Source: Pleurocapsa sp. FMAR1 (GTDB lineage Bacteria; Cyanobacteriota; Cyanobacteriia; Cyanobacteriales; Xenococcaceae). Taken from it: a stretch of DNA of 64,000 bases. How positions within the stretch are numbered: position 1 is the first letter of the stretch; each line of letters opens with the position of its first letter. The notes beneath the pieces were generated by a model. It was given only the letters and a program-made list of their open reading frames with translations. It was not told the DNA's origin and did no database searches. The stretch lies in assembly GCF_963665995.1 (NCBI RefSeq), contig NZ_OY762512.1, positions 1,178,001 to 1,242,000 on the forward strand, given 5' to 3'. Both the position numbers and the translations under genes were made by a program. Of this stretch, positions 1 through 64,000 are shown one piece after another.

Positions 1-205
1 CGCCTTTGAGTAAGACAATTCTAGCGGTAGGTTTCCCGTCAGAAGTAGCAGTAGCCAGAGTCATAGCATTTGGTTCAATTAGTTCGGCATCCAAAGCTTG
101 TTGAAACCAAACTTCAAATTGTTTAAGAGGATCGGCATCTAAATCGGCTTCAGATAATCCTGCCAGAGTATAATTTTGTCGTAAATCGGCGATTGAAGAG
201 TCCAC
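1..205 (-). CDS. pdxH: Pyridoxamine 5'-phosphate oxidase, N-terminal part (cut by window edge)
   Basis: The reverse strand from a GTG at 203-205 reads MDSSIADLRQNYTLAGLSEA and continues with DPLKQFEVWFQQAL, then NAMTLATATSDGKPTARIVL, up to the window edge. This is the N-terminal arm and first FMN-binding strand of PdxH, the FMN enzyme that oxidises pyridoxine or pyridoxamine 5'-phosphate to pyridoxal 5'-phosphate. Only about 68 codons are present. No ATG precedes the conserved part, so GTG is taken as the start. A run of repeated TTATCA-type words (about 207-241) separates it from the next gene. Confidence 0.85.
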   Translation of the reverse strand, partial: MDSSIADLRQNYTLAGLSEADLDADPLKQFEVWFQQALDAELIEPNAMTLATATSDGKPTARIVLLKG

Positions 206-206
206 T

Positions 207-243
207 TTATCAATTATCAGTTATCAGTTATCAATTATCAGTG
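207..243. repeat. Short AT-rich tandem repeat
   Basis: The words TATCAATTATCAG and TTATCAG alternate several times between the pdxH start and the 3' end of the next minus-strand gene. It is a simple local repeat, of a kind common in cyanobacterial spacers, with no visible function. Confidence 0.6.
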
Positions 244-244
244 A

Positions 245-2281
245 TTAAAGTTCCCCCAGCAAGACAATTGAACAATTTAAGTTTCCTAACAAGGGTTTGG
301 TTGTAGGACTCAGAGCCAAACTATCTACACCGACACGCTGGCGTTGCGATCGCAATATTACTAGTTCATGGGTACGACTGGCGTTTAAAATTTCTCTAAC
401 GAAATTGTTTTGAGCGGTAACGTGAATATCTACTGTTGCTTCTGCTAAAAAACGGTTTGCCACTGTCTCTAACTGATTATGAAGACTAGCTTTACGCTCT
501 TTAGAAGTACCAGAAGCACAGACATGAAGCAAAGTTATTTCTGTCTCTTTGCTAGTAATTAGGCTTTTGACAAAGCGCACTGGACGCAAGCCAATGGGGT
601 TAATACTTTCAACTGGTACGAGAATGCGTTTGATTGCCAGAGGTGAAGTGAGTAGGCGAGCGACAACCACAGAGCAGTGAGCCGACCATAGTATGCTATC
701 GGTAACTGAACTAAATAAGCGCGAGCGAAAGCCAGTCAAACTACTAAATCCTAAGATAATTAAATCGGCACTGACTTCGCGACTAGCATGAGCGATCCCT
801 TGAGCAATGTCATACTCAACCCTTAATTCTGGTTGAACTTGAATATTAAGTTCTGTGGCAATTGCTTCTGCTTGAGTAAGTAGCTTGGCACAACGCTGAA
901 AATCAACTTCAAGTTGCGGAGAATCTAAACGAGCTTGAGCTTTGGCGATCGCTAAAGGGACAATTGCGCCCTGATTTTTTTCAGCTAGTAAAGATGCCAA
1001 CTCTAACAAATAACGTTCTGTCTGCGGGTTATAAACTGGAACAACAACTCGAAATATATCTTTTGATTTTGCATCGAGATCGGACTCTGCTTCAGATTCT
1101 GTCGAATTCCTAATAGGCAACTGAGCAGCAAAGCGAGATGTAATCAATGGACCTGCGATCGAAGTAACTAGCATCAGTAAGATAACGCTATTGAACACTC
1201 GCTCATTAATAATTTCTGCCTGAAAACCAACCAAAGCAGCAGCCAAGGTGGCAGCTACCTGAGGCAAGGACAGCGACCACATGGTAATGGTCTGTTGCCA
1301 ACTGTAGCGATAGGCCAATTTAGCCACGCAAGCTGCCAAAAACTTACACAGGAGCAAAGCCCCCACAATTGAAAGAGGAATGCCAATGGAGCGAAACACA
1401 TCTTCAAACGCCTTGAGATCGAGCAGTAAGCCCATATCGACAAAGAAAATCGGAATAAATAGAACCGTACCGATAAATTCCACCTTTTCTTTTACAGGAC
1501 CATCGCCAATAACATCGTTAATTGCCAAACCAGTTAAAAATGCGCCGACAATTTTTTCGATCCCTATTGCCTCTGCCGATACTGAAGCCACAAACAAAGC
1601 CAGCAAGACAAACAAAAACTGATTACCTTGGTCATTCTTAGAACGACGGAAAAAAGCTCTACCCAAACGGTCTAAGCCAAATAAAACCAGCAGAGTATAA
1701 ATGGCTAAAGAACCTAATAAGATCCCCAATTTTGCTGCGCTAAAGTTCCCTTCGTTTACCCCCAAACAAATTGCCAATACTAATAAAGCACTAATATCAG
1801 TAAAAATTGTCGCTCCAATGGTGACGGTAACAGCTTCATCATTAACTACCCCTAAACGTTTGACAATGGGAAATGCTAGCAGGGTATGGGAAGCTAAGAG
1901 TGAACCGATGAGGAAGGCAGTATTCCAGCCAAAACCAAATACTCGTCCCACTAAAATACCGCCAATTAAAGGAATGGCAAAAGTAGCAAAACCAAAGCCT
2001 ATAGAGCGAGTTCTGGTACGGCGAAACTGCTCCAGGTCAATTTCTAACCCTGCCACAAACATTAGATAAATCTTACCAATATCTGCCAGCAGGATCATTG
2101 TTTCCGATTTACTATCGAGTAAACCTAAACCGCTAGAGCCAAACACTACTCCTGCTGCTAATAAGCCTACTAGTCCTGGCAGCTTTATTTTTTCAAAAAT
2201 TGGTGGCACTAGCAAAATAATTGCTAAGAGCAAGGCAAAGGTAAAGATAGGCTCGCGTATTGTTTCAGAGATAGATTCCAT
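245..2281 (-). CDS. CPA2-type cation:proton antiporter with C-terminal tandem USP domains
   Basis: The first roughly 390 residues are about 12 hydrophobic segments typical of the KefB/NhaS (CPA2) exchanger domain, with the helix LLASHTLLAFPIVKRLG and the conserved TDISALLVLA segment. The remaining roughly 290 residues are soluble and fall into two universal-stress-protein-like halves (about 410-550 and 553-678); the second begins IKRILVPVES. Members exchange Na+ or K+ for protons in the cytoplasmic membrane, and the USP halves probably bind nucleotide as a regulatory module. The gene is the last of a minus-strand run of ion transporters. The exact ion is not predictable from sequence. Confidence 0.85.
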   Translation of the reverse strand: MESISETIREPIFTFALLLAIILLVPPIFEKIKLPGLVGLLAAGVVFGSSGLGLLDSKSETMILLADIGKIYLMFVAGLEIDLEQFRRTRTRSIGFGFATFAIPLIGGILVGRVFGFGWNTAFLIGSLLASHTLLAFPIVKRLGVVNDEAVTVTIGATIFTDISALLVLAICLGVNEGNFSAAKLGILLGSLAIYTLLVLFGLDRLGRAFFRRSKNDQGNQFLFVLLALFVASVSAEAIGIEKIVGAFLTGLAINDVIGDGPVKEKVEFIGTVLFIPIFFVDMGLLLDLKAFEDVFRSIGIPLSIVGALLLCKFLAACVAKLAYRYSWQQTITMWSLSLPQVAATLAAALVGFQAEIINERVFNSVILLMLVTSIAGPLITSRFAAQLPIRNSTESEAESDLDAKSKDIFRVVVPVYNPQTERYLLELASLLAEKNQGAIVPLAIAKAQARLDSPQLEVDFQRCAKLLTQAEAIATELNIQVQPELRVEYDIAQGIAHASREVSADLIILGFSSLTGFRSRLFSSVTDSILWSAHCSVVVARLLTSPLAIKRILVPVESINPIGLRPVRFVKSLITSKETEITLLHVCASGTSKERKASLHNQLETVANRFLAEATVDIHVTAQNNFVREILNASRTHELVILRSQRQRVGVDSLALSPTTKPLLGNLNCSIVLLGEL

Positions 2282-2337
2282 ATTCGTCAGTAATAAGAGA
2301 AAAAGGTGTAAATCTACTATTTATATTGTTTATATTG

Positions 2338-2829
2338 TCAAATTTCGTTGCCAATACAAGCCCCACCGCCAAACACTAAATATTCATGTAAAGTATCGGC
2401 ATCAAAAGCATCGCCTTGCGCTTTTGCCAAAAAAGTTCTGCCTTCTACATATTCATCTACCGTAGTTTCTCTGCCATAAACTTCAAAAGTAACAATGTCT
2501 TTAAATCCAGAATAGCAACTCAACTTATCAGTCATAGTCAAACCTTTTGGGACAAATGTAACACGGCGATCGATGATGCACAGTCCCCCGGCGAAATTCA
2601 AACTATGTTCTCCTGTTTCATCTTTTACCTTGACTTCGTGAGCGAATTTATACTCATCGGCAAATGGTCCTGAAACCATCTGTTTGCGTAAAATTTCTCT
2701 ACCACCTGAAAAACAGACAATTGTTCCAGGAAATACTTCTGGTTTTACTTGTCTGGCAATTGCCGATCGCACTCCCAAATTAAACCAAGAATAGAACAAA
2801 ATTACCAGACACAATAGAACTCTGATCAT
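2338..2829 (-). CDS. Hypothetical exported protein
   Basis: A longer reading frame reaches 2943, but it would overlap the end of corA. The ATG at 2827-2829 is preferred because it gives a typical signal peptide (MIRVLLCLVILFYSWFNLG, then SAIA) and starts 8 bases after the corA stop, suggesting an operon. The mature part (about 140 residues) has spaced cysteines (VCFSGG, GGLCIID, KLSCYSG, GGACIGNE), so disulfide bonding outside the cytoplasm is possible. No family is recognised. Confidence 0.7.
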   Translation of the reverse strand: MIRVLLCLVILFYSWFNLGVRSAIARQVKPEVFPGTIVCFSGGREILRKQMVSGPFADEYKFAHEVKVKDETGEHSLNFAGGLCIIDRRVTFVPKGLTMTDKLSCYSGFKDIVTFEVYGRETTVDEYVEGRTFLAKAQGDAFDADTLHEYLVFGGGACIGNEI

Positions 2830-2837
2830 TATTGCAC

Positions 2838-3986
2838 CTATTGAATTGTAGAAGTGTTTCTTAACCAACCCCGTCGCCAAAAATAGATAATCAGCACTAA
2901 AGCGATCGCCAACATAAACCCCAAACAAAAAGGATAGCCCCAATACCAGTTGAGCTCTGGCATATTCCAGGGAGAAACATCAGGATTAAAGTTCATGCCA
3001 TAAAGTCCCGCAATAAAAGTTAAGGGAATAAAAATACTAGAAATCACCGTTAGTAGTTTCATTACCTCATTCATTTTGTTATTAACTGCTGATAGGTAAA
3101 CATCCATCAAACCAGAAGCTAGTTCGCGATAGGTTTCGATCGTGTCAATAATTTGGACTGTGTGATCGTAACAGTCTTTAAAATAAATCAGCACGCGCTC
3201 ATCTATTAATGGATGACCGTCTCTTATCAGGGTATTTATGGCATCTCTTTGAGACCAAATTCCCCGACGCAGAATTAATAATTCTCGCCTAATCTGATAA
3301 ATTTTGGTTAAAGTACGATCGTTTGGCTGTCCAATTACTTCATCTTCTAATAGTTCAATTTTTTCGCCGTAAGCTTCTAATACGGGAAAATAACCATCGA
3401 TAATGGCATCCCAAAGAGCATAGGTTAAATAATCTGAGTTTTGCTTTCTAATAATACCGCGATCGCGTTTTAGGCGATCGCGTATTGCTTCAAAACAGTC
3501 TCTTTCTGGTTCTTCCTGCACCGTCAAGACATAATTTTTTCCCAAGACAAAACTCACCTGTTCGAGCCAAAATCCTGCTGCGTTGGGTTTGAGATTAGCC
3601 ATTTGTGTAATAATGACCAACTGTTCTTGATAGTCTTCTATCTTCGGTCTTTGAGGCACATTGACCACATTTTCTAAGACCAGAGAATGTAAATTAAACA
3701 CTTGAGCTAACTGTTGTATTATTGATTTGTCTCCCAAGCCAGCAATATCAAACCAGGAGATTAATTCTGGATCGAGATGAATACCACATTGGTCTGGAGT
3801 TAAATTAGTTAGATATTCATATTGATTTTGATTGTAATCAATTAAAGTAATCTCAGGAGTTTGAGCTTGCGAGGAAATGGTGATCGTTCCTGGGGGACTG
3901 CCTGGTTGATTATAAGCATAGTTAAATAAACTTTGGGCAGATGGACTTTGTTCTCGATGGAACAGACGAAAAGATTTTGCGCTCAT
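2838..3986 (-). CDS. corA: Magnesium/cobalt transporter CorA
   Basis: This 382-residue protein has the CorA layout: a large acidic N-terminal cytoplasmic domain, a long helix, then two transmembrane helices at the C-terminus. The signature GMN is at residues 330-332 inside YGMNF, at the end of the first membrane helix, and is followed by the acidic/aromatic loop NPDVSPWNMPELNWYW. CorA forms a pentameric Mg2+ channel (also passing Co2+ and Ni2+) in the inner membrane. The ArsB/NhaD-type gene ends 40 bases upstream on the same strand, and the small exported protein follows 8 bases downstream. Confidence 0.93.
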   Translation of the reverse strand: MSAKSFRLFHREQSPSAQSLFNYAYNQPGSPPGTITISSQAQTPEITLIDYNQNQYEYLTNLTPDQCGIHLDPELISWFDIAGLGDKSIIQQLAQVFNLHSLVLENVVNVPQRPKIEDYQEQLVIITQMANLKPNAAGFWLEQVSFVLGKNYVLTVQEEPERDCFEAIRDRLKRDRGIIRKQNSDYLTYALWDAIIDGYFPVLEAYGEKIELLEDEVIGQPNDRTLTKIYQIRRELLILRRGIWSQRDAINTLIRDGHPLIDERVLIYFKDCYDHTVQIIDTIETYRELASGLMDVYLSAVNNKMNEVMKLLTVISSIFIPLTFIAGLYGMNFNPDVSPWNMPELNWYWGYPFCLGFMLAIALVLIIYFWRRGWLRNTSTIQ

Positions 3987-4025
3987 GAAAAGTGGATTTT
4001 AGTCAAGGGTATTCACTTGTTTTCT

Positions 4026-5375
4026 TTAAAAGAGGAAAGCAACGGCAATATATAAAGCAGCAACCACAAGCTGTACCAACATTACAGGAATACCGTATTT
4101 CAAAAACTTGCTAAAAGAAATACGACTGCCGTGAAGTTCGGCAACACCTGCTGCCACAATATTAGAAGATGCACCCATTAAAGTGCCATTTCCGCCCAAT
4201 GTCGCTCCAAACATCATGGCGTAGAATAAGGGCAAAACTTCTGGGGGTAATTGTCCAGTGAAATCAGGGCTTAATACTTCTGCGCCGACTAAGCCGACAT
4301 TAACCAGATATTGCTTGAGCAAAGGAACCATTGCCACTACTAGAGGAATGTTCGGCACAACACTAGATAATAGACCCACTAAAACTAGTAAAACAATTGA
4401 ACCTAGGGCAATATTTTTACCCAAGATAATTGCCAATAAGCTGGATATGCTGTCTAAAACTCCTGTTTTTTCTAGTCCGCCAATTAGCACAAAAGTAGAC
4501 ATAAAAAATAACAACGTACTCCAGTCAATGTCCTTGAGAATATTGTTGACTGTATCAATTTTGCTTTGATCGGCAAGGAATAAAGCCAGTGCTGCCCCTA
4601 ATAAAGCTACTGCAGCAGGAGGAATTGGTGTAGGTAAAGAATCGCCAATCACAAAAAAGGTTAGCACTACGACAATTAACAATCCTCCAAGCATCAGTAC
4701 CTTGGGGTGATTAATTTTAGGATGAGGCAAAGTATTCATGTCTGCCAGTTTCTTGTTCCAGATACTACGGAACAAAAAGGGAGCCATAATTAAAATTGAG
4801 CCAACGGCGATCGCGCCACCCAAACTCAACCTCATCAAATAGTCATTGAAGCTTAAGTTAACTGCATCTCCCACAATAAAAGTAGCAGGGTCGCCCACTA
4901 AAGTTAATAATCCCGCGCTATTTGCCACAAAAACCATCAAAATCAGCAAAGGTACAAAATCTACGCCGATTTCCTGAGCAATAGGGGGAATCAAAGGAGC
5001 AAGTAGCATGACCGTAGTGGCATTAGGTAAAACCGCACAGATAGGAGTAGTAATGGCAATTACTCCTAACACCAAACGTTTACCTTCACCCTTGGCTAGC
5101 ACTACCATTTGGGTGGCTAAATAGGCAAAAATATTTGTTGGTTCAAAAGCTCTAACAAGGATCATTACTCCCAAAAATAAAGCTAATGTGGCGTAACTCT
5201 GGCTGATATATTCGATTGCCTGATTAAGGGTCATGACGTGGGCGAAGATTAAAACTAACGCCCCTAAAAATGCAGCAACAGTTAAATGTAATCGTTCCGT
5301 CAAGATGGCTATAGTTACAGTCGCAAAAGTAACGGCTGCAACTATCGATGGCAAATTGGTAGCGGTTATTTCCAT
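4026..5375 (-). CDS. ArsB/NhaD-type ion transporter (SLC13-like permease)
   Basis: The protein has 449 residues and 11-12 hydrophobic helices in two inverted halves, each with a re-entrant loop motif: ICAVLPNATTVMLLAPLIPP in the first half and VPNIPLVVAMVPLL plus ATLGGNGTLMGASSN in the second. These match the ion transporter superfamily that includes the Na+/H+ antiporter NhaD and the arsenite permease ArsB. No ars genes are nearby, and the neighbours (CorA, CPA2 antiporter, SLC13/RCK_C carrier) point to Na+/H+ exchange or another ion-homeostasis role. A minus-strand terminator lies about 30 bases before its start, so it may have its own promoter or depend on readthrough from the riboswitch-controlled gene upstream. 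Confidence 0.75.
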   Translation of the reverse strand: MEITATNLPSIVAAVTFATVTIAILTERLHLTVAAFLGALVLIFAHVMTLNQAIEYISQSYATLALFLGVMILVRAFEPTNIFAYLATQMVVLAKGEGKRLVLGVIAITTPICAVLPNATTVMLLAPLIPPIAQEIGVDFVPLLILMVFVANSAGLLTLVGDPATFIVGDAVNLSFNDYLMRLSLGGAIAVGSILIMAPFLFRSIWNKKLADMNTLPHPKINHPKVLMLGGLLIVVVLTFFVIGDSLPTPIPPAAVALLGAALALFLADQSKIDTVNNILKDIDWSTLLFFMSTFVLIGGLEKTGVLDSISSLLAIILGKNIALGSIVLLVLVGLLSSVVPNIPLVVAMVPLLKQYLVNVGLVGAEVLSPDFTGQLPPEVLPLFYAMMFGATLGGNGTLMGASSNIVAAGVAELHGSRISFSKFLKYGIPVMLVQLVVAALYIAVAFLF

Positions 5376-5404
5376 GATTATTCCTCTTGATTAATAACTG
5401 TGCT

Positions 5405-5438
5405 AAAAAAAAGGCAGTCAGATAAAACACTGGCTGTC
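5405..5438 (-). terminator. Rho-independent terminator, minus strand
   Basis: Read on the minus strand, GACAGCCA pairs with TGACTGCC around a short AT loop, and eight T residues follow. It ends the 87-residue gene's transcript just before the ArsB/NhaD-type start codon. Confidence 0.75.
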
Positions 5439-5459
5439 TCAAAATTAAGTGAGGTATGA

Positions 5460-5491
5460 CTTGCCAATTAAATATTTATTTAATTGGCAAG
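5460..5491. repeat. Perfect 13-bp inverted repeat
   Basis: CTTGCCAATTAAA (5460-5472) and TTTAATTGGCAAG (5479-5491) are perfect reverse complements around a 6-base loop. No T-run follows on either strand. It sits in the transcribed spacer between the 87-residue gene and its terminator. It may be an RNA stabilising or processing hairpin, or a protein-binding palindrome. Confidence 0.7.
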
Positions 5492-5529
5492 CTATTTAAA
5501 AATTATTTACCGTGAAGAATCACTTTGTT

Positions 5530-5793
5530 TCAAGCAACTTCACACAAGCTACTTTTAGAAAAACGAGGCAAAGTGCAGGCTAATATTTTAATTTGTCTAT
5601 CTGGCAAAGCTTGCCATCGATCGAACAAATCTTCTGCTATGGGTTGAATAGGACAAGAACTATAGGATCGAAGTTCGACTTTGAGAGTGGTTAGATTATA
5701 ATCATCGCCAACTCGACATCCATAACCGACTATTTTGCCAATTTTCCCTGTGGTTTTGTGTTGAACAAGGTCGCCAATTTTAAACATAATCAT
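5530..5793 (-). CDS. Small SH3-like barrel protein downstream of a c-di-AMP riboswitch
   Basis: The start is fixed by AAGGAG lying 4 bases before the ATG at 5791-5793. Residues 3-50 (FKIGDLVQHKTTGKIGKIVG) look like a small KOW/SH3-type beta barrel, common in short regulatory or nucleic-acid-binding proteins. The C-terminal part (LFDRWQALPDRQIKILA) is probably helical. No function is recognised. It is the first gene after the riboswitch at 5955-6125, so its expression is expected to respond to cyclic di-AMP. Confidence 0.65.
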   Translation of the reverse strand: MIMFKIGDLVQHKTTGKIGKIVGYGCRVGDDYNLTTLKVELRSYSSCPIQPIAEDLFDRWQALPDRQIKILACTLPRFSKSSLCEVA

Positions 5794-5924
5794 AAGTCTC
5801 CTTGGTAACTGGTTATCTAAAGGCGATCGCCAATTTCAAATAAGTAAGGGCGATGTCCTCGGCTATGCTACGCAAATCGCAGCTAGGTGTAGAGAGCAGT
5901 TGGTAACTAAGGATCGTGATAAAA

Positions 5925-6130
5925 ACAATATCTAATATATATATTGCTTTTTCAATCTCCTCTCAATGCCGACGAGGTTAGCTGACGGGCTAGGACTGAG
6001 AGATGTCCCTTTCTATTTACCGTAGAAATAAGCCCCGAAATTGGTTCCCCCGCTTCTGTATGTGACTACAGAACTAAGCTGACTGACAACTCTGGTTTTT
6101 GTTCTCGACCAGACTAAACAATTAATATGA
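5925..6130 (-). promoter_or_regulatory. ydaO/yuaA-type cyclic di-AMP riboswitch with candidate expression platform
   Basis: On the minus strand the conserved aptamer blocks appear in order: GCGGGGGAACCAAT (about 6040-6053), a hairpin TTTCTA..TAGAAA, then CCCGTCAGCTAACCTCGT followed by CGGC (5968-5989). These are the hallmarks of the ydaO/yuaA class. A hairpin TTCTGTA..TACAGAA (about 6053-6072) precedes the first block. Directly after the aptamer, CAATAT..ATATTG with TTTTT (about 5925-5950) could be the switchable terminator. Known members bind c-di-AMP and usually shut off osmolyte, K+ or cell-wall genes. Here the switch precedes the 87-residue protein and then the ArsB/NhaD, corA and antiporter run. 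The aptamer is clear; the exact ends and the platform are inferred. Confidence 0.88.
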
Positions 6131-6155
6131 ATATGTTGTGCCAATCATATGTCAA
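6118..6155 (-). promoter_or_regulatory. Candidate promoter of the riboswitch transcript
   Basis: On the minus strand a consensus-like TTGACA (6150-6155) is followed, about 16-20 bases on, by AT-rich -10-like words (TATTCA/CATATT) just before the aptamer begins. Confidence 0.4.
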
Positions 6156-6188
6156 TTTTGACAGGTCTTTGAAGCAGGCATCACTTAA

Positions 6189-7979
6189 TTACAGTCCGTA
6201 TAAAGACATAATTAGCAAGGGCGTGATAATTGCCATAATTAAGTTCAAAGGTGCGCCAACTCGGAAAAAATCCCAAAATTTATAACCACCAGGACTATAA
6301 ACCATTGTATTTGTTTGATAGCCAATCGGAGTCATAAAGCTATTAGAAGCTGCAAAGGTAACGGCAAACATCATTGCTATAGGATTGAGGTTGAGTGATT
6401 CAGCTACTTTGGCTGCAATAGGAATTAATAGCACCACTGAAGCATTATTAGAAAGTATTTCTGTTATCAGAGAAGTAATGACAAAGAAAAATAGCAATAT
6501 CCAGTAGCCGCTTAAGTTGCCACCAACAGCCAAAATATTATCTGCCAGCCATTTAGTTGCGCCAGAGTTTTCCATTGCCGTACCTAAAGGAATTAATCCT
6601 GCTAAGAGAAATATTACGTCCCAACGCACTGCGCCATATACTTCTCCTGGCTTTAAACAACCCGTAATAATCATTAATACAACCCCAACTAATGCACTGA
6701 CTAAAATTGGCAATACGTCAAACGCAGCTAGCAGAATAACTCCGAGGACAATGCCTATAGCAATCCAAGCTTTATCACGACGGACCAATTCAGGCTCTTT
6801 TTGCTCCATAACTAGTAATTCTCTGGTGGTTTGTAAACCCAGTAAACTTTGTTTCGCTCCTTGAACTAACAGCAAGTCACCAAACCGCAGACTCACTTTA
6901 CCTAATCTGTCTCTAATTAGTTCTTCTCCTCGACGAATAGCTAATACTGTTAGGTTATAGCGTTGACGAAAACGCAAGTCTTTGAGGGTTGTGCCAATTA
7001 AACGGGAGTTAGATAAAATCAAAACTTCAGCAACTCCTTCATTAGCAGAATTTAGCTCTGTTTCTAAGTTTTTTTGCTTGAATTTAACATCAGGTAAAAT
7101 ATCCAAACCCTGCTCTGTTTTAATTTGTAATACATTTTCTGTTTTTCCCCGTACTAAGAGAATATCCTCGGCACGAATAGTTCGGCTTGTAACAGGTTGA
7201 GGTAAACGCTCTTTGTCTCGGATAATTTCTAATACATCTACCTGTGAATTACGCTGTAATTGCGCCGAACGAAAGGTACTGCCAATTAATTTGGAACTAG
7301 GGGTAACGACAACTTCGGTAACATAATCTTCTAAGCCATAGCCTTCACTAACTAAATCACTATTTGGATTTTTACGGTTGGGCAATAGACGGGGAGCAAT
7401 AAAAGCCAAATAAGTCAAACCAACTAAAAAAGTAATAACACCCAACCCTGTAAACTGAAACAGATGAAATTCTCCATATCCCAAATCTTTAGAAATACCG
7501 CTGGCAAGAACATTAGTCGATGTACCAATAACGGTAATCATGCCTCCTAAAATAGTGACAAAAGATAAGGGAATTAAAAGCTTAGAAGGAGATATACCTC
7601 GCTTTCTGCACCATTCTTCCACAATCGGTAAGAATATTGCTACTACTGCCGTGTTATTAATAAATCCAGAAATAGGACCGACAAGTAATCCCATAACTAA
7701 GATCTGGCGAGTAATACTCTTGCCACCCCACTTAAGGAGTAAATCGCGAAATACTTGAATTACTCCAGTACGACTAATTCCTGCGCTGAGGATAAACATT
7801 GCCATGACGGTAATTGTGGCAGAGTTACCAAACCCAGCTATGCCTTCATCGGGAGTAACTAACCCTAAAACAATTAATACTACCGCTACACACAAAGCAG
7901 TAATGTCTACAGGTAGTAATTCAGTAATAAAACAGATTAAAGCTACAACAACTACACCTAACGTAAGAAAAATAGTCAT
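6189..7979 (-). CDS. SLC13/DASS-family permease with two RCK_C (TrkA-C) domains
   Basis: The 596-residue protein has five or six N-terminal membrane helices with the motif SGFINNTAVVAIFLPIV, then two soluble RCK_C/TrkA-C repeats (about 210-290 and 310-390; each has the pattern hydrophobic-GTTLKDLRFR...LLVQG), then a second membrane half containing TEILSNNASVVLLIPIA. This is the domain order of bacterial SLC13-like carriers, which move sulfate, dicarboxylates or other anions with Na+. RCK_C domains in other transporters are known c-di-AMP sensors, which is notable beside a c-di-AMP riboswitch. The substrate is not determined. Confidence 0.82.
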   Translation of the reverse strand: MTIFLTLGVVVVALICFITELLPVDITALCVAVVLIVLGLVTPDEGIAGFGNSATITVMAMFILSAGISRTGVIQVFRDLLLKWGGKSITRQILVMGLLVGPISGFINNTAVVAIFLPIVEEWCRKRGISPSKLLIPLSFVTILGGMITVIGTSTNVLASGISKDLGYGEFHLFQFTGLGVITFLVGLTYLAFIAPRLLPNRKNPNSDLVSEGYGLEDYVTEVVVTPSSKLIGSTFRSAQLQRNSQVDVLEIIRDKERLPQPVTSRTIRAEDILLVRGKTENVLQIKTEQGLDILPDVKFKQKNLETELNSANEGVAEVLILSNSRLIGTTLKDLRFRQRYNLTVLAIRRGEELIRDRLGKVSLRFGDLLLVQGAKQSLLGLQTTRELLVMEQKEPELVRRDKAWIAIGIVLGVILLAAFDVLPILVSALVGVVLMIITGCLKPGEVYGAVRWDVIFLLAGLIPLGTAMENSGATKWLADNILAVGGNLSGYWILLFFFVITSLITEILSNNASVVLLIPIAAKVAESLNLNPIAMMFAVTFAASNSFMTPIGYQTNTMVYSPGGYKFWDFFRVGAPLNLIMAIITPLLIMSLYGL

Positions 7980-8318
7980 AATTTTTAGATTTACCCCTAA
8001 GACAACTCCAGTAAGTTTGCTTTTTAAATTTGAAGATAATCATATTCTATTTATAATTAAATTGCAAAACATTTAAAACTCACAAAAATCTCCTGAGAAA
8101 ATTGCATTAAGATCCAAGGGATTCAGTTAGCGATCGCCAGACTTAAAATCTCATTATTGCTTTAGCTATTAACGAATATCATTTTGATTTTTTGAAAAAA
8201 AACAGCTTTTTAGATGTTCTCTGAGAATGAAAACCACTATAGTTTGATTTATCTAGGATTGTTTTAACCCAAACTGACGTTAAAATAAAGGATTGATTAT
8301 TCCAGTAACAGTTAGATA
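7980..8318. other. Divergent spacer between the permease and trpC
   Basis: AT-rich intergenic DNA that must hold the divergent promoters of the SLC13 permease and trpC. It contains one HIP1 octamer (about 8131). No RNA motif or terminator is visible. Confidence 0.4.
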
Positions 8319-9203
8319 ATGCAGATTAGACGTAGAAATCCTAACCCCAAAGTCAAGTCAGGAGAAGTGATATATCAATCAAAGATTCCTAATGCCGAAC
8401 CAAATAATATCTTAGAAGAGATCGTTTGGCATAAAGAGGTTGAAGTTGAACAGATGCGCGATCGCCTGCCTCTAATGCAATTGCAGCAGCAGGTAAAGGA
8501 TGCTTCTGCGCCTCAAAATTTTTTAGCTGCTTTGCATAATGGTAAAACTAATCCTGCTTTAATTGCCGAGGTCAAAAAAGCCTCACCTTCCAAGGGAGTA
8601 ATTAGAGAAGACTTTAATCCAGTGGCGATCGCCAAAGCCTATGAAAAAGCGGGTGCAAGCTGTTTATCTGTTTTAACCGATCAAAAATTCTTCCAGGGAA
8701 GCTTCGATCATCTGAATTTAGTCAGACAGGTAGTAGACTTACCTCTGTTGTGTAAAGAATTTGTTATTTATCCTTATCAGATATATTTCGCTCGCGCTAA
8801 GGGTGCAGATGCCATACTCTTAATTGCTGCGGTGTTAGAAGATAAAGACTTAAATTACTTTGTCAAAATAACCAAAGCTTTGGGCATGACTCCTTTAATA
8901 GAAGTGCATACTCTAGAAGAGTTAGATCGAGTACTGGCGGTTGATGGGGTAGAGTTAATTGGGATTAATAATCGCAACCTAGAAGATTTTTCCGTTAGCC
9001 TTCAGACTACTAGGGATATTTTGGCAGCTAGAAAAGAAACGCTCGAACAGCGCGGTATCTTAGTCGTAAGTGAATCTGGTTTACATACCCCAGAAGACTT
9101 GAAAACGCTTAAAGCAGCAGGTGCAAAAGCAGTTTTAATTGGTGAATCTTTAGTTAAGCAAGAAAATATCGAGCAAGCAGTAGCTAATTTATTTAAGGCG
9201 TAA
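8319..9203 (+). CDS. trpC: Indole-3-glycerol phosphate synthase
   Basis: The TIM-barrel enzyme closes the indole ring from 1-(2-carboxyphenylamino)-1-deoxyribulose 5-phosphate in tryptophan synthesis. Diagnostic segments are [13 protein letters not shown] (catalytic Lys and phosphate site), [41 protein letters not shown] and [13 protein letters not shown]. At 294 residues it has the cyanobacterial N-terminal extension of about 30 residues before [13 protein letters not shown]. No other trp gene is adjacent, as usual in cyanobacteria, where trp genes are scattered. Confidence 0.95.
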
Positions 9204-9218
9204 AAACAATAGTTAGAC

Positions 9219-9390
9219 GAGCGACCCCCGCGCATGGTTCGACAGTTCCTTCAACAGCGCGATTATTCAAGCGGAACTAAATTCCGCGAATCTCGCGCTC
9301 AAGTCGGGGAACCCGCCCAACGGACTGTCGAACCGCGTCGGCGTAAGACGCAAGGGAATGCTCACCTAGAAAGGGAATGCGCAAGGGAGA
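9219..9390. repeat. GC-rich palindromic repeat cluster (copy a)
   Basis: The block starts GAGCGACCCCCGCGCATGGT and is far richer in GC than its surroundings. An 11-bp inverted repeat, GGTTCGACAGT (9236-9246) and ACTGTCGAACC (9324-9334), brackets it. The words GCGTCGGCGTAAGACGCAAG and TGCTCACCTAG recur at 36.2 and 37.8 kb. A short open frame across it is considered spurious. Confidence 0.7.
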
Positions 9391-9519
9391 CAGTTAAAAC
9401 AGTTATCAAATTGCTAAAATCAACCAGCTAAATACATGGACAGAAATAACTACAGTTAATTATTATTGACCTCTGACTTTGAGCATCAACGTTAAATTTA
9501 ATTTTGTCCAACTACTTAT

Positions 9520-10680
9520 TTAGCTATCAACAAACTCAGTTAATCTTTTAATTCCCTCTTTAATCGTGTCCATATCTGTAGCATAGGAAAAGCGAATACA
9601 ATCATCCATGCCAAATGCCACACCAGGAATGGCAGCCATCTGTTTAGTTTCTAACAACTGATTACAAAAATCGAGGGATTTTTTACCAGTCTTGGAGATA
9701 TCTACAAAAAGATAAAATGCACCATAGGGTTTAGGACAGCTTAAGCCAGAAATAGTATTTACTGCTGCGTGCATATAACTTCGGCGTTGAGCAAAAGCTT
9801 GAACCATTTCCTGCACACATTCTTGAGATGATTCTAATGCTGCGATCGCGCCATATTGGGCAAAGGTGCAAACATTAGAGGTACTATGCCCTTGAATTTT
9901 AGCCATTGCCTTGAGGATTTCCATTGGTGCTGCTGCATAACCTACTCGCCAGCCAGTCATGGAATGGCTTTTGGCAAAACCACTACTGGTAATGGTGCGC
10001 TTAAATATTTCCTCGTCTATCGAACCAATACTTAGATGTTGAGCATCATCATAAAGAATTTTTTCGTAGATCTCATCCGAAACCACTAAGATATCTCGCT
10101 CAACGATTATTTTAGCTAATGCTTTTACTTCATTGGGTGCGTAAACTGTCCCCGTGGGGTTAGAAGGGGAATTAAACACAAACAGCTTAGTATTAGGTGT
10201 AATAGCCTGCTCTAGCTGCTCTATGGTAATTTTATAGTCATTCTCCGCCGAAGTCTCGACAATAACAGGCGTACCTCCAGCTAGTTTAACCATTTCTGGA
10301 TAGCTTAACCAATAGGGTGCAGGAATAATTACCTCATCTCCTGGCTCAATCAACACCTGCATCAGGTTAAACAAAGAAAACTTGCCACCGTTGGTAACAA
10401 TAATATTGTCCGCTTCGTAATTAAGATTATTATCCTTTTTGAGTTTATTGGCGATCGCTTCTCTAAGCCTCAACTCCCCTACCGCAGCACCATAGCGAGT
10501 TTTGCCTTCATCCAAGGCAGTTTTAGCAGCTTCGCAAATATGCTTTGGTGTCGGAAAATCTGGTTCTCCTGCACTAAAGCTACAGACATCTATGCCTTTA
10601 GCTTGCATAGCTTTAGCTTTGGCAGCAATTGCCAAGGTAAGAGATGGTGATACTTGATTTACTCTTGCTGATAGTTTCAT
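9520..10680 (-). CDS. aspC: Aspartate aminotransferase (class I, PLP-dependent)
   Basis: The protein has the fold-type I aminotransferase landmarks: [13 protein letters not shown] near the N-terminus, [40 protein letters not shown], and the Schiff-base lysine in [17 protein letters not shown]. The C-terminal [17 protein letters not shown] holds the substrate-binding arginine region. It should transfer amino groups between aspartate and 2-oxoglutarate; prephenate or other substrates are possible in this subgroup. An upstream in-frame TTG at 10695 exists, but the ATG at 10680 ([14 protein letters not shown]) matches the family's usual start. Confidence 0.9.
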
Positions 10681-10923
10681 TTCGTTCAAACCCAAGTTCT
10701 GTTCCGCGCCCGATAAACTAAACTATAGTGTCTCAAAGTCTCTTGGATTTTTCTGATATCCTGGCACTTTTCTTTACATTTTTGCTTAAATTGTCAGAGA
10801 AAGAGGATTTTTCAGAGTCATAAATTTAAACTTCTTGGTTTAAGCGATCGCCTGGGGCGAACCTATAATAACCAGAACCCCTTTCATAGCCTAAACGAAC
10901 TGATTAAGAATGCTACAAAAATT

Positions 10924-11345
10924 ATGACAGAGCGTGACGCAGAATTTTTACCGCACGAATTGCTGCGGGAGTGTCTGCGTCAGAGTCAGGGAAGATACGA
11001 ACTACTGAAGATACAAAACCAAATCGCTCTCTATCAATCGCGCTCCTTCAAAGTGGTAAATACGATCGCACCACGCGCTCTTGATTCTAATAATATCAAT
11101 GTCCCCTATCAAAAACTCAACGAGCAGAGGAAAATCCAGCAAATTGTTAATAATGAGGCACGTATAAAGGCGATCGCGCATTCTGTGCGTCAGAGTTTGA
11201 TGGCTGAAGGAATATTGGGCAATCAAAGTCAATTAATTCCGACTTTACGGCGCAAAAACCTGGATAAGTTGGCTATAATTCAAGCTCATCATTATCAACG
11301 GGGAGATGTAATCAAGTTTCAAACAGACTTGGCTCGATTTAGTAA
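10924..11345 (+). pseudogene. Remnant of a conjugative relaxase/helicase (TraA/MobF-like)
   Basis: The stretch RDAEFLPHELLRECLRQSQG and, after a gap, VRQSLMAEGILGNQSQLIP, LRRKNLDKLAIIQAHHY and QRGDVIKFQTDL resembles the segment in the helicase half of MobF relaxases that reads roughly (R)xGLxxEGxLG...LxRxxLTxxQ...YxPGDVVxF. About 140 residues remain, without the relaxase three-histidine motif or the Walker sites. The open frame then runs into the 3' end of a decayed integrase at about 11345. It is inferred to be debris of an earlier mobile element at the tRNA-Pro site. Confidence 0.55.
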
Positions 11346-11596
11346 AAACTCATATGATTCACATAGCCTCCAGTTACGGAAGGAAATATGAGGTCATTTC
11401 TATTGGGTTTGATGTCCATAGAATCTAGTAACACTTTCAGTTGTAAATTTATAGGAAACAAACGTATTTCGTAGGTTTTTGTGTGCGGTAATAGTATTCC
11501 GTTGCTGTATGCCTTGTTAATGGTATCAATCGACACCACTCCTATCTTTGCTTTGTGGTTCGAGTCATCAATGTACATATTACTTTTAGGTTGCAA
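11339..11596 (-). pseudogene. Internally deleted tyrosine integrase remnant
   Basis: The 85 codons join a copy of the integrase N-terminus (MYIDDSNHKAKIGVVS, compare MYINNEERKAKIGRVS at 35.6 kb) directly to part of its catalytic core (NKAYSNGILLPHTKTYEIR, then LFPINLQLK; compare NKAYSQGILLPHTKTHEIR, then LFPINQQLK). About 230 residues between the two parts and everything after GYVN are missing. It lies about 170 bases left of the partial tRNA-Pro, the same position and orientation as the larger integrase at the right end of the element. It therefore marks an older insertion in the same site. Confidence 0.8.
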
Positions 11597-11718
11597 AAAT
11601 AATATTTACTAACCCAAAAACTAACCTAAGTTTTATTGAAGCTATTTTTGTACTGAACTACTTTTTAGTATAGAAATACTAATAGACCACATTATTTATA
11701 AATCCCCAAACAAAAAGC

Positions 11719-11747
11719 TTGCGTTAAGCTACGAAAACTCGTAATAT
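11719..11747 (+). promoter_or_regulatory. Orphaned promoter of the original tRNA-Pro gene
   Basis: TTGCGT (11719-11724), a 17-base spacer and TAATAT (11742-11747) form a good sigma-70 promoter 18 bases upstream of the tRNA 5' half at 11765. Insertion of the element has separated it from the intact tRNA at 35823. Confidence 0.6.
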
Positions 11748-11763
11748 TAAATTTGTGTTAATC

Positions 11764-11803
11764 ACGGGGCGTAGCGCAGCTTGGTAGCGTACCACTTTGG
11801 GGT
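11764..11803 (+). repeat. Left attachment site (attL): 5' half of tRNA-Pro
   Basis: This 40-base sequence, beginning ACGGGGCGTAGCGCAGCTTG and ending ACCACTTTGGGGT, is identical to 35822-35861. It covers the acceptor 5' strand, D-arm and anticodon stem-loop of tRNA-Pro; what follows is not tRNA. It is the left copy of the target-site duplication of the element. Confidence 0.9.
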
Positions 11804-11866
11804 CATTCTGTTCTAGCTTCTGAATCTTTTTTAACGCAATGTTTTCGTGATTTACTTTGATATGGT

Positions 11867-11896
11867 CGCACACGATTAGCACACGACCACGATTTT
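11867..11896. repeat. Candidate integrase arm sites, left end
   Basis: CACACGATTAG, CACACGACCA and CGATTTTTT follow one another with an 11-base period, about 65-90 bases inside attL. The same word pair recurs inside the right end (35642-35662). Confidence 0.5.
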
Positions 11897-11923
11897 TTTG
11901 CAGGCTTTATGTCAATGTAGGAT

Positions 11924-12505
11924 TCATGCTGCAATATGATTCCATCTAGTTCCAGTGTTGATAGTACTGATTATCTGTTGACTAACATTGAATTTGGCAG
12001 CTATATCCTTTTGCAAAATATTACTTTTTAGCAATTGTTTGATTTGGATTACTTCTTTGAGAGTTAGTTTAGCGTAATGATGCTTCTCTCCTTTGGGCTG
12101 TAATCCATTTTGATAAGCGTGTATTTGCTGCTCAGATTGAGTATTCCATTCTAAGTTACACAAATTGTTATCAATCTTACAGCCATTGATATGATTCACT
12201 TGAGGTTTGTGGAATGGATTAGGTAAGAATGCTTGAGCTACAAGACGATGTATTGACCTGCTCTTTCTTTTTGCATTAAGCAATAGATGAACCTTAAAAT
12301 AACCTTTATTCGTTATGCAGGGTTTCAGAACTTTCCCTTTAGCGAACTGTTTTTTTCCATTTTGCTGAGTGATAATACGGTCTAGACTTTTTACTCTACC
12401 AAAATTTGAAATTTGGTAGTAACTTTCATAATCTGGGATATCTAACCAATATTCAGTTAAGCCACTTAATTGTGGTACTAATTTTATTTTTGATATTTTT
12501 TGCAT
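11924..12505 (-). CDS. HNH homing endonuclease-like protein (NUMOD4-HNH-HTH)
   Basis: The domain order is typical of phage-type free-standing HNH endonucleases: an N-terminal NUMOD4-like motif (WLDIPDYESYYQISNFGRVKS), a central HNH core (HRLVAQAFLPNPFHKPQVNH and INGCKIDNNLCNLEW) and a C-terminal helix-turn-helix (LTLKEVIQIKQLL...DIAAKFNVSQQIISTIN). Such enzymes nick or cut DNA and promote their own spread. It lies at the left end of the element, pointing towards attL. All core residues appear present and the frame is intact at 193 residues. Confidence 0.88.
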   Translation of the reverse strand: MQKISKIKLVPQLSGLTEYWLDIPDYESYYQISNFGRVKSLDRIITQQNGKKQFAKGKVLKPCITNKGYFKVHLLLNAKRKSRSIHRLVAQAFLPNPFHKPQVNHINGCKIDNNLCNLEWNTQSEQQIHAYQNGLQPKGEKHHYAKLTLKEVIQIKQLLKSNILQKDIAAKFNVSQQIISTINTGTRWNHIAA

Positions 12506-12614
12506 TAATCTTACTCATAACCTTAAACTTTAAAATAAATTTTATATACTTCTATTATATTTTATTCAAAAGGTTGTTGATTATAAAAATAATGTGTTTG
12601 AGGATAAAGCTTTA

Positions 12615-12749
12615 ATGAATGTGCGTGTGGAAGAAAATCACGCTCCTCTCTTTGAAGCAAATGAAATTAGAGAGGAAGTTATTGTCACACTAAAAAATAA
12701 TTCAAAGTATCAATTACCTGAAGTTCAATCTGGTAGTGATTCTGTATAA
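12615..12749 (+). CDS. Possible small protein or gene remnant (44 residues)
   Basis: An ATG frame on the plus strand encodes MNVRVEENHAPLFEANEIRE and continues VIVTLKNNSKYQLPEVQSGS. The same frame is open upstream to about 12530 without an ATG, and no ribosome site is visible. It could be a small gene or the tail of a lost one. It lies in the 316-base spacer between the HNH gene and the 321-residue protein. Confidence 0.25.
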   Translation: MNVRVEENHAPLFEANEIREEVIVTLKNNSKYQLPEVQSGSDSV

Positions 12750-12821
12750 AACAATTATAGCCTACAATTTCTATCGATAAAGGATTACAGGCTATTTCAA
12801 TTAATTAATTAAATAAATTAT

Positions 12822-13787
12822 TTAGGCAGCTATCGCTACTTTTTCTTCACAGAGGTAAAACTCTTTAAAGAAATAAACATTGCCAATATTTCCAGGCATT
12901 CGAGAACTTTCAATTAATCTACATTCAGCTACTAAATCATTATCTTTTCTAGCCATCCCTATGACTTCATAAAGAGCATCACCTACATTTCTATGAACAA
13001 TATCACCAGCAGAGATCTCTATTAAAGGTGTGGGCTGCTCAGGCTTTTTTATAGCAGGCTTTTTCTCTTTACGTTCTTGTGTAATAGGGATGCTGATATT
13101 TACGTCTTCTTTTAAGACTTCTTCTTCTTTTTTCTCTTGAAGAGTAAAATCTATTTTAATATTTTCTTTTGGTACTAAGTAAGCGTCCTTAATATAACTA
13201 ATTTTACCAATAAAGGTTGGCATCTCAGCATTATAAATTGCTATTACTTCTAAATGAGGCACGCCATCCAATTCTTTATGAGCTAGTACTTTATATTGTT
13301 TATCTTTAATCTTGGTGGCATCAGTAGAGACAATATCACCTAACTTTGTATTTTCTATTGCGATCGCTTTAGGTAAAGGTTTACAAGCAGACTCATATTT
13401 ACGCTTGCGAGTAGTGCGCCAAACTTCTCTAACTTCGCGGTGGTCTGGGTGATCGTAATCTCTCTTAAGATTAAATTTAGTAAGATGAGTGGCATCTTCT
13501 AGAGATATTTCTTCTAGTCTTAGTTCATATTTACTATCTTTGACGAATGAAGGCTTGTTACTTACAGTATATTTTGATGCAATGTCTAGGATTTTTGTAA
13601 GATAGCTACCATAAGTATCAGCCCTACCTTTTGCACTAAAGGCTACATACGCACTAGAATCATTGTGGTTAAAAATTATGTCAGCCCCAATCTTTTCAAA
13701 TTCAGAAGGTTTTTTTACATCCTCAATTAATCCCTCTATATATTCGCGATCGCAGTAGAATTTGAGTTCCCAACTATGCTTGTTCAT
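12822..13787 (-). CDS. Unknown protein with two related C-terminal repeat domains
   Basis: No family is recognised. The N-terminal 110 residues are mixed alpha/beta (MNKHSWELKFYCDREYIEGL). Two later segments resemble each other: about 149-208 (KLGDIVSTDATKIKDKQYKV...GKISYIKDAYLV) and about 262-315 (SAGDIVHRNVGDALYEVIGM...GNVYFFKEFYLC). Both start GDIV, have a Y-(K/E)-V strand and end with an aromatic/acidic strand, consistent with duplicated small beta barrels. A charged linker rich in K, E and P (about 215-258) separates them. A minus-strand terminator upstream (13940-13977) isolates it from the next gene. Confidence 0.6.
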   Translation of the reverse strand: MNKHSWELKFYCDREYIEGLIEDVKKPSEFEKIGADIIFNHNDSSAYVAFSAKGRADTYGSYLTKILDIASKYTVSNKPSFVKDSKYELRLEEISLEDATHLTKFNLKRDYDHPDHREVREVWRTTRKRKYESACKPLPKAIAIENTKLGDIVSTDATKIKDKQYKVLAHKELDGVPHLEVIAIYNAEMPTFIGKISYIKDAYLVPKENIKIDFTLQEKKEEEVLKEDVNISIPITQERKEKKPAIKKPEQPTPLIEISAGDIVHRNVGDALYEVIGMARKDNDLVAECRLIESSRMPGNIGNVYFFKEFYLCEEKVAIAA

Positions 13788-13939
13788 AACGTTTAGTATT
13801 CTTTGGTTCTTGCTTCATTTGTTTTACGTTTATAATTTTCTATGTAAATAAAAAGAGGATTAGAAAGGTTCTTCTTCAGGTGGTTTACAAGTCCATACAC
13901 TAGAGATCTTCTATTTGGTTGAGTGAAAATGTATAGACG

Positions 13940-13977
13940 AAAAAACAGCCCTCAATCAAATTAATGATCGAGAGCCG
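13940..13977 (-). terminator. Rho-independent terminator, minus strand
   Basis: Minus-strand CGGCTCTCGATCA pairs with TGATTGAGGGCTG around TTAATT, followed by a T-run. It is positioned after the 263-residue gene and forms most of what is seen in the 304-base spacer 13788-14091. Confidence 0.75.
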
Positions 13978-14091
13978 TCTGATAATTATAAGTAGCTAGT
14001 CACTTTATCTACCAAAAAAGTTTACCTTCTGGCTAACTCATAGTGTTTTGGCAAGATAATAAAGTGCGGGAACTAAAATAGATTTTGCAGA

Positions 14092-14883
14092 TCACTCTCC
14101 TAAAAGCTCTCTTCTACGCTGTTCTTTTTCTTCTTCTGCCAATCTTTGACGTAAGGCGGTATATTCATTCCAAGCTTTGTCAGCTTCTCCTCTCATGCTA
14201 GTACGATTAGCCAATTGAGCTTTTTCATCGCCCAAAATAGACATTAGTTCTTTTTTTTGGGATGGTTTGAGTTTAGTAAACCATTCTATGAATGCCCCAA
14301 TCATTTGTTTTCTTGATGGATTGTTATTGTAAGCAATCACACAAGAAGGACAAGTGTAGGCAAGTCTTAAAATAGGTTGAATATCACCTTGAGATCCAAA
14401 AATTGAATCAAATTTGCCAGGAGTATCTTTACTATACATTTTATAAAATGTATCTTCATCAAATGATGAATTGATACACTCTTGACTATCTTTATTTTTA
14501 GAAGCAAGACAATCCAACATATTAGATTGACTAAAGCCGTTCTCATAAGCTATACGAGAAATCGCAACCGAACCTAGATATCCAGGTAACATTTCATTAG
14601 TTGAAACTAGCCAAGGTAATTTAGAGATAACCAGTAGATAGAAATATCGAGATTTAATACAGTTATCGACATAATAATCTGAATCTTTGCTAGTTGGGCT
14701 TACTACTTCTTTAATTCCCATTTGTTGATAATATTCTGATGAAAATACATCTTTTTGACAACTTTCAGCAACCTCAGTTAAAAAACTCATATCAACCTGT
14801 GCCATACTAGCTTTGGCTGTCGAAAGTATTGCCATACTGGTTATACAAGCTGCGATCAAGCTTTTGAATACTATGTTTTTCAT
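14092..14883 (-). CDS. Unknown secreted protein
   Basis: A clear signal peptide (MKNIVFKSLIAACITSMAIL, cleavage probably after ASMA) precedes about 235 residues with several cysteines (ESCQKDV, NCIKSR, LDCLASK, CINSSF, YTCPSCV) that could form disulfides. A charged helical C-terminus ends AEEEKEQRRRELLGE. The start codon overlaps the stop of the upstream 143-residue gene, so the two are probably co-translated and may act together in the envelope. No family is recognised. Confidence 0.65.
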   Translation of the reverse strand: MKNIVFKSLIAACITSMAILSTAKASMAQVDMSFLTEVAESCQKDVFSSEYYQQMGIKEVVSPTSKDSDYYVDNCIKSRYFYLLVISKLPWLVSTNEMLPGYLGSVAISRIAYENGFSQSNMLDCLASKNKDSQECINSSFDEDTFYKMYSKDTPGKFDSIFGSQGDIQPILRLAYTCPSCVIAYNNNPSRKQMIGAFIEWFTKLKPSQKKELMSILGDEKAQLANRTSMRGEADKAWNEYTALRQRLAEEEKEQRRRELLGE

Positions 14884-15314
14884 TATTTTTTCTCTCCACG
14901 AAGCACACTTTCTAAATCACTTGAATTACTTTTAATTGAAGTTTTTAATTGCCAAGGTCTAGGAGCTTCTAATGCTGCTTTAAGAGCAGCATCTTTTTCA
15001 GCTTTCTCGGCTTCAATAGTAGCTAAACCTTCTTGTTCTTTTTCCTCTGCTTCAATAGCAGTTAAATCTTGTTCTTTTTCCTCTACTTCGTTAGCTTCAA
15101 TAGCAGCTTGCTTTTCCTGTTCTTCTTGTATGGCAGCTTGTCTTTTTTGCTCTGCTTGAATAGCAGTTTGTTTTTCTTCTTCTTTAATTTTTGCTTCTTT
15201 TGTTCCTCGCAAAATAAAATAAGCCGTGAATGCTGTAATGACTATAGAAACTACTGCTAAAGTTGCAAGCATTATCGGTTTTTTCTTGAAAGAGTCAATT
15301 TGTGGTTTGGTCAT
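14883..15314 (-). CDS. Single-pass membrane protein with EKQA-rich coiled coil
   Basis: One membrane helix near the N-terminus (IMLATLAVVSIVITAFTAYF) is followed by about 75 residues of Ala/Glu/Gln/Lys repeats (AIQAEQKRQAAIQEEQEKQA) predicted to form a long coiled coil, and a short polar tail. The layout resembles TonB/TolA-like spacer proteins without their C-terminal domain. The gene overlaps the downstream secreted-protein gene, so the two form a pair that may act together in the envelope. Function is unknown. Confidence 0.6.
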   Translation of the reverse strand: MTKPQIDSFKKKPIMLATLAVVSIVITAFTAYFILRGTKEAKIKEEEKQTAIQAEQKRQAAIQEEQEKQAAIEANEVEEKEQDLTAIEAEEKEQEGLATIEAEKAEKDAALKAALEAPRPWQLKTSIKSNSSDLESVLRGEKK

Positions 15315-15885
15315 AATTGGGATGTGTATCCAAGCGTCTGAACTATTGTTCCCAAATTCACTGCAAAATTTAAATAAAGTTAAAAAATTAAGACTATGAG
15401 CAAAAGTTAATTTCTGGTAGATCTATCGCTTTGGTTCGACAATGCTAAAGCAAGATGGTTTTTATGTTCAGATGTTCAACAGAGAAAATAGACATTATTG
15501 GCACTTCATATTTTTGTTTTTTTTATCGCCCAAATAATAGACGAGAAATTTTTACCTTGAATTATGAAAATGGATCGAACAGATTTATATTTACTACTCA
15601 AGTCAAGTGAATGCTGAAATGTGATTAAGCATTTTTACTTTGAATTTCAAAATGAATGTATTTCTCAATATTGTTTATTGAGTATTTAGACGTAATTTAA
15701 CAAGCTTTTGGTAGCAATACATAGCAGTAAACACCTAATTCTAAATTAGATGTTAAATTGATTACATTTTATTTAATATCGCTAGTTTTGATAATTAAAA
15801 GCCATGTCTGGGAACTATAAAAATATTAAACTGTTTTAAATATTTTTAATTTAATGCAGAAATTTTTATATAAAGGAAATATTAC
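15315..15885. other. Upstream region of the chaperone operon
   Basis: A 571-base AT-rich spacer between divergent genes. The Hsp70 start is preceded by AAAGGAAATATTAC (A-rich Shine-Dalgarno). No CIRCE-like repeat (TTAGCACTC-N9-GAGTGCTAA) is visible, so HrcA control is not suggested. Confidence 0.45.
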
Positions 15886-18090
15886 ATGGGAAATATTGTT
15901 GGAATTGATTTAGGAACAACCAATTCGGTTGCTGCTTTTAAATTTGCCAATCTCGAAGTGGTCACTGCGCCAGATAATCCTGCACCCGATCGCACTCTTA
16001 CTCGTTCTGTGATTGCGTTGGAAAACAATCAAATTATCGTAGGAAACGATGCTTACCAAAAGCTAAAAGCCGATCCAGAGAATGTCATTATTTCGATTAA
16101 ACGTCTGATTGGAAGAGGTTTTGGCGATTCTGTAGTTCAACAGCAATTAGATCGTTTTGCATATAAAATCGCTCAGTCCACAAAGGGTACAGAAAATAGT
16201 CTTTCGGTGTGGTTAGGAGGGAAAGAATACGAGCCTGAAGATATTGGTGCTGAAATTTTAAAAAAAGTAGTGCAGAATGCTCAAACTTATCAAGAACAGC
16301 AAGGACAAAGAGAAAGAATTACTAAGGCAGTGATTACTATTCCTGCTTATTTTAATGACAAACAAAGACACGCTACTCAAATAGCAGCAACTAGAGCAGG
16401 ATTAGCGGGATCGGAACTTTTACCAGAGCCAACAGCAGCAGCTATTTCTTATGGATTTAAACCAGACTCCGACGATGTAAAAACTATTTTGGTTTATGAC
16501 TTTGGTGGTGGTACTTTTGACTCATCTATAGTAACTGCTGCTGGCAATCAATTTATTGAATCTGGTAAAGCAGGTGATTTATGGCTTGGTGGAGATGATA
16601 TAGACGATCGCCTAATCGATTTTGTTAAACAGCAGGTAGCAGAAACAGAAGATTTAGATGATATTGATGGCTTAATTGCTAAGATGCCGCATTATCAGAG
16701 AGTTCGTTTTTTGGGCGATCTAAAAATGGCTGTAGAACAAGCCAAAATTCTGTTAAGTAGCAATTCTACAGCTAAAATTATGCCTTCTACTCCTCTACTA
16801 GATGATTTAGGAATGGCTATATCTATTGATGTAGAGATTACCCGCGAACAGTTTGAGAGCATAATTTTACCCCTGGTGGAACGTTCTATTTCCGTCTGTA
16901 AAAATGCGATTAAGTATTCTGACTATCCAGAGGACATGATTGATGTTGTATTACTGGTAGGTGGTTCATCACAAATTCCTTTGGTACAGCGAAAAGTTAA
17001 ATTAGCCTTTGGTGCAGAAAGAGTAGTAGTTCATCCACGCCCCATGTATGCCGTGGCTGAAGGTGCTGCTATTCAAGCTGCTGGGTTGGTAGAAAAGGTT
17101 GGTACGGTTTCTCGCGACTATTGTATTGAATTAGTTAACGATCCCAGACACAAACTTATTGAACAAGGAGATATTCTTCCAGTCAAAACTACTCATACTT
17201 TTAGAACAGAAGCAGATGGACAAAGCTTAATTCACTTTAAGTTTTATAGTCCTGATAATGTCAACAAGCGAGATGATGAGCGAATTGGGGATATGTGGTT
17301 AGCATTGGATAAAGCTTATTCTAAAGGAACAGAGATTTTGGTAACAGCAGAGTTGGATGAGAAAAATGGCTCACTTCAAACTACAGCTATTTTGAAAAAC
17401 GATCCTTCTGTCAAAGTTAGCTGTTCTCTATCAACTGGCGGAGAAGATGAAAGTATTTCTCGCGACGTAGAAGAGACTATTAAACAATTGAATCAAGAGG
17501 GCAATTTAACTGAACATGGAGTTCAGGAAGTCTATCGCATTGCTGGAGAAACAGTTAGGGCTGCTAATCAAATTAAAACTCAAGATGGAAAAATAGAGGA
17601 AGATCGAGCTAATGCAGCAAAAGAAAAATCGCAAGAGTTAAAAAGATTTGCTGACGACGATTACGATACTGCGGAATTTTTTATCAGATACTTTAAATTT
17701 ATTACAGAAGAATGTGATTTTCTACTTCCCTCAAGTCAGAAAGCGCGACTAGAAACTCTGTCTAGAGATTTGAAAAATGCAGTTTCTAGAAATGCTAAGG
17801 GTGATATACACAAACTTTGCGAAGATGCTAAACGAGAGTTAGATAATCTTCCTGAAAAAGTCTCGCTAATCCTGGCTTGTCGTGATGGAGTGTCGAGAGC
17901 GCATCAAATCGAACCAAACAAAGCCAGAGTATTGGCTGGGAAATTCTCTCAAATGATTGATGCTCTAAGACGTGAGGAAGGCTACGAAGCTCAAAAACTG
18001 TTTGAAGAGTTAGCAGAAGGTATTCGTCCTTATTGGGATCGAGAGCTTCCTACTTCTAACAACAGCATTGCTACAGGATTAACCCGATAA
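15886..18090 (+). CDS. Hsp70/DnaK-family chaperone with extended C-terminus
   Basis: The ATPase domain has all Hsp70 signatures: GIDLGTTNS (6-14), VYDFGGGTFD (203-212) and LLVGGSSQIPLVQ (about 350-362), plus the linker-proximal VAEGAAIQAAGL. The substrate-binding half diverges strongly from housekeeping DnaK. The tail is about 100 residues longer than usual (734 in total), mostly charged helix, and lacks the DnaK EEV-type ending. It starts a five-gene plus-strand operon with LysM, TPR, J-like and GrpE-like genes. It probably folds or remodels specific clients rather than serving as the main DnaK. It is cargo of the tRNA-Pro element. Confidence 0.88.
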   Translation: MGNIVGIDLGTTNSVAAFKFANLEVVTAPDNPAPDRTLTRSVIALENNQIIVGNDAYQKLKADPENVIISIKRLIGRGFGDSVVQQQLDRFAYKIAQSTKGTENSLSVWLGGKEYEPEDIGAEILKKVVQNAQTYQEQQGQRERITKAVITIPAYFNDKQRHATQIAATRAGLAGSELLPEPTAAAISYGFKPDSDDVKTILVYDFGGGTFDSSIVTAAGNQFIESGKAGDLWLGGDDIDDRLIDFVKQQVAETEDLDDIDGLIAKMPHYQRVRFLGDLKMAVEQAKILLSSNSTAKIMPSTPLLDDLGMAISIDVEITREQFESIILPLVERSISVCKNAIKYSDYPEDMIDVVLLVGGSSQIPLVQRKVKLAFGAERVVVHPRPMYAVAEGAAIQAAGLVEKVGTVSRDYCIELVNDPRHKLIEQGDILPVKTTHTFRTEADGQSLIHFKFYSPDNVNKRDDERIGDMWLALDKAYSKGTEILVTAELDEKNGSLQTTAILKNDPSVKVSCSLSTGGEDESISRDVEETIKQLNQEGNLTEHGVQEVYRIAGETVRAANQIKTQDGKIEEDRANAAKEKSQELKRFADDDYDTAEFFIRYFKFITEECDFLLPSSQKARLETLSRDLKNAVSRNAKGDIHKLCEDAKRELDNLPEKVSLILACRDGVSRAHQIEPNKARVLAGKFSQMIDALRREEGYEAQKLFEELAEGIRPYWDRELPTSNNSIATGLTR

Positions 18091-18092
18091 CT

Positions 18093-18126
18093 ATGCCCCC
18101 TAAATCCCCCAACATTGGGGGACTTA
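18093..18126. repeat. CCCCC/GGGGG hairpin repeat
   Basis: CCCCCTAAATCCCCCAACAT followed by TGGGGGACTTAG forms a short GC hairpin in the spacer after the Hsp70 gene. This kind of word is frequent in cyanobacterial intergenic DNA. It could attenuate transcription inside the operon. Confidence 0.45.
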
Positions 18127-18162
18127 GATAATATTTTTCGTTCTTCACATCTTAAAAGAATC

Positions 18163-18726
18163 ATGTCAGTAAAGTTAACCTGTCCTGTTTGCGATCGCTC
18201 GCAGATCGAAGACAATACTTGTCCTAATTGCGAAACTAATCTTTCTACTTATCGAATGCTGGCAGAATTACCAGTAGAAACACCCGTAGAAAGAAAAGAA
18301 CAAAAGCGAACTATTCCTTTGTGGTTACCTGTGGGTGTAGCCATTTTATTTCTGCTACTGGGTATTGGCTTAGGATTTGCAGGTAATTCTGTTATTGCCA
18401 AACAACAGCCAAAAACTACACCAACTTCTACCACTGCTTCTAATCAAACATCCGAAACCAAAGCAGATCAATTAGTCGTATCTCCTACCGTTGTGGAAAA
18501 GCCTCAAGGAGTAGAAAAGTCTGAATCAAAATCCTGTGGCGGCTTTAACTACGTAGTGAGAAAAGGAGATTCTTTATCCTTAATTGCTTCGCGTCTTTAT
18601 GGAGACATTAACTCTTGGTCATTAATTAGTAAAGCTAATCCAGCAATACAAGGTCGAGAAAGTTCGATAGAAATTGGAGAATTATTATTTGTACCTAATC
18701 TTAAGAACAATTGCCAAAACATTTAA
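18163..18726 (+). CDS. Zinc-ribbon, single-pass membrane, LysM protein
   Basis: The start at 18163 (MSVKLTCPVCDRSQIEDNTC) is preferred over an upstream TTG. Order: a CxxC...CxxC zinc ribbon (residues 6-25, cysteines in CPVC and CPNC), a membrane helix (LWLPVGVAILFLLLGIGLGF), a Thr/Ser-rich linker, and a C-terminal LysM domain (YVVRKGDSLSLIASRLYGD...LLFVPN). The LysM part should lie outside the membrane and bind glycan, while the ribbon faces the cytosol near the Hsp70. It is the second gene of the chaperone operon. Confidence 0.8.
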   Translation: MSVKLTCPVCDRSQIEDNTCPNCETNLSTYRMLAELPVETPVERKEQKRTIPLWLPVGVAILFLLLGIGLGFAGNSVIAKQQPKTTPTSTTASNQTSETKADQLVVSPTVVEKPQGVEKSESKSCGGFNYVVRKGDSLSLIASRLYGDINSWSLISKANPAIQGRESSIEIGELLFVPNLKNNCQNI

Positions 18727-18817
18727 TTACTCAAAGACTTTTCAGTGTTTATACGCAATAAAGATCTGTAATATCTGAATTAATTTCTCTAATTAAACTT
18801 CTAAAAGAATTAAGCGT

Positions 18818-21085
18818 ATGCCATTTTTACTTTTTCTTATTATTTTAATAGGCTTAGGTAGCTTCATATTCATCCAATATCGAAAGCACCATAAAGCTAA
18901 TGAACTTTATATTGAAGCCAAAGAATTAGAAACGAAAGATACTAGAAGTCCTTACGATACAACTAAGCTTAAACAAGTTCTTACACTATATAAGCAGTGC
19001 AGTAAATTAGTTAATAAACCCGAATTTGTCAAAGCTGCAAATCAATGTCAGCAAAAAATAGACGATTGCCAAAGATTTCAGCAACTAGTAGCTGAAGGTA
19101 GAAAAAAAGCTAAAAGAAATTATTTTAGAGAAGCATTACGTGATTTTACGCAAGCCAAGAAACTTTTTTCCACCACTGAATTAGAAAGCGAAATATCTAA
19201 ATGTCAGGAAAGTATTAAGCACCAAAAAAAGTATGAAAGGGTTTTAAAACAGTCCGCTCAAATAGCTAGACAAGGACAATTTAAAGAAGCAATTGATTTA
19301 CTTATACCTGCACTCGATAAATTTCCTCGTGAAGATGGGCAACACTTACTAAGTAAATTACGACAAGTAATACGAGCCAAAGACTTATATAAATTGGGGT
19401 TGATTGCAGAAAATAAAGCTCAACTTCAAGAAGCGATCGCCAATTACAAACAAGCATTAGATCTATTACCAGAATTTACTGAATGCAAAATTAGGCTGGC
19501 TATTATTGTTGTTAAACAAAAACCCAAACAAACAATTTCTTATTTAGAAAGAATAGAGGGAGAACAAGCAGCTTATATTCGTGGTTTTGCTCATATTCAA
19601 TTGGGAAACTGGCAGCAAGCAGATAGAGAATGGCAGTCTATTTCTAAAGTCAGTATAGAAATAGTTCAGCGTCCTATTCTTAAACGTTTGGCAGAATGCG
19701 ATCGCTTATTACAAATTAAAGAAATTGAATCTACGGTTGATAATAACAACGTTGAGATAGCTAAAAAACTTAGTTTAGAATTTATCAACAAGTTTGGCTC
19801 AGAACCTACAGTAAAGCAAAACTTAGAAAATTATATCCAACCTTTTTTAGATCGTCAGATTTGGAAAAGTCAAAACTGGCAAGAAATAGCTGCAAAAACC
19901 GAACAAATTTGGTTAGAACAACAGGATATTAACTCTTTGCACAATTGGGCGATCGCTAGCTACTATCTTTCTCAAACAGATTCCAGTAAGTTAGATTATT
20001 TCATTATTGCTTGGTCAACAGCTTTAGCAAATATAGAGTTCAATCCTACACTACAAGACATTCCTTGGTTGGGAAATAACTCCATAGATATAAAAGATAT
20101 TTTTGCCAAACTAAAACAAATACTGGAAAATGCGATCGATGCTGTAAAAGATGAGGATATTAATAAGTATCTTAAACTACGAGATATTTATCGTCGAGAC
20201 ATGGTGACATTATCTTTAATTCAGCAGAATGATTGTGGGATGAGAATTAAGCAGCAATTGTTTATTCTTCCTGGCTGTTACCAGCGTTTTTGCGATCGCT
20301 TTCCCGAAATCAAATTTCCTGTTCAAATCTTGGGCGCACTATACACAGATTGGGGATTGGCTGTAGCAGCTTGTCACGACGGAGATACAGCCCGTGCTAT
20401 TAAAATTAAACCTAGCAAAAATCCATCTTCCGTTGCCGATCGCTTTGCTAGTTGCTTTGTCGCCTACCATGAAGGTTGTTATTATCTGCAAAATCTAGAA
20501 TGGCGTGAAGCAATTAAATCTCTTCAGCAAGCTCAATCTGAGATTAAAGTTAAGTCTGTTTGGTCTAAAGAAATAGATAAACTTTGTGAATTACAGCGTA
20601 AGAAAATAGATGATTTTGAAGAACATCTAGAATTTAGTCAATTCTGGTACGAACTTATAAATAGTCAAGCTGCTAAAAGTTATTTTGCTGAAAAAAAAGC
20701 TATACAAGTCGGTATAAAACTGGACGACAAAAAAATTAGTCCCGAACAAGGACTAAAAGAATTGAAAGAAGTAGCAAGTATCGATCCAAATAATTCTTTT
20801 ATTCTCGATTTGATACAAAGAGTAGATATATCAATCGAAGCGGAAAAAATTGATCGTTTAATAAAACAAGGACAATTTAGTGATGCAATTATGGTAGCAA
20901 AACGATCTCGCCATGAAAAAATCCGCTTTAGACTTGCTGAGATGTGTATAGACTTACTGCTCGAAGGTGCTAAAAATCGTAGTTTGAACTTTGAAACTAT
21001 GCACCAACTTGGACGATGGGCTTATGAACTTTGCCCACGCGAACCAGCATTTCAACCGATTTATAGCCAATTAGGAATTTATTAA
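18818..21085 (+). CDS. Membrane-anchored TPR-repeat protein
   Basis: A single N-terminal membrane helix (MPFLLFLIILIGLGSFIFIQ) is followed by about 720 residues of helical repeats. TPR-type units are visible, for example GLIAENKAQLQEAIANYKQA (near 195-215) and QSAQIARQGQFKEAIDLLIP. The last third (DLIQRVDISIEAEKIDRLIK onwards) continues the solenoid. TPR solenoids scaffold protein complexes and often dock Hsp70 tails. It is the third gene of the chaperone operon, probably holding the module at the membrane. Confidence 0.75.
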   Translation: MPFLLFLIILIGLGSFIFIQYRKHHKANELYIEAKELETKDTRSPYDTTKLKQVLTLYKQCSKLVNKPEFVKAANQCQQKIDDCQRFQQLVAEGRKKAKRNYFREALRDFTQAKKLFSTTELESEISKCQESIKHQKKYERVLKQSAQIARQGQFKEAIDLLIPALDKFPREDGQHLLSKLRQVIRAKDLYKLGLIAENKAQLQEAIANYKQALDLLPEFTECKIRLAIIVVKQKPKQTISYLERIEGEQAAYIRGFAHIQLGNWQQADREWQSISKVSIEIVQRPILKRLAECDRLLQIKEIESTVDNNNVEIAKKLSLEFINKFGSEPTVKQNLENYIQPFLDRQIWKSQNWQEIAAKTEQIWLEQQDINSLHNWAIASYYLSQTDSSKLDYFIIAWSTALANIEFNPTLQDIPWLGNNSIDIKDIFAKLKQILENAIDAVKDEDINKYLKLRDIYRRDMVTLSLIQQNDCGMRIKQQLFILPGCYQRFCDRFPEIKFPVQILGALYTDWGLAVAACHDGDTARAIKIKPSKNPSSVADRFASCFVAYHEGCYYLQNLEWREAIKSLQQAQSEIKVKSVWSKEIDKLCELQRKKIDDFEEHLEFSQFWYELINSQAAKSYFAEKKAIQVGIKLDDKKISPEQGLKELKEVASIDPNNSFILDLIQRVDISIEAEKIDRLIKQGQFSDAIMVAKRSRHEKIRFRLAEMCIDLLLEGAKNRSLNFETMHQLGRWAYELCPREPAFQPIYSQLGIY

Positions 21086-21096
21086 AGAGAAAATCA

Positions 21097-21465
21097 ATGA
21101 ACAAATCGCCTGCACCAAACCCTTATGATGTTTTGGAAGTATCCCCTGGAGCATCCAACAAAGAAATTACTGTAGCCTTTGCCATGGCAATGAAGCGTCG
21201 TAAATATCCTCCTGATGCGATCGCTCTTGCTCGTAAAAGTTTAATGAATCCTGAAGAGAGAATCATCGCTAATTATCTGCGCCCTCTCATTGGTAATGTT
21301 AAACGTTTTAAACGCAGCGATTTTTCGGCTTTGAATACACCAGCACCCAAACTAGAATTTTTATCAGAATTTGATGGTTTGGAACAGGCGATCGCAGATA
21401 GCAATAAAGTATCACAAAGCGATCGACGATTGGGGGCAGTATTATTTGCAGATTCTCCTATTTAG
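21097..21465 (+). CDS. Small J-like protein with altered HPD motif
   Basis: Residues 8-60 follow the J-domain pattern: NPYDVLEVSPGASNKEITVA in helices I and II, then KRRKYPPDAIALARKSLMNP. Where a J-domain has HPD, this one reads PPD (YPPD), so the histidine needed to trigger Hsp70 ATPase is replaced. The J-like part is short and followed by about 60 residues of unknown fold. It begins 11 bases after the TPR gene. It may deliver clients or inhibit Hsp70 rather than activate it in the classical way. Confidence 0.7.
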   Translation: MNKSPAPNPYDVLEVSPGASNKEITVAFAMAMKRRKYPPDAIALARKSLMNPEERIIANYLRPLIGNVKRFKRSDFSALNTPAPKLEFLSEFDGLEQAIADSNKVSQSDRRLGAVLFADSPI

Positions 21466-21507
21466 ACAAAAACCACTCAAGATAATACTTTTACCAAAAC
21501 CTCTACT

Positions 21508-21990
21508 ATGACTACTAATCAATTACCAGCTTTAAAACTAAACGATGAACAGAGAAATCAACTTCAACAGGAATTAGGAACTCTGCTTAAAGAAAAAATG
21601 TCTCTCAAGCAAACTATACAGCAACAAGGGGAAAAAGCAACATCAGAAAAAGAAGAACTATTTCTAGAATTGCTAGAAGTTTTCGATGCTCTGGAATTTT
21701 TTCTTAATTACATTGAAGAAAATCCCGATCCCAATCCCAAATTTTTTAAGCGTTTACCAAAATCTTTGGGAACTATTCAGAAAAAGCTACTCAATATTCT
21801 TGAGCGCAGACAAGTAGAGCCAATTGAGTTTCAAAATACTAAACCTGACTATAGTATTTGCCAAGTAGTCGATCGCGAAGAGAGAGAAGATATTGAGGAG
21901 CAAACAATTACGAAAGTAGTTCGTCAAGGATTTCGAGTGGAAGATAAAGTTTTACGTCCTATTGAAGTTATTACGTCTAAAAAACCATAA
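21508..21990 (+). CDS. GrpE-like nucleotide exchange factor
   Basis: The protein has the GrpE layout: an N-terminal coiled coil (QRNQLQQELGTLLKEKMSLK), a helical middle (LLEVFDALEFFLNYIEENP) and a small C-terminal beta domain ending VRQGFRVEDKVLRPIEVITS, the counterpart of the GrpE signature GYxxxDRVLRPAxVxV. GrpE releases ADP from Hsp70. It is the last gene of the operon and supplies the exchange step, so a full Hsp70 cycle kit is encoded together. It is divergent from housekeeping GrpE. Confidence 0.78.
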   Translation: MTTNQLPALKLNDEQRNQLQQELGTLLKEKMSLKQTIQQQGEKATSEKEELFLELLEVFDALEFFLNYIEENPDPNPKFFKRLPKSLGTIQKKLLNILERRQVEPIEFQNTKPDYSICQVVDREEREDIEEQTITKVVRQGFRVEDKVLRPIEVITSKKP

Positions 21991-22048
21991 AGTTGAATCT
22001 ACAATCTTTAGAAGTTATTTAGTAAAATTTGACGCTTAATTTTTGGGT

Positions 22049-22435
22049 TTAACTAATTAAATTAACTGAGTATTTATTAAAAGCAGAATCAACAGATATG
22101 ATGGGTATCTCCTCTGCTATAGATTGAGCAATAATGAGGCGGTCAAATGGATCTCTGTGATGAAAAGGCAGAGTAGCATTAATCCTTAGATGCTTTAGTT
22201 CAATATTGAGTAACTGTATAGTGCTAGTAGCAACTTCTCTATCGACAAATTCTTCGTAGTTAGGGTCTAACGTTAGCTTGCCTAAGTTAAATTTAATCGA
22301 CATTTCTCAAAGGCTAGCTACACTCAAGTAACTAACATTGCTTGTATCTTCGATTAGATCCTTGAGATGGTTGCTTAGTTTGGGATAATCATTTACGAAC
22401 CAAAGGAATGTATGCGTATCTAGTAAAAGTTTCAT
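22049..22435 (-). pseudogene. PIN-domain toxin (VapC-like) inactivated by one in-frame stop
   Basis: From the ATG at 22433-22435 the frame reads MKLLLDTHTFLWFVNDYPKL through YLSVASL, then TGA at 22307-22309, then EMSIKFNLGKLTLDPNYEEF to HRDPFDRLIIAQSIAEEIPI and SVDSAFN. PIN toxins here read SxWE(M/I), so TGG has become TGA at codon 43. The acidic PIN residues (LLDTH, PFDRLI, SVD) are otherwise kept. The start overlaps the antitoxin stop (ATGA), the normal arrangement of this toxin-antitoxin type. Restart at 22303 would lack the first catalytic Asp. Confidence 0.85.
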
Positions 22436-22659
22436 TCCATATATTCCCTGAAGTCTTCTAAAGGTTCATCGAAATCACTACTCATCTGTACTTTTCCTTT
22501 GGCACTACCTCTTTTTAGGGGGCGTTGCATAGAGACTATAGGAGAAATTTTAGCCACTGGTTTATTATCTTGAGTAATAACAATCTCTTCGCCTTTAATA
22601 GCAAGATCTAAGAGTTTAGATAAATCTGCCTTCGCTTGGGTTATATCTAGTTGTGTCAT
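22432..22659 (-). CDS. Phd/YefM-family antitoxin
   Basis: The 75-residue protein begins MTQLDITQAKADLSKLLDLA and KGEEIVITQDNKPVAKISPI, the standard Phd/YefM DNA-binding fold. Its C-terminal tail (SSDFDEPLEDFREYME) is the toxin-neutralising acidic segment. It normally represses its own operon and blocks the PIN RNase encoded by the overlapping next gene. Here that toxin carries a nonsense codon, so the antitoxin may persist as an anti-addiction factor or simply be decaying with it. Confidence 0.9.
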   Translation of the reverse strand: MTQLDITQAKADLSKLLDLAIKGEEIVITQDNKPVAKISPIVSMQRPLKRGSAKGKVQMSSDFDEPLEDFREYME

Positions 22660-22676
22660 GGTATTAATTTAACTTT

Positions 22677-22790
22677 CTACCCTCGTTCAAAGAGATCTAC
22701 TAACAGTAATAGAGCGATCGCAACAACTAAAAAATAAGTTGGATATTGATAGGCAGGAACGATGATTGTTGATGCGAGTATTATTTTCAT
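22677..22790 (-). CDS. Possible 37-residue hydrophobic peptide
   Basis: An ATG frame encodes MKIILASTIIVPAYQYPTYF followed by LVVAIALLLLVDLFERG, almost entirely one membrane helix. No ribosome site is evident (AACCAAAAATT before ATG). Small membrane peptides of this size can be type I-like toxins or subunit stabilisers; no family is recognised. Confidence 0.3.
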   Translation of the reverse strand: MKIILASTIIVPAYQYPTYFLVVAIALLLLVDLFERG

Positions 22791-22844
22791 AATTTTTGGT
22801 TGACTATTTAGTCAAGTTTTGAGTATTTAAAAAAAGTAGTGTAG

Positions 22845-23138
22845 TTAGATGTAATTATCAGGTTCGCTCTGGCTAACCCATACTGATTTAATACACCAAC
22901 TAGAGCCGTATCCTTTTTCTTGCAGGCGTTTTGCAATGTACTTATAGTCTGTACCTCCACAAGGTAAATACACTTTACAATGAGGGATATCTTCAAAGTG
23001 AATAATTTTAGTATCTACAGGTACTAGACGATGACAGTCTGTTTCTATTTGCGCTCTGGTGGCTATTTCACAGCTTATTGAAACTAAGACTGGACGGTCA
23101 TCTTTGTTAGCGTTGTATATTTTTTTGAATGTAGTCAT
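22845..23138 (-). CDS. Hypothetical protein (97 residues)
   Basis: A longer frame begins at 23192 inside the terminator hairpin of the preceding gene, so the ATG at 23138 (MTTFKKIYNANKDDRPVLVS) is preferred. The protein is mixed alpha/beta with four cysteines (ISCE, DCHR, HCKV, PCGG). The segment YLPCGGTDYKYIAKRLQEKG looks like a strand-helix unit. No family is recognised. It belongs to the minus-strand small-gene block of the element. Confidence 0.5.
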   Translation of the reverse strand: MTTFKKIYNANKDDRPVLVSISCEIATRAQIETDCHRLVPVDTKIIHFEDIPHCKVYLPCGGTDYKYIAKRLQEKGYGSSWCIKSVWVSQSEPDNYI

Positions 23139-23176
23139 AGTAGTAGTTGATGTTTTAGTCAAATTAATAAACAAAT

Positions 23177-23215
23177 AAAAAAAGACTGCCACTCAAATTA
23201 ATGAATGACAGTCTT
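23177..23215 (-). terminator. Rho-independent terminator, minus strand
   Basis: On the minus strand AAGACTG(TC) and (GG)CAGTCTT form a stem around an AT loop, followed by a run of T. It ends the RHH/217-residue transcript. Confidence 0.8.
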
Positions 23216-23273
23216 ATTTCTTTCCGACTTTTATATTGACTTTCGGCAGGTCAAATAGGTGAGGTTAAGGTAT

Positions 23274-23927
23274 TTAATCAATCTTCATTTCCATTGAATT
23301 AATAATTGATTGGTGAGGCGCAGTACCAATAATGTTTGCTATTTTCTGCATAGCAATCACTTTATGCAACTTAATGTCTGCGATCAAAGAATTAGCATCT
23401 ACTAAAGGGTTAATAGTGTTTAGCATTTTGGTTAGGTGTCTTTCAGCCAATAGGGGATCGCCGTCATCAAAGACATTCCTCACGCTATTGATCATGAAAC
23501 ACGCTGTTAAGTACATATTCAACATAGTTTTCCCCTTCTCCTCTGTATAGTCGCCCAGAGGATGATGGTAAGCCTCATCGGATTTTAAGGTAAGGGATTG
23601 ATTAAGAGCTACTTTTAGCCCCTCTTGTCTTTCATCTAAAGGGATACCCAAGCTATCTGTTAGGCTATTGTAGTTAATCATAAATTCTCCTTTCACCTTA
23701 GTAGCCTTCATCTCAAAAGGTTCTTGCATTTCTTCTAAGATAAATTTAAGGATTACCGTCTCATTATTTTTTACCTTTAGACTGGCTGCCTGAAAATATA
23801 AGTCCATACCAAATTCAGCCGATACTTTTTCAGTAAATTCTTCGGGTTTTAAGTGTTTGTATTTGACCGCTACTTTATCTTGAACTTGCTGCGTTATATC
23901 TTTTTGACTGATAGTTATTGTCTTCAT
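23274..23927 (-). CDS. Unknown element-encoded protein (217 residues)
   Basis: No family is recognised. The N-terminus (MKTITISQKDITQQVQDKVA) is beta/alpha and the second half helical (LNMYLTACFMINSVRNVFDD). Its ATG overlaps the stop of the upstream ribbon-helix-helix gene (TAATG), so the two are translationally coupled, and a strong terminator follows. Such pairs in mobile elements often encode a DNA-binding regulator with its partner. It is predicted to be cytoplasmic. Confidence 0.6.
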   Translation of the reverse strand: MKTITISQKDITQQVQDKVAVKYKHLKPEEFTEKVSAEFGMDLYFQAASLKVKNNETVILKFILEEMQEPFEMKATKVKGEFMINYNSLTDSLGIPLDERQEGLKVALNQSLTLKSDEAYHHPLGDYTEEKGKTMLNMYLTACFMINSVRNVFDDGDPLLAERHLTKMLNTINPLVDANSLIADIKLHKVIAMQKIANIIGTAPHQSIINSMEMKID

Positions 23928-24082
23928 TAATTTACTAATTTATGGTTTTCTATATAATTTTTAATTAATTGCCTCAGAGCTTTACTAAGCGTCGTGCCGT
24001 TGAGTTCTGCCGTATCTTTAAACTGATACCACAAATTAAGTTCGATTCTGAAGTTTCTGGTTATTTTATTGTTTTTAGTCAT
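23927..24082 (-). CDS. Small ribbon-helix-helix protein
   Basis: The 51-residue protein reads MTKNNKITRNFRIELNLWYQ, then FKDTAELNGTTLSKALRQLI and KNYIENHKLVN. This is a typical RHH fold: one strand (RNFRIELN) then two helices with the G-T-T-L-S turn. Such proteins bind DNA as dimers and act as repressors, antitoxins or partition factors. AGG precedes the ATG by 7 bases. Its stop overlaps the start of the 217-residue gene. Confidence 0.65.
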   Translation of the reverse strand: MTKNNKITRNFRIELNLWYQFKDTAELNGTTLSKALRQLIKNYIENHKLVN

Positions 24083-24207
24083 GCTACCTGCTCTATTTCC
24101 CTACTCATTTCTAAATGAAGTGGCGACATTATCTCAGTACCCTCATTTTCACAAGCAATCTGATTGAATTCGCCCTGATACTTTAGCCTCTGGTTCTCTC
24201 TCTTTAA

Positions 24208-24408
24208 TTATTCGACTCTTAGTATTAATTCAGCAGTTTGATTAGCCTCTCTACCGTCACTAGGTAAATTTGAATCTTGGTATATTAGACCAGCTATATA
24301 TTGATTCAGAGATAAATTATCGACATTGGCTTTTTTTTCTATTAATATCTTTACCGAGCCACCTATATATACCCCTATCGAATGATCATTTCTGGTCGCC
24401 ATATTCAT
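24208..24408 (-). CDS. Small ribbon-helix-helix-like protein (66 residues)
   Basis: MNMATRNDHSIGVYIGGSVK, followed by ILIEKKANVDNLSLNQYIAG and LIYQD, fits an RHH pattern: a short strand, a helix, the turn N-L-S-L-N and a second helix, with a 20-residue polar tail. It probably binds DNA as a dimer. It lies upstream of a second RHH gene on the same strand and downstream of a minus-strand terminator (24486-24516). Confidence 0.45.
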   Translation of the reverse strand: MNMATRNDHSIGVYIGGSVKILIEKKANVDNLSLNQYIAGLIYQDSNLPSDGREANQTAELILRVE

Positions 24409-24485
24409 GTTGATAATTTGTTCGTTGATTATAACAAGAATTATTTAATTTTGTGGTGCTAAAAATTAAAAATATTATATATAAT

Positions 24486-24516
24486 AAAAAAGTCAGAGAC
24501 AATTAAGTTTCCGACT
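24486..24516 (-). terminator. Terminator-like hairpin, minus strand
   Basis: Minus-strand AGTCGGAAAC and GTCTCTGACT pair imperfectly (one G-U) around TTAATT, followed by six T residues. It shields the RHH genes from upstream transcription. Confidence 0.55.
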
Positions 24517-24544
24517 CCCCTAGGTACCTATTAATTTAATAATT

Positions 24545-25474
24545 ATGTACGATAATTCTAACATTTCAAATCATTTAAGTGCGCTATTAAACACTATTAA
24601 AAGTGAATTATCAATAGTAGATGAAATTAAGGGTACGACTGCGATCTCTTTATCTGGTACTGAAAGATGTTTAAAAGTACCCATCTATCAACTCAGTAGA
24701 GATTTAAATAAAGAAATATCACATAACTTAGATACCTTTGCATTTTCTGACTTTTCGTTAGCTGAAAAGCTTACTCTACATGGCTTTAACCCCTTTGCAT
24801 TTTTTCAAGGAAATGGAGTAGCAGCACAGATACCCGATATAGCATTTGGAATAATTGCTAATCATTATGCAACTAAACTAGGTAAAGACTATACCGATCA
24901 CTGCCAGATGGTAGCAACGGCTCTTATTGCTAGTGGGGCTAGAAAATTATTTAGACAGGTTTTAGGCTGGAAACAAGATCGACAAATTAACTCCATAGAA
25001 GAACAATTAAAAGTAGCCAAATTTATCGGAAACGAGATTGAAGCTAAATTTAATAATTCTGGTATTGGTAAACAATTAGCTTTAAAAATATATAGTATTG
25101 TTGCTCCTAATAAATTTTTACCCATCCTAGAAGAGGCTAAAATGCTATTAGCTGAAGCGAATGCTGTCGATAGTAAAAATCTTTATACTGCAACTAATAT
25201 TTTCCACGAATTAGTAGAGCGAGGTTTTGTTCAATATAATACTGCCCGTAAAGTTAATAATCTGTTAGAAAAACTTGGATTACAAACTAAGCCTAAGAAG
25301 AATTGGATAGCTACTAATAAGGCTAAAAATCTAGACCTTTGTTCAGAAATGGAAATTACTGCTTCCTTTAAGCAGAAAGATAATAAATGGGTCGGCAAAC
25401 AGCTACGCTGGAAACAACCTGTTATTAACTATATTGCTGCCGAACTAGAAGACAATATTAATATAGCTTCTTAA
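24545..25474 (+). CDS. Unknown element protein with antirepressor-like C-terminus
   Basis: The only long plus-strand gene in the right half of the element; 309 residues. The C-terminal 100 residues (ARKVNNLLEKLGLQTKPKKN, then WIATNKAKNL and WKQPVINYIAAEL) resemble the winged-helix tail of phage antirepressors, where a helix is followed by W-x-xT-xKG and a closing W. The N-terminal two thirds (GFNPFAFFQGNGVAAQIPDI) are not recognised. It is isolated by terminators on both sides. If the resemblance is right, it would regulate element genes; confidence in that is low. Confidence 0.5.
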   Translation: MYDNSNISNHLSALLNTIKSELSIVDEIKGTTAISLSGTERCLKVPIYQLSRDLNKEISHNLDTFAFSDFSLAEKLTLHGFNPFAFFQGNGVAAQIPDIAFGIIANHYATKLGKDYTDHCQMVATALIASGARKLFRQVLGWKQDRQINSIEEQLKVAKFIGNEIEAKFNNSGIGKQLALKIYSIVAPNKFLPILEEAKMLLAEANAVDSKNLYTATNIFHELVERGFVQYNTARKVNNLLEKLGLQTKPKKNWIATNKAKNLDLCSEMEITASFKQKDNKWVGKQLRWKQPVINYIAAELEDNINIAS

Positions 25475-25495
25475 TTCAATAACTACACAAACAAT

Positions 25496-25532
25496 AAGAG
25501 AGAAGAGGTAATAATATATCTCTCTTTTTTTT
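25496..25532 (+). terminator. Rho-independent terminator, plus strand
   Basis: AAGAGAGA (25496-25503) pairs with TCTCTCTT (25519-25526), followed by a T-run to 25532. It ends the 309-residue gene. Confidence 0.8.
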
Positions 25533-26129
25533 AATTAGGAGTTGAAAGAACCGTCCTCTTTGCTTGCTACTCACTTTACGGAGTGCTACTTCTTTTGTCG
25601 CTCCTACTTACGTAGGAGATGCGTAAATTGGAAGCATCACTTCTTATTTTACTTTTATAGGTTTAATATAGTGTGGTATTGATTCTGTAGATAGAGTATT
25701 TTTTTGAGATGCTCTGACAAATAATCTATATTCTTGATTCTCAATTTGTACGAATATATTGAGATCGGGATTATAAACCCACGATAGAATAGGGTTTCAG
25801 GCTACGAAAGAATAGGTATTTCAGGACTTAAGCGGGATTTTTGACAGGGGTTAGGACGCATAGTCTGTATGCTCTAAGGTACTATATATTAGTATATGAT
25901 GGACTACTTAACCCTGTCTTCTCTTCGCGCTTCCTGTTCCTGCCTCCTGTTCTTCTCCTGCCTTGTGTTCTGTTTCTTTCTCCTGTCTTTTCTTGTCTTG
26001 GGGGGGGGTTCTAGGGGGGGGTGGAGGCTGGGCTGTTGAGATGGATGGGGGAAATTTTACATTAAGATTACATTAAGAGAAATTATAGGGCTAATAAAGC
26101 TAAGGGCTAAGTCCGTCTGCAAAATGGAG
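25533..26129. other. Unusual non-coding region: direct repeats, pyrimidine tract and G-runs
   Basis: A GC-rich palindrome-like patch (CTCCTACTTACGTAGGAG, about 25600-25620) is followed by a direct repeat, AGAATAGGGTTTCAGG and AGAATAGGTATTTCAGG. Next comes a roughly 85-base tract made almost only of C and T, rich in TCCTG (about 25912-25999). It runs into nine G (26000-26008), CTA between, and eight G (26014-26021). This composition is unlike anything else in the window and could form a G-quadruplex or triplex. It lies just downstream of the polymerase-like gene. An origin or a special terminator is possible; neither is shown. Confidence 0.5.
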
Positions 26130-27686
26130 CTAAGAGAAAGGTTTTTCTTCTAAAGAGGCATAAGTCATACCTGCATAGCCAGAGGCTTGCAGTACAGCTT
26201 CATTAGGAATAGTACCAACGGTGATTACCCCGTCCATTTCATTCTGAATAACTTTGTAATCGTATTGAAGACTCATAATTGTTAAATGATGAATAAACGC
26301 TGCTTCCTGACCTTGTAAAACAAATGCAGCTATCTTAGCTTTACGTTGCCAAATATCCTTACCTTTAGGTAGATCGTTAACACAGATTTTAGTACCAGTT
26401 GGATTACTCACGTACAGCTTACTTGCTGCATAATTGCCAATCTTTTTAACATAGGTGCTTAATAACCATTCGTGCCATTTTGTGATTTCTTTTTGCAGGG
26501 GAGAAACAACGTCACTAAATTTACATAAATAGTTGGCAGCTAATGCAAATTCACCGCTTGCTTCCTCCATCAGGTATTCCCAAATTTTAGCATTATTGGT
26601 TTTCTGACCTTTAGTTGGAACATAACCGCCCATTAGTAAAGCGCATAGACATTGCTTCCATGTGTCTACACTAATTTCAATTTCGGCAGAGTACTCGTAC
26701 TTAGCCTGTTTATTTTCTTTATAATTTTCTAACCAAGTAGTGTCTAATTCTGCTAATTTAAACTGTTGGATTAAACCTATGACTTGACTACTTCTTAAAT
26801 CGTAATTTCTTAAGTTTTTCACATTTGTAAAAGCTTTTTTCTTCATCTTTCTACTGGCATTTTGCATAAAGGTGTGTATTCTTCCAGTACTCGATACCGT
26901 GTAATTTGGAGTATATGAATAGAATCCTGGGAAAACTTCGATTATATCTTGATTAAGAGCCTTTTCTAAACAAGTACTATCATTATAAAATCTACCTCTT
27001 GCCTTTTTGTATTCAATGCTATCTTTTCCAGAGACAATTTTAGATTCAACCATACTAATCTTTAAATCATTAATATGTTTTTCAACTGGAGCTAATTCAA
27101 ATATACATTTAGGAATACATTTGATAGATTCTACTATTAATTTAGGATAAGGATGCTTATTACGATCGTAAAACTTGCTTTTGTTAATAGCTCTACATCT
27201 TTTACCATTGAATAAATTAACTTTGGTGGCTGCCATATATTCAGCAGCACAAATATCCCGTAATTCAATAAATCTTTCAACAATATTTTCTACAACTCTG
27301 TAACTAGTACAGATGTGAAATTCAGCCGAATAACTATAACCTTTTTCCTCATCAATAATAAGACGTTCGATTATACACTTATTTACTAAATTCTGTACAT
27401 CAGCCTTTTTACAAAATCTTTTTTTTACCACATAGGGAACTGGAACATAACCTTTATTTCCTTTTATGTATTCATGTAATTGGCAACTCATAATATGAGC
27501 TACAAGTTTAAAACTATCTTCGTTAGCCCACGGCATCAAACCTTTTATGTATTCATACTGCGATTTTAATACCTTACAATGATGCTTAATATAAGATTTT
27601 GACTTAAGACTACCAGTTTTTTTTACACTAGACTTTTGTGCTATAATTGGGAGGATCGATGTATTTATTAATTTATTAGTCATCAA
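26130..27686 (-). CDS. Divergent family A DNA polymerase-like protein
   Basis: The second half follows the family A polymerase order. STGRIHTFMQNASRKMKKKA (265-284) resembles the TGR...PNLQN...R motif. NYDLRSSQVIGLIQQF (294-309) resembles motif A (DYSQIELR), with D296 as metal ligand. WKQCLCALLMGGYVPTKG (343-360) resembles motif B (RxxxKxxxFGxxYG). AAFVLQGQEAAFIHHLTI then VIQNEMDGVITV (453-490) resembles the PIQGTAAD helix and motif C (HDE), with D485. No exonuclease or 5' nuclease domain is present and 518 residues is short. It would replicate element DNA; a primase-like or inactive role is possible. Recognition is by motif only. Confidence 0.55.
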   Translation of the reverse strand: MMTNKLINTSILPIIAQKSSVKKTGSLKSKSYIKHHCKVLKSQYEYIKGLMPWANEDSFKLVAHIMSCQLHEYIKGNKGYVPVPYVVKKRFCKKADVQNLVNKCIIERLIIDEEKGYSYSAEFHICTSYRVVENIVERFIELRDICAAEYMAATKVNLFNGKRCRAINKSKFYDRNKHPYPKLIVESIKCIPKCIFELAPVEKHINDLKISMVESKIVSGKDSIEYKKARGRFYNDSTCLEKALNQDIIEVFPGFYSYTPNYTVSSTGRIHTFMQNASRKMKKKAFTNVKNLRNYDLRSSQVIGLIQQFKLAELDTTWLENYKENKQAKYEYSAEIEISVDTWKQCLCALLMGGYVPTKGQKTNNAKIWEYLMEEASGEFALAANYLCKFSDVVSPLQKEITKWHEWLLSTYVKKIGNYAASKLYVSNPTGTKICVNDLPKGKDIWQRKAKIAAFVLQGQEAAFIHHLTIMSLQYDYKVIQNEMDGVITVGTIPNEAVLQASGYAGMTYASLEEKPFS

Positions 27687-28449
27687 CTTTCTTAGTAGTT
27701 AATTCATTAATTAATATTTGATCTTTTACTCTTCTTTAAATTAGGTTTTTCCTAATAATCTAAATCTTTCTTAACCACAAATTAAGGAAGATTTTTGGTT
27801 TCAAATATTATTAATATTCCTTTAATACTAACATTATTTTTACTTATGCTTGTGATATAAAGTAACGAGTTAATAATTAACTTTAACAATTCTTTTAAGC
27901 GTTTGGCTGTCTATTTTGAAGAGATTTAAAATTAATCTGTATCGTCTCTGATTTTAAAGATACTAACTACGTATTTTTATTATCTGTTCGATAACTTAGT
28001 ATAAGTTTATACTCGTTATCCCCCCTTATTCTTTTTTAACTGCATAATATAGATGTATTTGAGCATTTCAACACCGTCTGGTTGGAAAGTATGACCGTTA
28101 GTATTGCCACCTAGTCATACCTTTAGTCACACTAATAGTTAAAAAACACATCTAATAGTAAAACAGAGTAATCAAGAGATAAGTATTTTACTGCTATAAT
28201 CATTGGTAAAAATAAAATCTTTACTGTGTATGGGTAAAATGAACTTTAATACCTTAGAAAAACAAAAAGCTATCTAAGCTTAAATTAAGATTATTTCCCT
28301 ATTAGATTGCCTCCCAAGCCTAAATATGGATAAATATGGCTAATTACAGACGTTCGTGGATTAAACCCTCAGTTCCTATATAAAACAAAAAGGCGCGCAC
28401 TTAGTACAAGCCCTCATTTGACTTAGAATTTTAAAGGGGGTTTCAAAAC
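27687..28449. other. Gene-free region upstream of the polymerase-like gene
   Basis: AT-rich, without a convincing open frame. A perfect palindrome AGTTAATAATTAACT (about 27888-27902) and an inverted pair GTATGAC...GTCATAC (about 28088-28119) could be regulator sites. Promoters for the 518-residue gene should lie here. Confidence 0.4.
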
Positions 28450-28635
28450 CTAGAAGTATCTACCAGTAGCCATCATCTCTTCTAATTCATACTGACAAGC
28501 TAAATTAATTAGTGCCATATCATCTCCATCTTTGAACTTTTGCACCGCCACTAAGTTTTTATCTGTGTATCCTCTAAAATTAGATTTAGATTTCTTACTG
28601 GACTTTTTATTAATGTTTGAACAAAAACCTGACAT
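28450..28635 (-). CDS. Small basic protein (61 residues)
   Basis: Start supported by AAAAAGGAG 8 bases before ATG. The N-terminal half is basic and Ser/Lys-rich (NINKKSSKKSKSNFRGYTDK), the C-terminal half a helix (MALINLACQYELEEMM). It may bind nucleic acid. It has the same strong leader type as other genes of this block. Confidence 0.55.
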   Translation of the reverse strand: MSGFCSNINKKSSKKSKSNFRGYTDKNLVAVQKFKDGDDMALINLACQYELEEMMATGRYF

Positions 28636-28887
28636 AATTATTTCTCCTTTTTAATTGTTATATTGAATTATCGAATTCCTGTGATTATCTACTCTGAATA
28701 TCTTTTTCAACTTAATGAACAAAGACTAGTAATAAACACAAAGGTAGAAACCCTACTACTACTTAACTGGATTACTAGGATTACTATCTTAATATTTATT
28801 TAATAATAGGTTGTTCTCTCTCCTAACTTAATAGGCAGGAAGAATTTTTACCTATCCTTGGCTCAATTTAAAAGGGTCTTATTTTTA

Positions 28888-29115
28888 TTATTCATTCCAG
28901 AAATTGTCGGGCAATATGTCTGCATCAAAACAAAGGTTTTCTTGTGCTATATCTATCTCTAGACTAGTATTAAACATTTCTACGTCTCTACTAGTAAATG
29001 TTTTAGCTTTGTATATCTCTCTACCTTTATCATCTAGAACAAGGTTTTCTACTAAGTCATCAATTCTGTCAGCAATGTCGTATATGATTGCTTCAAATAC
29101 ATTGGCTGGTATCAT
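28888..29115 (-). CDS. Small acidic protein (75 residues)
   Basis: An AGGAG stands about 13 bases before the ATG. The protein is strongly acidic (DIADRIDDLVENLVLDDKGR, EIDIAQENLCFDADILPDNF) and probably helical at the start. Small acidic proteins in mobile elements are often inhibitors or DNA mimics, but there is no direct evidence for that here. Confidence 0.5.
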   Translation of the reverse strand: MIPANVFEAIIYDIADRIDDLVENLVLDDKGREIYKAKTFTSRDVEMFNTSLEIDIAQENLCFDADILPDNFWNE

Positions 29116-29660
29116 TATTAAAGTTATCTCCTAAAAGTATGTAATTTTGTTTATTGAGCAACGGTGACTCGCAAGCCGCGTCTTTTCAAGACGGGGAACG
29201 AGTGACTCCTAACTTAATAAGCAGTCAATTTAAGAAGATACTCAAAGGTGTTACTAATAGTATTACCTCTAGGTATCAATATAATAGAAGAATACCCAAA
29301 GGGTATTTTCCTGGGAAAGGGTAGGGATTCGCTTTTCATTACATCTAAATCTAAATTAAGACTTGAGTATCGATCTCTAGATATTTATTATCCCAACACT
29401 TAAATGGCGATAAATCTAGAAGATCGATACCTTATGATATATTCTCTACAACAATCTACACCTAAGCAGCACTGTTATTAGTTAGAGAGATATCACTTAA
29501 TTTAGACATCGATTAGAAAAGTAATATATTTAAATACTTATATTTAGTGTTTATTAATTTTAAATGTTTCATAGGTCAATAATTGGAATGTTTATAAATT
29601 CTATTCGGTATCAGAACTTATCAGTATTGCCTCACTGTTGAGATAGAATTAAGCTACTTA
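29116..29660. other. Spacer with GC-rich repeat and long inverted repeat
   Basis: Contains a GC-rich repeat (29163-29208, with GTCTTTTCAAGAC hairpin) between GACTCG and CGAGTGAC, a small hairpin ATACCCAAAGGGTAT (about 29292), and a near-perfect 21-base inverted repeat at 29367-29430. A 41-codon frame on the minus strand (29214-29339) has no ribosome site and is not called. Confidence 0.5.
29367..29430. repeat. Near-perfect 21-bp inverted repeat
   Basis: GTATCGATCTCTAGATATTT (29367 onwards) mirrors AAATCTAGAAGATCGATAC (ending 29430), with a loop of about 20 bases and one or two mismatches. No T-run follows. It lies about 230 bases after the end of the large RNA polymerase-like gene. Confidence 0.6.
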
Positions 29661-32600
29661 TTAGGCTACGCTAAGACCATTCTGAACAAAGGATTGCCAG
29701 GTTTTTAGAGCATCAGCAAATGGATTACCTTCATTAACTTGAGCGGAGTTGAATAGAGAGTTGACTTCAGTGCCGTCATAAATAAAAGCACCTTTGGTTA
29801 GTGAACGGAATAAACCATTGGCAAGAGCTTCTTCTCTGATACCACTAGCTTTTGCGTCTTTAGCAAAGAAATTGCCCGCGCATTCAACTTTTGATTGAAC
29901 TAAGTGCTGTGCAAAGAATATAGCAGCAGCATTCTTAACTTCGGTGCTTAAACCAGCACCACTACCAGAATTCGCTCTGCGTAACTTTTTGTTAATCATG
30001 CTAGATGAACTACCTTTATGGATACCTAGATGAACCTTGGCGCGTTCTTTTAAGTCAGCAAATGCTTTCTCATTATCATCTGTGTATCCAGATAATCCCG
30101 CACTTTCGTAATATACAAACGAACATCCTTTAATACCTATTACTTCGGCTTCACTGAATACACCACCATTATTGATTTTGTTGATGTAGGTAGAATAAGC
30201 ATTGAACATAACAGAGTAACCTTGCCCAACACGTTCTCTGTAGTGTCTAGCTACTTTCTCAGCTTCTTCTAGAATGTTAATCTCGATTTCTGTGGCAGGG
30301 TTAAGCACACTGAACTTTTCTCGACATTTGATAATCCCTGAATAGAGATTCTCGCACCCAAATGCGTCCATAGTTTTATTAGCGATCGCTTGTCCGACAA
30401 GTTCGTGCTTCATTAAGCTACCAGCTACAGTGCTTGGGTTAATGGCAATACCCTCTTTAGTAGTGAAGCAATTGCTATTAACATTAGCTACACCAATTTG
30501 GTTAGCAGGACATACCCATAACACATCTCCATCATTATCTGTCTGGCTACTCCAGGCTAGTACAGACGGACTAACTGCACAAGTATATTTGCCACAAACA
30601 GTCTGATTTTTAGCAGTACGGATAATAGCAGGAGTAAGATCCACCATAGGATTACGATAGAAAAATACTACATCGCCGTCTTTAATAGCCTTAGCTAATT
30701 TACCATCCTTGCTGATAGCAGTGCCTTTAACAAGAGGATTGTTTTCGTCTACCAGAATGACTGGGACTTCTTCACCGCCGTGTAGTTCAAAACCAGCTTC
30801 AGGATTAGAAAGAACTTTCATACCGTGAGTAGTATAGACTGCGCTACCTTTGGTAAATGCCTTCTTGTTATGGACAACATCTTTACGCCATTCATCTAAT
30901 GTTACTCCTAAGCCCATAGCATAGTCAGCAATTAACTGAGAGCAGGAAGTTTTATCAGCAAGAAGATTTAGGAAGGTATATACATTACAGACTCTTTCAT
31001 CGAAAGACCATCCGCTATTACTGTCAAAGCTTCCTTGTATGCTCAGAAGATGTGTAGGGATTCTAACTGTCCAATGACGAGTTCCTTTATTAGTGCTGCC
31101 ACTGATTTTAATGCCTTGTGGAAACTTCTGAGCTAGGCTACGGAAGAATTCACGGGGATTGTGCTTTTTGTTAGCAATAGTTAGTAAGTGAGCCAGAACA
31201 TCACGAGTTTCCATAGGAACAGGAGCTATCTTAAAACGCAAGTCGAAGTGAGCATCAACTTTAGAACTAGCACATAGTTCAATTGTTCTACTAATTTTCT
31301 TAGAGTGCTGTTTAATAGTGTTGCGAACAGTTTTGTTGATGAAGCTACCAGGAGTTCCAAAGGTGCTTAGGTGAGCAGACTGGATTGCAGATAACTTACG
31401 ACCGACACTAAAGTTTTCCGCAATAGAACTTAATTCCACAGCATATACAATAGGTGCTTCGATACCTTCAGCTTTGAAGGTAATGCGAACACGACCGTTG
31501 CCAATAATTTCTTTATTGCTAACGGTAGCAAAAGCATCGGGATTCGCTCTTTCAAAGAGTAATAGTTCTTTTTCAGTAGTGATAAGAGAAACAGTGTAGG
31601 ATTTGATGTATTTATTATCAAGGTCTGCTTGAACTTTAGAGAATTTAATTGCTTCTTTTTGTTGAGTAAAGGTTTCAGTATCTTGGCAGTAATCTACAAG
31701 ATAAAATTCTCCGTCTTTACCGAAGCTGACTAACTTGTCTTCAGACTCCGCCCACATACGAATGAGAGTTGCTTTGCGGTTCTTAACCGAGTTATCGTTA
31801 AAGATAATATTTGCTTCTACTCTGCCTTCTTTTGAATTAACAACAACATCGTTATTACGAGTAGTCATACCTTTGAACCACTGACCGCGAAGTTTGGCAT
31901 TACTATCGATAACTGTGGATAGGGTTTTAAGCTCGATGGCGATAGTGCGAGTCTCAGTGTTAATGGCTTTGCCTTTCTTAACTATAGGCTCTTTAGAAAC
32001 TGTAAGCTCTAAGTTAGTGTTGTTTTGGATTATAGGTAGGTTTTGGAACTCAATAATTTCACTAGGAGCAATCACTTTACCTTCTAACTCAGAGTTTAAG
32101 TAAGCTTTAAGCTCATCTTTGATAAACTTAACTTGGTTATTTCTGTTAGATCCAGCTAGAGCCACTACTTCAGTTTTATATTCTGGATTAGTAGCAAATA
32201 ACAAATCAATGTTTAGGCTACCGTCTAGACGTTTGCAGGTAGTATAGGTAATATCATTTCTTACTACACATCCACCATCACCAACGGCTAGGGATAGTAA
32301 TGGAGTGTTGAGATATAAACTATTTTGCTCAAGACCATAATGGGCAGCAAAGCGATTGTCAGAGATTTCAGCAAAGAGTCTATCAAAGCTTTTATCTTCT
32401 TCAGCAATTACAGCACTGATATGTTTGACCATTGCGTGACGGTTGAAGAATTTTCCGCCTTTGTCATTGCTAACCATAGAGATTCTGCCGTTAGCCGATA
32501 CACCCATAACTCCCAAAGCATCTTTTACAAACGCTCTTTTAGTATTAGTTTTATCAGGCAGTGCAAAGCCAAAAGCTTTAGTAGCAGCATCTAAACAATC

Positions 32601-33212
32601 TTTAACCCAAGCAGTCTTGGTATCGCGATCGCTTTTAAGTATGATAAAGCCTTGTTTGTTGACGTGGAAAGCACAAACGCTATTTGCAAGAAGAACTTTT
32701 TGAGCATCGACAAGGTTAGCTCGATCTTGCTCAATGTTAGCGTAATTGTAGTTATCAGGATTATGTTCTTCAACTTCACCGTCAGCTACAAGCACAGTGC
32801 CTACCAATCCATTAAGGAACTGGGTTGTATTTTTACGCTGTCCTTTACTTTCTAGCCGATCCTCCACAGTATCTAAGATTTTATTAACTACTTCTTCAGT
32901 AGTAGGAATAGTAAATAAATATTCATTAGTCTCGAAGTCGAGTTGTTTCTGAGCGCAGATTAGATTGTCAGCTATTTTATAAGCATTACCGCCATCCCAA
33001 GCAATAAGTTTTTCAGCAACGCTATACTCTATTGTTAGATTAGTATCAGCATTGATATTTCCATAACCTTTAAAGTTATAGGATACTGCTTTGGCATCAG
33101 ACGAACCCTTAAGTCTTTTGTTGTTGATTTCAGGATTAGACATTTGATTTTCTCCTTTTATATTATTAGATTGAAATGAATTATTAGAAACACAATTATT
33201 TAAGTTGGACAT
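29661..33212 (-). CDS. Candidate single-chain two-barrel RNA polymerase
   Basis: The 1183-residue protein is the largest of the element. Residues 849-865 (VFFYRNPMVDLTPAIIR) and 881-902 (SPSVLAWSSQT, then DNDGD at 892-896, then VLWVCP) match the catalytic double-psi barrel of RNA polymerase beta' (RAPTLHR, then HPLVCxAFNADFDGDQMAVHVP). R853 to D892 is 39 residues, close to the 35 in E. coli beta'. About 100 residues upstream, THGMKV (795-800) recalls the beta-barrel motif HGxKG. Both barrels in one chain would match YonO-like and QDE-1-like enzymes. Two starts have ribosome sites: ATG 33212 (GAGG) and ATG 33143 (AAGGAG, stronger). The rest is unrecognised. Confidence 0.5.
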   Translation of the reverse strand: MSNLNNCVSNNSFQSNNIKGENQMSNPEINNKRLKGSSDAKAVSYNFKGYGNINADTNLTIEYSVAEKLIAWDGGNAYKIADNLICAQKQLDFETNEYLFTIPTTEEVVNKILDTVEDRLESKGQRKNTTQFLNGLVGTVLVADGEVEEHNPDNYNYANIEQDRANLVDAQKVLLANSVCAFHVNKQGFIILKSDRDTKTAWVKDCLDAATKAFGFALPDKTNTKRAFVKDALGVMGVSANGRISMVSNDKGGKFFNRHAMVKHISAVIAEEDKSFDRLFAEISDNRFAAHYGLEQNSLYLNTPLLSLAVGDGGCVVRNDITYTTCKRLDGSLNIDLLFATNPEYKTEVVALAGSNRNNQVKFIKDELKAYLNSELEGKVIAPSEIIEFQNLPIIQNNTNLELTVSKEPIVKKGKAINTETRTIAIELKTLSTVIDSNAKLRGQWFKGMTTRNNDVVVNSKEGRVEANIIFNDNSVKNRKATLIRMWAESEDKLVSFGKDGEFYLVDYCQDTETFTQQKEAIKFSKVQADLDNKYIKSYTVSLITTEKELLLFERANPDAFATVSNKEIIGNGRVRITFKAEGIEAPIVYAVELSSIAENFSVGRKLSAIQSAHLSTFGTPGSFINKTVRNTIKQHSKKISRTIELCASSKVDAHFDLRFKIAPVPMETRDVLAHLLTIANKKHNPREFFRSLAQKFPQGIKISGSTNKGTRHWTVRIPTHLLSIQGSFDSNSGWSFDERVCNVYTFLNLLADKTSCSQLIADYAMGLGVTLDEWRKDVVHNKKAFTKGSAVYTTHGMKVLSNPEAGFELHGGEEVPVILVDENNPLVKGTAISKDGKLAKAIKDGDVVFFYRNPMVDLTPAIIRTAKNQTVCGKYTCAVSPSVLAWSSQTDNDGDVLWVCPANQIGVANVNSNCFTTKEGIAINPSTVAGSLMKHELVGQAIANKTMDAFGCENLYSGIIKCREKFSVLNPATEIEINILEEAEKVARHYRERVGQGYSVMFNAYSTYINKINNGGVFSEAEVIGIKGCSFVYYESAGLSGYTDDNEKAFADLKERAKVHLGIHKGSSSSMINKKLRRANSGSGAGLSTEVKNAAAIFFAQHLVQSKVECAGNFFAKDAKASGIREEALANGLFRSLTKGAFIYDGTEVNSLFNSAQVNEGNPFADALKTWQSFVQNGLSVA
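33143..33163 (-). promoter_or_regulatory. Strong ribosome binding site at the internal start
   Basis: AAAAGGAGAAAATCAAATG on the minus strand places AAGGAG 8 bases before the ATG at 33143, codon 24 of the longest frame. It favours a 1160-residue product. Confidence 0.5.
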
Positions 33213-33321
33213 CGTTCGTTACCTCATCCGTTTTTTGATTGATTGATTTACTGAAATACTTATTTAATTCGTGATTTCAGACACGATAAAACATCAACCA
33301 ATAAGGTGAATATAAGTTGAT

Positions 33322-33356
33322 AAAAAAAGGGTCAACCTCAATTAAGAGATTGACCT
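33322..33356 (-). terminator. Rho-independent terminator, minus strand
   Basis: Minus-strand GGTCAATCTC and GAGGTTGACC pair around TTAATT, followed by seven T residues, just upstream of the RNA polymerase-like gene. It separates that gene from the small genes before it. Confidence 0.8.
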
Positions 33357-33513
33357 AATTCTTAATAATTTAAATCATGAACTTGAAGAACAAGCTTTAG
33401 CTGTCTTTAACTCTAGTTATCGCGCAGCAAATGATAATTAAAATCTATAACATTTTTCTTAATTACTATTACTTTTTTCAGGTAATTATACTAAAAGCAA
33501 ATTTAATACAAAT

Positions 33514-33645
33514 CTAAATTTGCCGATTCTCAATAGCTTTTCTTCCATTTTGAAACTGATAGTTATTACTACTACGAGTAGTGATCTTTAAATTGTAGGC
33601 ATAAACAATATTTAAAATTACGTTGATCATCGAACCAAACGTCAT
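33514..33645 (-). CDS. Small protein (43 residues)
   Basis: AAAAAGGAGAATGAAATG gives a strong ribosome site before the ATG at 33645. The product reads MTFGSMINVILNIVYAYNLK, then ITTRSSNNYQFQNGRKAIEN: a short hydrophobic helix and a basic polar tail. No family is recognised. It is one of several tiny genes in the polymerase block with the same leader. Confidence 0.5.
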   Translation of the reverse strand: MTFGSMINVILNIVYAYNLKITTRSSNNYQFQNGRKAIENRQI

Positions 33646-33676
33646 TTCATTCTCCTTTTTAAATTAAGTTAATGAC

Positions 33677-33701
33677 AAAAAAAAGGTAGATTATTCTACC
33701 C
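33677..33701 (-). terminator. Rho-independent terminator, minus strand
   Basis: Minus-strand GGGTAGAATAATCTACC followed by at least eight T residues. Confidence 0.75.
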
Positions 33702-33724
33702 TTAATTAAAATTATTTATTCATT

Positions 33725-33868
33725 TTAGCCCCTACACTGTTCCATATACACTATGCTTGGCTCAAACAAGCAAGGATTAGTTACAGGAAGAACGTAAATG
33801 AAATAACTCCATACGCTTAGAAAAACAGATAGGATAATAATCATCTCTGCACTAAATAAAGTCTTCAT
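33725..33868 (-). CDS. Small single-pass membrane protein (47 residues)
   Basis: An ATG frame encodes MKTLFSAEMIIILSVFLSVW, then SYFIYVLPVTNPCLFEPSIV and YMEQCRG: one membrane helix and a short tail with two cysteines. It stops just before a minus-strand terminator (33677-33701), which supports it being transcribed. No clear ribosome site; function unknown. Confidence 0.4.
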   Translation of the reverse strand: MKTLFSAEMIIILSVFLSVWSYFIYVLPVTNPCLFEPSIVYMEQCRG

Positions 33869-34232
33869 TGTTTTTATGTATAGATAGGCATAAAGGCATC
33901 CATCTACAAAATAAGGGTCATAGACCTTATTAACTATTTAAAAAAGTATTTTCTAGTTTGAAAAAACCCGATGGGGTGGGGGACTACCTATAGCTATACA
34001 TATCCCTACAAGTTGGCTGAGGAAATTTACTCAAATACAAAGCTCTTGCTGAACGCAAGAGAAGCTTTCATCTACAGCAAAAGGAGTAGCAAGCTAAGAT
34101 TTTTTATAGATAGGAAATAAGCAAAAAAATCAAATATACTTTTTATAATTTAACCTCTTTTTGCGATCGCAAAAAAAGACTTCTAAAACAATTATTGTGA
34201 GAGGCTTACAGCCTTAGCGGGGTTTTTTGCAC

Positions 34233-34359
34233 GATTGTTACTCGCTTTCCCTCTCCTAAAGTTTCTAGAGAACGTGTACGTCAGGTAATCTCAAAAGCTC
34301 TTGCCAAATTAAAATTTAATCCAATTGTTATTAGCCGACTTCAAGATTATGTATCTTAG
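34233..34359 (+). pseudogene. Fragment of a sigma-70-family factor, region 4.2
   Basis: The plus strand encodes SPKVSRERVRQVISKALAKL then KFNPIVISRLQDYVS and a stop. The VSRERVRQ...ALAKL pattern is the recognition helix of sigma region 4.2 (GVSRERVRQIExxALxKLR), and the ending fits a C-terminal tail. Nothing recognisable as the rest of a sigma factor is in frame upstream, so it is a fragment. It lies between the integrase and the polymerase block of the element. Confidence 0.6.
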
Positions 34360-34446
34360 GTGATGTGAACTATCTACACCGAATCAAAGATTACGGATGT
34401 AAGCTTCAACTACGAAGAGTTTGCTTCCCACTCTTCTATTTGTGGA

Positions 34447-35617
34447 TTAAAGTTCTGGAATATCAAATTCATTTTTAGCAGCTAAGTAATGTTTAATGAT
34501 AGTTTCAGGACTGTTGCCAGATATTCTTGCAACAGTAGCAATATCCCAACCATCTCGGATTAATCTAGTAATAAAAGTGTGTCGCAGAGAATAGGGACGA
34601 AAAGCCTTTTCTAATCTCTCGTCTTCTATCAAGCCACTTACAATAGTTTTCCAGTAGCGTCTATTAAATGTTTTCTGGTTTACATAACCCAGTGACACGC
34701 TAGGAAATATTAAATTATGTTTATTTTCAGAAGTAGCCATTGTATTGAGTAGTGTCTTTAGCTGCTGATTAATTGGGAACAGTCTGATTTCATGTGTCTT
34801 AGTATGAGGTAGCAAGATACCTTGGCTGTAGGCTTTATTAAATCGAATATAAAGCCTGTCATTATTACGTTTAATATCATCCCAAGTTAAAGCATGACAT
34901 TCACTAGGTCTACATCCCACTAAACTAATGAAGTCAATCATGGGAGCATAGTATGAGTGAGGATAAATACTGCTGGGTTTGACATATTCATCACTATAGA
35001 ATGCACTGACTATAGCCTTTACTTCATGTGGGTTCATAAGCCTCGATAGGCTTCTTACCTTTGTTTGCTATTGATATTGCAGCATATATATTGCGCTCTA
35101 TCTTTCCCATCTTAACTGCCAGATTAACTGAAGGATTGAGGCAGTTAGAGAAGATAGGTAATATTGAACCCGAACTATAGCGAGTCAATAAGTGAGCTAC
35201 AAATTCACTAGCTCTATCAAGTTCCAATAGTTCTTTTGGTGTTTTACCTAGGTAGTGTTTTTCATATTGTGTCCAATGCTTTTTCTTTGTAGTAGCAGCA
35301 ACTCTTTCCTTACTTATTTCTTTATACGTTTGCCAAAGATCAATTAAACTTGGTTGCTTATTTGCTAATTGAAGTCTTGAAGCTCTTCTAATACTATACT
35401 TGGCGAGCGTTTGATCGTAATTTTCTGTTTCAATATCTGAGTTGATTATGTTTGCCAGCCTAATAGCAGAAGCCCAAACAACATCACTATCTTTACCTAC
35501 TGTTAAGTCTTCTTTTGTGTTTGTGGGATAGGTGAAGCGAATTTTAACTGAACCGTTTCTAACTGACAGGCTAACACGCCCAATTTTAGCTTTTCTCTCT
35601 TCGTTGTTGATATACAT
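34447..35617 (-). CDS. int: Tyrosine integrase of the element, split by an apparent +1 frameshift
   Basis: Two overlapping frames make one integrase. The first (35617-35024) holds the N-terminal and core-binding domains (MYINNEERKAKIGRVSLSVR) and ends GKKPIEAYEPT. The second (35037-34447) starts at MNPHEVKAIVSAFYSDEYVK and carries the catalytic residues: R in GCRPSECHALTW, HTKTHEIR, H-xx-R in YSLRHTFITRL, and Y in IIKHYLAAKNE. Skipping one base after a CCC codon (GAA CCC A CAT GAA) restores PIEAYEPHEVKAIV. The region is one base out of frame but otherwise intact. It may be a programmed +1 shift, a sequencing error or a recent inactivating mutation. It reads away from the adjacent tRNA-Pro. 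Confidence 0.8.
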
Positions 35618-35641
35618 AGTGTTTCACCGATCTGGTGCTAA

Positions 35642-35662
35642 CACACGATTTACACACGATTT
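35642..35662. repeat. Candidate integrase arm sites, right end
   Basis: CACACGATTTA is repeated in tandem (CACACGATTTACACACGATT) between the integrase start and the tRNA. The same 11-base period and core word occur at the left end (11867-11896), in the same orientation. Confidence 0.55.
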
Positions 35663-35821
35663 AAAAAGAGAACAGAGAAAACAGCCTTATTTGACCAGCC
35701 AATTTGATAATATAGCCACAGCATTTAAATAAATTAAAAATATTTGTAAGTCTTTAACCCGCTTATTTTCAAAACATTTATTAAAAAACACTGAACAATG
35801 TTATGATATCTACTTGTGAAA

Positions 35822-35861
35822 ACGGGGCGTAGCGCAGCTTGGTAGCGTACCACTTTGGGGT
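35822..35861 (+). repeat. Right attachment site (attR) inside tRNA-Pro
   Basis: Identical to 11764-11803 over 40 bases. The crossover is therefore in the 5' half of the tRNA, up to the anticodon loop, rather than in the more usual 3' half. Confidence 0.9.
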
Positions 35862-35896
35862 AGTGGGGGTCGTGGGTTCAAATCCCGCCGCTCCGA
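35823..35896 (+). tRNA. tRNA-Pro (anticodon GGG)
   Basis: The 74-base cloverleaf is complete: acceptor CGGGGCG/CGCTCCG (one G-U), D-stem GCGC/GCGT, anticodon stem CCACT/AGTGG with loop TTGGGGT, T-stem GTGGG/CCCGC with loop TTCAAAT, discriminator A, no encoded CCA. Positions 34-36 are GGG, which reads CCC and CCU proline codons. Its first half is the right copy of the 40-base att repeat, so its 5' half and promoter are supplied by the element. A weak -10 (TATGAT, 35802-35807) precedes it without a good -35. Confidence 0.95.
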
Positions 35897-36093
35897 TATA
35901 ATTGAAAGCTTCTGTGTGAAAGGGTTTTGTCGTTTTTAGGGACATTTTTGAACTGTGCCTGATTCTCAATAAGTAGGGCTTTTCTGGTATTTTTTGGGGG
36001 GTTTAAAGTTAAAATTGGTAGAAGATTGGTAGACGGATTTTAGCCTTTAACTATTCATGATTCAAAGCGATATCAGCATTATCAGTAGACAAA

Positions 36094-37185
36094 GTGGTAG
36101 ACAAAAAAAAAGGCAAAAGCAATAGTAAAGATTGAATCAGATAAAGGCTGGCTTAGACTGAGATTTACTCATGCTGCTAAAAGACGTGCCTTTGCGCTTA
36201 GTTTACCAGACACTATAATTAATCGTAAATTGAGCAGCGACCCCGCGTCGGCGTAAGACGCAAGGGAACGCGCTGCTTCTGCCGAACAGAAAGAAAGGCA
36301 AATAGAGCTAGATATTCTTTCTAGTAATTTTGACTCCACTCTACAAAGATACAAACTGCAGAAAACAAAGGAAGAGATTGAAGCAGATTTAGTAACTGCC
36401 GAAGAGTTGATTTTAAAATTTATCGAGTACAAATTTAAGTTTGTATCTTCACCTCGTTTCTCGGAAAAATATCAAACTGTTTTGACTCATTTGAAATCTT
36501 TCAGTTTAAAAAAGAAGAATGCTGTTAGCTCTTTAGCTAATCAATCTGCCATCGATTTTAAGCCAGATTATTCTGGGCAATTTTATCAATATTTGGCAGA
36601 GAAACTAGCACCAGTGACTCTTAAACAATCTATTGTCTGGTTGTCTGCTTGTTGGCAATGGGGAACAGAGCAAGAAATAGTTGAATTTAATCCTTGGAAA
36701 CCTTTGATTAAGAGAGTTAAAGTTCCGCCCAAGCAAATGCCTAAACCCTTTACTTCAGAAGAAATAAAAGCAATTATTTAAGGATTTGAGCAAGATAAGT
36801 ATTACTCTCATTACACTGGGTTTGTCGAATTTCTATTTGGTACGGGTTGCAGAACTGGAGAAGTTATTGGCTTATGCTGGAAACATCTAAACGAAGACTG
36901 TTCAGCAGTTTGGATTGGCGAGAGTTTAAGTAGAGGGATCACAAAAGCAACCAAAACTAATAGAGCTAGAACAATTACCCTGACATCTAAACTGCGATCG
37001 CTTTTACTTTTAATGAAATCTGAAGATATCGATCCAGATAAATCTGTTTTTACATCTTCAAAAGGTAATCCTATTGACGACCATAATTTTAGAAACCGAG
37101 CTTGGAAATCGGTTTTATCTAGAGTAGGTGTGGAATACAGAAAGCCTTATAATACTCGCCATACATTGCAAATGGCAAACCACTA
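36094..37185 (+). pseudogene. Second tyrosine integrase, broken (arm domain type)
   Basis: The arm domain (KAIVKIESDKGWLRLRFTHA, then RAFALSLPDTIINRKL), the core-binding part (KFVSSPRFSEKYQTVLTHLK) and the catalytic part (FLFGTGCRTGEVIGLCWKHL, YNTRHT) are all recognisable. Lesions: an apparent frameshift near 36115, a GC-rich repeat at 36234-36277 that brings an in-frame TAA (36254-36256), a TAA at 36779-36781 and loss of the end after YNTRHT, including the tyrosine. It is on the 3' side of tRNA-Pro in the opposite orientation to the first integrase, so a second element probably used this tRNA too. Confidence 0.85.
36234..36277. repeat. GC-rich palindromic repeat (copy c) inside integrase pseudogene
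   Basis: AGCGACCCCGCGTCGGCGTA followed by AGACGCAAGGGAACGCGCT interrupts the integrase frame between NRKL and SAEQKERQIELDI. It shares GCGTCGGCGTAAGACGCAAG with the copy at 9.3 kb. Confidence 0.75.
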
Positions 37186-37197
37186 GTTATCTAATTA

Positions 37198-38024
37198 ATG
37201 TATTCGACAAAACCGAGTTTTGTTTATGGTTTTCATGGGATAGATAGAGATGCTGCTATCCATATTTTGAATCAAGAAGATAATTTTCGTCATAGCAACA
37301 ACTCCTATGACTGGCTGGGAAATGGGATCTACTTCTGGGAAAATAACTATCAAAGAGCTATTCAATACGCTCAAGAAAACAGCAAAAGGTCTAACTCAAC
37401 AATAAAAACTCCTTTTGTTTTGGGGGCTGTTCTAGATTTAGGGAACTGTCTCGATCTCCTCGCTCAAAAGTACATCGATTATTTATCAATTGCTTTCAAT
37501 GTTTTAGAGCAATATTTAGAAAGAGAAAATAAACTTCTTCCTATGAATTCTGCCTTCGGAAAATCTGATTTTGACGAGTGACCCCGCGCCGAGGCAAGAG
37601 GTGAGACCCCCGCGCATGGTTCAACAGTTTGACGGGCGGTATAAACGTCGCAGCAAAGCTACGACGACACGTCCTCCTCAACGGGGGGAACCCCCCTTCG
37701 GGTGAAGCAGTTTGCTTATGCCAGGGAACCCTTTCAGCATTTGCTCATGGGGGAAACCCCTAAGACCGCAATGCTTCACCGCAACGCAACTGTCTCACCG
37801 CGTCGCCGCTACTGCGCCTACGGCGAATGCTCACCTAGCAAAGGAAGAGGGTATATATTTTGATTCTGTTCGAGCAGCTTTTTTAGAGGGGAAGCCTTTG
37901 TATCCAGGCTCAATGTTTAGAAAATAGAACCATATTCAAATAGCAGTTATTAACCCTAACTGTATCAAGGGAATATTTTTACCAAGAGAGGAAGTAAACT
38001 TCCCCTCAGATGATTTCACTAATT
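37198..38024 (+). pseudogene. ART-like domain protein, interrupted by GC-rich repeats
   Basis: The first 127 codons (PSFVYGFHGIDRDAAIHILN, then YDWLGNGIYFWENNYQRAIQ and YAQEN) resemble a widespread bacterial family with the pattern GFHG...W-G-GIYFWE...A-YA, which looks like an ADP-ribosyltransferase-type fold. After FGKSDFDE the frame enters GC-rich repeats (37575-37842). The family's C-terminal part then resumes (YFDSVRAAFLEGKPLYPGSM, a TAG, then NHIQIAVINPNCIKGIFLPR). The gene is thus split by a repeat cluster and a nonsense codon. The biochemical role of the family is not known to me. Confidence 0.6.
37575..37842. repeat. GC-rich palindromic repeat cluster (copy d)
   Basis: About 270 bases with several hairpins (CGGGGGGAACCCCCC, CATGGGGGAAACCCC). 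It contains the shared words GACCCCCGCGCATGGTTCAA and TGCTCACCTAG found at 9.2, 9.4 and 43.9 kb. Sits inside the ART-like pseudogene. Confidence 0.75.
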
Positions 38025-38046
38025 GAGAATGTATTCTAGAAAGATT

Positions 38047-38740
38047 CTAAGCAAACTCTTTAAGAGAATGAATCATCCCACAAGACTTATCAAATAGCAC
38101 TTCAGCCGTTCCCGTATCTCCATGCCTGGCTTTAGCTAAAATCAACTCTAAAATTCCTGGTTGGGAAGTATTGGCATCGTAATATTCATCCCAATAAGCA
38201 AAGATAATATTATCTGCTACCATTTCCAGAATTCCTGACTGAGAAAGATCTGACATCATCGGACGTTTATTTTGTCTGCCCTCTACTCCCCGATTAACTT
38301 GAGATAAAGCTAAGACAGGTACTTCCCAATTCTCCTGCTAGTTGATACAAACCCCTACCGACATCACCAAGTTCATAACTGCGATTGCCACTATTGTCAG
38401 ATGCCATCATTTGCAAATAGTCCACAATGACTAAACCTAATTTGCCCTCTCTGGCTTTAACTTGACGAGCCTGTGAAGCAATTCTGGCTACACTAATTCC
38501 TCGATTCTCATTCATGTAAAGGGGAAACTCTGCGGCAATTTCAAGCACTTTAGCGATACTTTCATTTTTCGCGTCAGTGAGTTCAGATAACCTAGCACGA
38601 TATTTACGAAGGCGATCGCCATTAATCGGAGTTATATCTAAATACTGATAGCAATCTAAACGACTTATCAAACTCCAAAGCCGATATTTCATGTGGTTTT
38701 TGGTCATTTTCAAAGGAAAACAACTATAGGTAACTTATGT
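38047..38740 (-). pseudogene. Replicative helicase DnaB fragment, frameshifted
   Basis: The C-terminal RecA-like domain is readable in two frames: EMTKNHMKYRLWSLISRL to LGLVIVDYLQMMASDNSGNR, then after a one-base shift near 38330 QVNRGVEGRQNKRPMMSDLS and GILELILAKARHGDTGTAEV. A second shift lies near 38705 (SLE/MTKN). The Walker A part and N-terminal domain are missing. It is probably debris of a mobile element or phage rather than the chromosomal dnaB. Confidence 0.85.
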
Positions 38741-38819
38741 TGAATGATAGTATTGCAAAGCCAGATAAAGAGCGATCGCATCGCCTAAATTCAATGATTT
38801 TTAGAAGACTCTTATATGT

Positions 38820-40594
38820 ATTTAAGCTAAGCTTGCCAACCTCGCCAGTCAGTATTTGATCGCTCTCGAAAAGATGTGGTTTTAAATATTTCCGACCTTA
38901 CGGCTTCTTGGGAAGGAGAATCGGGGCAACTGAATACAGCAATTACTAATCTTCAAAATGAAACTGGTCGTTCGGCATTGAGGTTAGAACCAGTCAGTTC
39001 TCAGGGAAGTGAGCTTTATTACATTTTGCGTACTCGATTGTTTAAAGAGCTTCTAGAAGAATCAGTAATTAATGATGTGGCACAAGTTTATGCTAAATCG
39101 GTCAAAGATGCCAAAGAGATGGACGTTACTAATGCGAATCCCGATTCTTATGCTGCTCAATTGATAGAATCATATTCTTTTCATTTCTCCATCCGAGACT
39201 TATATGCTCGCTTTAAAGAAAATCCTGGTTTTCAGCAGACAAGAGGCTTGATTCGTTTATTACGAGCAGTAGTTGCAAATATTTATGATACTAATCAAGC
39301 TGAACGGCTAATGCTGATTCATCTTTACGATCTTGACTTAAATAATGATGAAATACTATTTGAAGTCAAAGCCATCAATTCCAGTTTGGGAGAAGCGATC
39401 GCTCATGATATTGCCAAAGAGGGTTTTTCAGTTGCCGAACAACAAGATAAAAAGTTAAACACTACAGATTTTCAAGATGTCGCCAAGCTAATTTTAGTGG
39501 CATCTCTGGCTAATATTCCCAATGCCACCCATGGTTTACGAGAAGCTGAAGACCAAGAATATAAAAACCGTATTTTGTTCCTGACAGGCTCTCACGAAAC
39601 GATGGAGCGAATTATCGAGCAAGCAAGACAGCGTAGGGCGATCCTGACAATTAAAGCAGAACAAGAGCGCGAGCGCATTTCCCCCAGAGATCCGCAATAT
39701 ATTGAAGCTGATAAAAGTCTCGACCAGATTCAACTCAGCCTCCGCAGTGCATTACAAGAGACATTTACCACTTTGGTTTATCCCTCAAGGAATGGTTTTC
39801 GCTTTACTGATTGTCGTATTTACTTCCAAGGGAATCTGTTTGATGGCGAAGCTTTAATCCGTAACACCCTAGAAAAAGCGCACAAGTTTACGAAAGATAT
39901 AGCCTCTGAAACTTTTCGTAAGAAGTGTCAAGCCCGACTTTTTGCAGGACAGAAAACATCTTCTTGGAATGAAGTAAAACGATGTGCTGCTACTCAAACA
40001 GATTGGAATTTTGATCATCCTAAAGCACTGGAAGAATTGAAGAAACAAATGCTCGAACAAGAAGTTTGGGTAGATGAAGGGGGTGCGATTAATACTTAAC
40101 CACCGCCACCAGAAACAACAGTGGGGATTAAAGAAATCAGTCGAGATGAAAATACAGGAGAAGTAATCCAGAAAATCAGCCCTACTAATGGCAATGATGT
40201 TAAATATGAAATTGCGGACGGGCGCGGTCTTTGCGGGTGGAAACGCTCCCGTCCAGGGAGCTTGTTCCACACCCGCGGTGGGGGTTTCCCCCATGAGCGA
40301 CCCGTTCAAGAAGGCGAGCGCGAACCTTCGAGCGCATCTAGTTCTGTAGGCAATGCCCTTGGAGGCTATAAAGCATTTAAAACTAAAGATCTTTGCTTGA
40401 GATTTAAGTGTTTTGATACTGAAGACAAAAATAATTAGGGTGCATCTATTCTGTGGAGAAACAGAATTATCCTTAAACATCGAGTTTATCAAGATTCCGA
40501 TGAGTGGAAAGTAGAATTTCAGGCAATTCCCAAGGGTGAAATTCGATATACCACAAGTTATGCGATCGCTCAACTAGCTAAAGACATCACTTGA
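38820..40594 (+). pseudogene. Decayed DUF499-family ATPase (defence-island gene)
   Basis: The frame reads RQSVFDRSRKDVVLNISDLT, FHFSIRDLYARFKENPGFQQ, TRGLIRLLRAVVANIYDTNQ and VASLANIPNATHGLREAED, characteristic of DUF499 proteins. These large ATPases are found with DUF1156 methyltransferases in defence islands. The N-terminal ATP-binding part is missing and the section after GLREAED appears deleted. A TAA at 40097-40099 precedes PPPPETTVGIKEISRDENTG, and a GC-rich repeat (40212-40338) splits the C-terminal beta domain, which resumes FKTKDLCLRFKCFD...RYTTSYAIAQ. The 407-codon open part could still be translated but should be inactive. Confidence 0.75.
40212..40338. repeat. GC-rich palindromic repeat cluster (copy e)
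   Basis: Contains hairpins such as CGCTCCCGTCCAGGGAGC and GGTGGGGGTTTCCCCC with GAGCGACCCGTTCAAG. Interrupts the DUF499 pseudogene near its 3' end. Confidence 0.7.
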
Positions 40595-41119
40595 TTTTAT
40601 GTTAAGGCGATCGCATTATTGCATAGCTAATGTCCATACCTGCTATTTATATGGTCAAGCTCTAATTAGTTAGAAGCCTAATCGTTGTCAGTACAATAAA
40701 ATATAGGTCACTCAAAACATCAATTCTATTGTTTATGATTGTTTATTGTTGACGGCTGATAGCAAAATTCTTAATTACGCTGGAGTGAAAACTTTGAAAT
40801 AGTATACTTGATTATCTTTAGAGATCGCATTATTTAGTTTAAAGCTTTAGCCAAGGCTAGAGGTATGAATCTTGATAAGCTAATTGAAGAATTAAGCACC
40901 ATTGCTTTAGCGGAATCTGATGTTGAGACTAGATTTCGCGCTGGCGATCGCAAGTCCGAGTAAATTAGTATAGTAAAGCTACGGTTTTTTCGTTGTTACG
41001 GTATTTTTACGCGAATAAAATTGTTTTGTATTATTTTTTTACAAACAGCAAAATTTCAGTACAGTTTTATGCTTGTTTTAAAAGCTGTACTGAAAACAGA
41101 TAACTGGTTGCCATCATTG
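40595..41119. other. Gene-free region left of hemH
   Basis: No convincing gene. A 32-codon frame at 40866-40964 (MNLDKLIEELSTIALAESDV) looks protein-like but is too short to assign and may be the start of a lost gene. Two HIP1 or near-HIP1 words are present. Confidence 0.35.
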
Positions 41120-42283
41120 TTACAAAATGCCTACCATATGGAGAGGACCACTACCACTAATTAACTCAACCAATAAACCAATAAAGCCCAACATCGCCAA
41201 ACGACCATTCCAAACTTCGGCAGCAGTAGTCAAACCCCATTGCCATTTTTCCTGGGGATACATTTTCATGTTTTTCTTAGGATGAGTTACATCTGCAAAG
41301 GTATGAGGAGCCGCATCCAATGAATCGGTGACTAAATGAGCTAGTGAATCGATAAAGCCAGGGTGAACATTAAGAGCAGGTACGCGATAGAAGTTTTTGA
41401 CTCCCGCTTCTTCTGCTACTTCGCGATATTCAATATCTATTTCCTGTAACGTTTCAATATGTTCGGAAACAAAGCTGATGGGTACGACGGCTAAGTCTTC
41501 AATTCCTTGTTCACCCAACTCTCTAAGAGCATCATCGGTATAAGGCTGTAGCCATTCAACAGGACCTACCTTGCTTTGATATGCTAGGGTGTATTGGTTG
41601 GGTCGTCCCAGAGTTTGCATAATTAAGCGGGTACACTCTTGAATTTCTTGCTGATAGGGATCTCCCGCTTCTTCTACATAGCTGACGGGAACACCATGCG
41701 CGCTAAAAAACACATGAGCCTGATCTGGAGCGGGGAATTTGTCTAGTTCTTGTCCAATCAAATCTGCCATTGCTTGCAGATAGCCTTGATTATCGTACCA
41801 AGAGGAAATTAATGTATATTTAACATCCTGTAGAACCCGATCGGTATTCCACATTTCTTCTAAAATACGGAAGCTAGAACCACTGGTGCTAATGGAGAAT
41901 TGCGGATAAAGTGGCAAAACTACCACTTCTTTGATGCCGTCTCTTTTTATTTGGGCGATCGCTTCTTCTGTAAAGGGATGCCAATAGCGCATACCAATAT
42001 AAATCTTGGCATCTTGACCCATCTCCTTGAGTTTGGCTTCTAAAGCTTTTGCCTGTGCTTCAGTTATTTCTCTTAAAGGAGAACCTCCGCCAATTTCTAG
42101 ATAGTTTGCTTGAGATGTTTTGGCTCTTAAAGTAGAAATTAACCAAGCCAAAGGTTTCTGTAACGCTTTAACGGGTAAACGAATAATTTCTGGATCAGAA
42201 AATAAATTGTACAAAAAAGGACGGACATCTTCGATTTTGTCGGGTCCGCCTAGATTGAGTAGTAAAACTCCAATACGACCCAT
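41120..42283 (-). CDS. hemH: Ferrochelatase with C-terminal chlorophyll-binding-type helix
   Basis: Ferrochelatase inserts Fe2+ into protoporphyrin IX to make heme. The catalytic part (1-320) starts [20 protein letters not shown] and contains [18 protein letters not shown] (metal-site His), [17 protein letters not shown] and [17 protein letters not shown]. As usual in cyanobacteria, a linker leads to a single LHC/HLIP-like membrane helix: [20 protein letters not shown], with the chlorophyll-binding ExxNxR motif. This anchors the enzyme in the thylakoid and links heme to chlorophyll supply. Confidence 0.97.
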
Positions 42284-42532
42284 AGTTCTAATAGCTTATT
42301 TAAATTTTTAGTTTCTTTACTAATTTTAACAATATATCTTTTCTTTAGGTTTGATTGTTACGAGTATACAGAACTTAATCGATTATATATACACATTTTG
42401 CAGTATTATAGTATTTTTTTGTAACTGAATAAACTAGACAAAGACCAAGCCATACTATCTCTTAAGTCGCTAATATAGTTTTCGTCGAGTAAAATTTTCC
42501 TGTTATCTACATACTTAGATATTTTTTTGATT

Positions 42533-43081
42533 ATGTCCGTGATTACCCTACTGCAACCGAATTTGATTCTTGGAGCGACTATTTTTGATTTAACGCCTCA
42601 AATACTCCAGAAATATAATATTAACGGGTTGATTTTAGATGTGGACGAAACCCTGGTTCCTTTTAAACAAAGGGAAGCTTCCGAGGAATTACAGCGGTGG
42701 ATTGAGCAAATTCGACAAGCAACTCCTATTTGGTTAGTTAGTAATAATATTAGTCATAATCGCATCGGCAACATTGCCAAATCTGTTGATTTACCCTTTA
42801 TTTCTGCTGCCAAAAAACCTTCTCGTCGTCGCCTCAGAGAGGCTGCAAAGGCAATGGAACTACCCGTAGAAAAAATTGCTATGGTTGGCGATCGCTTGTT
42901 TACTGATGTTTTAGCTGGTAATCGTTTGGGAATGTTTACCATTTTGGTCGAACCAATGATCGATCCTTTAGTAGCGGTTCGCTCTCATCCCATCCGCGAT
43001 TTTGAAATTTGGCTATCAGAGTCTATCGGCGTATCTTTAGTAGCGAATCGAGATAATGTTACAAAAAGCAACAACTCTTGA
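42533..43081 (+). CDS. YqeG-family HAD phosphatase
   Basis: The start at ATG 42533 (MSVITLLQPNLILGATIFDL) is preferred to an upstream TTG. HAD motif I is DVDETLVPF (catalytic Asp pair), motif II is near WLVSNNIS, and motif III is KKPSRRRL followed by MVGDRLFTDVLAGNRLGM. This is the YqeG (HAD IIIA) type, small cytoplasmic phosphatases; plant relatives dephosphorylate phosphatidylglycerol phosphate. That role is plausible here because cyanobacteria need phosphatidylglycerol in thylakoids, but it is an inference. Confidence 0.85.
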   Translation: MSVITLLQPNLILGATIFDLTPQILQKYNINGLILDVDETLVPFKQREASEELQRWIEQIRQATPIWLVSNNISHNRIGNIAKSVDLPFISAAKKPSRRRLREAAKAMELPVEKIAMVGDRLFTDVLAGNRLGMFTILVEPMIDPLVAVRSHPIRDFEIWLSESIGVSLVANRDNVTKSNNS

Positions 43082-44035
43082 TTGAGCTAAATATAAAGAA
43101 TATATTACGAATTGACTGCTCACCGCCGTAAACGATCGGTGATTCCCAGTTATTAGTTATTGGTTCTTAGTTCAATTAACGTGCATGACTAAATACTAAA
43201 AACTAAATACTAAAAACTAAATCGTCATAAATGACGGGGTTTTCGACCCATTTACTAAACGATAAAGATGTGTCTAAAACTGTTCAGTTGGAATTTGTTT
43301 GACACCGAGGACAGCAATTTTCATAGGTGTTAGCTAACTAATAATTGGGATAAGAAATATATAGTTTGGTAATTTTGCGCTCGGCAATTTAAACGCAGAC
43401 ATCAAAGAAATACGCTTTAAACTGTGAGATTTGAATGAAGATTTATGTAGTTGCGCTCAACTAGGCAAATTTATAAATTGAAAATATTTGTTAATACAAT
43501 TGCTACTTGCAGTTAGTTAAAAAAGCCACGTGTATTTTTATACACGCATACCAGAAAAATAGCTTCTAATCTTATTAGAATAAAAGCAATCTAAGCCAGC
43601 ATTCTCTAAATTTATTTAATTTTGAGCGGGTTTTGGGTAAAATATATTGGATATATTTGGTTAATAAACTATCAAGAATAAAGAATGTTGATGTTGATCT
43701 TTATCTCAGTATAAATATTTAAGAGAAAATACTTAGGTTGTTTTCAAACACAATCACAATCACAATCACTCAAAATAGAATTGACAACCTTGATTTTATA
43801 AAGTTTCAATAAACATCAAGCTAGTTTTATAAAGTTTTAGTAAATACTAAGCTATCAAATATTTGATTTTATGAGCGACCTCCGCGCATGGTTCAACATC
43901 AAAATTCCCCAATTCCCTACTTTCCTATCTCCCAGTCTTTCAGGATTAACAGGTGCATAACATCAGTTAAATAACTCCTACCAGATTGTTAATTCTTCAT
44001 TGGCTTTCAAAGGCACTTCATAGTTATGAGATAGG
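43082..44035. other. Long gene-free spacer with simple repeats
   Basis: About 950 bases without a credible gene. Seen: CTAAATACTAAAAA repeated (43187-43224), a hairpin CGTGTATTTTTATACACG (about 43530-43547), CACAAT in three tandem copies (43747-43770), an imperfect 31-base tandem repeat TTTTATAAAGTTT...AAGCTA (43793-43855) and a short GC-rich repeat (43873-43898). No TPP-riboswitch core (CTGAGA...ACCTGA) is seen before thiE. Confidence 0.5.
43873..43898. repeat. GC-rich repeat, short copy (f)
   Basis: GAGCGACCTCCGCGCATGGT followed by TCAAC closely matches the left end of the copies at 9219 and 37610, here without the rest of the cluster. Confidence 0.7.
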
Positions 44036-45082
44036 ATGAAAAATTGTTCAATCATCAAACCAATTAGGATGAAAAAAGCTGTTTATCGTATTTTGGATGC
44101 TAATCTCGATCGCGCCAGAGAAGGATTAAGGATTATCGAAGAGTGGTGTCGCCTTGGTTTAAATAATCAACCATTAGCTGAAGAATGTAAGCAGATACGT
44201 CAAGAATTAGCCCAATGGCATAGTTGGGAATTACGTCAGGCGCGAGATACTCCTGGTGATGTGGGAACAGATTTATCTCATCCCCAAGAAGAAACGCGAG
44301 ATAGTATTGAACAACTGCTACAGGCAAATTTATGTCGATCGCAAGAGGCTTTAAGAGTTTTAGAGGAATACAGTAAGCTTTATAACTCAGAAATGGCAGC
44401 AGCCTGTAAACAGATGCGCTATCGCGTTTACACAATTGAAAGCAGTTTATTCAACAATTATCGTCTTCAGCAGCTACACAACGCTCCTTTATATTTGGTG
44501 ACTTCTCCTGAACCAGAAATTCTTAAAATAGTTGAAGCTGCTTTAAAAGGTGGTTTAACTTTAGTACAGTATCGAGATAAAGAAGGTCAAGATAGCGATC
44601 GCATTGCCAAAGCCAATCAATTGTGCCAGCTATGCCATCATTATAATGCTCTGTTTCTTGTTAACGATCGAGTAGACATCGCTCTAGCGGTAGATGCAGA
44701 TGGAGTTCATTTGGGTCAACATGATGCACCTGTAGGTTTTGCTCGTGAGGTATTAGGATCACACAAAATTGTTGGTCGCTCTACTACCAATAAGCAAGAG
44801 TTAGACAAAGCGATCGCCGAACGAGCCGACTACGTTGGGGTAGGGCCTTTCTATGAAACTCCTACCAAGCCAGGTAAGCCAGCACTGGCTGTTGAATATA
44901 TTAATTATGTCAATGCTAAATGTCCTGTACCTTGGTTTGCGATTGGTGGCATCGAGCAAAATAATTTAAATGCAGTTCTAACCACAGGCGCACAAAGGGT
45001 TGCAGTAGTTCGCGCTATCATGAAAGCAGAGCAACCAATGCAAGTTACTCGCCAGCTTATGTCTCAGTTAATTAGACGGTAA
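44036..45082 (+). CDS. thiE: Thiamine phosphate synthase with cyanobacterial N-terminal domain
   Basis: The C-terminal 200 residues form the ThiE TIM barrel: LYLVTSPEPEILKIVEAALK, LTLVQYRDKEGQ, LFLVNDRVDIALAVDADGVH, LGQHDAP, GRSTTNKQEL, YVGVGPFYETPTKPGKPALA and FAIGGIEQNN. It joins HMP pyrophosphate and thiazole phosphate to give thiamine phosphate. The 140-residue helical N-terminal domain (VYRILDANLDRAREGLRIIE) is the extension usual in cyanobacteria. Translation may start at ATG 44069 (MKKAVYRIL) instead of 44036; both follow AGG. thiS follows 23 bases on. Confidence 0.95.
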   Translation: MKNCSIIKPIRMKKAVYRILDANLDRAREGLRIIEEWCRLGLNNQPLAEECKQIRQELAQWHSWELRQARDTPGDVGTDLSHPQEETRDSIEQLLQANLCRSQEALRVLEEYSKLYNSEMAAACKQMRYRVYTIESSLFNNYRLQQLHNAPLYLVTSPEPEILKIVEAALKGGLTLVQYRDKEGQDSDRIAKANQLCQLCHHYNALFLVNDRVDIALAVDADGVHLGQHDAPVGFAREVLGSHKIVGRSTTNKQELDKAIAERADYVGVGPFYETPTKPGKPALAVEYINYVNAKCPVPWFAIGGIEQNNLNAVLTTGAQRVAVVRAIMKAEQPMQVTRQLMSQLIRR

Positions 45083-45105
45083 TTACCCCATTTAAGGCTA
45101 GATTT

Positions 45106-45327
45106 ATGTCAAATGTAACTAATACAATAAAAGTACAGGTCAACGGAGAACCTCATACTTGCGTAGCGTCAATCCCTTTATCTGAACTGCTAACCCAATT
45201 AGATCTAAATCCTCGTCTGCTCGCCGTAGAATACAACGGAGAAATTTTACATCGTCAGTATTGGCAACAGACGCAAATGCGTTCAGGCGATCGCTTAGAG
45301 ATTGTTACCATCGTTGGCGGTGGGTAG
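45106..45327 (+). CDS. thiS: Sulfur carrier protein ThiS
   Basis: A 73-residue ubiquitin-like protein: IKVQVNGEPHTCVASIPLSE, LLAVEYNGEILHRQYW, ending DRLEIVTIVGGG. ThiS proteins end in Gly-Gly, whose carboxylate is adenylated and thiolated to donate sulfur to the thiazole ring. It lies directly after thiE, a common order in cyanobacteria. Confidence 0.95.
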   Translation: MSNVTNTIKVQVNGEPHTCVASIPLSELLTQLDLNPRLLAVEYNGEILHRQYWQQTQMRSGDRLEIVTIVGGG

Positions 45328-45406
45328 ATCGCTTTGCTTTTAAGTGAGAAGTAAGTTAGAGGCGAAGGGCTTTTCGCCCGTACAGAAGTAAAAATATTTT
45401 AGATAG

Positions 45407-46378
45407 ATGATTAACAAACAAATGAAAATGATTTTTAAACGAGAATTTTGGTTCAAATCTATTGTTGCTTTAGGACTTGTCGGCGTTCTTGTGCTTGGCA
45501 ATGCTAGCACGGCAATGGCAGCCCGTAGTGGTGGCAGAATTGGTGGTGGTTCATTCCGCGCACCTTCTCGCAGCTATTCTACTCCTCGTGGCGGTGGCTA
45601 TGGTGGTGGCTATAGATCCCCTGGCTATGGTTACGGCGGTGGCGGATTTGGGTTTCCCTTCCTGCTTCCCTTTATTGGCTTTGGTGGTGGCGGACTGTTT
45701 TCAGTTCTGATCTTTTTTGCGATCGCCAGTTTCTTAGTCCGTAGCTTCCGCAGTGCTGGAATTGGTGAAGATGGTGGTTATACCAGCAGTTCTAAAGTAT
45801 CTGTAGCGCAAGTACAGGTAGGCTTATTGGCTAATGCTCGTGAGTTGCAGCCTGAGTTAAACCGTTTGGCTTTGACTGCTGATACTAGTTCAGCCACAGG
45901 TAGAGCCACCGTAGTTCAAGAAGCAACCTTGGCTTTATTACGTCACCCTGAATATTGGGTATATGGTTCAACAGACTCGCAAAAAGCCAGTCTCGATGCT
46001 GCTGAAGCAAAATTCAATCAGCTAGCTTTGACTGAACGCAGTAAGTTTAGCGAAGAAACCCTAAGTAATATCAATAATGTCATTGATAATGAAGAGCAGA
46101 AAGCTTTGGGCGGTAACTCCAAAGAAGGGGCGATTCAGCTAAGAGAAGGAGACAATGGAGAATATATTGTCGCCACGGTAATTGTGGGCGCAACAGATAA
46201 TTTAAACCTGCCTAAAATTAATAATCCTGATGATATGCGCCAAGCATTACAACAAATAGGCAGTATTGGCAGCGATCGCTTATTGGCAGTAGAGATTCTT
46301 TGGACACCCCAAGCAGACGGTGACACCTTATCCTCTGATGATATTTTGGCTTACTATCCTAACCTTAAATTAGTATAG
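45407..46378 (+). CDS. DUF1517-family membrane protein
   Basis: A signal or first membrane segment (SIVALGLVGVLVLGNASTAM, then AARSGG) is followed by a Gly/Tyr/Ser-rich linker (GGYGGGYRSPGYGYGGGGFG), a membrane helix (GLFSVLIFFAIASFLVRSF) and a soluble domain of about 190 residues (VSVAQVQVGLLANARELQPE, LRHPEYWVYGS, VEILWTPQADGDTLSSDDIL). This is the cyanobacterial/plastid DUF1517 layout. Function is unknown; thylakoid or envelope location is likely. Confidence 0.88.
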   Translation: MINKQMKMIFKREFWFKSIVALGLVGVLVLGNASTAMAARSGGRIGGGSFRAPSRSYSTPRGGGYGGGYRSPGYGYGGGGFGFPFLLPFIGFGGGGLFSVLIFFAIASFLVRSFRSAGIGEDGGYTSSSKVSVAQVQVGLLANARELQPELNRLALTADTSSATGRATVVQEATLALLRHPEYWVYGSTDSQKASLDAAEAKFNQLALTERSKFSEETLSNINNVIDNEEQKALGGNSKEGAIQLREGDNGEYIVATVIVGATDNLNLPKINNPDDMRQALQQIGSIGSDRLLAVEILWTPQADGDTLSSDDILAYYPNLKLV

Positions 46379-46394
46379 ATTAACCTTGACACAA

Positions 46395-46425
46395 AGCCCC
46401 TTCTATTGAGGGGGTTTTTCTTTTG
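46395..46425 (+). terminator. Rho-independent terminator
   Basis: GCCCCTTC and GAGGGGG pair around TATT, followed by TTTTTCTTTT, 17 bases after the DUF1517 stop codon. Confidence 0.8.
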
Positions 46426-46601
46426 GTCTACAAAGCTTGTCGCTAAAAACAATAAATTGAAAACGAAGCCTATAGACATCAAGCGCAATCTAGAAATATG
46501 GATAAATGGTTAAGAAAACTGGTACATTTGATTATAGTTACGTCTGGTTTGGCGTTAAAAAGCCTTTTAAATAAATTGAAAATTGTAAAGGAGATAAAAT
46601 T

Positions 46602-46724
46602 ATGGATTGGCGTATAGTAATAGTCGTTGCTCCCCTAGCGATCGCAGCTAGCTGGGCTTTATTTAACATCGGTAGTGCTGCTTTAGCTCAAATACAAAAA
46701 TACTTCAACCAAGAAGAAGCATAA
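46602..46724 (+). CDS. psbY: Photosystem II protein Y
   Basis: The 40-residue product [40 protein letters not shown] matches PsbY: start MDWR, one membrane helix, then FNIGxAAL and an amphipathic end. PsbY is a peripheral single-helix subunit of photosystem II near cytochrome b559. AAAGGAG stands 8 bases before ATG. A terminator follows (46753-46788). Confidence 0.95.
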
Positions 46725-46752
46725 ATTTAAAATCAATATTTAAATTATTTTG

Positions 46753-46788
46753 CCGACTAATTACATCTTCGTGTTAGTCGGTTTTTTT
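46753..46788 (+). terminator. Rho-independent terminator after psbY
   Basis: CCGACTAA (46753-46760) and TTAGTCGG (46774-46781) pair perfectly and seven T residues follow. Confidence 0.88.
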
Positions 46789-46972
46789 GTATCTAAGATT
46801 TGGCGTTATAGAGCCTATATCTGTAATATCTCTAACTATTCCATTAACAACTAATTTTTATTTATCTGACTCCAGTGGCGCATCAGGAAGCGAGGATGAT
46901 AGCTATATTAAAATGCTGGTTGCCAACACTAAGTCAATTGTCAAGTCTTTAAGTAGAGATTATGAGGCTTTT

Positions 46973-47536
46973 TCAGCGAAAAAATAAATGTTCTATTAAA
47001 ATTTTGCTACCAATAGCTATTAAAATTAAACCACCCATGATTTCAATTTTATTATTTAACTTGTTGCCAACCTCATGACCAATAAATACTCCCGCAAAAG
47101 ACAATAAAAAAGTAATTACGCCAATTAAAGTAGCCACATAAATAATCGAAATTTTAAGTAAAGATAATCCCAGACCAGCAACTAAAGCATCAATACTAGT
47201 TGCGATCGCTAAACCTAAAAGAGTATTAAAATCTAAGGGGTTAAACTTTGGTTTATCAGTTTCACATTGCAGTGATTCGTAGATCATTTTGCCCCCAATT
47301 AAGCTCAAAAGTAGAAAAGCTATCCAGTGGTCAAAATTCGCAATCAGTTGACTAAAGTTTACTCCAAGTCGCCAACCTAGCAAAAACATCAGCCATTGAA
47401 AACCACCAAAAAACAAAGCAATTTTTAAAGCTTTATTAATTTTAATTCTTTGAATTAGCAAACCACTAGTCAGAGAAACCGCAAAAGCATCGGCAGCCAA
47501 TCCTGATGCTAGAAAAATTATTCCCCAAATGTTCAT
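46973..47536 (-). CDS. mntP: MntP-type manganese efflux pump
   Basis: Six membrane helices in two repeats, each with the acidic motif of the MntP/YebN family: LASGLAADAFAVSLTSGL in the first half and LAIATSIDALVAGLGLSL in the second. The conserved aspartates in DAFAVS and SIDALV are the Mn2+ path. At 187 residues it has normal length. It exports excess Mn2+, relevant in a phototroph with a high manganese quota. No yybP-ykoY riboswitch is visible upstream. Confidence 0.85.
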   Translation of the reverse strand: MNIWGIIFLASGLAADAFAVSLTSGLLIQRIKINKALKIALFFGGFQWLMFLLGWRLGVNFSQLIANFDHWIAFLLLSLIGGKMIYESLQCETDKPKFNPLDFNTLLGLAIATSIDALVAGLGLSLLKISIIYVATLIGVITFLLSFAGVFIGHEVGNKLNNKIEIMGGLILIAIGSKILIEHLFFR

Positions 47537-48212
47537 TCATTTAAAATAAAAGTTTATCAGTAATTTTCTATTATTACTTATTTTAGTAATTTTACTTGCC
47601 GATAAATATCATTTTTAGCTCATTTTTTCATCATTTTACTTTCACATTTAGACTTAAAATTATGATGGAAAAGCTATTAATTATTACTTAATTTGAGATA
47701 CGCTTTGAACATAATTAAGAATTGCGCTACTATAAAAGCAGTAGTAGGCTAATGAACCTTTGATTTACTGGTAATTTACTGATTTTGAGCGATACAGAGA
47801 GTTTTTAAACTTTTTGGCTGATGCAATGTATAAGAAAGGGATATAGCATCAAATCCGTTCTCTCTTGACGAAAAAGTAGGCTTTCTAGCTAGTTTTAGCT
47901 ACTATATTTATATAGATTTATATAAATATAGTAGCTTCGGCTTGGATATGATATAAACTTGCTAGACTGATCAGTAATATTATTCAGTTTTTCTTTGACT
48001 TACTCACGATGTAGTTAAAGGAAGGCAATTTTTAGTTATTCGTTTCTAAGCTGATAATTTATTTGAGGTTGATAGCCAAACTGCACAAAGCAGAAAAGAT
48101 TAGCTAGAGCTACGGGCTGATTTATTCGCTCAGTAATTACCAGAGGCTAAAGGCTCAAAACATAGAGGTTAAAGCTTAAGAGGTAGATAAATAACCTGTA
48201 TTCAAGATAATT
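47537..48212. other. Divergent spacer between mntP and the SNF2 gene
   Basis: 676 bases without a gene. The main structure is the perfect inverted repeat at 47897-47936. The rest is AT-rich with AGAGGCTAAAGG-like direct words near 48140. Confidence 0.5.
47897..47936. repeat. Perfect 18-bp inverted repeat
   Basis: AGCTACTATATTTATATA (47897-47914), loop GATT, then TATATAAATATAGTAGCT (47919-47936). The arms are exactly complementary over 18 bases. No T-run follows on either strand. Confidence 0.85.
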
Positions 48213-51200
48213 ATGTCAATTATTCACGGCAGTTGGATTGTTAATTCGGGACAAGATTATTTCTTTGTCTGGGGGGAAGCTTGGCGATCTCTAGTCAATG
48301 AAAATTTCTCTTTAAATAAATCAGGAGATTTTATTCATCCGTTTGATTTATCTCGTCAAGAATTACTAGATCTATTTCAAAGCCATGAGTTGGACGTTGC
48401 CAAATTATTAGCTAAAAGTAACTGGCAAACTCAACTAATTGGAATGCCTACTGTTGTGACTGGTACAGGAGAAAGCAGAAAAATACAGCCAGTTTATGCC
48501 AAAGATATCGTCGAAGCTGAGTCAAGTTTAGACTTATATCTTTGGGAGGTAAAAGGATTTGGCTTAACTCCTACTGAAGCCGTTGATTTATTGCAGGTTT
48601 TATCTCTTAGTTCATTGCAGGCAACAACTAAATATTTAGCAGGGGATATTTGTTTCTGGTCCCATGTTTATCGTTGGGCATTGGACTTAATTGTCAGACA
48701 AAAGTTTTTACCAGGAATTGATGCCCAAGATGCTAAAAAAAATATTTATCGAGGTATCTGGCAACCATTAATCGAAAGCGAAGTCGATCGGGTGCGGTTA
48801 GCTAAGTTTACTCAAGCTATTCCTGAAGCCTGTTTAGCTTATTTAGATGCAGAGAAATCAGAAGTAGATACTACAGACGAAGATTTATTATTGCGATCGC
48901 TTTTTGTTATTTTAGATACGCGGTTACGTTCTTGGGTTGGTGACAACTATGGTAATGTCAGAGAAGATGGGATGCAGCCTTGGTTGCGATCTTTAGCCGA
49001 ATCACCAGTATTAGAAGCTGAACCCAAAAGTATTAAACGCCTAATTAATGCTCTTTATAATTGGGCATTACCCATCAGTGAATATGTAGTTAGTCGCCAT
49101 AATCAAAACATAGGTTCAAATCGCTATCGAGTTTGTTTTGTGCTGACTCCACCCCATGAAACTACCGAAGGAGAACAAAACGACTGGCATTTAAATTATT
49201 ATCTCCAGGCATTAGACGATCCTGACTTTGTTGTTTCGGCAACAGCTATTTGGCAATGTGCGGGAGAGTTTCTAAATATTGGTGATCAGTCAAACCTAGC
49301 AGCGTTACGTATCATTGAAAACCCTCAAGAAACTCTTTTAAAAGGTTTAGGGTTGGCTACGCGCATTTACGATCCAATTAAAGCCAGCCTTGAAAAAGGT
49401 CAACCTGTCAATTGTTCTCTCGATCCCATCCAAGTTTACCAATTTATCAGAGCAATTTCTTGGCAGTTGCAGGATAATGGTCTGGGGGTAATTGTTCCGC
49501 CTGGCTTAAGTCCTGATAATAGTGAGCAAAGATTAGGCATCAAAATGACTGCCAGCGTTGCCAAAAGAAAAGGAGAACGCTTAAGTCTGCAAAGTATGCT
49601 CAAGTATAAGCTAGAAATTGCAGTAGGCGATCGCCATGTTTCTAAAGCAGATTTTAAAAAGTTATTGGCGCAAAAATCGCCAATAGTTGAGATAGATGGA
49701 CAATGGATTGCCCTGCAACCTGCCGACGTAAAAGCCGCTCAAGCGGTATTAGATCAGTCTAATGAGCAGCTTGATTTATCAGTGGAAGACGCTTTGCGTT
49801 TATCTACTGGCGACACAAAAACCCTAGCTAAACTGCCTGTAGTTAAGTTTGAATCTACTGGAGTATTATCAGGTTTACTTGATAACTTGAGCGACAATAA
49901 AGCGGTTGAACCTGTTAATAACATCAAAGGTTTTGTTGGGGAATTGCGTCCCTATCAGGCAAAAGGTGTAGGTTGGTTATCTTTTCTAGAAACCTGGGGA
50001 TTAGGTGCTTGTTTGGCAGACGATATGGGTTTAGGAAAGACGATCCAGCTAATAGCTTTCTTGTTAAACCTGAAACAAGAAAATGGTTTAGAAAAGCCGA
50101 CTTTATTAGTTTGTCCTACTTCTGTGATCAATAACTGGGAGCGAGAAGTAAATAAATTTGCACCCAAATTAAAAACAATAATTCATCATGGAGATAAGCG
50201 ATCGCAGGGCAAAACTTTTGTTAAACAAGTTCAAGATAAACAGTTAGTAATTACCAGCTATTCTTTAATCCCTAGAGATTTTAAAACTTTATCGACTATG
50301 GACTGGCAGGGAGTTGTTTTGGACGAAGCGCAAAACATTAAAAATCCCGCTGCTAAACAGTCTCAGGCAATCAGAGAAATTCCCGCAGGCTTTCGGATTG
50401 CCCTAACAGGAACACCTGTAGAAAACCGCTTGACAGAATTATGGTCAATTCTCGACTTTCTCAATCCTGGCTTTTTGGGTAATCGTAACTTCTTCCAAAA
50501 GAGGTTTGCTGTGCCGATTGAAAAATATGGCGATCGCGAGTCTTTAAATATTCTTAGATCTTTGACTCAGCCCTTTATTCTCCGCCGTTTAAAAACCGAT
50601 CAAAACATTATTCAAGACTTACCAGAAAAGCAGGAAATGAACGTTTTCTGTGGGCTTTCAAGTGAACAGGCAGAACTATATCAACAGCTAGTTGATAACT
50701 CCTTATCAGAAATAGAAGATTCTGAAGGCATCAAACGCCGTGGTTTAATTTTAACTCTCTTATTGCGTCTCAAGCAGCTTTGCAACCATCCAGAATTACT
50801 CAATAAAGATAAGAGTAAAAAAGAGCAAATAAATACGGATAATTTTGGCGATCGCTCTGGTAAATTACTGCGTTTAGAAGAGATGTTAGATGAAATTGTT
50901 GACGAAGGCGATCGAGCCTTGATTTTTACTCAATTTTCTCAATGGGGTAAGATGCTTAAGCCTTATTTAGAAGAAAAATTAAAAGGCGAAGTTCTATTTT
51001 TGTATGGTTCAACTCGTCGTGAAGCCAGACAAGAAATGGTAGATCGTTTTCAAAACGAGCCTAATGGTCCTAAGATATTCATTTTATCCCTAAAAGCGGG
51101 AGGAACAGGACTTAACTTAACCAGAGCAAATCACGTCTTTCATGTCGATCGCTGGTGGAATCCTGCGGTTGAAAACCAAGCAACAGATCGAGCATTTCGG

Positions 51201-51401
51201 ATTGGGCAAAAGCGCAATGTCCAGGTACACAAATTTGTCTGTACTGGTACTTTAGAAGAGCGTATCAGCGACATTATCGAAAGTAAAAAAGAACTAGCAG
51301 AACAAACCGTAAATGCAGGAGAACAATGGCTAACAGATTTAGATACCAGCAGCTTGCGTAACCTATTACTGTTAGATCGCGATGCAATTATTGATGAGTG
51401 A
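48213..51401 (+). CDS. SNF2/Rad54-type helicase-like ATPase
   Basis: The C-terminal half is a complete SNF2 motor: LRPYQAKGVGWLSFLE, motif I LADDMGLGKTIQ (near 603), motif II DEAQ (near 704), ALTGTPVENRLTELWSILDF, then the second RecA lobe with ALIFTQFSQWGKMLKPYL, FILSLKAGGTGLNLT and DRWWNPAVENQATDRAFRIG. The N-terminal half of about 560 residues is the helicase-associated domain typical of bacterial SNF2 proteins (WHLNYYLQALDDPDFVVSAT). Such ATPases translocate on double-stranded DNA; in bacteria RapA-like roles in transcription recycling are known, but the role of this subgroup is open. Confidence 0.92.
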   Translation: MSIIHGSWIVNSGQDYFFVWGEAWRSLVNENFSLNKSGDFIHPFDLSRQELLDLFQSHELDVAKLLAKSNWQTQLIGMPTVVTGTGESRKIQPVYAKDIVEAESSLDLYLWEVKGFGLTPTEAVDLLQVLSLSSLQATTKYLAGDICFWSHVYRWALDLIVRQKFLPGIDAQDAKKNIYRGIWQPLIESEVDRVRLAKFTQAIPEACLAYLDAEKSEVDTTDEDLLLRSLFVILDTRLRSWVGDNYGNVREDGMQPWLRSLAESPVLEAEPKSIKRLINALYNWALPISEYVVSRHNQNIGSNRYRVCFVLTPPHETTEGEQNDWHLNYYLQALDDPDFVVSATAIWQCAGEFLNIGDQSNLAALRIIENPQETLLKGLGLATRIYDPIKASLEKGQPVNCSLDPIQVYQFIRAISWQLQDNGLGVIVPPGLSPDNSEQRLGIKMTASVAKRKGERLSLQSMLKYKLEIAVGDRHVSKADFKKLLAQKSPIVEIDGQWIALQPADVKAAQAVLDQSNEQLDLSVEDALRLSTGDTKTLAKLPVVKFESTGVLSGLLDNLSDNKAVEPVNNIKGFVGELRPYQAKGVGWLSFLETWGLGACLADDMGLGKTIQLIAFLLNLKQENGLEKPTLLVCPTSVINNWEREVNKFAPKLKTIIHHGDKRSQGKTFVKQVQDKQLVITSYSLIPRDFKTLSTMDWQGVVLDEAQNIKNPAAKQSQAIREIPAGFRIALTGTPVENRLTELWSILDFLNPGFLGNRNFFQKRFAVPIEKYGDRESLNILRSLTQPFILRRLKTDQNIIQDLPEKQEMNVFCGLSSEQAELYQQLVDNSLSEIEDSEGIKRRGLILTLLLRLKQLCNHPELLNKDKSKKEQINTDNFGDRSGKLLRLEEMLDEIVDEGDRALIFTQFSQWGKMLKPYLEEKLKGEVLFLYGSTRREARQEMVDRFQNEPNGPKIFILSLKAGGTGLNLTRANHVFHVDRWWNPAVENQATDRAFRIGQKRNVQVHKFVCTGTLEERISDIIESKKELAEQTVNAGEQWLTDLDTSSLRNLLLLDRDAIIDE

Positions 51402-51516
51402 AAACATTGAACATAGTTGTTCTAAATAGAAAACATCTGAATGTTCAGTCTTATTACTCATTACTCGTTACTTTTAGCACAGATAAACATAGGTCAATTA
51501 ATTAGTATGGCTATAG

Positions 51517-52125
51517 TTATTCAGTCGGCGTTTGATTTAGCTGCTGACGACCATTTTGCACAATATTGAGCATTCCTTGTAGCCGTTGTTCAATATCTTC
51601 TAAAGCAGAATCAGCATACTTGTCAGCACCTGTTTGAATTGCTAGACATTCGGCGATCGCATCTTTGCGCCACTGCTCTATCTGCTCTATTGTGGTCTTT
51701 TTTAGCTGCTCACACTCTTGTTCAGTTTTCAAACGCATTTTTGCTCCATCTAGCTCTGCTTGACGAACAATGGCTGAATTTTGCGTAATTTTGCTAGTTG
51801 TCTCTTCAGCCGATTTGATCATTAGGCAAGCATAACCCTCAGCTTCGCTAATAATCTCTTGTCGGCGAGTTATAATTTCAACCGCAATAGCTAATTCAAT
51901 CGGTAAATTGACTCTAATTTGATTTAGCTGATCTAACAACAAATTTAGATTTAAAACAGTTAACTCTGTTAAAGGAATACGAGATCCACTGATAACTATT
52001 TCTTCTAAATCGTCTAATTCAGCTTCAATCTTAAAATTAGATGAGGAATTATCAGCTATATTTTCTTGTCCCTCCAACTCATTATGCTGAGTTAGATTAT
52101 CTTGATAATAATTTGTCTGTACCAT
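51517..52125 (-). CDS. Coiled-coil protein upstream of coaD, possibly DivIVA-like
   Basis: An acidic N-terminus (EAELDDLEEIVISGSRIPLT) is followed by a conserved-looking segment (LLLDQLNQIRVNLPIELAIA) and a helix of about 120 residues rich in E, Q, A and K (EIITRRQEIISEAEGYACLM onwards) predicted to form a coiled coil. The shape resembles DivIVA/Cdv3-type cell-division factors or ATP-synthase b-like stalks. The name is tentative. It is on the same strand as coaD, 111 bases downstream of it. Confidence 0.55.
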   Translation of the reverse strand: MVQTNYYQDNLTQHNELEGQENIADNSSSNFKIEAELDDLEEIVISGSRIPLTELTVLNLNLLLDQLNQIRVNLPIELAIAVEIITRRQEIISEAEGYACLMIKSAEETTSKITQNSAIVRQAELDGAKMRLKTEQECEQLKKTTIEQIEQWRKDAIAECLAIQTGADKYADSALEDIEQRLQGMLNIVQNGRQQLNQTPTE

Positions 52126-52236
52126 AATTTAAACTGCTTCTTTTAGTAACTTGTAACCTAAATAACTAATAATTGCCAGTAAAAATTAGATATTTATCAG
52201 CCAAAAATCACTTTTTAGTGTTTTTTAGCCAATTTA

Positions 52237-52716
52237 CTACTGGTTTTGGTATTTTTGATACATATCTTGAGCAACATTCGTCGAAACTAAATGATCGATT
52301 GACCCTCCAAAATGAGCGATTTCCTTAACAATACTACTGCTTAAAAAACTATATTCTTTAGTGGTAGCTAGAAAAACTGTTTCGATTTCCTGATTTAAAG
52401 TTTTATTGGTATGTGCCATTTGTAACTCCTTTTCAAAGTCCGAGAGAACTCTCAAACCTCTCAACAATACTCCAGCCTGATGTATTTTTGCATATTCAAC
52501 TGTCAAGCCAACAAAGCTATCAACCTTTATATTTTTAATATGTTGAGTGCATTTTTTAATCTGCTCCATTCTTTCATCTACGGTAAATAATGACTGTTTA
52601 CTAGGATTAGAAAGAACTGCTACAATCACTCGCTCGAATAGTTTTGCGCCTCTTTCAATAATATCAATATGACCTAAAGTAACTGGATCAAAACTGCCTG
52701 GATAAATTGCAATCAT
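52237..52716 (-). CDS. coaD: Phosphopantetheine adenylyltransferase
   Basis: The start ATG at 52716 gives the family N-terminus [20 protein letters not shown] (nucleotidyltransferase GxFDPxTxGH motif); an upstream in-frame ATG at 52743 is not needed. Other landmarks: [20 protein letters not shown] and [17 protein letters not shown]. CoaD adenylates 4'-phosphopantetheine to dephospho-CoA in coenzyme A synthesis and acts as a cytosolic hexamer. The AI-2E-type permease ends 30 bases upstream. Confidence 0.95.
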
Positions 52717-52746
52717 AATTTGAAATTTTTCTCTGTTCCACAAAAT

Positions 52747-53814
52747 TTAGACATTGACCGTTAGTTTTTCAGGCTTTGGTTCGGGTTCAGACTTAAAAAT
52801 AAGCAATAAAGCTTTGATAAAGCTAGCAGCAGGCACTGCTAAAATCAAGCCCAAAAAGCCTCCTAACTGCGCTCCAACCAACAAAGAAAGTAAAATTAAG
52901 ACAGGATTTAAGCCAGTAAACTCTCCCAAAAGACGAGGAGCAATTACGCTTTCAACTATTTGCTCAATTACAAAGGCTACTATCAGAACACGTAATCCTA
53001 GCCAAATACTTTTTAAAGCCATCAGTAAACTAACCAAACTAATGCTGAAGGCTGCGCCAAAAGGAAAAAGTGCCATAATCCCCACAATCAAACCAAACAA
53101 GAAACTAAAGGGAACTTGAATAATGAAAAATGCCACGGTAATGCTAATCCACATTACAGAAGCAACCGTTAACTGTCCGACAAAATAGTTATTAAAGGTT
53201 CGCTTCAGCGATTCACGAATCCTAACTCTTGATTCATCAGGAAAAACTTGGAATAAATCTTGCCAAAGTTCGCTGCCGTGCAGCAGCAGGTAAAAAGTTA
53301 AAACTACAGTTAATAATAAGTCTAATAAACTACCAACTACCGAAAAGAAGCTGCCCAAAATTTGTCCGCTTAACTGCTGTAGTTGGGAAGAAATGCGACC
53401 TAAATAATTGGTAACTAAGGTACTAATGCTAATCGGAAAATTGCGCTCATCAGCCCAGGTTTCAAATACCTGTGCTTGCTCACTACCCGATGCTACCCAG
53501 CTAGGTAAACGCTCTAATAGTCCATTTGTCTGATCGAGCAGGACAGGAATGACTGTAATTCCAATTACGGTCAATAGTAGTATACACGATAGTAAAACAA
53601 CTAAAATAGCGATCGCTCTAGGAAGACGGCGTTGTTCTAACCAGCGAACAGGGTAATCTAAGATAAATGATAGTAAAGTTGCGGTGGCAAGGATGGTAAC
53701 TAAAGATTGAAAATATTCAAACACCAATATTAGCAGCCAGCCATTTAAAACCAATAGGGGTAAAACTAACCCTCTAGTCAACCATTTCGGTAATTTAGTA
53801 ATTGTATCGATCAT
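52747..53814 (-). CDS. AI-2E/PerM-family membrane permease
   Basis: Seven or eight membrane helices with the family pattern: paired N-terminal helices (LVLPLLVLNGWLLILVFEYF), a soluble middle (LLERLPSWVASGSEQAQVFE) and the C-terminal group (IPFSFLFGLIVGIMALFPFG, LNPVLILLSLLVGAQLGGFL, GLILAVPAASFIKAL). Members export autoinducer-2-like molecules, act as Na+/H+ antiporters or are of unknown substrate. The substrate here cannot be told. Confidence 0.85.
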   Translation of the reverse strand: MIDTITKLPKWLTRGLVLPLLVLNGWLLILVFEYFQSLVTILATATLLSFILDYPVRWLEQRRLPRAIAILVVLLSCILLLTVIGITVIPVLLDQTNGLLERLPSWVASGSEQAQVFETWADERNFPISISTLVTNYLGRISSQLQQLSGQILGSFFSVVGSLLDLLLTVVLTFYLLLHGSELWQDLFQVFPDESRVRIRESLKRTFNNYFVGQLTVASVMWISITVAFFIIQVPFSFLFGLIVGIMALFPFGAAFSISLVSLLMALKSIWLGLRVLIVAFVIEQIVESVIAPRLLGEFTGLNPVLILLSLLVGAQLGGFLGLILAVPAASFIKALLLIFKSEPEPKPEKLTVNV

Positions 53815-54029
53815 ATTGTCGGTATTTGACAGAGTCTAAGCCAATAATCTATCTTCAAAAAACATCATAATAGACCTACTGCCAAAGGTGGAAAAAACCT
53901 GGTTAAGCTTTACGATTTAGAATTGTTTGGCATTAGAAGCCTCGTCAGCCTTAAATTAGCCCACCATACTTTTAATGTTTAGCTAATAACTTAATGCTTA
54001 GTTATTAATAAACATCAAAATTAAATAAT

Positions 54030-54491
54030 TTACACAGCAGAAGATTGCTCATTTTTAGTTTTAGATACTGTTTTAGAAAGGGTTAGCTTTGTGCCATCCC
54101 TATTCCAGTGTACGCAGTCAAAAACCTCGTGCAGAATTGAAAAGCCTCGACCATTTTCAGCTTCTTCTTTTGGTAATTGTGTAGCAATACTGTGGTAACT
54201 GTTAAGACATTCATGACCTTTAGCAAATCCGCTTCCTTCATCTGCAATTACCCACGAATATTCTTGGTTAGTAATTACAAACTTGACAATAATAGTTTTA
54301 CTGGGATCGAGCTTATTACCATGTTTGGCTGCATTAACTAAGGCTTCTTGTAGTCCTAACCTTACTTCTGCTCGCCATTCTAAAGGTACGCTTGCTAATA
54401 GTAAATCGAGAACAGGGCAGAGATAAAGTGTTGAAGTGAAGCTCAACGTACTCCACTTGCTTCTATTCCAGGGAATAGGAATGGCAATCAC
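54030..54491 (-). CDS. RsbW-like anti-sigma/serine kinase ATPase
   Basis: The GHKL ATP-binding fold is visible: N-box RLGLQEALVNAAKHGNKLDP, G1 box IADEGSGFAKG and G2 box ENGRGFSILHEVFDCVHW. This arrangement is typical of RsbW/SpoIIAB-type kinases that phosphorylate anti-sigma antagonists or bind sigma factors in partner-switching control. No antagonist or sigma gene is adjacent. 153 residues is a normal single-domain length. Confidence 0.85.
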   Translation of the reverse strand: MIAIPIPWNRSKWSTLSFTSTLYLCPVLDLLLASVPLEWRAEVRLGLQEALVNAAKHGNKLDPSKTIIVKFVITNQEYSWVIADEGSGFAKGHECLNSYHSIATQLPKEEAENGRGFSILHEVFDCVHWNRDGTKLTLSKTVSKTKNEQSSAV

Positions 54492-55029
54492 TAATTTGTA
54501 CCTCTAGGTTAAATTATCGGATTTTTGCTGTTAAAAACTTATGTTTGTAGCTTTACTAGCATTCAAACTTTAGAATTACGAAAGTTGCTCATGGTAGCTA
54601 ACACAGTGCTTGAATGTATTAGTACTTGTGCATACTTTCTATAAAAATTATCTTTAACAATTTATTCCCTGAAATAATTCGCTTAGGTCAGTGTTTAGTT
54701 TAACAGCTAAAAGCATATTGTTCCTCTTAAGGTTTTTTGAGTAATCACTATATCCGCAGATACTATTGATTATACTAAATTTCGGAACAAAATTATAAAT
54801 AGAACAACGCAAAACTGTATATGGCGAGACATTGAATCTAAATTATTTTATTTTATATATATTAAAAAAAATAAAGCGTTGCTGAATATGTAATGCTAAA
54901 TCACATTTTTATTTACCTATTTGCAAATTAAAATTACTCAAAGGCTAAAAGCTAAAAGCTAATAGCTAATAGCTACAAACAGAAATACATTGTACGTCAT
55001 TAATTAAATCAGCAACTCCAAAAATAAAC
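54492..55029. other. Gene-free spacer with AGCTAA-type repeats
   Basis: 538 bases without a gene. Near its end GGCTAAAAGCTAAAAGCTAA is followed by TAGCTAATAGCTAC (about 54940-54975), a short tandem repeat that may form a weak hairpin. The RsbW-like promoter should lie at its left side. Confidence 0.45.
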
Positions 55030-56391
55030 TTATGTCCTGCTTAGAATTACATAACACTCAACATGAGTAGTTTGAGGAAAAAAGTCAGCAGGTTGAACAT
55101 ACACAGGTTGATAAATACCTGATTGAGACAACAACTTAATATCTCTAGCCAAGGTTGCAGGTTTACAGCTAATATAAACAATTCTAGATGGTTGTAAATT
55201 AAGTAATGCTTCAATCACCTGAAGATCGCATCCTTTTCGGGGAGGATCGAGAAAAAAAATATCTGGCTGTGGCTCAATTTGCTTAATGATGTTTTTGACT
55301 TTACCTGTGCAGAAAGTAACGTTGTCAATGTGGTTAAGTAGAGCATTGTTTTGAGCCTGTTGAATTGAAATAGGATTAACTTCTATGCCCTTAACCTGCC
55401 TTACTTTCTGTGCCAAGGGTAAGCTAAACGTACCAATGCCACAATAAGCATCGATAACAGTTTCATTCCCTGTCAGGTTCAACTGATCGATAATTGCCTG
55501 AAATAACAATTCGGCTGCATGAGTATTAACCTGAAAAAAAGTATCCGCAGCAATTTCTAGCTCTACTCCTGCAAAAATTTCTCGCAGATAAGATTTACCT
55601 GTCACAGTGATAGTTTTTTTGCCTAAAATAGCATTGGTGCGATCGCTATTAATATTTAAGCATACTCCCACGAGTCCAGGATATTTATCTAGCCAGATTT
55701 GCGCCTGTTCTTCTAAACCCAAGAGATTTTGCTCTGTTGTCACCAGAGTAAGTAACATTTCTCCTGTGTTGATACCAATTCTTAGAGAAAGATGTCGTAA
55801 CTTCCCTCGATGGCTAGCTTCATTGTAGATTGACCAACCTCGTTCTTGAATATCTTGCTTAACTTCTCTAAGTAATGGATGCAAACGCTCATCCTGCACA
55901 GGACACTGATTTAGATTGACCAACTTATGACTACCCTGTCGATAATAGCCAGCTTGAACTTGTCCTGTAGTCGATCTAGCAAGAGGATAAGTAGACTTAT
56001 TACGATAGTTGAGAACATTTGATGTATGCAGAATTGGCTGTACTTCAATATCAGACAAACCCCCAATACGTTGAAAAGCTTGAATTATTTGCTGACGTTT
56101 GGCTTCCCTTTGATAGACTGGATCGATATGTTGCCACTGACAACCACCACATTTGTCAGCTACTATACAATTGGGGCGTATACGGTGGGTCGAGGTTGCC
56201 AATAATTGCTCAACTCTTCCCCTAGCAAATTTAGCTTTAGATTGGATTATTTTAGCGCAAACGCGATCGCCCGTAACTGTATTCGGCACAAAAACAACTC
56301 TACCTTCATGCCTGCCTACTCCTTCACCACTAGTATTTAGGTCAGTTATTTCTAATTCAACTGTTTGACCCTGCTGCAATTTTTGATTCAT
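55030..56391 (-). CDS. rlmD: 23S rRNA (uracil-1939-C5)-methyltransferase RlmD type
   Basis: Order: an N-terminal TRAM domain (TVELEITDLNTSGEGVGRHE), a cysteine cluster for [4Fe-4S] binding (C75, C81, C84 in NCIVADKCGGCQWQH and C in NQCPVQD), then the SAM fold (VIDAYCGIGTFSLPLAQKVR, FLDPPRKGCDLQVIEA) with the catalytic cysteine in YISCKPATLARD. The family methylates U1939 (RlmD/RumA) or related uridines in 23S rRNA; cyanobacterial members could also act on U747 or tRNA U54. The iron-sulfur cysteines are all present. Confidence 0.9.
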   Translation of the reverse strand: MNQKLQQGQTVELEITDLNTSGEGVGRHEGRVVFVPNTVTGDRVCAKIIQSKAKFARGRVEQLLATSTHRIRPNCIVADKCGGCQWQHIDPVYQREAKRQQIIQAFQRIGGLSDIEVQPILHTSNVLNYRNKSTYPLARSTTGQVQAGYYRQGSHKLVNLNQCPVQDERLHPLLREVKQDIQERGWSIYNEASHRGKLRHLSLRIGINTGEMLLTLVTTEQNLLGLEEQAQIWLDKYPGLVGVCLNINSDRTNAILGKKTITVTGKSYLREIFAGVELEIAADTFFQVNTHAAELLFQAIIDQLNLTGNETVIDAYCGIGTFSLPLAQKVRQVKGIEVNPISIQQAQNNALLNHIDNVTFCTGKVKNIIKQIEPQPDIFFLDPPRKGCDLQVIEALLNLQPSRIVYISCKPATLARDIKLLSQSGIYQPVYVQPADFFPQTTHVECYVILSRT

Positions 56392-56706
56392 TTATTAAGA
56401 ATAAATTATTTAAGCCAAGATGTTTGATTCCCTTCAAGCTTGTTTAAAACAATTAATCTTAGTTGTTGTTTTCTCACTATTAATTATCCAGCCAAGTTGC
56501 GCAATTACAGCCACCGATATTCTTCTTTAACAAAGTTAGAGTAAAATAAGGCTTCAAACAAAAGCATCAATGGCTTTGATACTAAAATTATAAATAAAAG
56601 TTAAACAATATCTAATTACATCGTCAATAAATGCGATTTTGAGCAAGAAGGATATGATGATTAACTCCACCATATCCTCTCTTTGTCTTTGTCTGCTCTT
56701 TATCTA
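56392..56706. other. Spacer between GH9 and rlmD
   Basis: 315 AT-rich bases between two minus-strand genes. It should carry the rlmD transcript's upstream GH9-side end; no gene, terminator or strong promoter is recognised. Confidence 0.35.
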
Positions 56707-58497
56707 TTAAAAACCAACGCCGTTAGCATCAATACCAACTAAGTGATCCAATTGACTTTCAGAAAGAGCATTGCCACCCAGGTTGTCATACTGCTGAATC
56801 AAAGCAGAAGCCAAAGGCGCATTGTAACTAGTACCCACTTCATTGGTGATCGCATCATCACGGCGGTCATTGTAAGAATAATCATCCGCATAACGAGGGC
56901 CACCCACGACTGCACCGTAAAGAATATGTTCGGCTGGCGCTGTTGGGTTGCCACCCTGGTTAGGAGAAGAACCTCTGTGGTGAATATGCTGAGGATAGTT
57001 CTTGCCAAATCCAACCACGTAGCTAAAGTTATTTGGATTATCACCCAGGATATAATCTATTTGATTATTAGCAAACTTGCTGTAGCGAGAATCCTCTTTT
57101 ACCGTGTCGTTATAAAGCTGTGCTAAATATGCAGTAGCACTAGTTACAGGAATCGAACCCCATTCAGCACGATGAGCAAAACCACCCGCCGTATATTTAA
57201 TATTGCTGTTGCCATTGACCCAGTTATTTAACCAACCTTCTACCTGACCTTTAAAGAAAGGATCTTTACTTTCTTGAGCCAAAATCACTCCCGCATCATA
57301 AGAATGCTCATCTGCTGCGGATGACCAGTCTCCTAAACCACCAACTTTAGTTTTAAAGTAGTTTTCCGCTTTATTTAAGTAAGACTGTTGTTTTGTAGCT
57401 TTGTATAACCAGGCAGCACCAGAAGCTAACTCATCTCCAAAGCCACCCCAGCTAGTATAGAAAGGATTAGCCGCAGCGACTGAATCTGAATATTTGCCCT
57501 GATAAGTTTCGGCAAACTTATATAGCTGCTTGGCATTGTTGAGTAATTTATCGGCATAGGCGTTATCTACTCCACGAAACAGCATCGAAGCTGATGCTAA
57601 AGCACTAGAAGTCAAGGCAGCTACATCAGTCCCAGGATGGGCTGGGTCAATCGCAAAAGCTCGGCGGGTAGTATGTTGTTCTACCGTCTCTGGCGCCCCC
57701 CAGTAACCATGATCGTTGGCAACACCGCCTTGTCCGACTTGAACCCAAAGTTTTGAAGTTTTACCACCACTAGTTTCATGTGCCTTGAGGAAATAATCTG
57801 TTCCCCACTTGACTGCTTCTAAGAGTTCGTCAAACTGTCCTGCCTGTTTGTAAGCATCCTTATACTCCACCCCACCCCAAGCCAGCATATTAATTGAGGC
57901 TGCCATGGGTTGACCAAATTTGACGTGATCGCCTGCATCGAAATAACCACCTTCTAAATCGCGACCAACGGTGCTACCGTCATGAACTGTAGCATCACCA
58001 CGCCATTCAATACGGTTGTCTGCTCCTAAGTCTCCAGAGCGATTGGCTTCCCAGAAGAGGAAGTTTTTTTGTAGAGCTTCACCGTAAGCGAATTTACCTT
58101 TTTGTGCCACCGATTTACCTGTCTGACTGGTCATAGATGTATTGGGGGTTGTTGCTTTGGGAGTAGTAGATATTGGGTCAAGCAGATTGCTATCGAATTG
58201 AGGTGTTAAAGCTTTTTTGCCGTTGTCGTCAACGATGAAGATTGGAGCAATGGACTGTCCTTTGCTTAAACTTGCCTGATCGTTTTGACCGCTAATTGTG
58301 TATTTACCATTGCCATTGTTGACGAGATCGACACCATAAGCAGCAGATATGCTGTAGGGAAGTTTAAAATCTAGTTTCCAATCTTTAGCATTGGATTTTG
58401 CTTTTAAACCTAGCTCTAATTTGTAGCCACCGTTCCAATCTTCAGTTATCGAAGCATTGGTGTTGAAAATTGAGTTGGATATTTTGTTAGTAGCCAT
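56707..58497 (-). CDS. Family 9 glycoside hydrolase (endoglucanase) with CBM2-like domain
   Basis: Residues 1-110 resemble a CBM2-type cellulose-binding module (ITEDWNGGYKLELGLKAKSN, VNNGNGKYTISGQNDQASLS). A Thr/Ser linker leads to the GH9 catalytic domain: YGEALQKNFLFWEANRSGDL, the base aspartates in GGYFDAGDHVKFG, YVVGFGKNYPQHIHHRG, and the acid Glu in DDAITNEVGTSYNAPLASAL. It should cleave beta-1,4-glucan internally. There is no Sec signal peptide at the N-terminus (MATNKISNSIFNTNASITED), so export by a type I system or an intracellular role must be considered. GH9 genes are uncommon in cyanobacteria. Confidence 0.9.
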   Translation of the reverse strand: MATNKISNSIFNTNASITEDWNGGYKLELGLKAKSNAKDWKLDFKLPYSISAAYGVDLVNNGNGKYTISGQNDQASLSKGQSIAPIFIVDDNGKKALTPQFDSNLLDPISTTPKATTPNTSMTSQTGKSVAQKGKFAYGEALQKNFLFWEANRSGDLGADNRIEWRGDATVHDGSTVGRDLEGGYFDAGDHVKFGQPMAASINMLAWGGVEYKDAYKQAGQFDELLEAVKWGTDYFLKAHETSGGKTSKLWVQVGQGGVANDHGYWGAPETVEQHTTRRAFAIDPAHPGTDVAALTSSALASASMLFRGVDNAYADKLLNNAKQLYKFAETYQGKYSDSVAAANPFYTSWGGFGDELASGAAWLYKATKQQSYLNKAENYFKTKVGGLGDWSSAADEHSYDAGVILAQESKDPFFKGQVEGWLNNWVNGNSNIKYTAGGFAHRAEWGSIPVTSATAYLAQLYNDTVKEDSRYSKFANNQIDYILGDNPNNFSYVVGFGKNYPQHIHHRGSSPNQGGNPTAPAEHILYGAVVGGPRYADDYSYNDRRDDAITNEVGTSYNAPLASALIQQYDNLGGNALSESQLDHLVGIDANGVGF

Positions 58498-58620
58498 AAT
58501 GAGTAACTTTGAGTAACTTGTTTTTTTTGTTGAACTTGTTACCTTTATAAAAGCTTTACATACCTTTCACAGTGACTTCATAACTTCTGCTGTGTAGATC
58601 TCGATCACAATTGAAGATTG

Positions 58621-58664
58621 AGCGCGAGAGATGGCGAGGAAACCTCGCCATCTCTAATCGCGCT
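58621..58664. repeat. Strong GC hairpin between the methyltransferase and GH9 genes
   Basis: AGAGATGGCGAGG (58627-58639), AAA, CCTCGCCATCTCT (58643-58655), extended by AGCGCG and CGCGCT on the flanks. It is an extremely stable palindrome lying after the methyltransferase and before the GH9 start. It may stop methyltransferase transcription without a T-run. Confidence 0.75.
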
Positions 58665-58752
58665 GTTGAGGTGAGTTTTTGATGCTCTCTAATCCTTGTT
58701 TTACGTGAATCTTATCAGGCTGCTCGTTTGAAAAATTTTGAGAAAAAAATGT

Positions 58753-60354
58753 TTATTCGTTGAATTTGACCAGCGTTCTACGAGCGATCGCTCTAGTCTC
58801 TAACTTATGATATTGCTCGGCTTGAGACATTTTAAAATGTAATAATTCGGTTTGAGAAAGACAGTATATTTGCTGGGGTCTAACTGGGATAAATTCCATT
58901 GCCTTAATAATCTCTTGGGCGACTGCTTTGGCTAGCAGAGGCGGAACAGAATTACCAATCTGCCGAAAGCCATGCCATTTAGTAGCATGAAGCATAAACC
59001 AATCAGGATAGGAATGCAGCCGTGCAGCCTCTCTAACGGTAATACAACGGGGGGTAAGGGGATGAATGGGGCGAGGAGAAGTAAACGCACCATGATTGCT
59101 AGCCGTACCTGCCCTCAAGGTTGTACACAGACCGTTTAAATCTAGACGATGAAAATGACTAATGCGATCGCTTGTTCCCGGAATAGTTGCCGCAAACCTG
59201 GCAATAGTTTGGTTGGTGTGTTTGGTACGGCGACTACAGGTTAAAAGTTCGGGTTTACATTCACGCTTCTTGCTCAACCAAGGGGACGCTGGAGCGTCCC
59301 GACAGCTTCGCTGGCGAATCGGCGAAGCCGATTGCCGCAGGTAGCTCAACGGGGATTCCCCGCGCAACGCTTCTTCGCGCTGATAAGCGTAATCATCGTC
59401 AACTAAGGTTAGATTACGCAATTTACTAGCATATTCACTAGGTTGACCATAATCGGCTATTACCCAATCTCGTAGCTCTAATTCTGGATAATTATTAGCT
59501 TCTGGAAGATCGCCAATAGCATCTTGTACGGTTGGAGTAGGTGGCAAACCCCGATATTTTTCTTGAAGCGATGGCTGCACAACGCTTCGCGTTGAGTACA
59601 GCGCATCCGCGCCATCGTCTGCGGAGCACAAAGGCGTGAGCCGCATGTCTGGCAAAGCTTTGCTTTGCGTTCCAGCGACGCTCTGGGCTGTACCCAGCCC
59701 TGCGGGGTGACCCCCAAGACCGCCTCGCTTCGCTTTTGCTTTTAAAGAAGAATCTAGGGCTTTTTGAATTAAAGGTTGGGTTAAAGGTTGAGGATAATTT
59801 GGTAAGGTAAAACCCTGCCGACAGCCAAGGAGAAATAATCGACGACGATTTTGCGGGACTCCATAATGGGCAGCATTTAAAACCTGATAGTTTTCAGTGA
59901 CTTGATAGCCATAACTTTTAAACTCTTCAATTATGGTCTGGAGAATTTTTTGATGTTTGCCGATGGTAATTCCCCGCACATTTTCCATTACAAAAAATTT
60001 AGGATTTAAATCCAAAACCAGCCGCAGGAAATGAGACACTAAGGAATTGCGATCGTCGTCAAAGTTCCGTTTTCCCATCATGGAAAAGCCTTGACAGGGA
60101 GGGCCTCCAAAGACTACATCAATATCGCGATCGCCAATTGTTGATAATTCTCTAATTTCTCTGCCAGTGATTTCAGTAACGCTTTTGCAAATGGTCGTCC
60201 AAAAAGGAAAATTATATTCGTGGACGCTGGCATGAATTGGATCTAATTCTACTGCTGCTAAAACATCAAATCCAGCTTGTTCAAAACCGAGGGTCATTCC
60301 TCCCGCGCCAGCGAATAAATCTACAGCTATTGGTCGTTGATCATTAGTAGCCAT
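58753..60354 (-). CDS. C5-cytosine DNA methyltransferase carrying two GC-rich repeat insertions
   Basis: All main C5-methyltransferase motifs are present: VDLFAGAGGMTLGFEQAGFD (I), GGPPCQGFSMMGKRNF with the catalytic C87 (IV), FVMENVRG (VI), NRRRLFLLG (VIII), TVREAARLHSYPDWF (IX) and IGNSVPPLLAKAVA (X). Residues about 206-262 and 328-363 are encoded by GC-rich palindromic DNA and look unlike the protein (RGGLGGHPAGLGTAQSVAGT), yet the frame stays open. The second lies by the target-recognition region. No restriction enzyme gene is adjacent, so it is probably solitary. Its sequence recalls cyanobacterial CGATCG methyltransferases, which would match HIP1; that link is inference. Confidence 0.88.
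   Translation of the reverse strand: MATNDQRPIAVDLFAGAGGMTLGFEQAGFDVLAAVELDPIHASVHEYNFPFWTTICKSVTEITGREIRELSTIGDRDIDVVFGGPPCQGFSMMGKRNFDDDRNSLVSHFLRLVLDLNPKFFVMENVRGITIGKHQKILQTIIEEFKSYGYQVTENYQVLNAAHYGVPQNRRRLFLLGCRQGFTLPNYPQPLTQPLIQKALDSSLKAKAKRGGLGGHPAGLGTAQSVAGTQSKALPDMRLTPLCSADDGADALYSTRSVVQPSLQEKYRGLPPTPTVQDAIGDLPEANNYPELELRDWVIADYGQPSEYASKLRNLTLVDDDYAYQREEALRGESPLSYLRQSASPIRQRSCRDAPASPWLSKKRECKPELLTCSRRTKHTNQTIARFAATIPGTSDRISHFHRLDLNGLCTTLRAGTASNHGAFTSPRPIHPLTPRCITVREAARLHSYPDWFMLHATKWHGFRQIGNSVPPLLAKAVAQEIIKAMEFIPVRPQQIYCLSQTELLHFKMSQAEQYHKLETRAIARRTLVKFNE
59266..59364. repeat. GC-rich repeat insertion inside methyltransferase (B)
   Basis: Contains GGGACGCTGGAGCGTCCC, GCTTCGCTGGCGAATCGGCG and GGGGATTCCCC palindromes. 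Encodes residues about 331-363 of the methyltransferase. Confidence 0.7.
59569..59739. repeat. GC-rich repeat insertion inside methyltransferase (A)
   Basis: Contains CAACGCTTCGCGTTG, GGGCTGTACCCAGCCC and CTGCGGGGTGACCCCC hairpin words. Encodes residues about 206-262 of the methyltransferase. Confidence 0.7.
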
Positions 60355-60588
60355 TGCTTACCTCTGGAGGGATCTTTAGGGCCTAGTTTGATTAGCCAAG
60401 AAATTTGCTCTATTTTCTCCGCTCAATCTAAGATTTTAGTCTGATTAACCTCAAATTGTGTAGATATAGCAATATCAACTGTGCTTAAGACAATATGAAT
60501 CGTCAGGGCGATACTGGATTTATCTCGCTCTTAATTTATGAGATGATTAAAGGTTATTAACAGATTGTAAAGACAAAGGAGCTAGAGT

Positions 60589-60924
60589 ATGGCAGATATT
60601 CAATTTGCTAAAGGCGTAACTGAGAAGGTAGTCCCCAATATTAAGGTTACTCGTTCTACAACAGGAAATACTGGTACGGCTACCTTTTATTTTGAAGATC
60701 CTCAAATTTTGCGCAAGGAAAGCACTGAGGAGATTACAGGTATGTATCTGATTGATGATGAAGGAGAAATTGTCAGTCGCGAAGTAAAAGGTAAATTTAT
60801 TAATGGTGAAGCTAGAGGAATAGAAGCCGTTTTGATTATGAAATCAGAAGAGGAGTTTGAGCGTTTTGTTCGCTTTATGGACAAGTATGCTGAAGAAAAC
60901 GGACTAGGATTGGATAAACAGTAA
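60589..60924 (+). CDS. psb28: Photosystem II assembly factor Psb28
   Basis: The 111-residue protein ([80 protein letters not shown]) matches Psb28 over its full length. Psb28 binds the cytoplasmic face of PSII assembly intermediates near CP47. AAAGGAG precedes the ATG by 9 bases. Confidence 0.96.
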
Positions 60925-61038
60925 TTTATTCAAAATTTTAGCTGAAAAAGTCCAAATAATTGCTACAAACTGGGAAACTTTCGTTAGTAAGGCGAAATTT
61001 CCCTTGATTATTTTCAAGTCTATTGCGCTTAATACGCC

Positions 61039-61542
61039 ATGATTCCTCATCCCGATCCTGAGAATATAACTTTAAATTGTGCCGTGATTACGGTAAGCGA
61101 TACTCGCACTAAAGAAACTGACAAAAGTGGTCAGCTAATCCAGCAACTGTTAACAGATGCTGGTCATAAAATAGCAATTTACGCCATTGTTAAAGATGAG
61201 CCTGAAGATCTAGATGATTGGCTCAATAAGTTAGATACTAATTCAGAGTTGAAGGTAATTATCTTTAGTGGCGGTACGGGAATTGCACCTAGAGATACAA
61301 CTTATGATGTAGTCACTGACTGGTTAGATAAGCCAATTCCTGGTTTTGGTGAGATATTTCGCTATCTAAGCTATCAAGAAATTGGCTCTAGAGCGATCGC
61401 ATCCCGTGCCGTGGCAGGTGTTAAAAATCAAAAGCTAGTCTTTTCGTTGCCTGGATCTGCAAATGCTGTAAAACTCGCAGTTAGCCAACTTATCTTGCCA
61501 GAACTAAATCATTTAGTGAGGCAAATTCAGGGCAAAAAATAG
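61039..61542 (+). CDS. moaB: Molybdenum cofactor biosynthesis protein MoaB/MogA type
   Basis: The MoCF-binding fold is shown by NCAVITVSDTRTKETDKSGQ, then IIFSGGTGIAPRDTTYDVVT and the C-terminal FSLPGSANAVKLAVSQLILP. MogA/MoaB adenylates molybdopterin before molybdate insertion; some MoaB proteins are inactive in this step. 167 residues is normal. It stands alone between psb28 and map. Confidence 0.92.
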   Translation: MIPHPDPENITLNCAVITVSDTRTKETDKSGQLIQQLLTDAGHKIAIYAIVKDEPEDLDDWLNKLDTNSELKVIIFSGGTGIAPRDTTYDVVTDWLDKPIPGFGEIFRYLSYQEIGSRAIASRAVAGVKNQKLVFSLPGSANAVKLAVSQLILPELNHLVRQIQGKK

Positions 61543-61587
61543 TTTAATTTTGAGTTTTGAGGCAATCTAACAATATAATCTACGGAT

Positions 61588-62451
61588 TTAAACCAAATTG
61601 CGATCGCTCAATACCTCATAACCATCTTTGGTGACTAATACGGTATGCTCAAACTGAGCCGATAAATTATTATCTACGGTAACTACTGTCCAGCGATCGC
61701 GTAATGTCCGAGTATGTTTAGAACCAGCGTTGAGTATGGGTTCTATTGCTAATGTCATTCCTGCTTTTAATTTAACGTTGGGCATCCGCTTAGTACGATG
61801 ATTAAATACGGACGGTGCTTCGTGCAGATTTTTGCCTACACCATGTCCTGTATATTCTTCTACCACACTATAGCCATTAGCTTTTACATGGTCTTCTACC
61901 GCCCCTGCAATATCTAATAGATGATTACCTGCTTTTACCTGTTCGATTCCTTTATATAAAGCTTCCTCAGCAACTTTGATTAACTTTATAGCATCTTTAG
62001 AAACTTTGCCGACGGCAATAGTAATGCAGGAGTCGCCATGAAAGCCATCGCAATAAGCACCCGTATCTACTTTTAAGACATCTCCGCGACGAATTACTTT
62101 TTTATGGTTGGGAATACCGTGTACCACTTCGTTGTTAACGCTAGCGCAAATCGAAGCAGGGAAGCCATAATAACCTTTGAAGCTTGGGGTTGCGCCCATC
62201 TCACGGATACGTTTTTCGGCATATTCATCTAAATCAGCAGTCGTCATTCCAGGCTTAGTCATCGCTTCGATTTCAGCCAGGACTGTTGCTACAATCCTGG
62301 CTGAACGTCGCATTTTCTCTATTTCAGGTTCAGATTTAATCTGAATCCCACGCGGGTTGCGATTTAGTACAGGAAGTCCATTTGATGTAGTTGTCTCTCG
62401 ATCAGAGCTTTTTTTAGATTTAGGAAAGAGAAGATTAGTAATAATATTCAT
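61588..62451 (-). CDS. map: Methionine aminopeptidase, type I
   Basis: The pita-bread fold is clear: [40 protein letters not shown] (His), [20 protein letters not shown] (metal Asp pair), [19 protein letters not shown] and [12 protein letters not shown] (metal Glu), GQFEH-like [11 protein letters not shown]. It removes the initiator methionine co-translationally. An N-terminal extension of about 30 residues precedes the core, without an SH3-binding zinc motif. Confidence 0.95.
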
Positions 62452-62517
62452 TAAATAGCTTTTTTATATATCTTTAAAAAGTATATCGCTTGAGAGCAAC
62501 TATTAATCAGTAATCAA

Positions 62518-63447
62518 TTATGTATGTTCTCGGTATGCTGCATAAACTCCCTGAACGTTATACCAGTTGAGAAAAATGCGGGCTACCTGTTCGGCAAGTT
62601 GAGGTTGTCCACGGCTAATTAGCCATTGTAATAAAGGTTCAAGAGTACGTTCATTTAACTTTCCGCCTAATGATAATACTGCCCAAAGAAGACGATGTAA
62701 AAACGTCATTTGAATCATCATTTTGACATCCAAAGTTGGATGTTTTTGATAGAAAACAACTCCCATTTTTCCTCTTTGAATTTCTTGTTCTATCATTTGA
62801 GGAATTTGTTCTAAACTAAAGGCAGGATGCCAATGATAACCAACAGCTTCGGGACACTTTATTAATTTTAGATTTAGTTTTTTCAAACGCACTCCAAGCT
62901 CTAAATCTTCCCAGCCATAGAGTTTAAAACCAGTATCAAATAAGCCTGCTTCTGACAACCATTTACGAGCGATCGCAACATTACCTGTAGCGAAATAGGC
63001 TGCGGAAAAATCAGTTATTTTATAAGGTTCAGAAGTAGGATTTTCAAAGTTATTAGTATTAATTACTGCACCATAGGTAAACAGGCGATCGCTTTTAATT
63101 TCTTGTTTACCTTTGACTAAAGCATTTGCGTGGGACTGAAGAAAACTATTGGTAACTACTAAATCACTATCGATAAAAACTATAGTGTCCCCCTGCGCCT
63201 TTTTGACCCCTAAATTTCTTGCTGCTGCTGCTCCTTGATGATTTTGCTCAAATATTTTAACATGAGGAAATTGAGCTTTATTTTCTGTTAACCAACTCAA
63301 TGTTTTATCCGTTGAACCATCATCAACTAAAACTATTTCATAACCATCAATTTTATTATCAGTAAGCTCCTGTTTTTCTAAAGCTACAAGGCTTTTTTGC
63401 AGAATCGGTAAACGATTATATGTGGGAATTACTACACTGATATACAT
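62518..63447 (-). CDS. Family 2 glycosyltransferase
   Basis: The GT-A core is visible: MYISVVIPTYNRLPILQKSL, VLVDDGSTDKTLSWL (nucleotide site), GAAAARNLGVKKAQGDTIVF, then the DxD-type IDSDLVV and GLFDTGFKLYGWEDLELGVR with the catalytic ED. A C-terminal helical part (about 220-309) has no clear membrane span. It transfers a sugar from a nucleotide donor to an unknown acceptor, perhaps an envelope glycan or glycolipid. Confidence 0.88.
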   Translation of the reverse strand: MYISVVIPTYNRLPILQKSLVALEKQELTDNKIDGYEIVLVDDGSTDKTLSWLTENKAQFPHVKIFEQNHQGAAAARNLGVKKAQGDTIVFIDSDLVVTNSFLQSHANALVKGKQEIKSDRLFTYGAVINTNNFENPTSEPYKITDFSAAYFATGNVAIARKWLSEAGLFDTGFKLYGWEDLELGVRLKKLNLKLIKCPEAVGYHWHPAFSLEQIPQMIEQEIQRGKMGVVFYQKHPTLDVKMMIQMTFLHRLLWAVLSLGGKLNERTLEPLLQWLISRGQPQLAEQVARIFLNWYNVQGVYAAYREHT

Positions 63448-63587
63448 TAATAAGTAGGTTAGGCAAAATAAAGTTAACTATGACGATAAGAGGTCAGAGA
63501 AAGTATAGTACACGTAATAATGTTTAGCATGAGTAGGTTTGATTATGTCGAACTACTTAAGACCAAACTAAGTTTACCTAAAATAAC

Positions 63588-64000
63588 TTAAATCATCTTC
63601 TCTAATAACATTTTAATTGTGGGTGCATCTTTACTGTCTGGAAAAATTTTTAGGAAATACTCTAAATCCACAACTGCTTCATGCCAACGATTCATCTGGT
63701 AATATAGCAAACCGCGATCGCGTATTTCTAGAGCATTTTCGGGAAATAAATTTAAGATGCCACTTATGATAGCTAAAGCTTTATCTAAATTCTGCTGACG
63801 CAAGTAGATAAATTTTAAATTATTGAGCATTCGCGCAAGTATGTGTTTATTGCTCACGGGAATAAGTAAACTAGGGTCTAATTTAGCTTGTTGATAAATT
63901 TGGTTCAGCTTTGCCTGACAGTCTTGTTTAAATAAAATTTCTCCCCGATTAAAAGCGTCCACAAAAATTCCTGCGTTTTCAAATTGAGGACGAATCAAAA
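63588..64000 (-). CDS. SirB1-family protein, C-terminal part (cut by window edge)
   Basis: The frame is open to the right window edge; the apparent start at 63998 is an internal Met. IFVDAFNRGEILFKQDCQAK is the characteristic SirB1/transglutaminase-like segment (DPFNRGxIL), followed by TPR-like helices (LARMLNNLKFIYLRQQNLDK, RDRGLLYYQMNRWHEAVVDL, EYFLKIFPDSKDAPTI). Proteins of this family combine a transglutaminase-like fold with TPRs; their function is unknown. Confidence 0.8.
   Translation of the reverse strand, partial: LIRPQFENAGIFVDAFNRGEILFKQDCQAKLNQIYQQAKLDPSLLIPVSNKHILARMLNNLKFIYLRQQNLDKALAIISGILNLFPENALEIRDRGLLYYQMNRWHEAVVDLEYFLKIFPDSKDAPTIKMLLEKMI

Follow-up and report, generated by a model that had tools for sequence, protein, structure and literature searches.

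A TV-Pol-like family A polymerase with an N-terminal domain in a cyanobacterial integrative element: a probable replication-initiating primase-polymerase

A 518-residue protein encoded in a 64,000-nucleotide stretch of Pleurocapsa sp. FMAR1 DNA (the window) is of the TV-Pol type, combining a nuclease-free family A core with an N-terminal domain, and is probably the primase-polymerase that initiates replication of its element. The gene is real, intact and of the TV-Pol kind of family A, a group that is already known. Primases are usually assigned to two families, DnaG-like and archaeo-eukaryotic (PMC7581432); TV-Pols are a further source, of which CCPol-MP is a member with characterised biochemistry. 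The branch described here is found in cyanobacterial prophages, integrative elements and a plasmid, may be self-contained, and lacks the Glu that helps to exclude NTPs. The family is worth testing for its altered nucleotide-gate residue and its attached N-terminal domain. The branch would suit tests of how the Pol I fold gains chain initiation and of the origin of RNA synthesis within the family, and the plasmid, with its polymerase, could provide a new cyanobacterial replicon.

The gene, its motifs and its predicted fold

The gene lies where the first-pass annotation of the window had placed it, at 26130-27686 on the minus strand; its 518-codon ORF begins with TTG and is uninterrupted by stops. 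It comprises the following features.

26130..27686, minus strand: TV-Pol-like family A polymerase, 518 aa (ORF, AlphaFold2, Foldseek, VIA-align)
27171..27593, minus strand: N-terminal domain, residues 32-172, weakly winged-helix-like (own model)
26955..27095, minus strand: thumb, two helices 198-219 and 224-244 (DSSP of the model, within the 172-518 match)
26133..26942, minus strand: palm and fingers, residues 249-518 (model, fold match, alignment)
26799..26801, minus strand: motif A catalytic Asp296, in NYDLRSSQ (D in 18/18 rows)
26655..26657, minus strand: motif B Lys344, in helix 340-351 (K in 18/18 rows; helix in the model)
26232..26234, minus strand: motif C catalytic Asp485 (D in 18/18 rows)

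All the polymerase signatures claimed from the letters are present: T267-G268-R269, D296 (NYDLRSSQ), K344 followed by G353-G354-Y355, and D485 (NEMDGV). Their family A order exceeds chance, with D296, K344 and D485 invariant in an 18-row family alignment and a fold match of Z 20.8 over 311 residues. The alignment, from which the residue counts below derive, leaves out the member in genome G633 (L065), a weak match in genome G392 and Ma-LMM01 gp030, and includes L019 as a C-terminal piece only and L037 as part of an ORF. The proposed motif B is borne out at K344; its Tyr slot, placed by spacing from K344, falls on M352 and not on Y355. We take this slot to correspond to E. coli Y766. R269, preceded in the model by a β-hairpin (strands 249-252 and 255-258), is Arg in 15 of the 17 rows with a letter there, and the two Vibrio rows have an Arg two residues further on. 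The residue before D485 is Met484 in the window protein and His in the other 17/18 rows.

The protein is as divergent as had been supposed. Pfam, including PF00476, gives no match above cut-off for the window protein or eight relatives, whereas GR7B_00076 matches PF00476 at 7.2e-42. A PDB sequence search with the window polymerase returned no match, and PHROG 34692 matches it weakly (1.1e-4). Exonuclease domains, reported absent, are indeed undetectable: no nuclease model of Pfam exceeds its cut-off for the window protein or for the eight relatives. The only Pfam match of the window protein is to NUMOD4 at 14.9 bits against a cut-off of 23.4, and NUMOD4 was rejected as its identity.

An AlphaFold2 model built from 12 alignment rows has a pLDDT of 83.8 and a pTM of 0.79. 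The predicted structure supports the family A assignment: model residues 172-518 match family A DNA polymerases, and the part before residue 172 forms a small domain. The best VIA-align match is Pol theta (Z 20.8, rmsd 3.4, 311 residues aligned), with T7 DNA polymerase at Z 19.1 and Klenow at Z 18.7; the best 50 of 334 Foldseek matches are all family A DNA polymerases, the best at E 5e-7. By DSSP, strand 292-297 carries D296 close to its end, and D485 sits in the turn that links strands 478-482 and 486-490; both modelled positions fit motifs A and C of a palm.

Modelled alone, the N-terminal domain (residues 32-172) has a pLDDT of 82.8 and mixes helix and strand, with VIA-align Z scores of at most 6.0 among the matches listed and a best Foldseek E of 0.13. 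Winged-helix proteins account for many of these listed matches, including plasmid initiator domains, MarR regulators and ORC subunits. The modelled resemblance to a winged helix is suggestive only, and not significant. The interpretation of a divergent, exonuclease-free, family A-type polymerase on a mobile element thus stands, whereas its description as palm and fingers alone does not, given helices 198-244 in the place of the thumb and the N-terminal domain before them. Stand-alone polymerases on small elements, said to be unusual, do occur here, but the TV-Pol family had already been described (PMC2579912).

Known systems, the nucleotide gate and the thumb

TV-Pols were described by Iyer, Abhiman and Aravind in 2008 as nuclease-free family A cores of transposons and viruses (PMC2579912). 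According to that account, a subset carries an N-terminal globular domain predicted to be all-helical, the neighbours are often gamma-delta resolvases, lambda-type integrases or IS transposases, with one Bro-N/KilA-C case, and Microcystis phage Ma-LMM01 is listed as a carrier (PMC2579912). Our family HMM matches Ma-LMM01 gp030 at E = 1.1e-31, with a best domain spanning 356 residues. No other ORF matched significantly in a set of 1031 drawn from Ma-LMM01 and from pieces of GR7B, MG592441 and T7, the GR7B pieces being without its family member; T7 gp5, T7 RNA polymerase and GR7B_00076, all within this set, gave no match. The gp030 protein, which belongs to PHROG 34692 and whose gene adjoins a transposase gene, is presumably the TV-Pol meant by Iyer et al.

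With TV-Pols the present family shares the nuclease-free core, the extra N-terminal domain of the subset, the integrase, resolvase and KilA-C settings and the match to gp030, and the window protein has the two antiparallel thumb helices, the Arg-bearing β-hairpin and the two conserved palm Asp residues. The RxxxK of the TV-Pol fingers is less clear: K344 is present in 18/18 rows, but Arg at K-4 in only 1/18. The placement may be wrong, since Ma-LMM01 gp030 also has no RxxxK at its assigned place. The family further differs from TV-Pols in an N-terminal domain modelled as helix and strand, against the all-helical prediction, and in that no D5 helicase was detected among the neighbours covered by Pfam scans, which make up a minority of the total.

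CCPol-MP of SCC elements is a primase-polymerase whose CCPol subunit is placed among the TV-Pols and, without MP, is described as capable only of primer extension (PMC7581432). The present family resembles CCPol in its exonuclease-free family A core within an integrative element and in the shortened stretch of the last thumb helix. In contrast, CCPol retains the equivalents of E710 and F762 and uses dNTPs, whereas the family has Gln or His at the first of these positions; CCPol also has no N-terminal domain and needs the partner MP and an operon helicase, whereas no such partner was identified here.

E710 and F762 of E. coli Pol I discriminate against ribonucleotides (PMC7581432). At the E710 equivalent, five residues after the motif A Asp (D+5), the family has Gln in 17/18 rows (Gln301 in the window protein) and His in 1/18. 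Controls counted on alignment columns, without requiring Glu, have Glu in 10/10 PolA and Gly in 5/5 T7-like RNA polymerases, and divPolA2 has Glu in 4/6, with His and Trp in the other two. An hhalign alignment of the family with PolA, colinear over 214 columns and not significant (E 0.24, reversed control 0.45), pairs D296/Gln301 with T7 gp5 D475/E480; motif B is out of register in it, and it was used solely for the motif A correspondence. With the Glu that helps to reject NTPs replaced, NTP use by the family is a hypothesis; discrimination may persist, Gln being almost as large as Glu.

The fingers positions were placed in the family by spacing from K344, not by residue-level structural alignment. 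The F762 equivalent (K+4) is Leu in 5, Tyr in 5, Met in 4, Cys in 2, Ile in 1 and His in 1 of the 18 rows, and never Phe; the controls have Phe in 9/10 PolA, with Tyr in T7 gp5, and Met in 5/5 T7-like RNA polymerases. This position decides nothing, because five rows resemble T7 DNA polymerase and four the RNA polymerases. At K+8 the family has Met in 14, Phe in 2, Ile in 1 and Asn in 1 (n = 18), and the controls have Tyr in 9/10 PolA and 5/5 T7-like RNA polymerases.

The last thumb helix falls within the stretch between a conserved Gln and motif A, and this stretch measures 20-22 residues in 16/18 family rows and 30 residues in the two Vibrio rows. Among PolA controls (9/10 measured) it spans 29-30 residues in eight Pol I of the phylum and 37 in T7 gp5; in divPolA2 (3/6 measured) it spans 21. 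Primer-free initiation has been linked to a shorter last thumb helix (Bebel 2020, PMC7581432; Rice 2023, PMC10061031).

The divPolA2 proteins of barbaviruses and Vibrio phages (PMC11348598) share with the family a nuclease-free, divergent family A palm, an N-terminal domain and the short Gln-to-motif A stretch. They differ in belonging to PHROG 4756, against 34692 and 30690 for the family here, and are described as being without a homologous thumb (PMC11348598), whereas the window model has one. As a label for the family, divPolA2 was rejected: its member AUR84708 gave no hmmsearch match at E up to 10, nor with another profile up to 1, and hhalign returned a probability of 0.2. The alignment of divPolA2 with PolA (hhalign E 0.01) is better than that of the family here. 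The plasmid Reps CyRepA and CyRepX, described as having helicase-type domains (PMC10899382), were likewise rejected as candidates.

Distribution, genomic settings and role

The host genome holds one copy of the polymerase and a weak, stop-broken 83-residue match (E = 0.039). Counting that genome, 6 of the 386 genomes in a phylum sample have a match, as do 8/388 in an order sample searched with the family profile, one of them weak (1.7e-6). The sole match among 72,556 plasmid records is Calothrix sp. NIES-4105 plasmid6, circular and 13.7 kb long, and a single-protein query matched 2 of 50,697 phage records, the Vibrio phages GR7B and GR11A. Relatives occur in six viral contigs plus L037, and in five genome contigs, from Calothrix brevissima NIES-22, Nostoc sp. 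JL34, Picosynechococcus PCC 7117, a SAR324 MAG and Desulfosarcina widdelii. No relatives turned up when viral contigs were scanned with just the window protein, with the Vibrio pair or with L017 as query. Several of the relative records are one locus reached repeatedly (e.g. L013, L020, L026 and L033). No report of TV-Pols in cyanobacterial prophages came up in a limited literature search.

Genomic context was compared across 18 sources, namely 17 loci and the window; some loci end close to the gene (L018), and the counts are lower bounds. The polymerase is present in 18/18 sources, and the next commonest family, tyrosine integrase, in at least 7/18, with KilA-C/Rha-type regulators in at least 4/18 and serine recombinases in at least 3/18. 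Terminase-like and other genes of one prophage group were counted in 4/18 sources each, and small recurrent neighbour genes in no more than 4/18. The settings comprise cyanobacterial prophages, the circular plasmid, Vibrio phages and small tRNA-flanked elements, the polymerase gene lying between two tRNA-Glu in L015 and between two tRNA-Ala in L017. Seven ORFs of plasmid6 scanned with Pfam contain no known Rep, and the possibly incomplete prophage records L021 and L023 have no match to DnaG_N, Zn_ribbon_DnaG, Toprim_2, Prim-Pol or DnaB_C. GR7B and GR11A each encode both a Toprim_2 and a DnaB_C protein, and DnaG_N has a match in Ma-LMM01, so that TV-Pol is not needed there as the sole primase; GR7B also has a separate canonical family A polymerase. 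A search for iteron arrays beside the gene found only two-copy repeat families.

An RNase HI gene lies directly downstream of the TV-Pol gene in GR7B (L004:9417-10067) and GR11A (L005:9379-10038), an arrangement that would fit RNA-DNA hybrids. GR7B_00070 (L047:809-3679, minus strand) has helicase-family matches and an intein splicing domain. Three prophages and Ma-LMM01 have in common a family of 313-388 aa (L014:7841-9007, L016:4967-6109, L021:5741-6865 and L096:32748-33689), two members of which were scanned and gave no Pfam match above cut-off.

As an initiating primase-polymerase, the protein would work in three steps. The N-terminal domain, which probably binds DNA, would present the element's origin or a single-stranded template to the active site; with no primer in place, the palm would couple an initial pair of nucleotides and elongate the new strand; and host replication proteins would then take over. 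We infer that the N-terminal domain binds DNA, that the protein primes de novo and that it serves replication; that a TV-Pol can start DNA synthesis without a primer has its precedent in CCPol-MP (PMC7581432). The fold, the relationship to gp030, the mobile contexts, the short thumb stretch, CCPol-MP and the two prophage records that gave no match to the five primase or helicase families count for this reading. Against it count the Toprim_2 and DnaB_C proteins of GR7B and GR11A and the DnaG_N match of Ma-LMM01, the unclear RxxxK, the lack of an iteron array beside the gene and of a D5 helicase among the neighbours scanned, and a winged-helix resemblance that is not significant; de novo geometry is further opposed by the 30-residue stretch in the Vibrio rows and by the short stretch of divPolA2, which is not known to prime de novo. 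A bolder proposal, that this TV-Pol branch acts as a single-protein initiator, beginning chains with ribonucleotides or with ribo- and deoxyribonucleotides alike, and that its own N-terminal domain replaces the separate MP/SSB partner of CCPol and recognises the origin, is unlikely, and is lowered by the Tyr at K+4 in 5/18 rows, as in T7 gp5.

Replacement of the dNTP-selecting Glu at D+5 by Gln or His in 18/18 rows would also suit a single-subunit RNA polymerase that, in parallel with T7 RNA polymerase, transcribes element or phage genes and reads promoters with its N-terminal domain. This is quite improbable. The Met at K+4 in 4/18 rows, as in 5/5 T7-like RNA polymerases, the DNA-binding-like N-terminal domain and the proposal that divergent phage PolA variants are possible RNA polymerases (PMC11348598) speak for it, but the best 50 of 334 Foldseek matches and the 50 VIA-align matches listed are all DNA polymerases, hhalign against T7-like RNA polymerases does no better than the reversed control, D+5 is not their Gly (5/5) and K+8 is never their Tyr, and very small elements hardly need a transcriptase of their own. 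Improbable, too, is a conventional DNA polymerase that depends on primers and serves in repair or in filling gaps, with no initiator role: the changed D+5 residue, the shortened thumb-helix stretch and the small-element carriers, which have no other recognised replication gene among the ORFs scanned, argue against it. It would be consistent with Pol theta, T7 DNA polymerase and Klenow as the closest folds among the matches listed, with Tyr at K+4 in 5/18 rows, as in T7 DNA polymerase, and with CCPol, which alone is described as merely extending primers (PMC7581432).

There is a smaller but real chance that the family consists of functional primase-polymerases and that the copy in the window is decaying. 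Met484, in place of the motif C His of the other 17/18 rows, and the integrase split in two ORFs are the reasons for suspecting it, and the eight nearby ORFs scanned include no phage structural gene. However, the 518-codon ORF is intact, D296, K344, D485 and other invariant residues are kept, and the structure is predicted with good confidence.

The element in the window

Around the polymerase gene, the window contains the following features.

11764..11803, plus strand: exact 40-nt match to 35822-35861, the 5' part of tRNA-Pro; a possible second attachment site
24545..25474, plus strand: Ant-like regulatory protein, weak (phrog_130 anti-repressor Ant, E = 3.5e-4)
29661..33212, minus strand: 1183-aa protein, RNA polymerase candidate of the first-pass annotation, with a DNDGD motif (ORF)
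34447..35617, minus strand: split tyrosine integrase, with two overlapping ORFs (34447-35037 and 35024-35617) in different frames
35823..35896, plus strand: tRNA-Pro(ggg), probable attachment site (ARAGORN)

The integrase ORF at 34447-35037 has a Phage_integrase match at 2.3e-20, and each of the two ORFs aligns with a portion of an integrase that related elements encode as one ORF. The Ant-like ORF has no Pfam match, and Pfam and PHROG scans of the eight nearby ORFs gave no phage structural gene. The element adjoins tRNA-Pro(ggg). If the partial tRNA copy at 11764 marks the other end, the element would form a 24-kb island. This left border is uncertain, because the same 24 kb also contains an Hsp70/TPR/GrpE cluster and because of comparison with two relatives of the host: on the left side of tRNA-Pro, G516 has nothing that matches the window's first 40 kb, and G550 only two integrase fragments that do (window 34867-34938 and 35579-35617).

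In G550 (L062) the integrase fragments adjoin the same tRNA-Pro, suggesting its repeated use by elements of this kind. The cluster, at 15886-21990 on the plus strand, encodes in a row Hsp70, a zinc-ribbon/LysM protein, a TPR protein, a short ORF that is possibly DnaJ-like, and GrpE; it has the partial tRNA-Pro copy on one side and the element on the other, and represents either cargo or host genes.

The 1183-aa neighbour has no Pfam match and no match in 72,556 plasmid records or in any of the other 385 genomes sampled from the phylum. Its distant relatives, 21.6-22.9% identical, occur in Ma-LMM01-type Microcystis phages; Ma-LMM01 gp064 (L096:43811-48832, minus strand), at 22% identity, has the motif as DADGD. 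A NUMOD4/HNH endonuclease gene (11924-12505, minus strand) adjoins the partial tRNA copy, and the PCC 7117 prophage has a relative (E = 3.5e-17) next to its polymerase gene (L013:11497-12057, minus strand).
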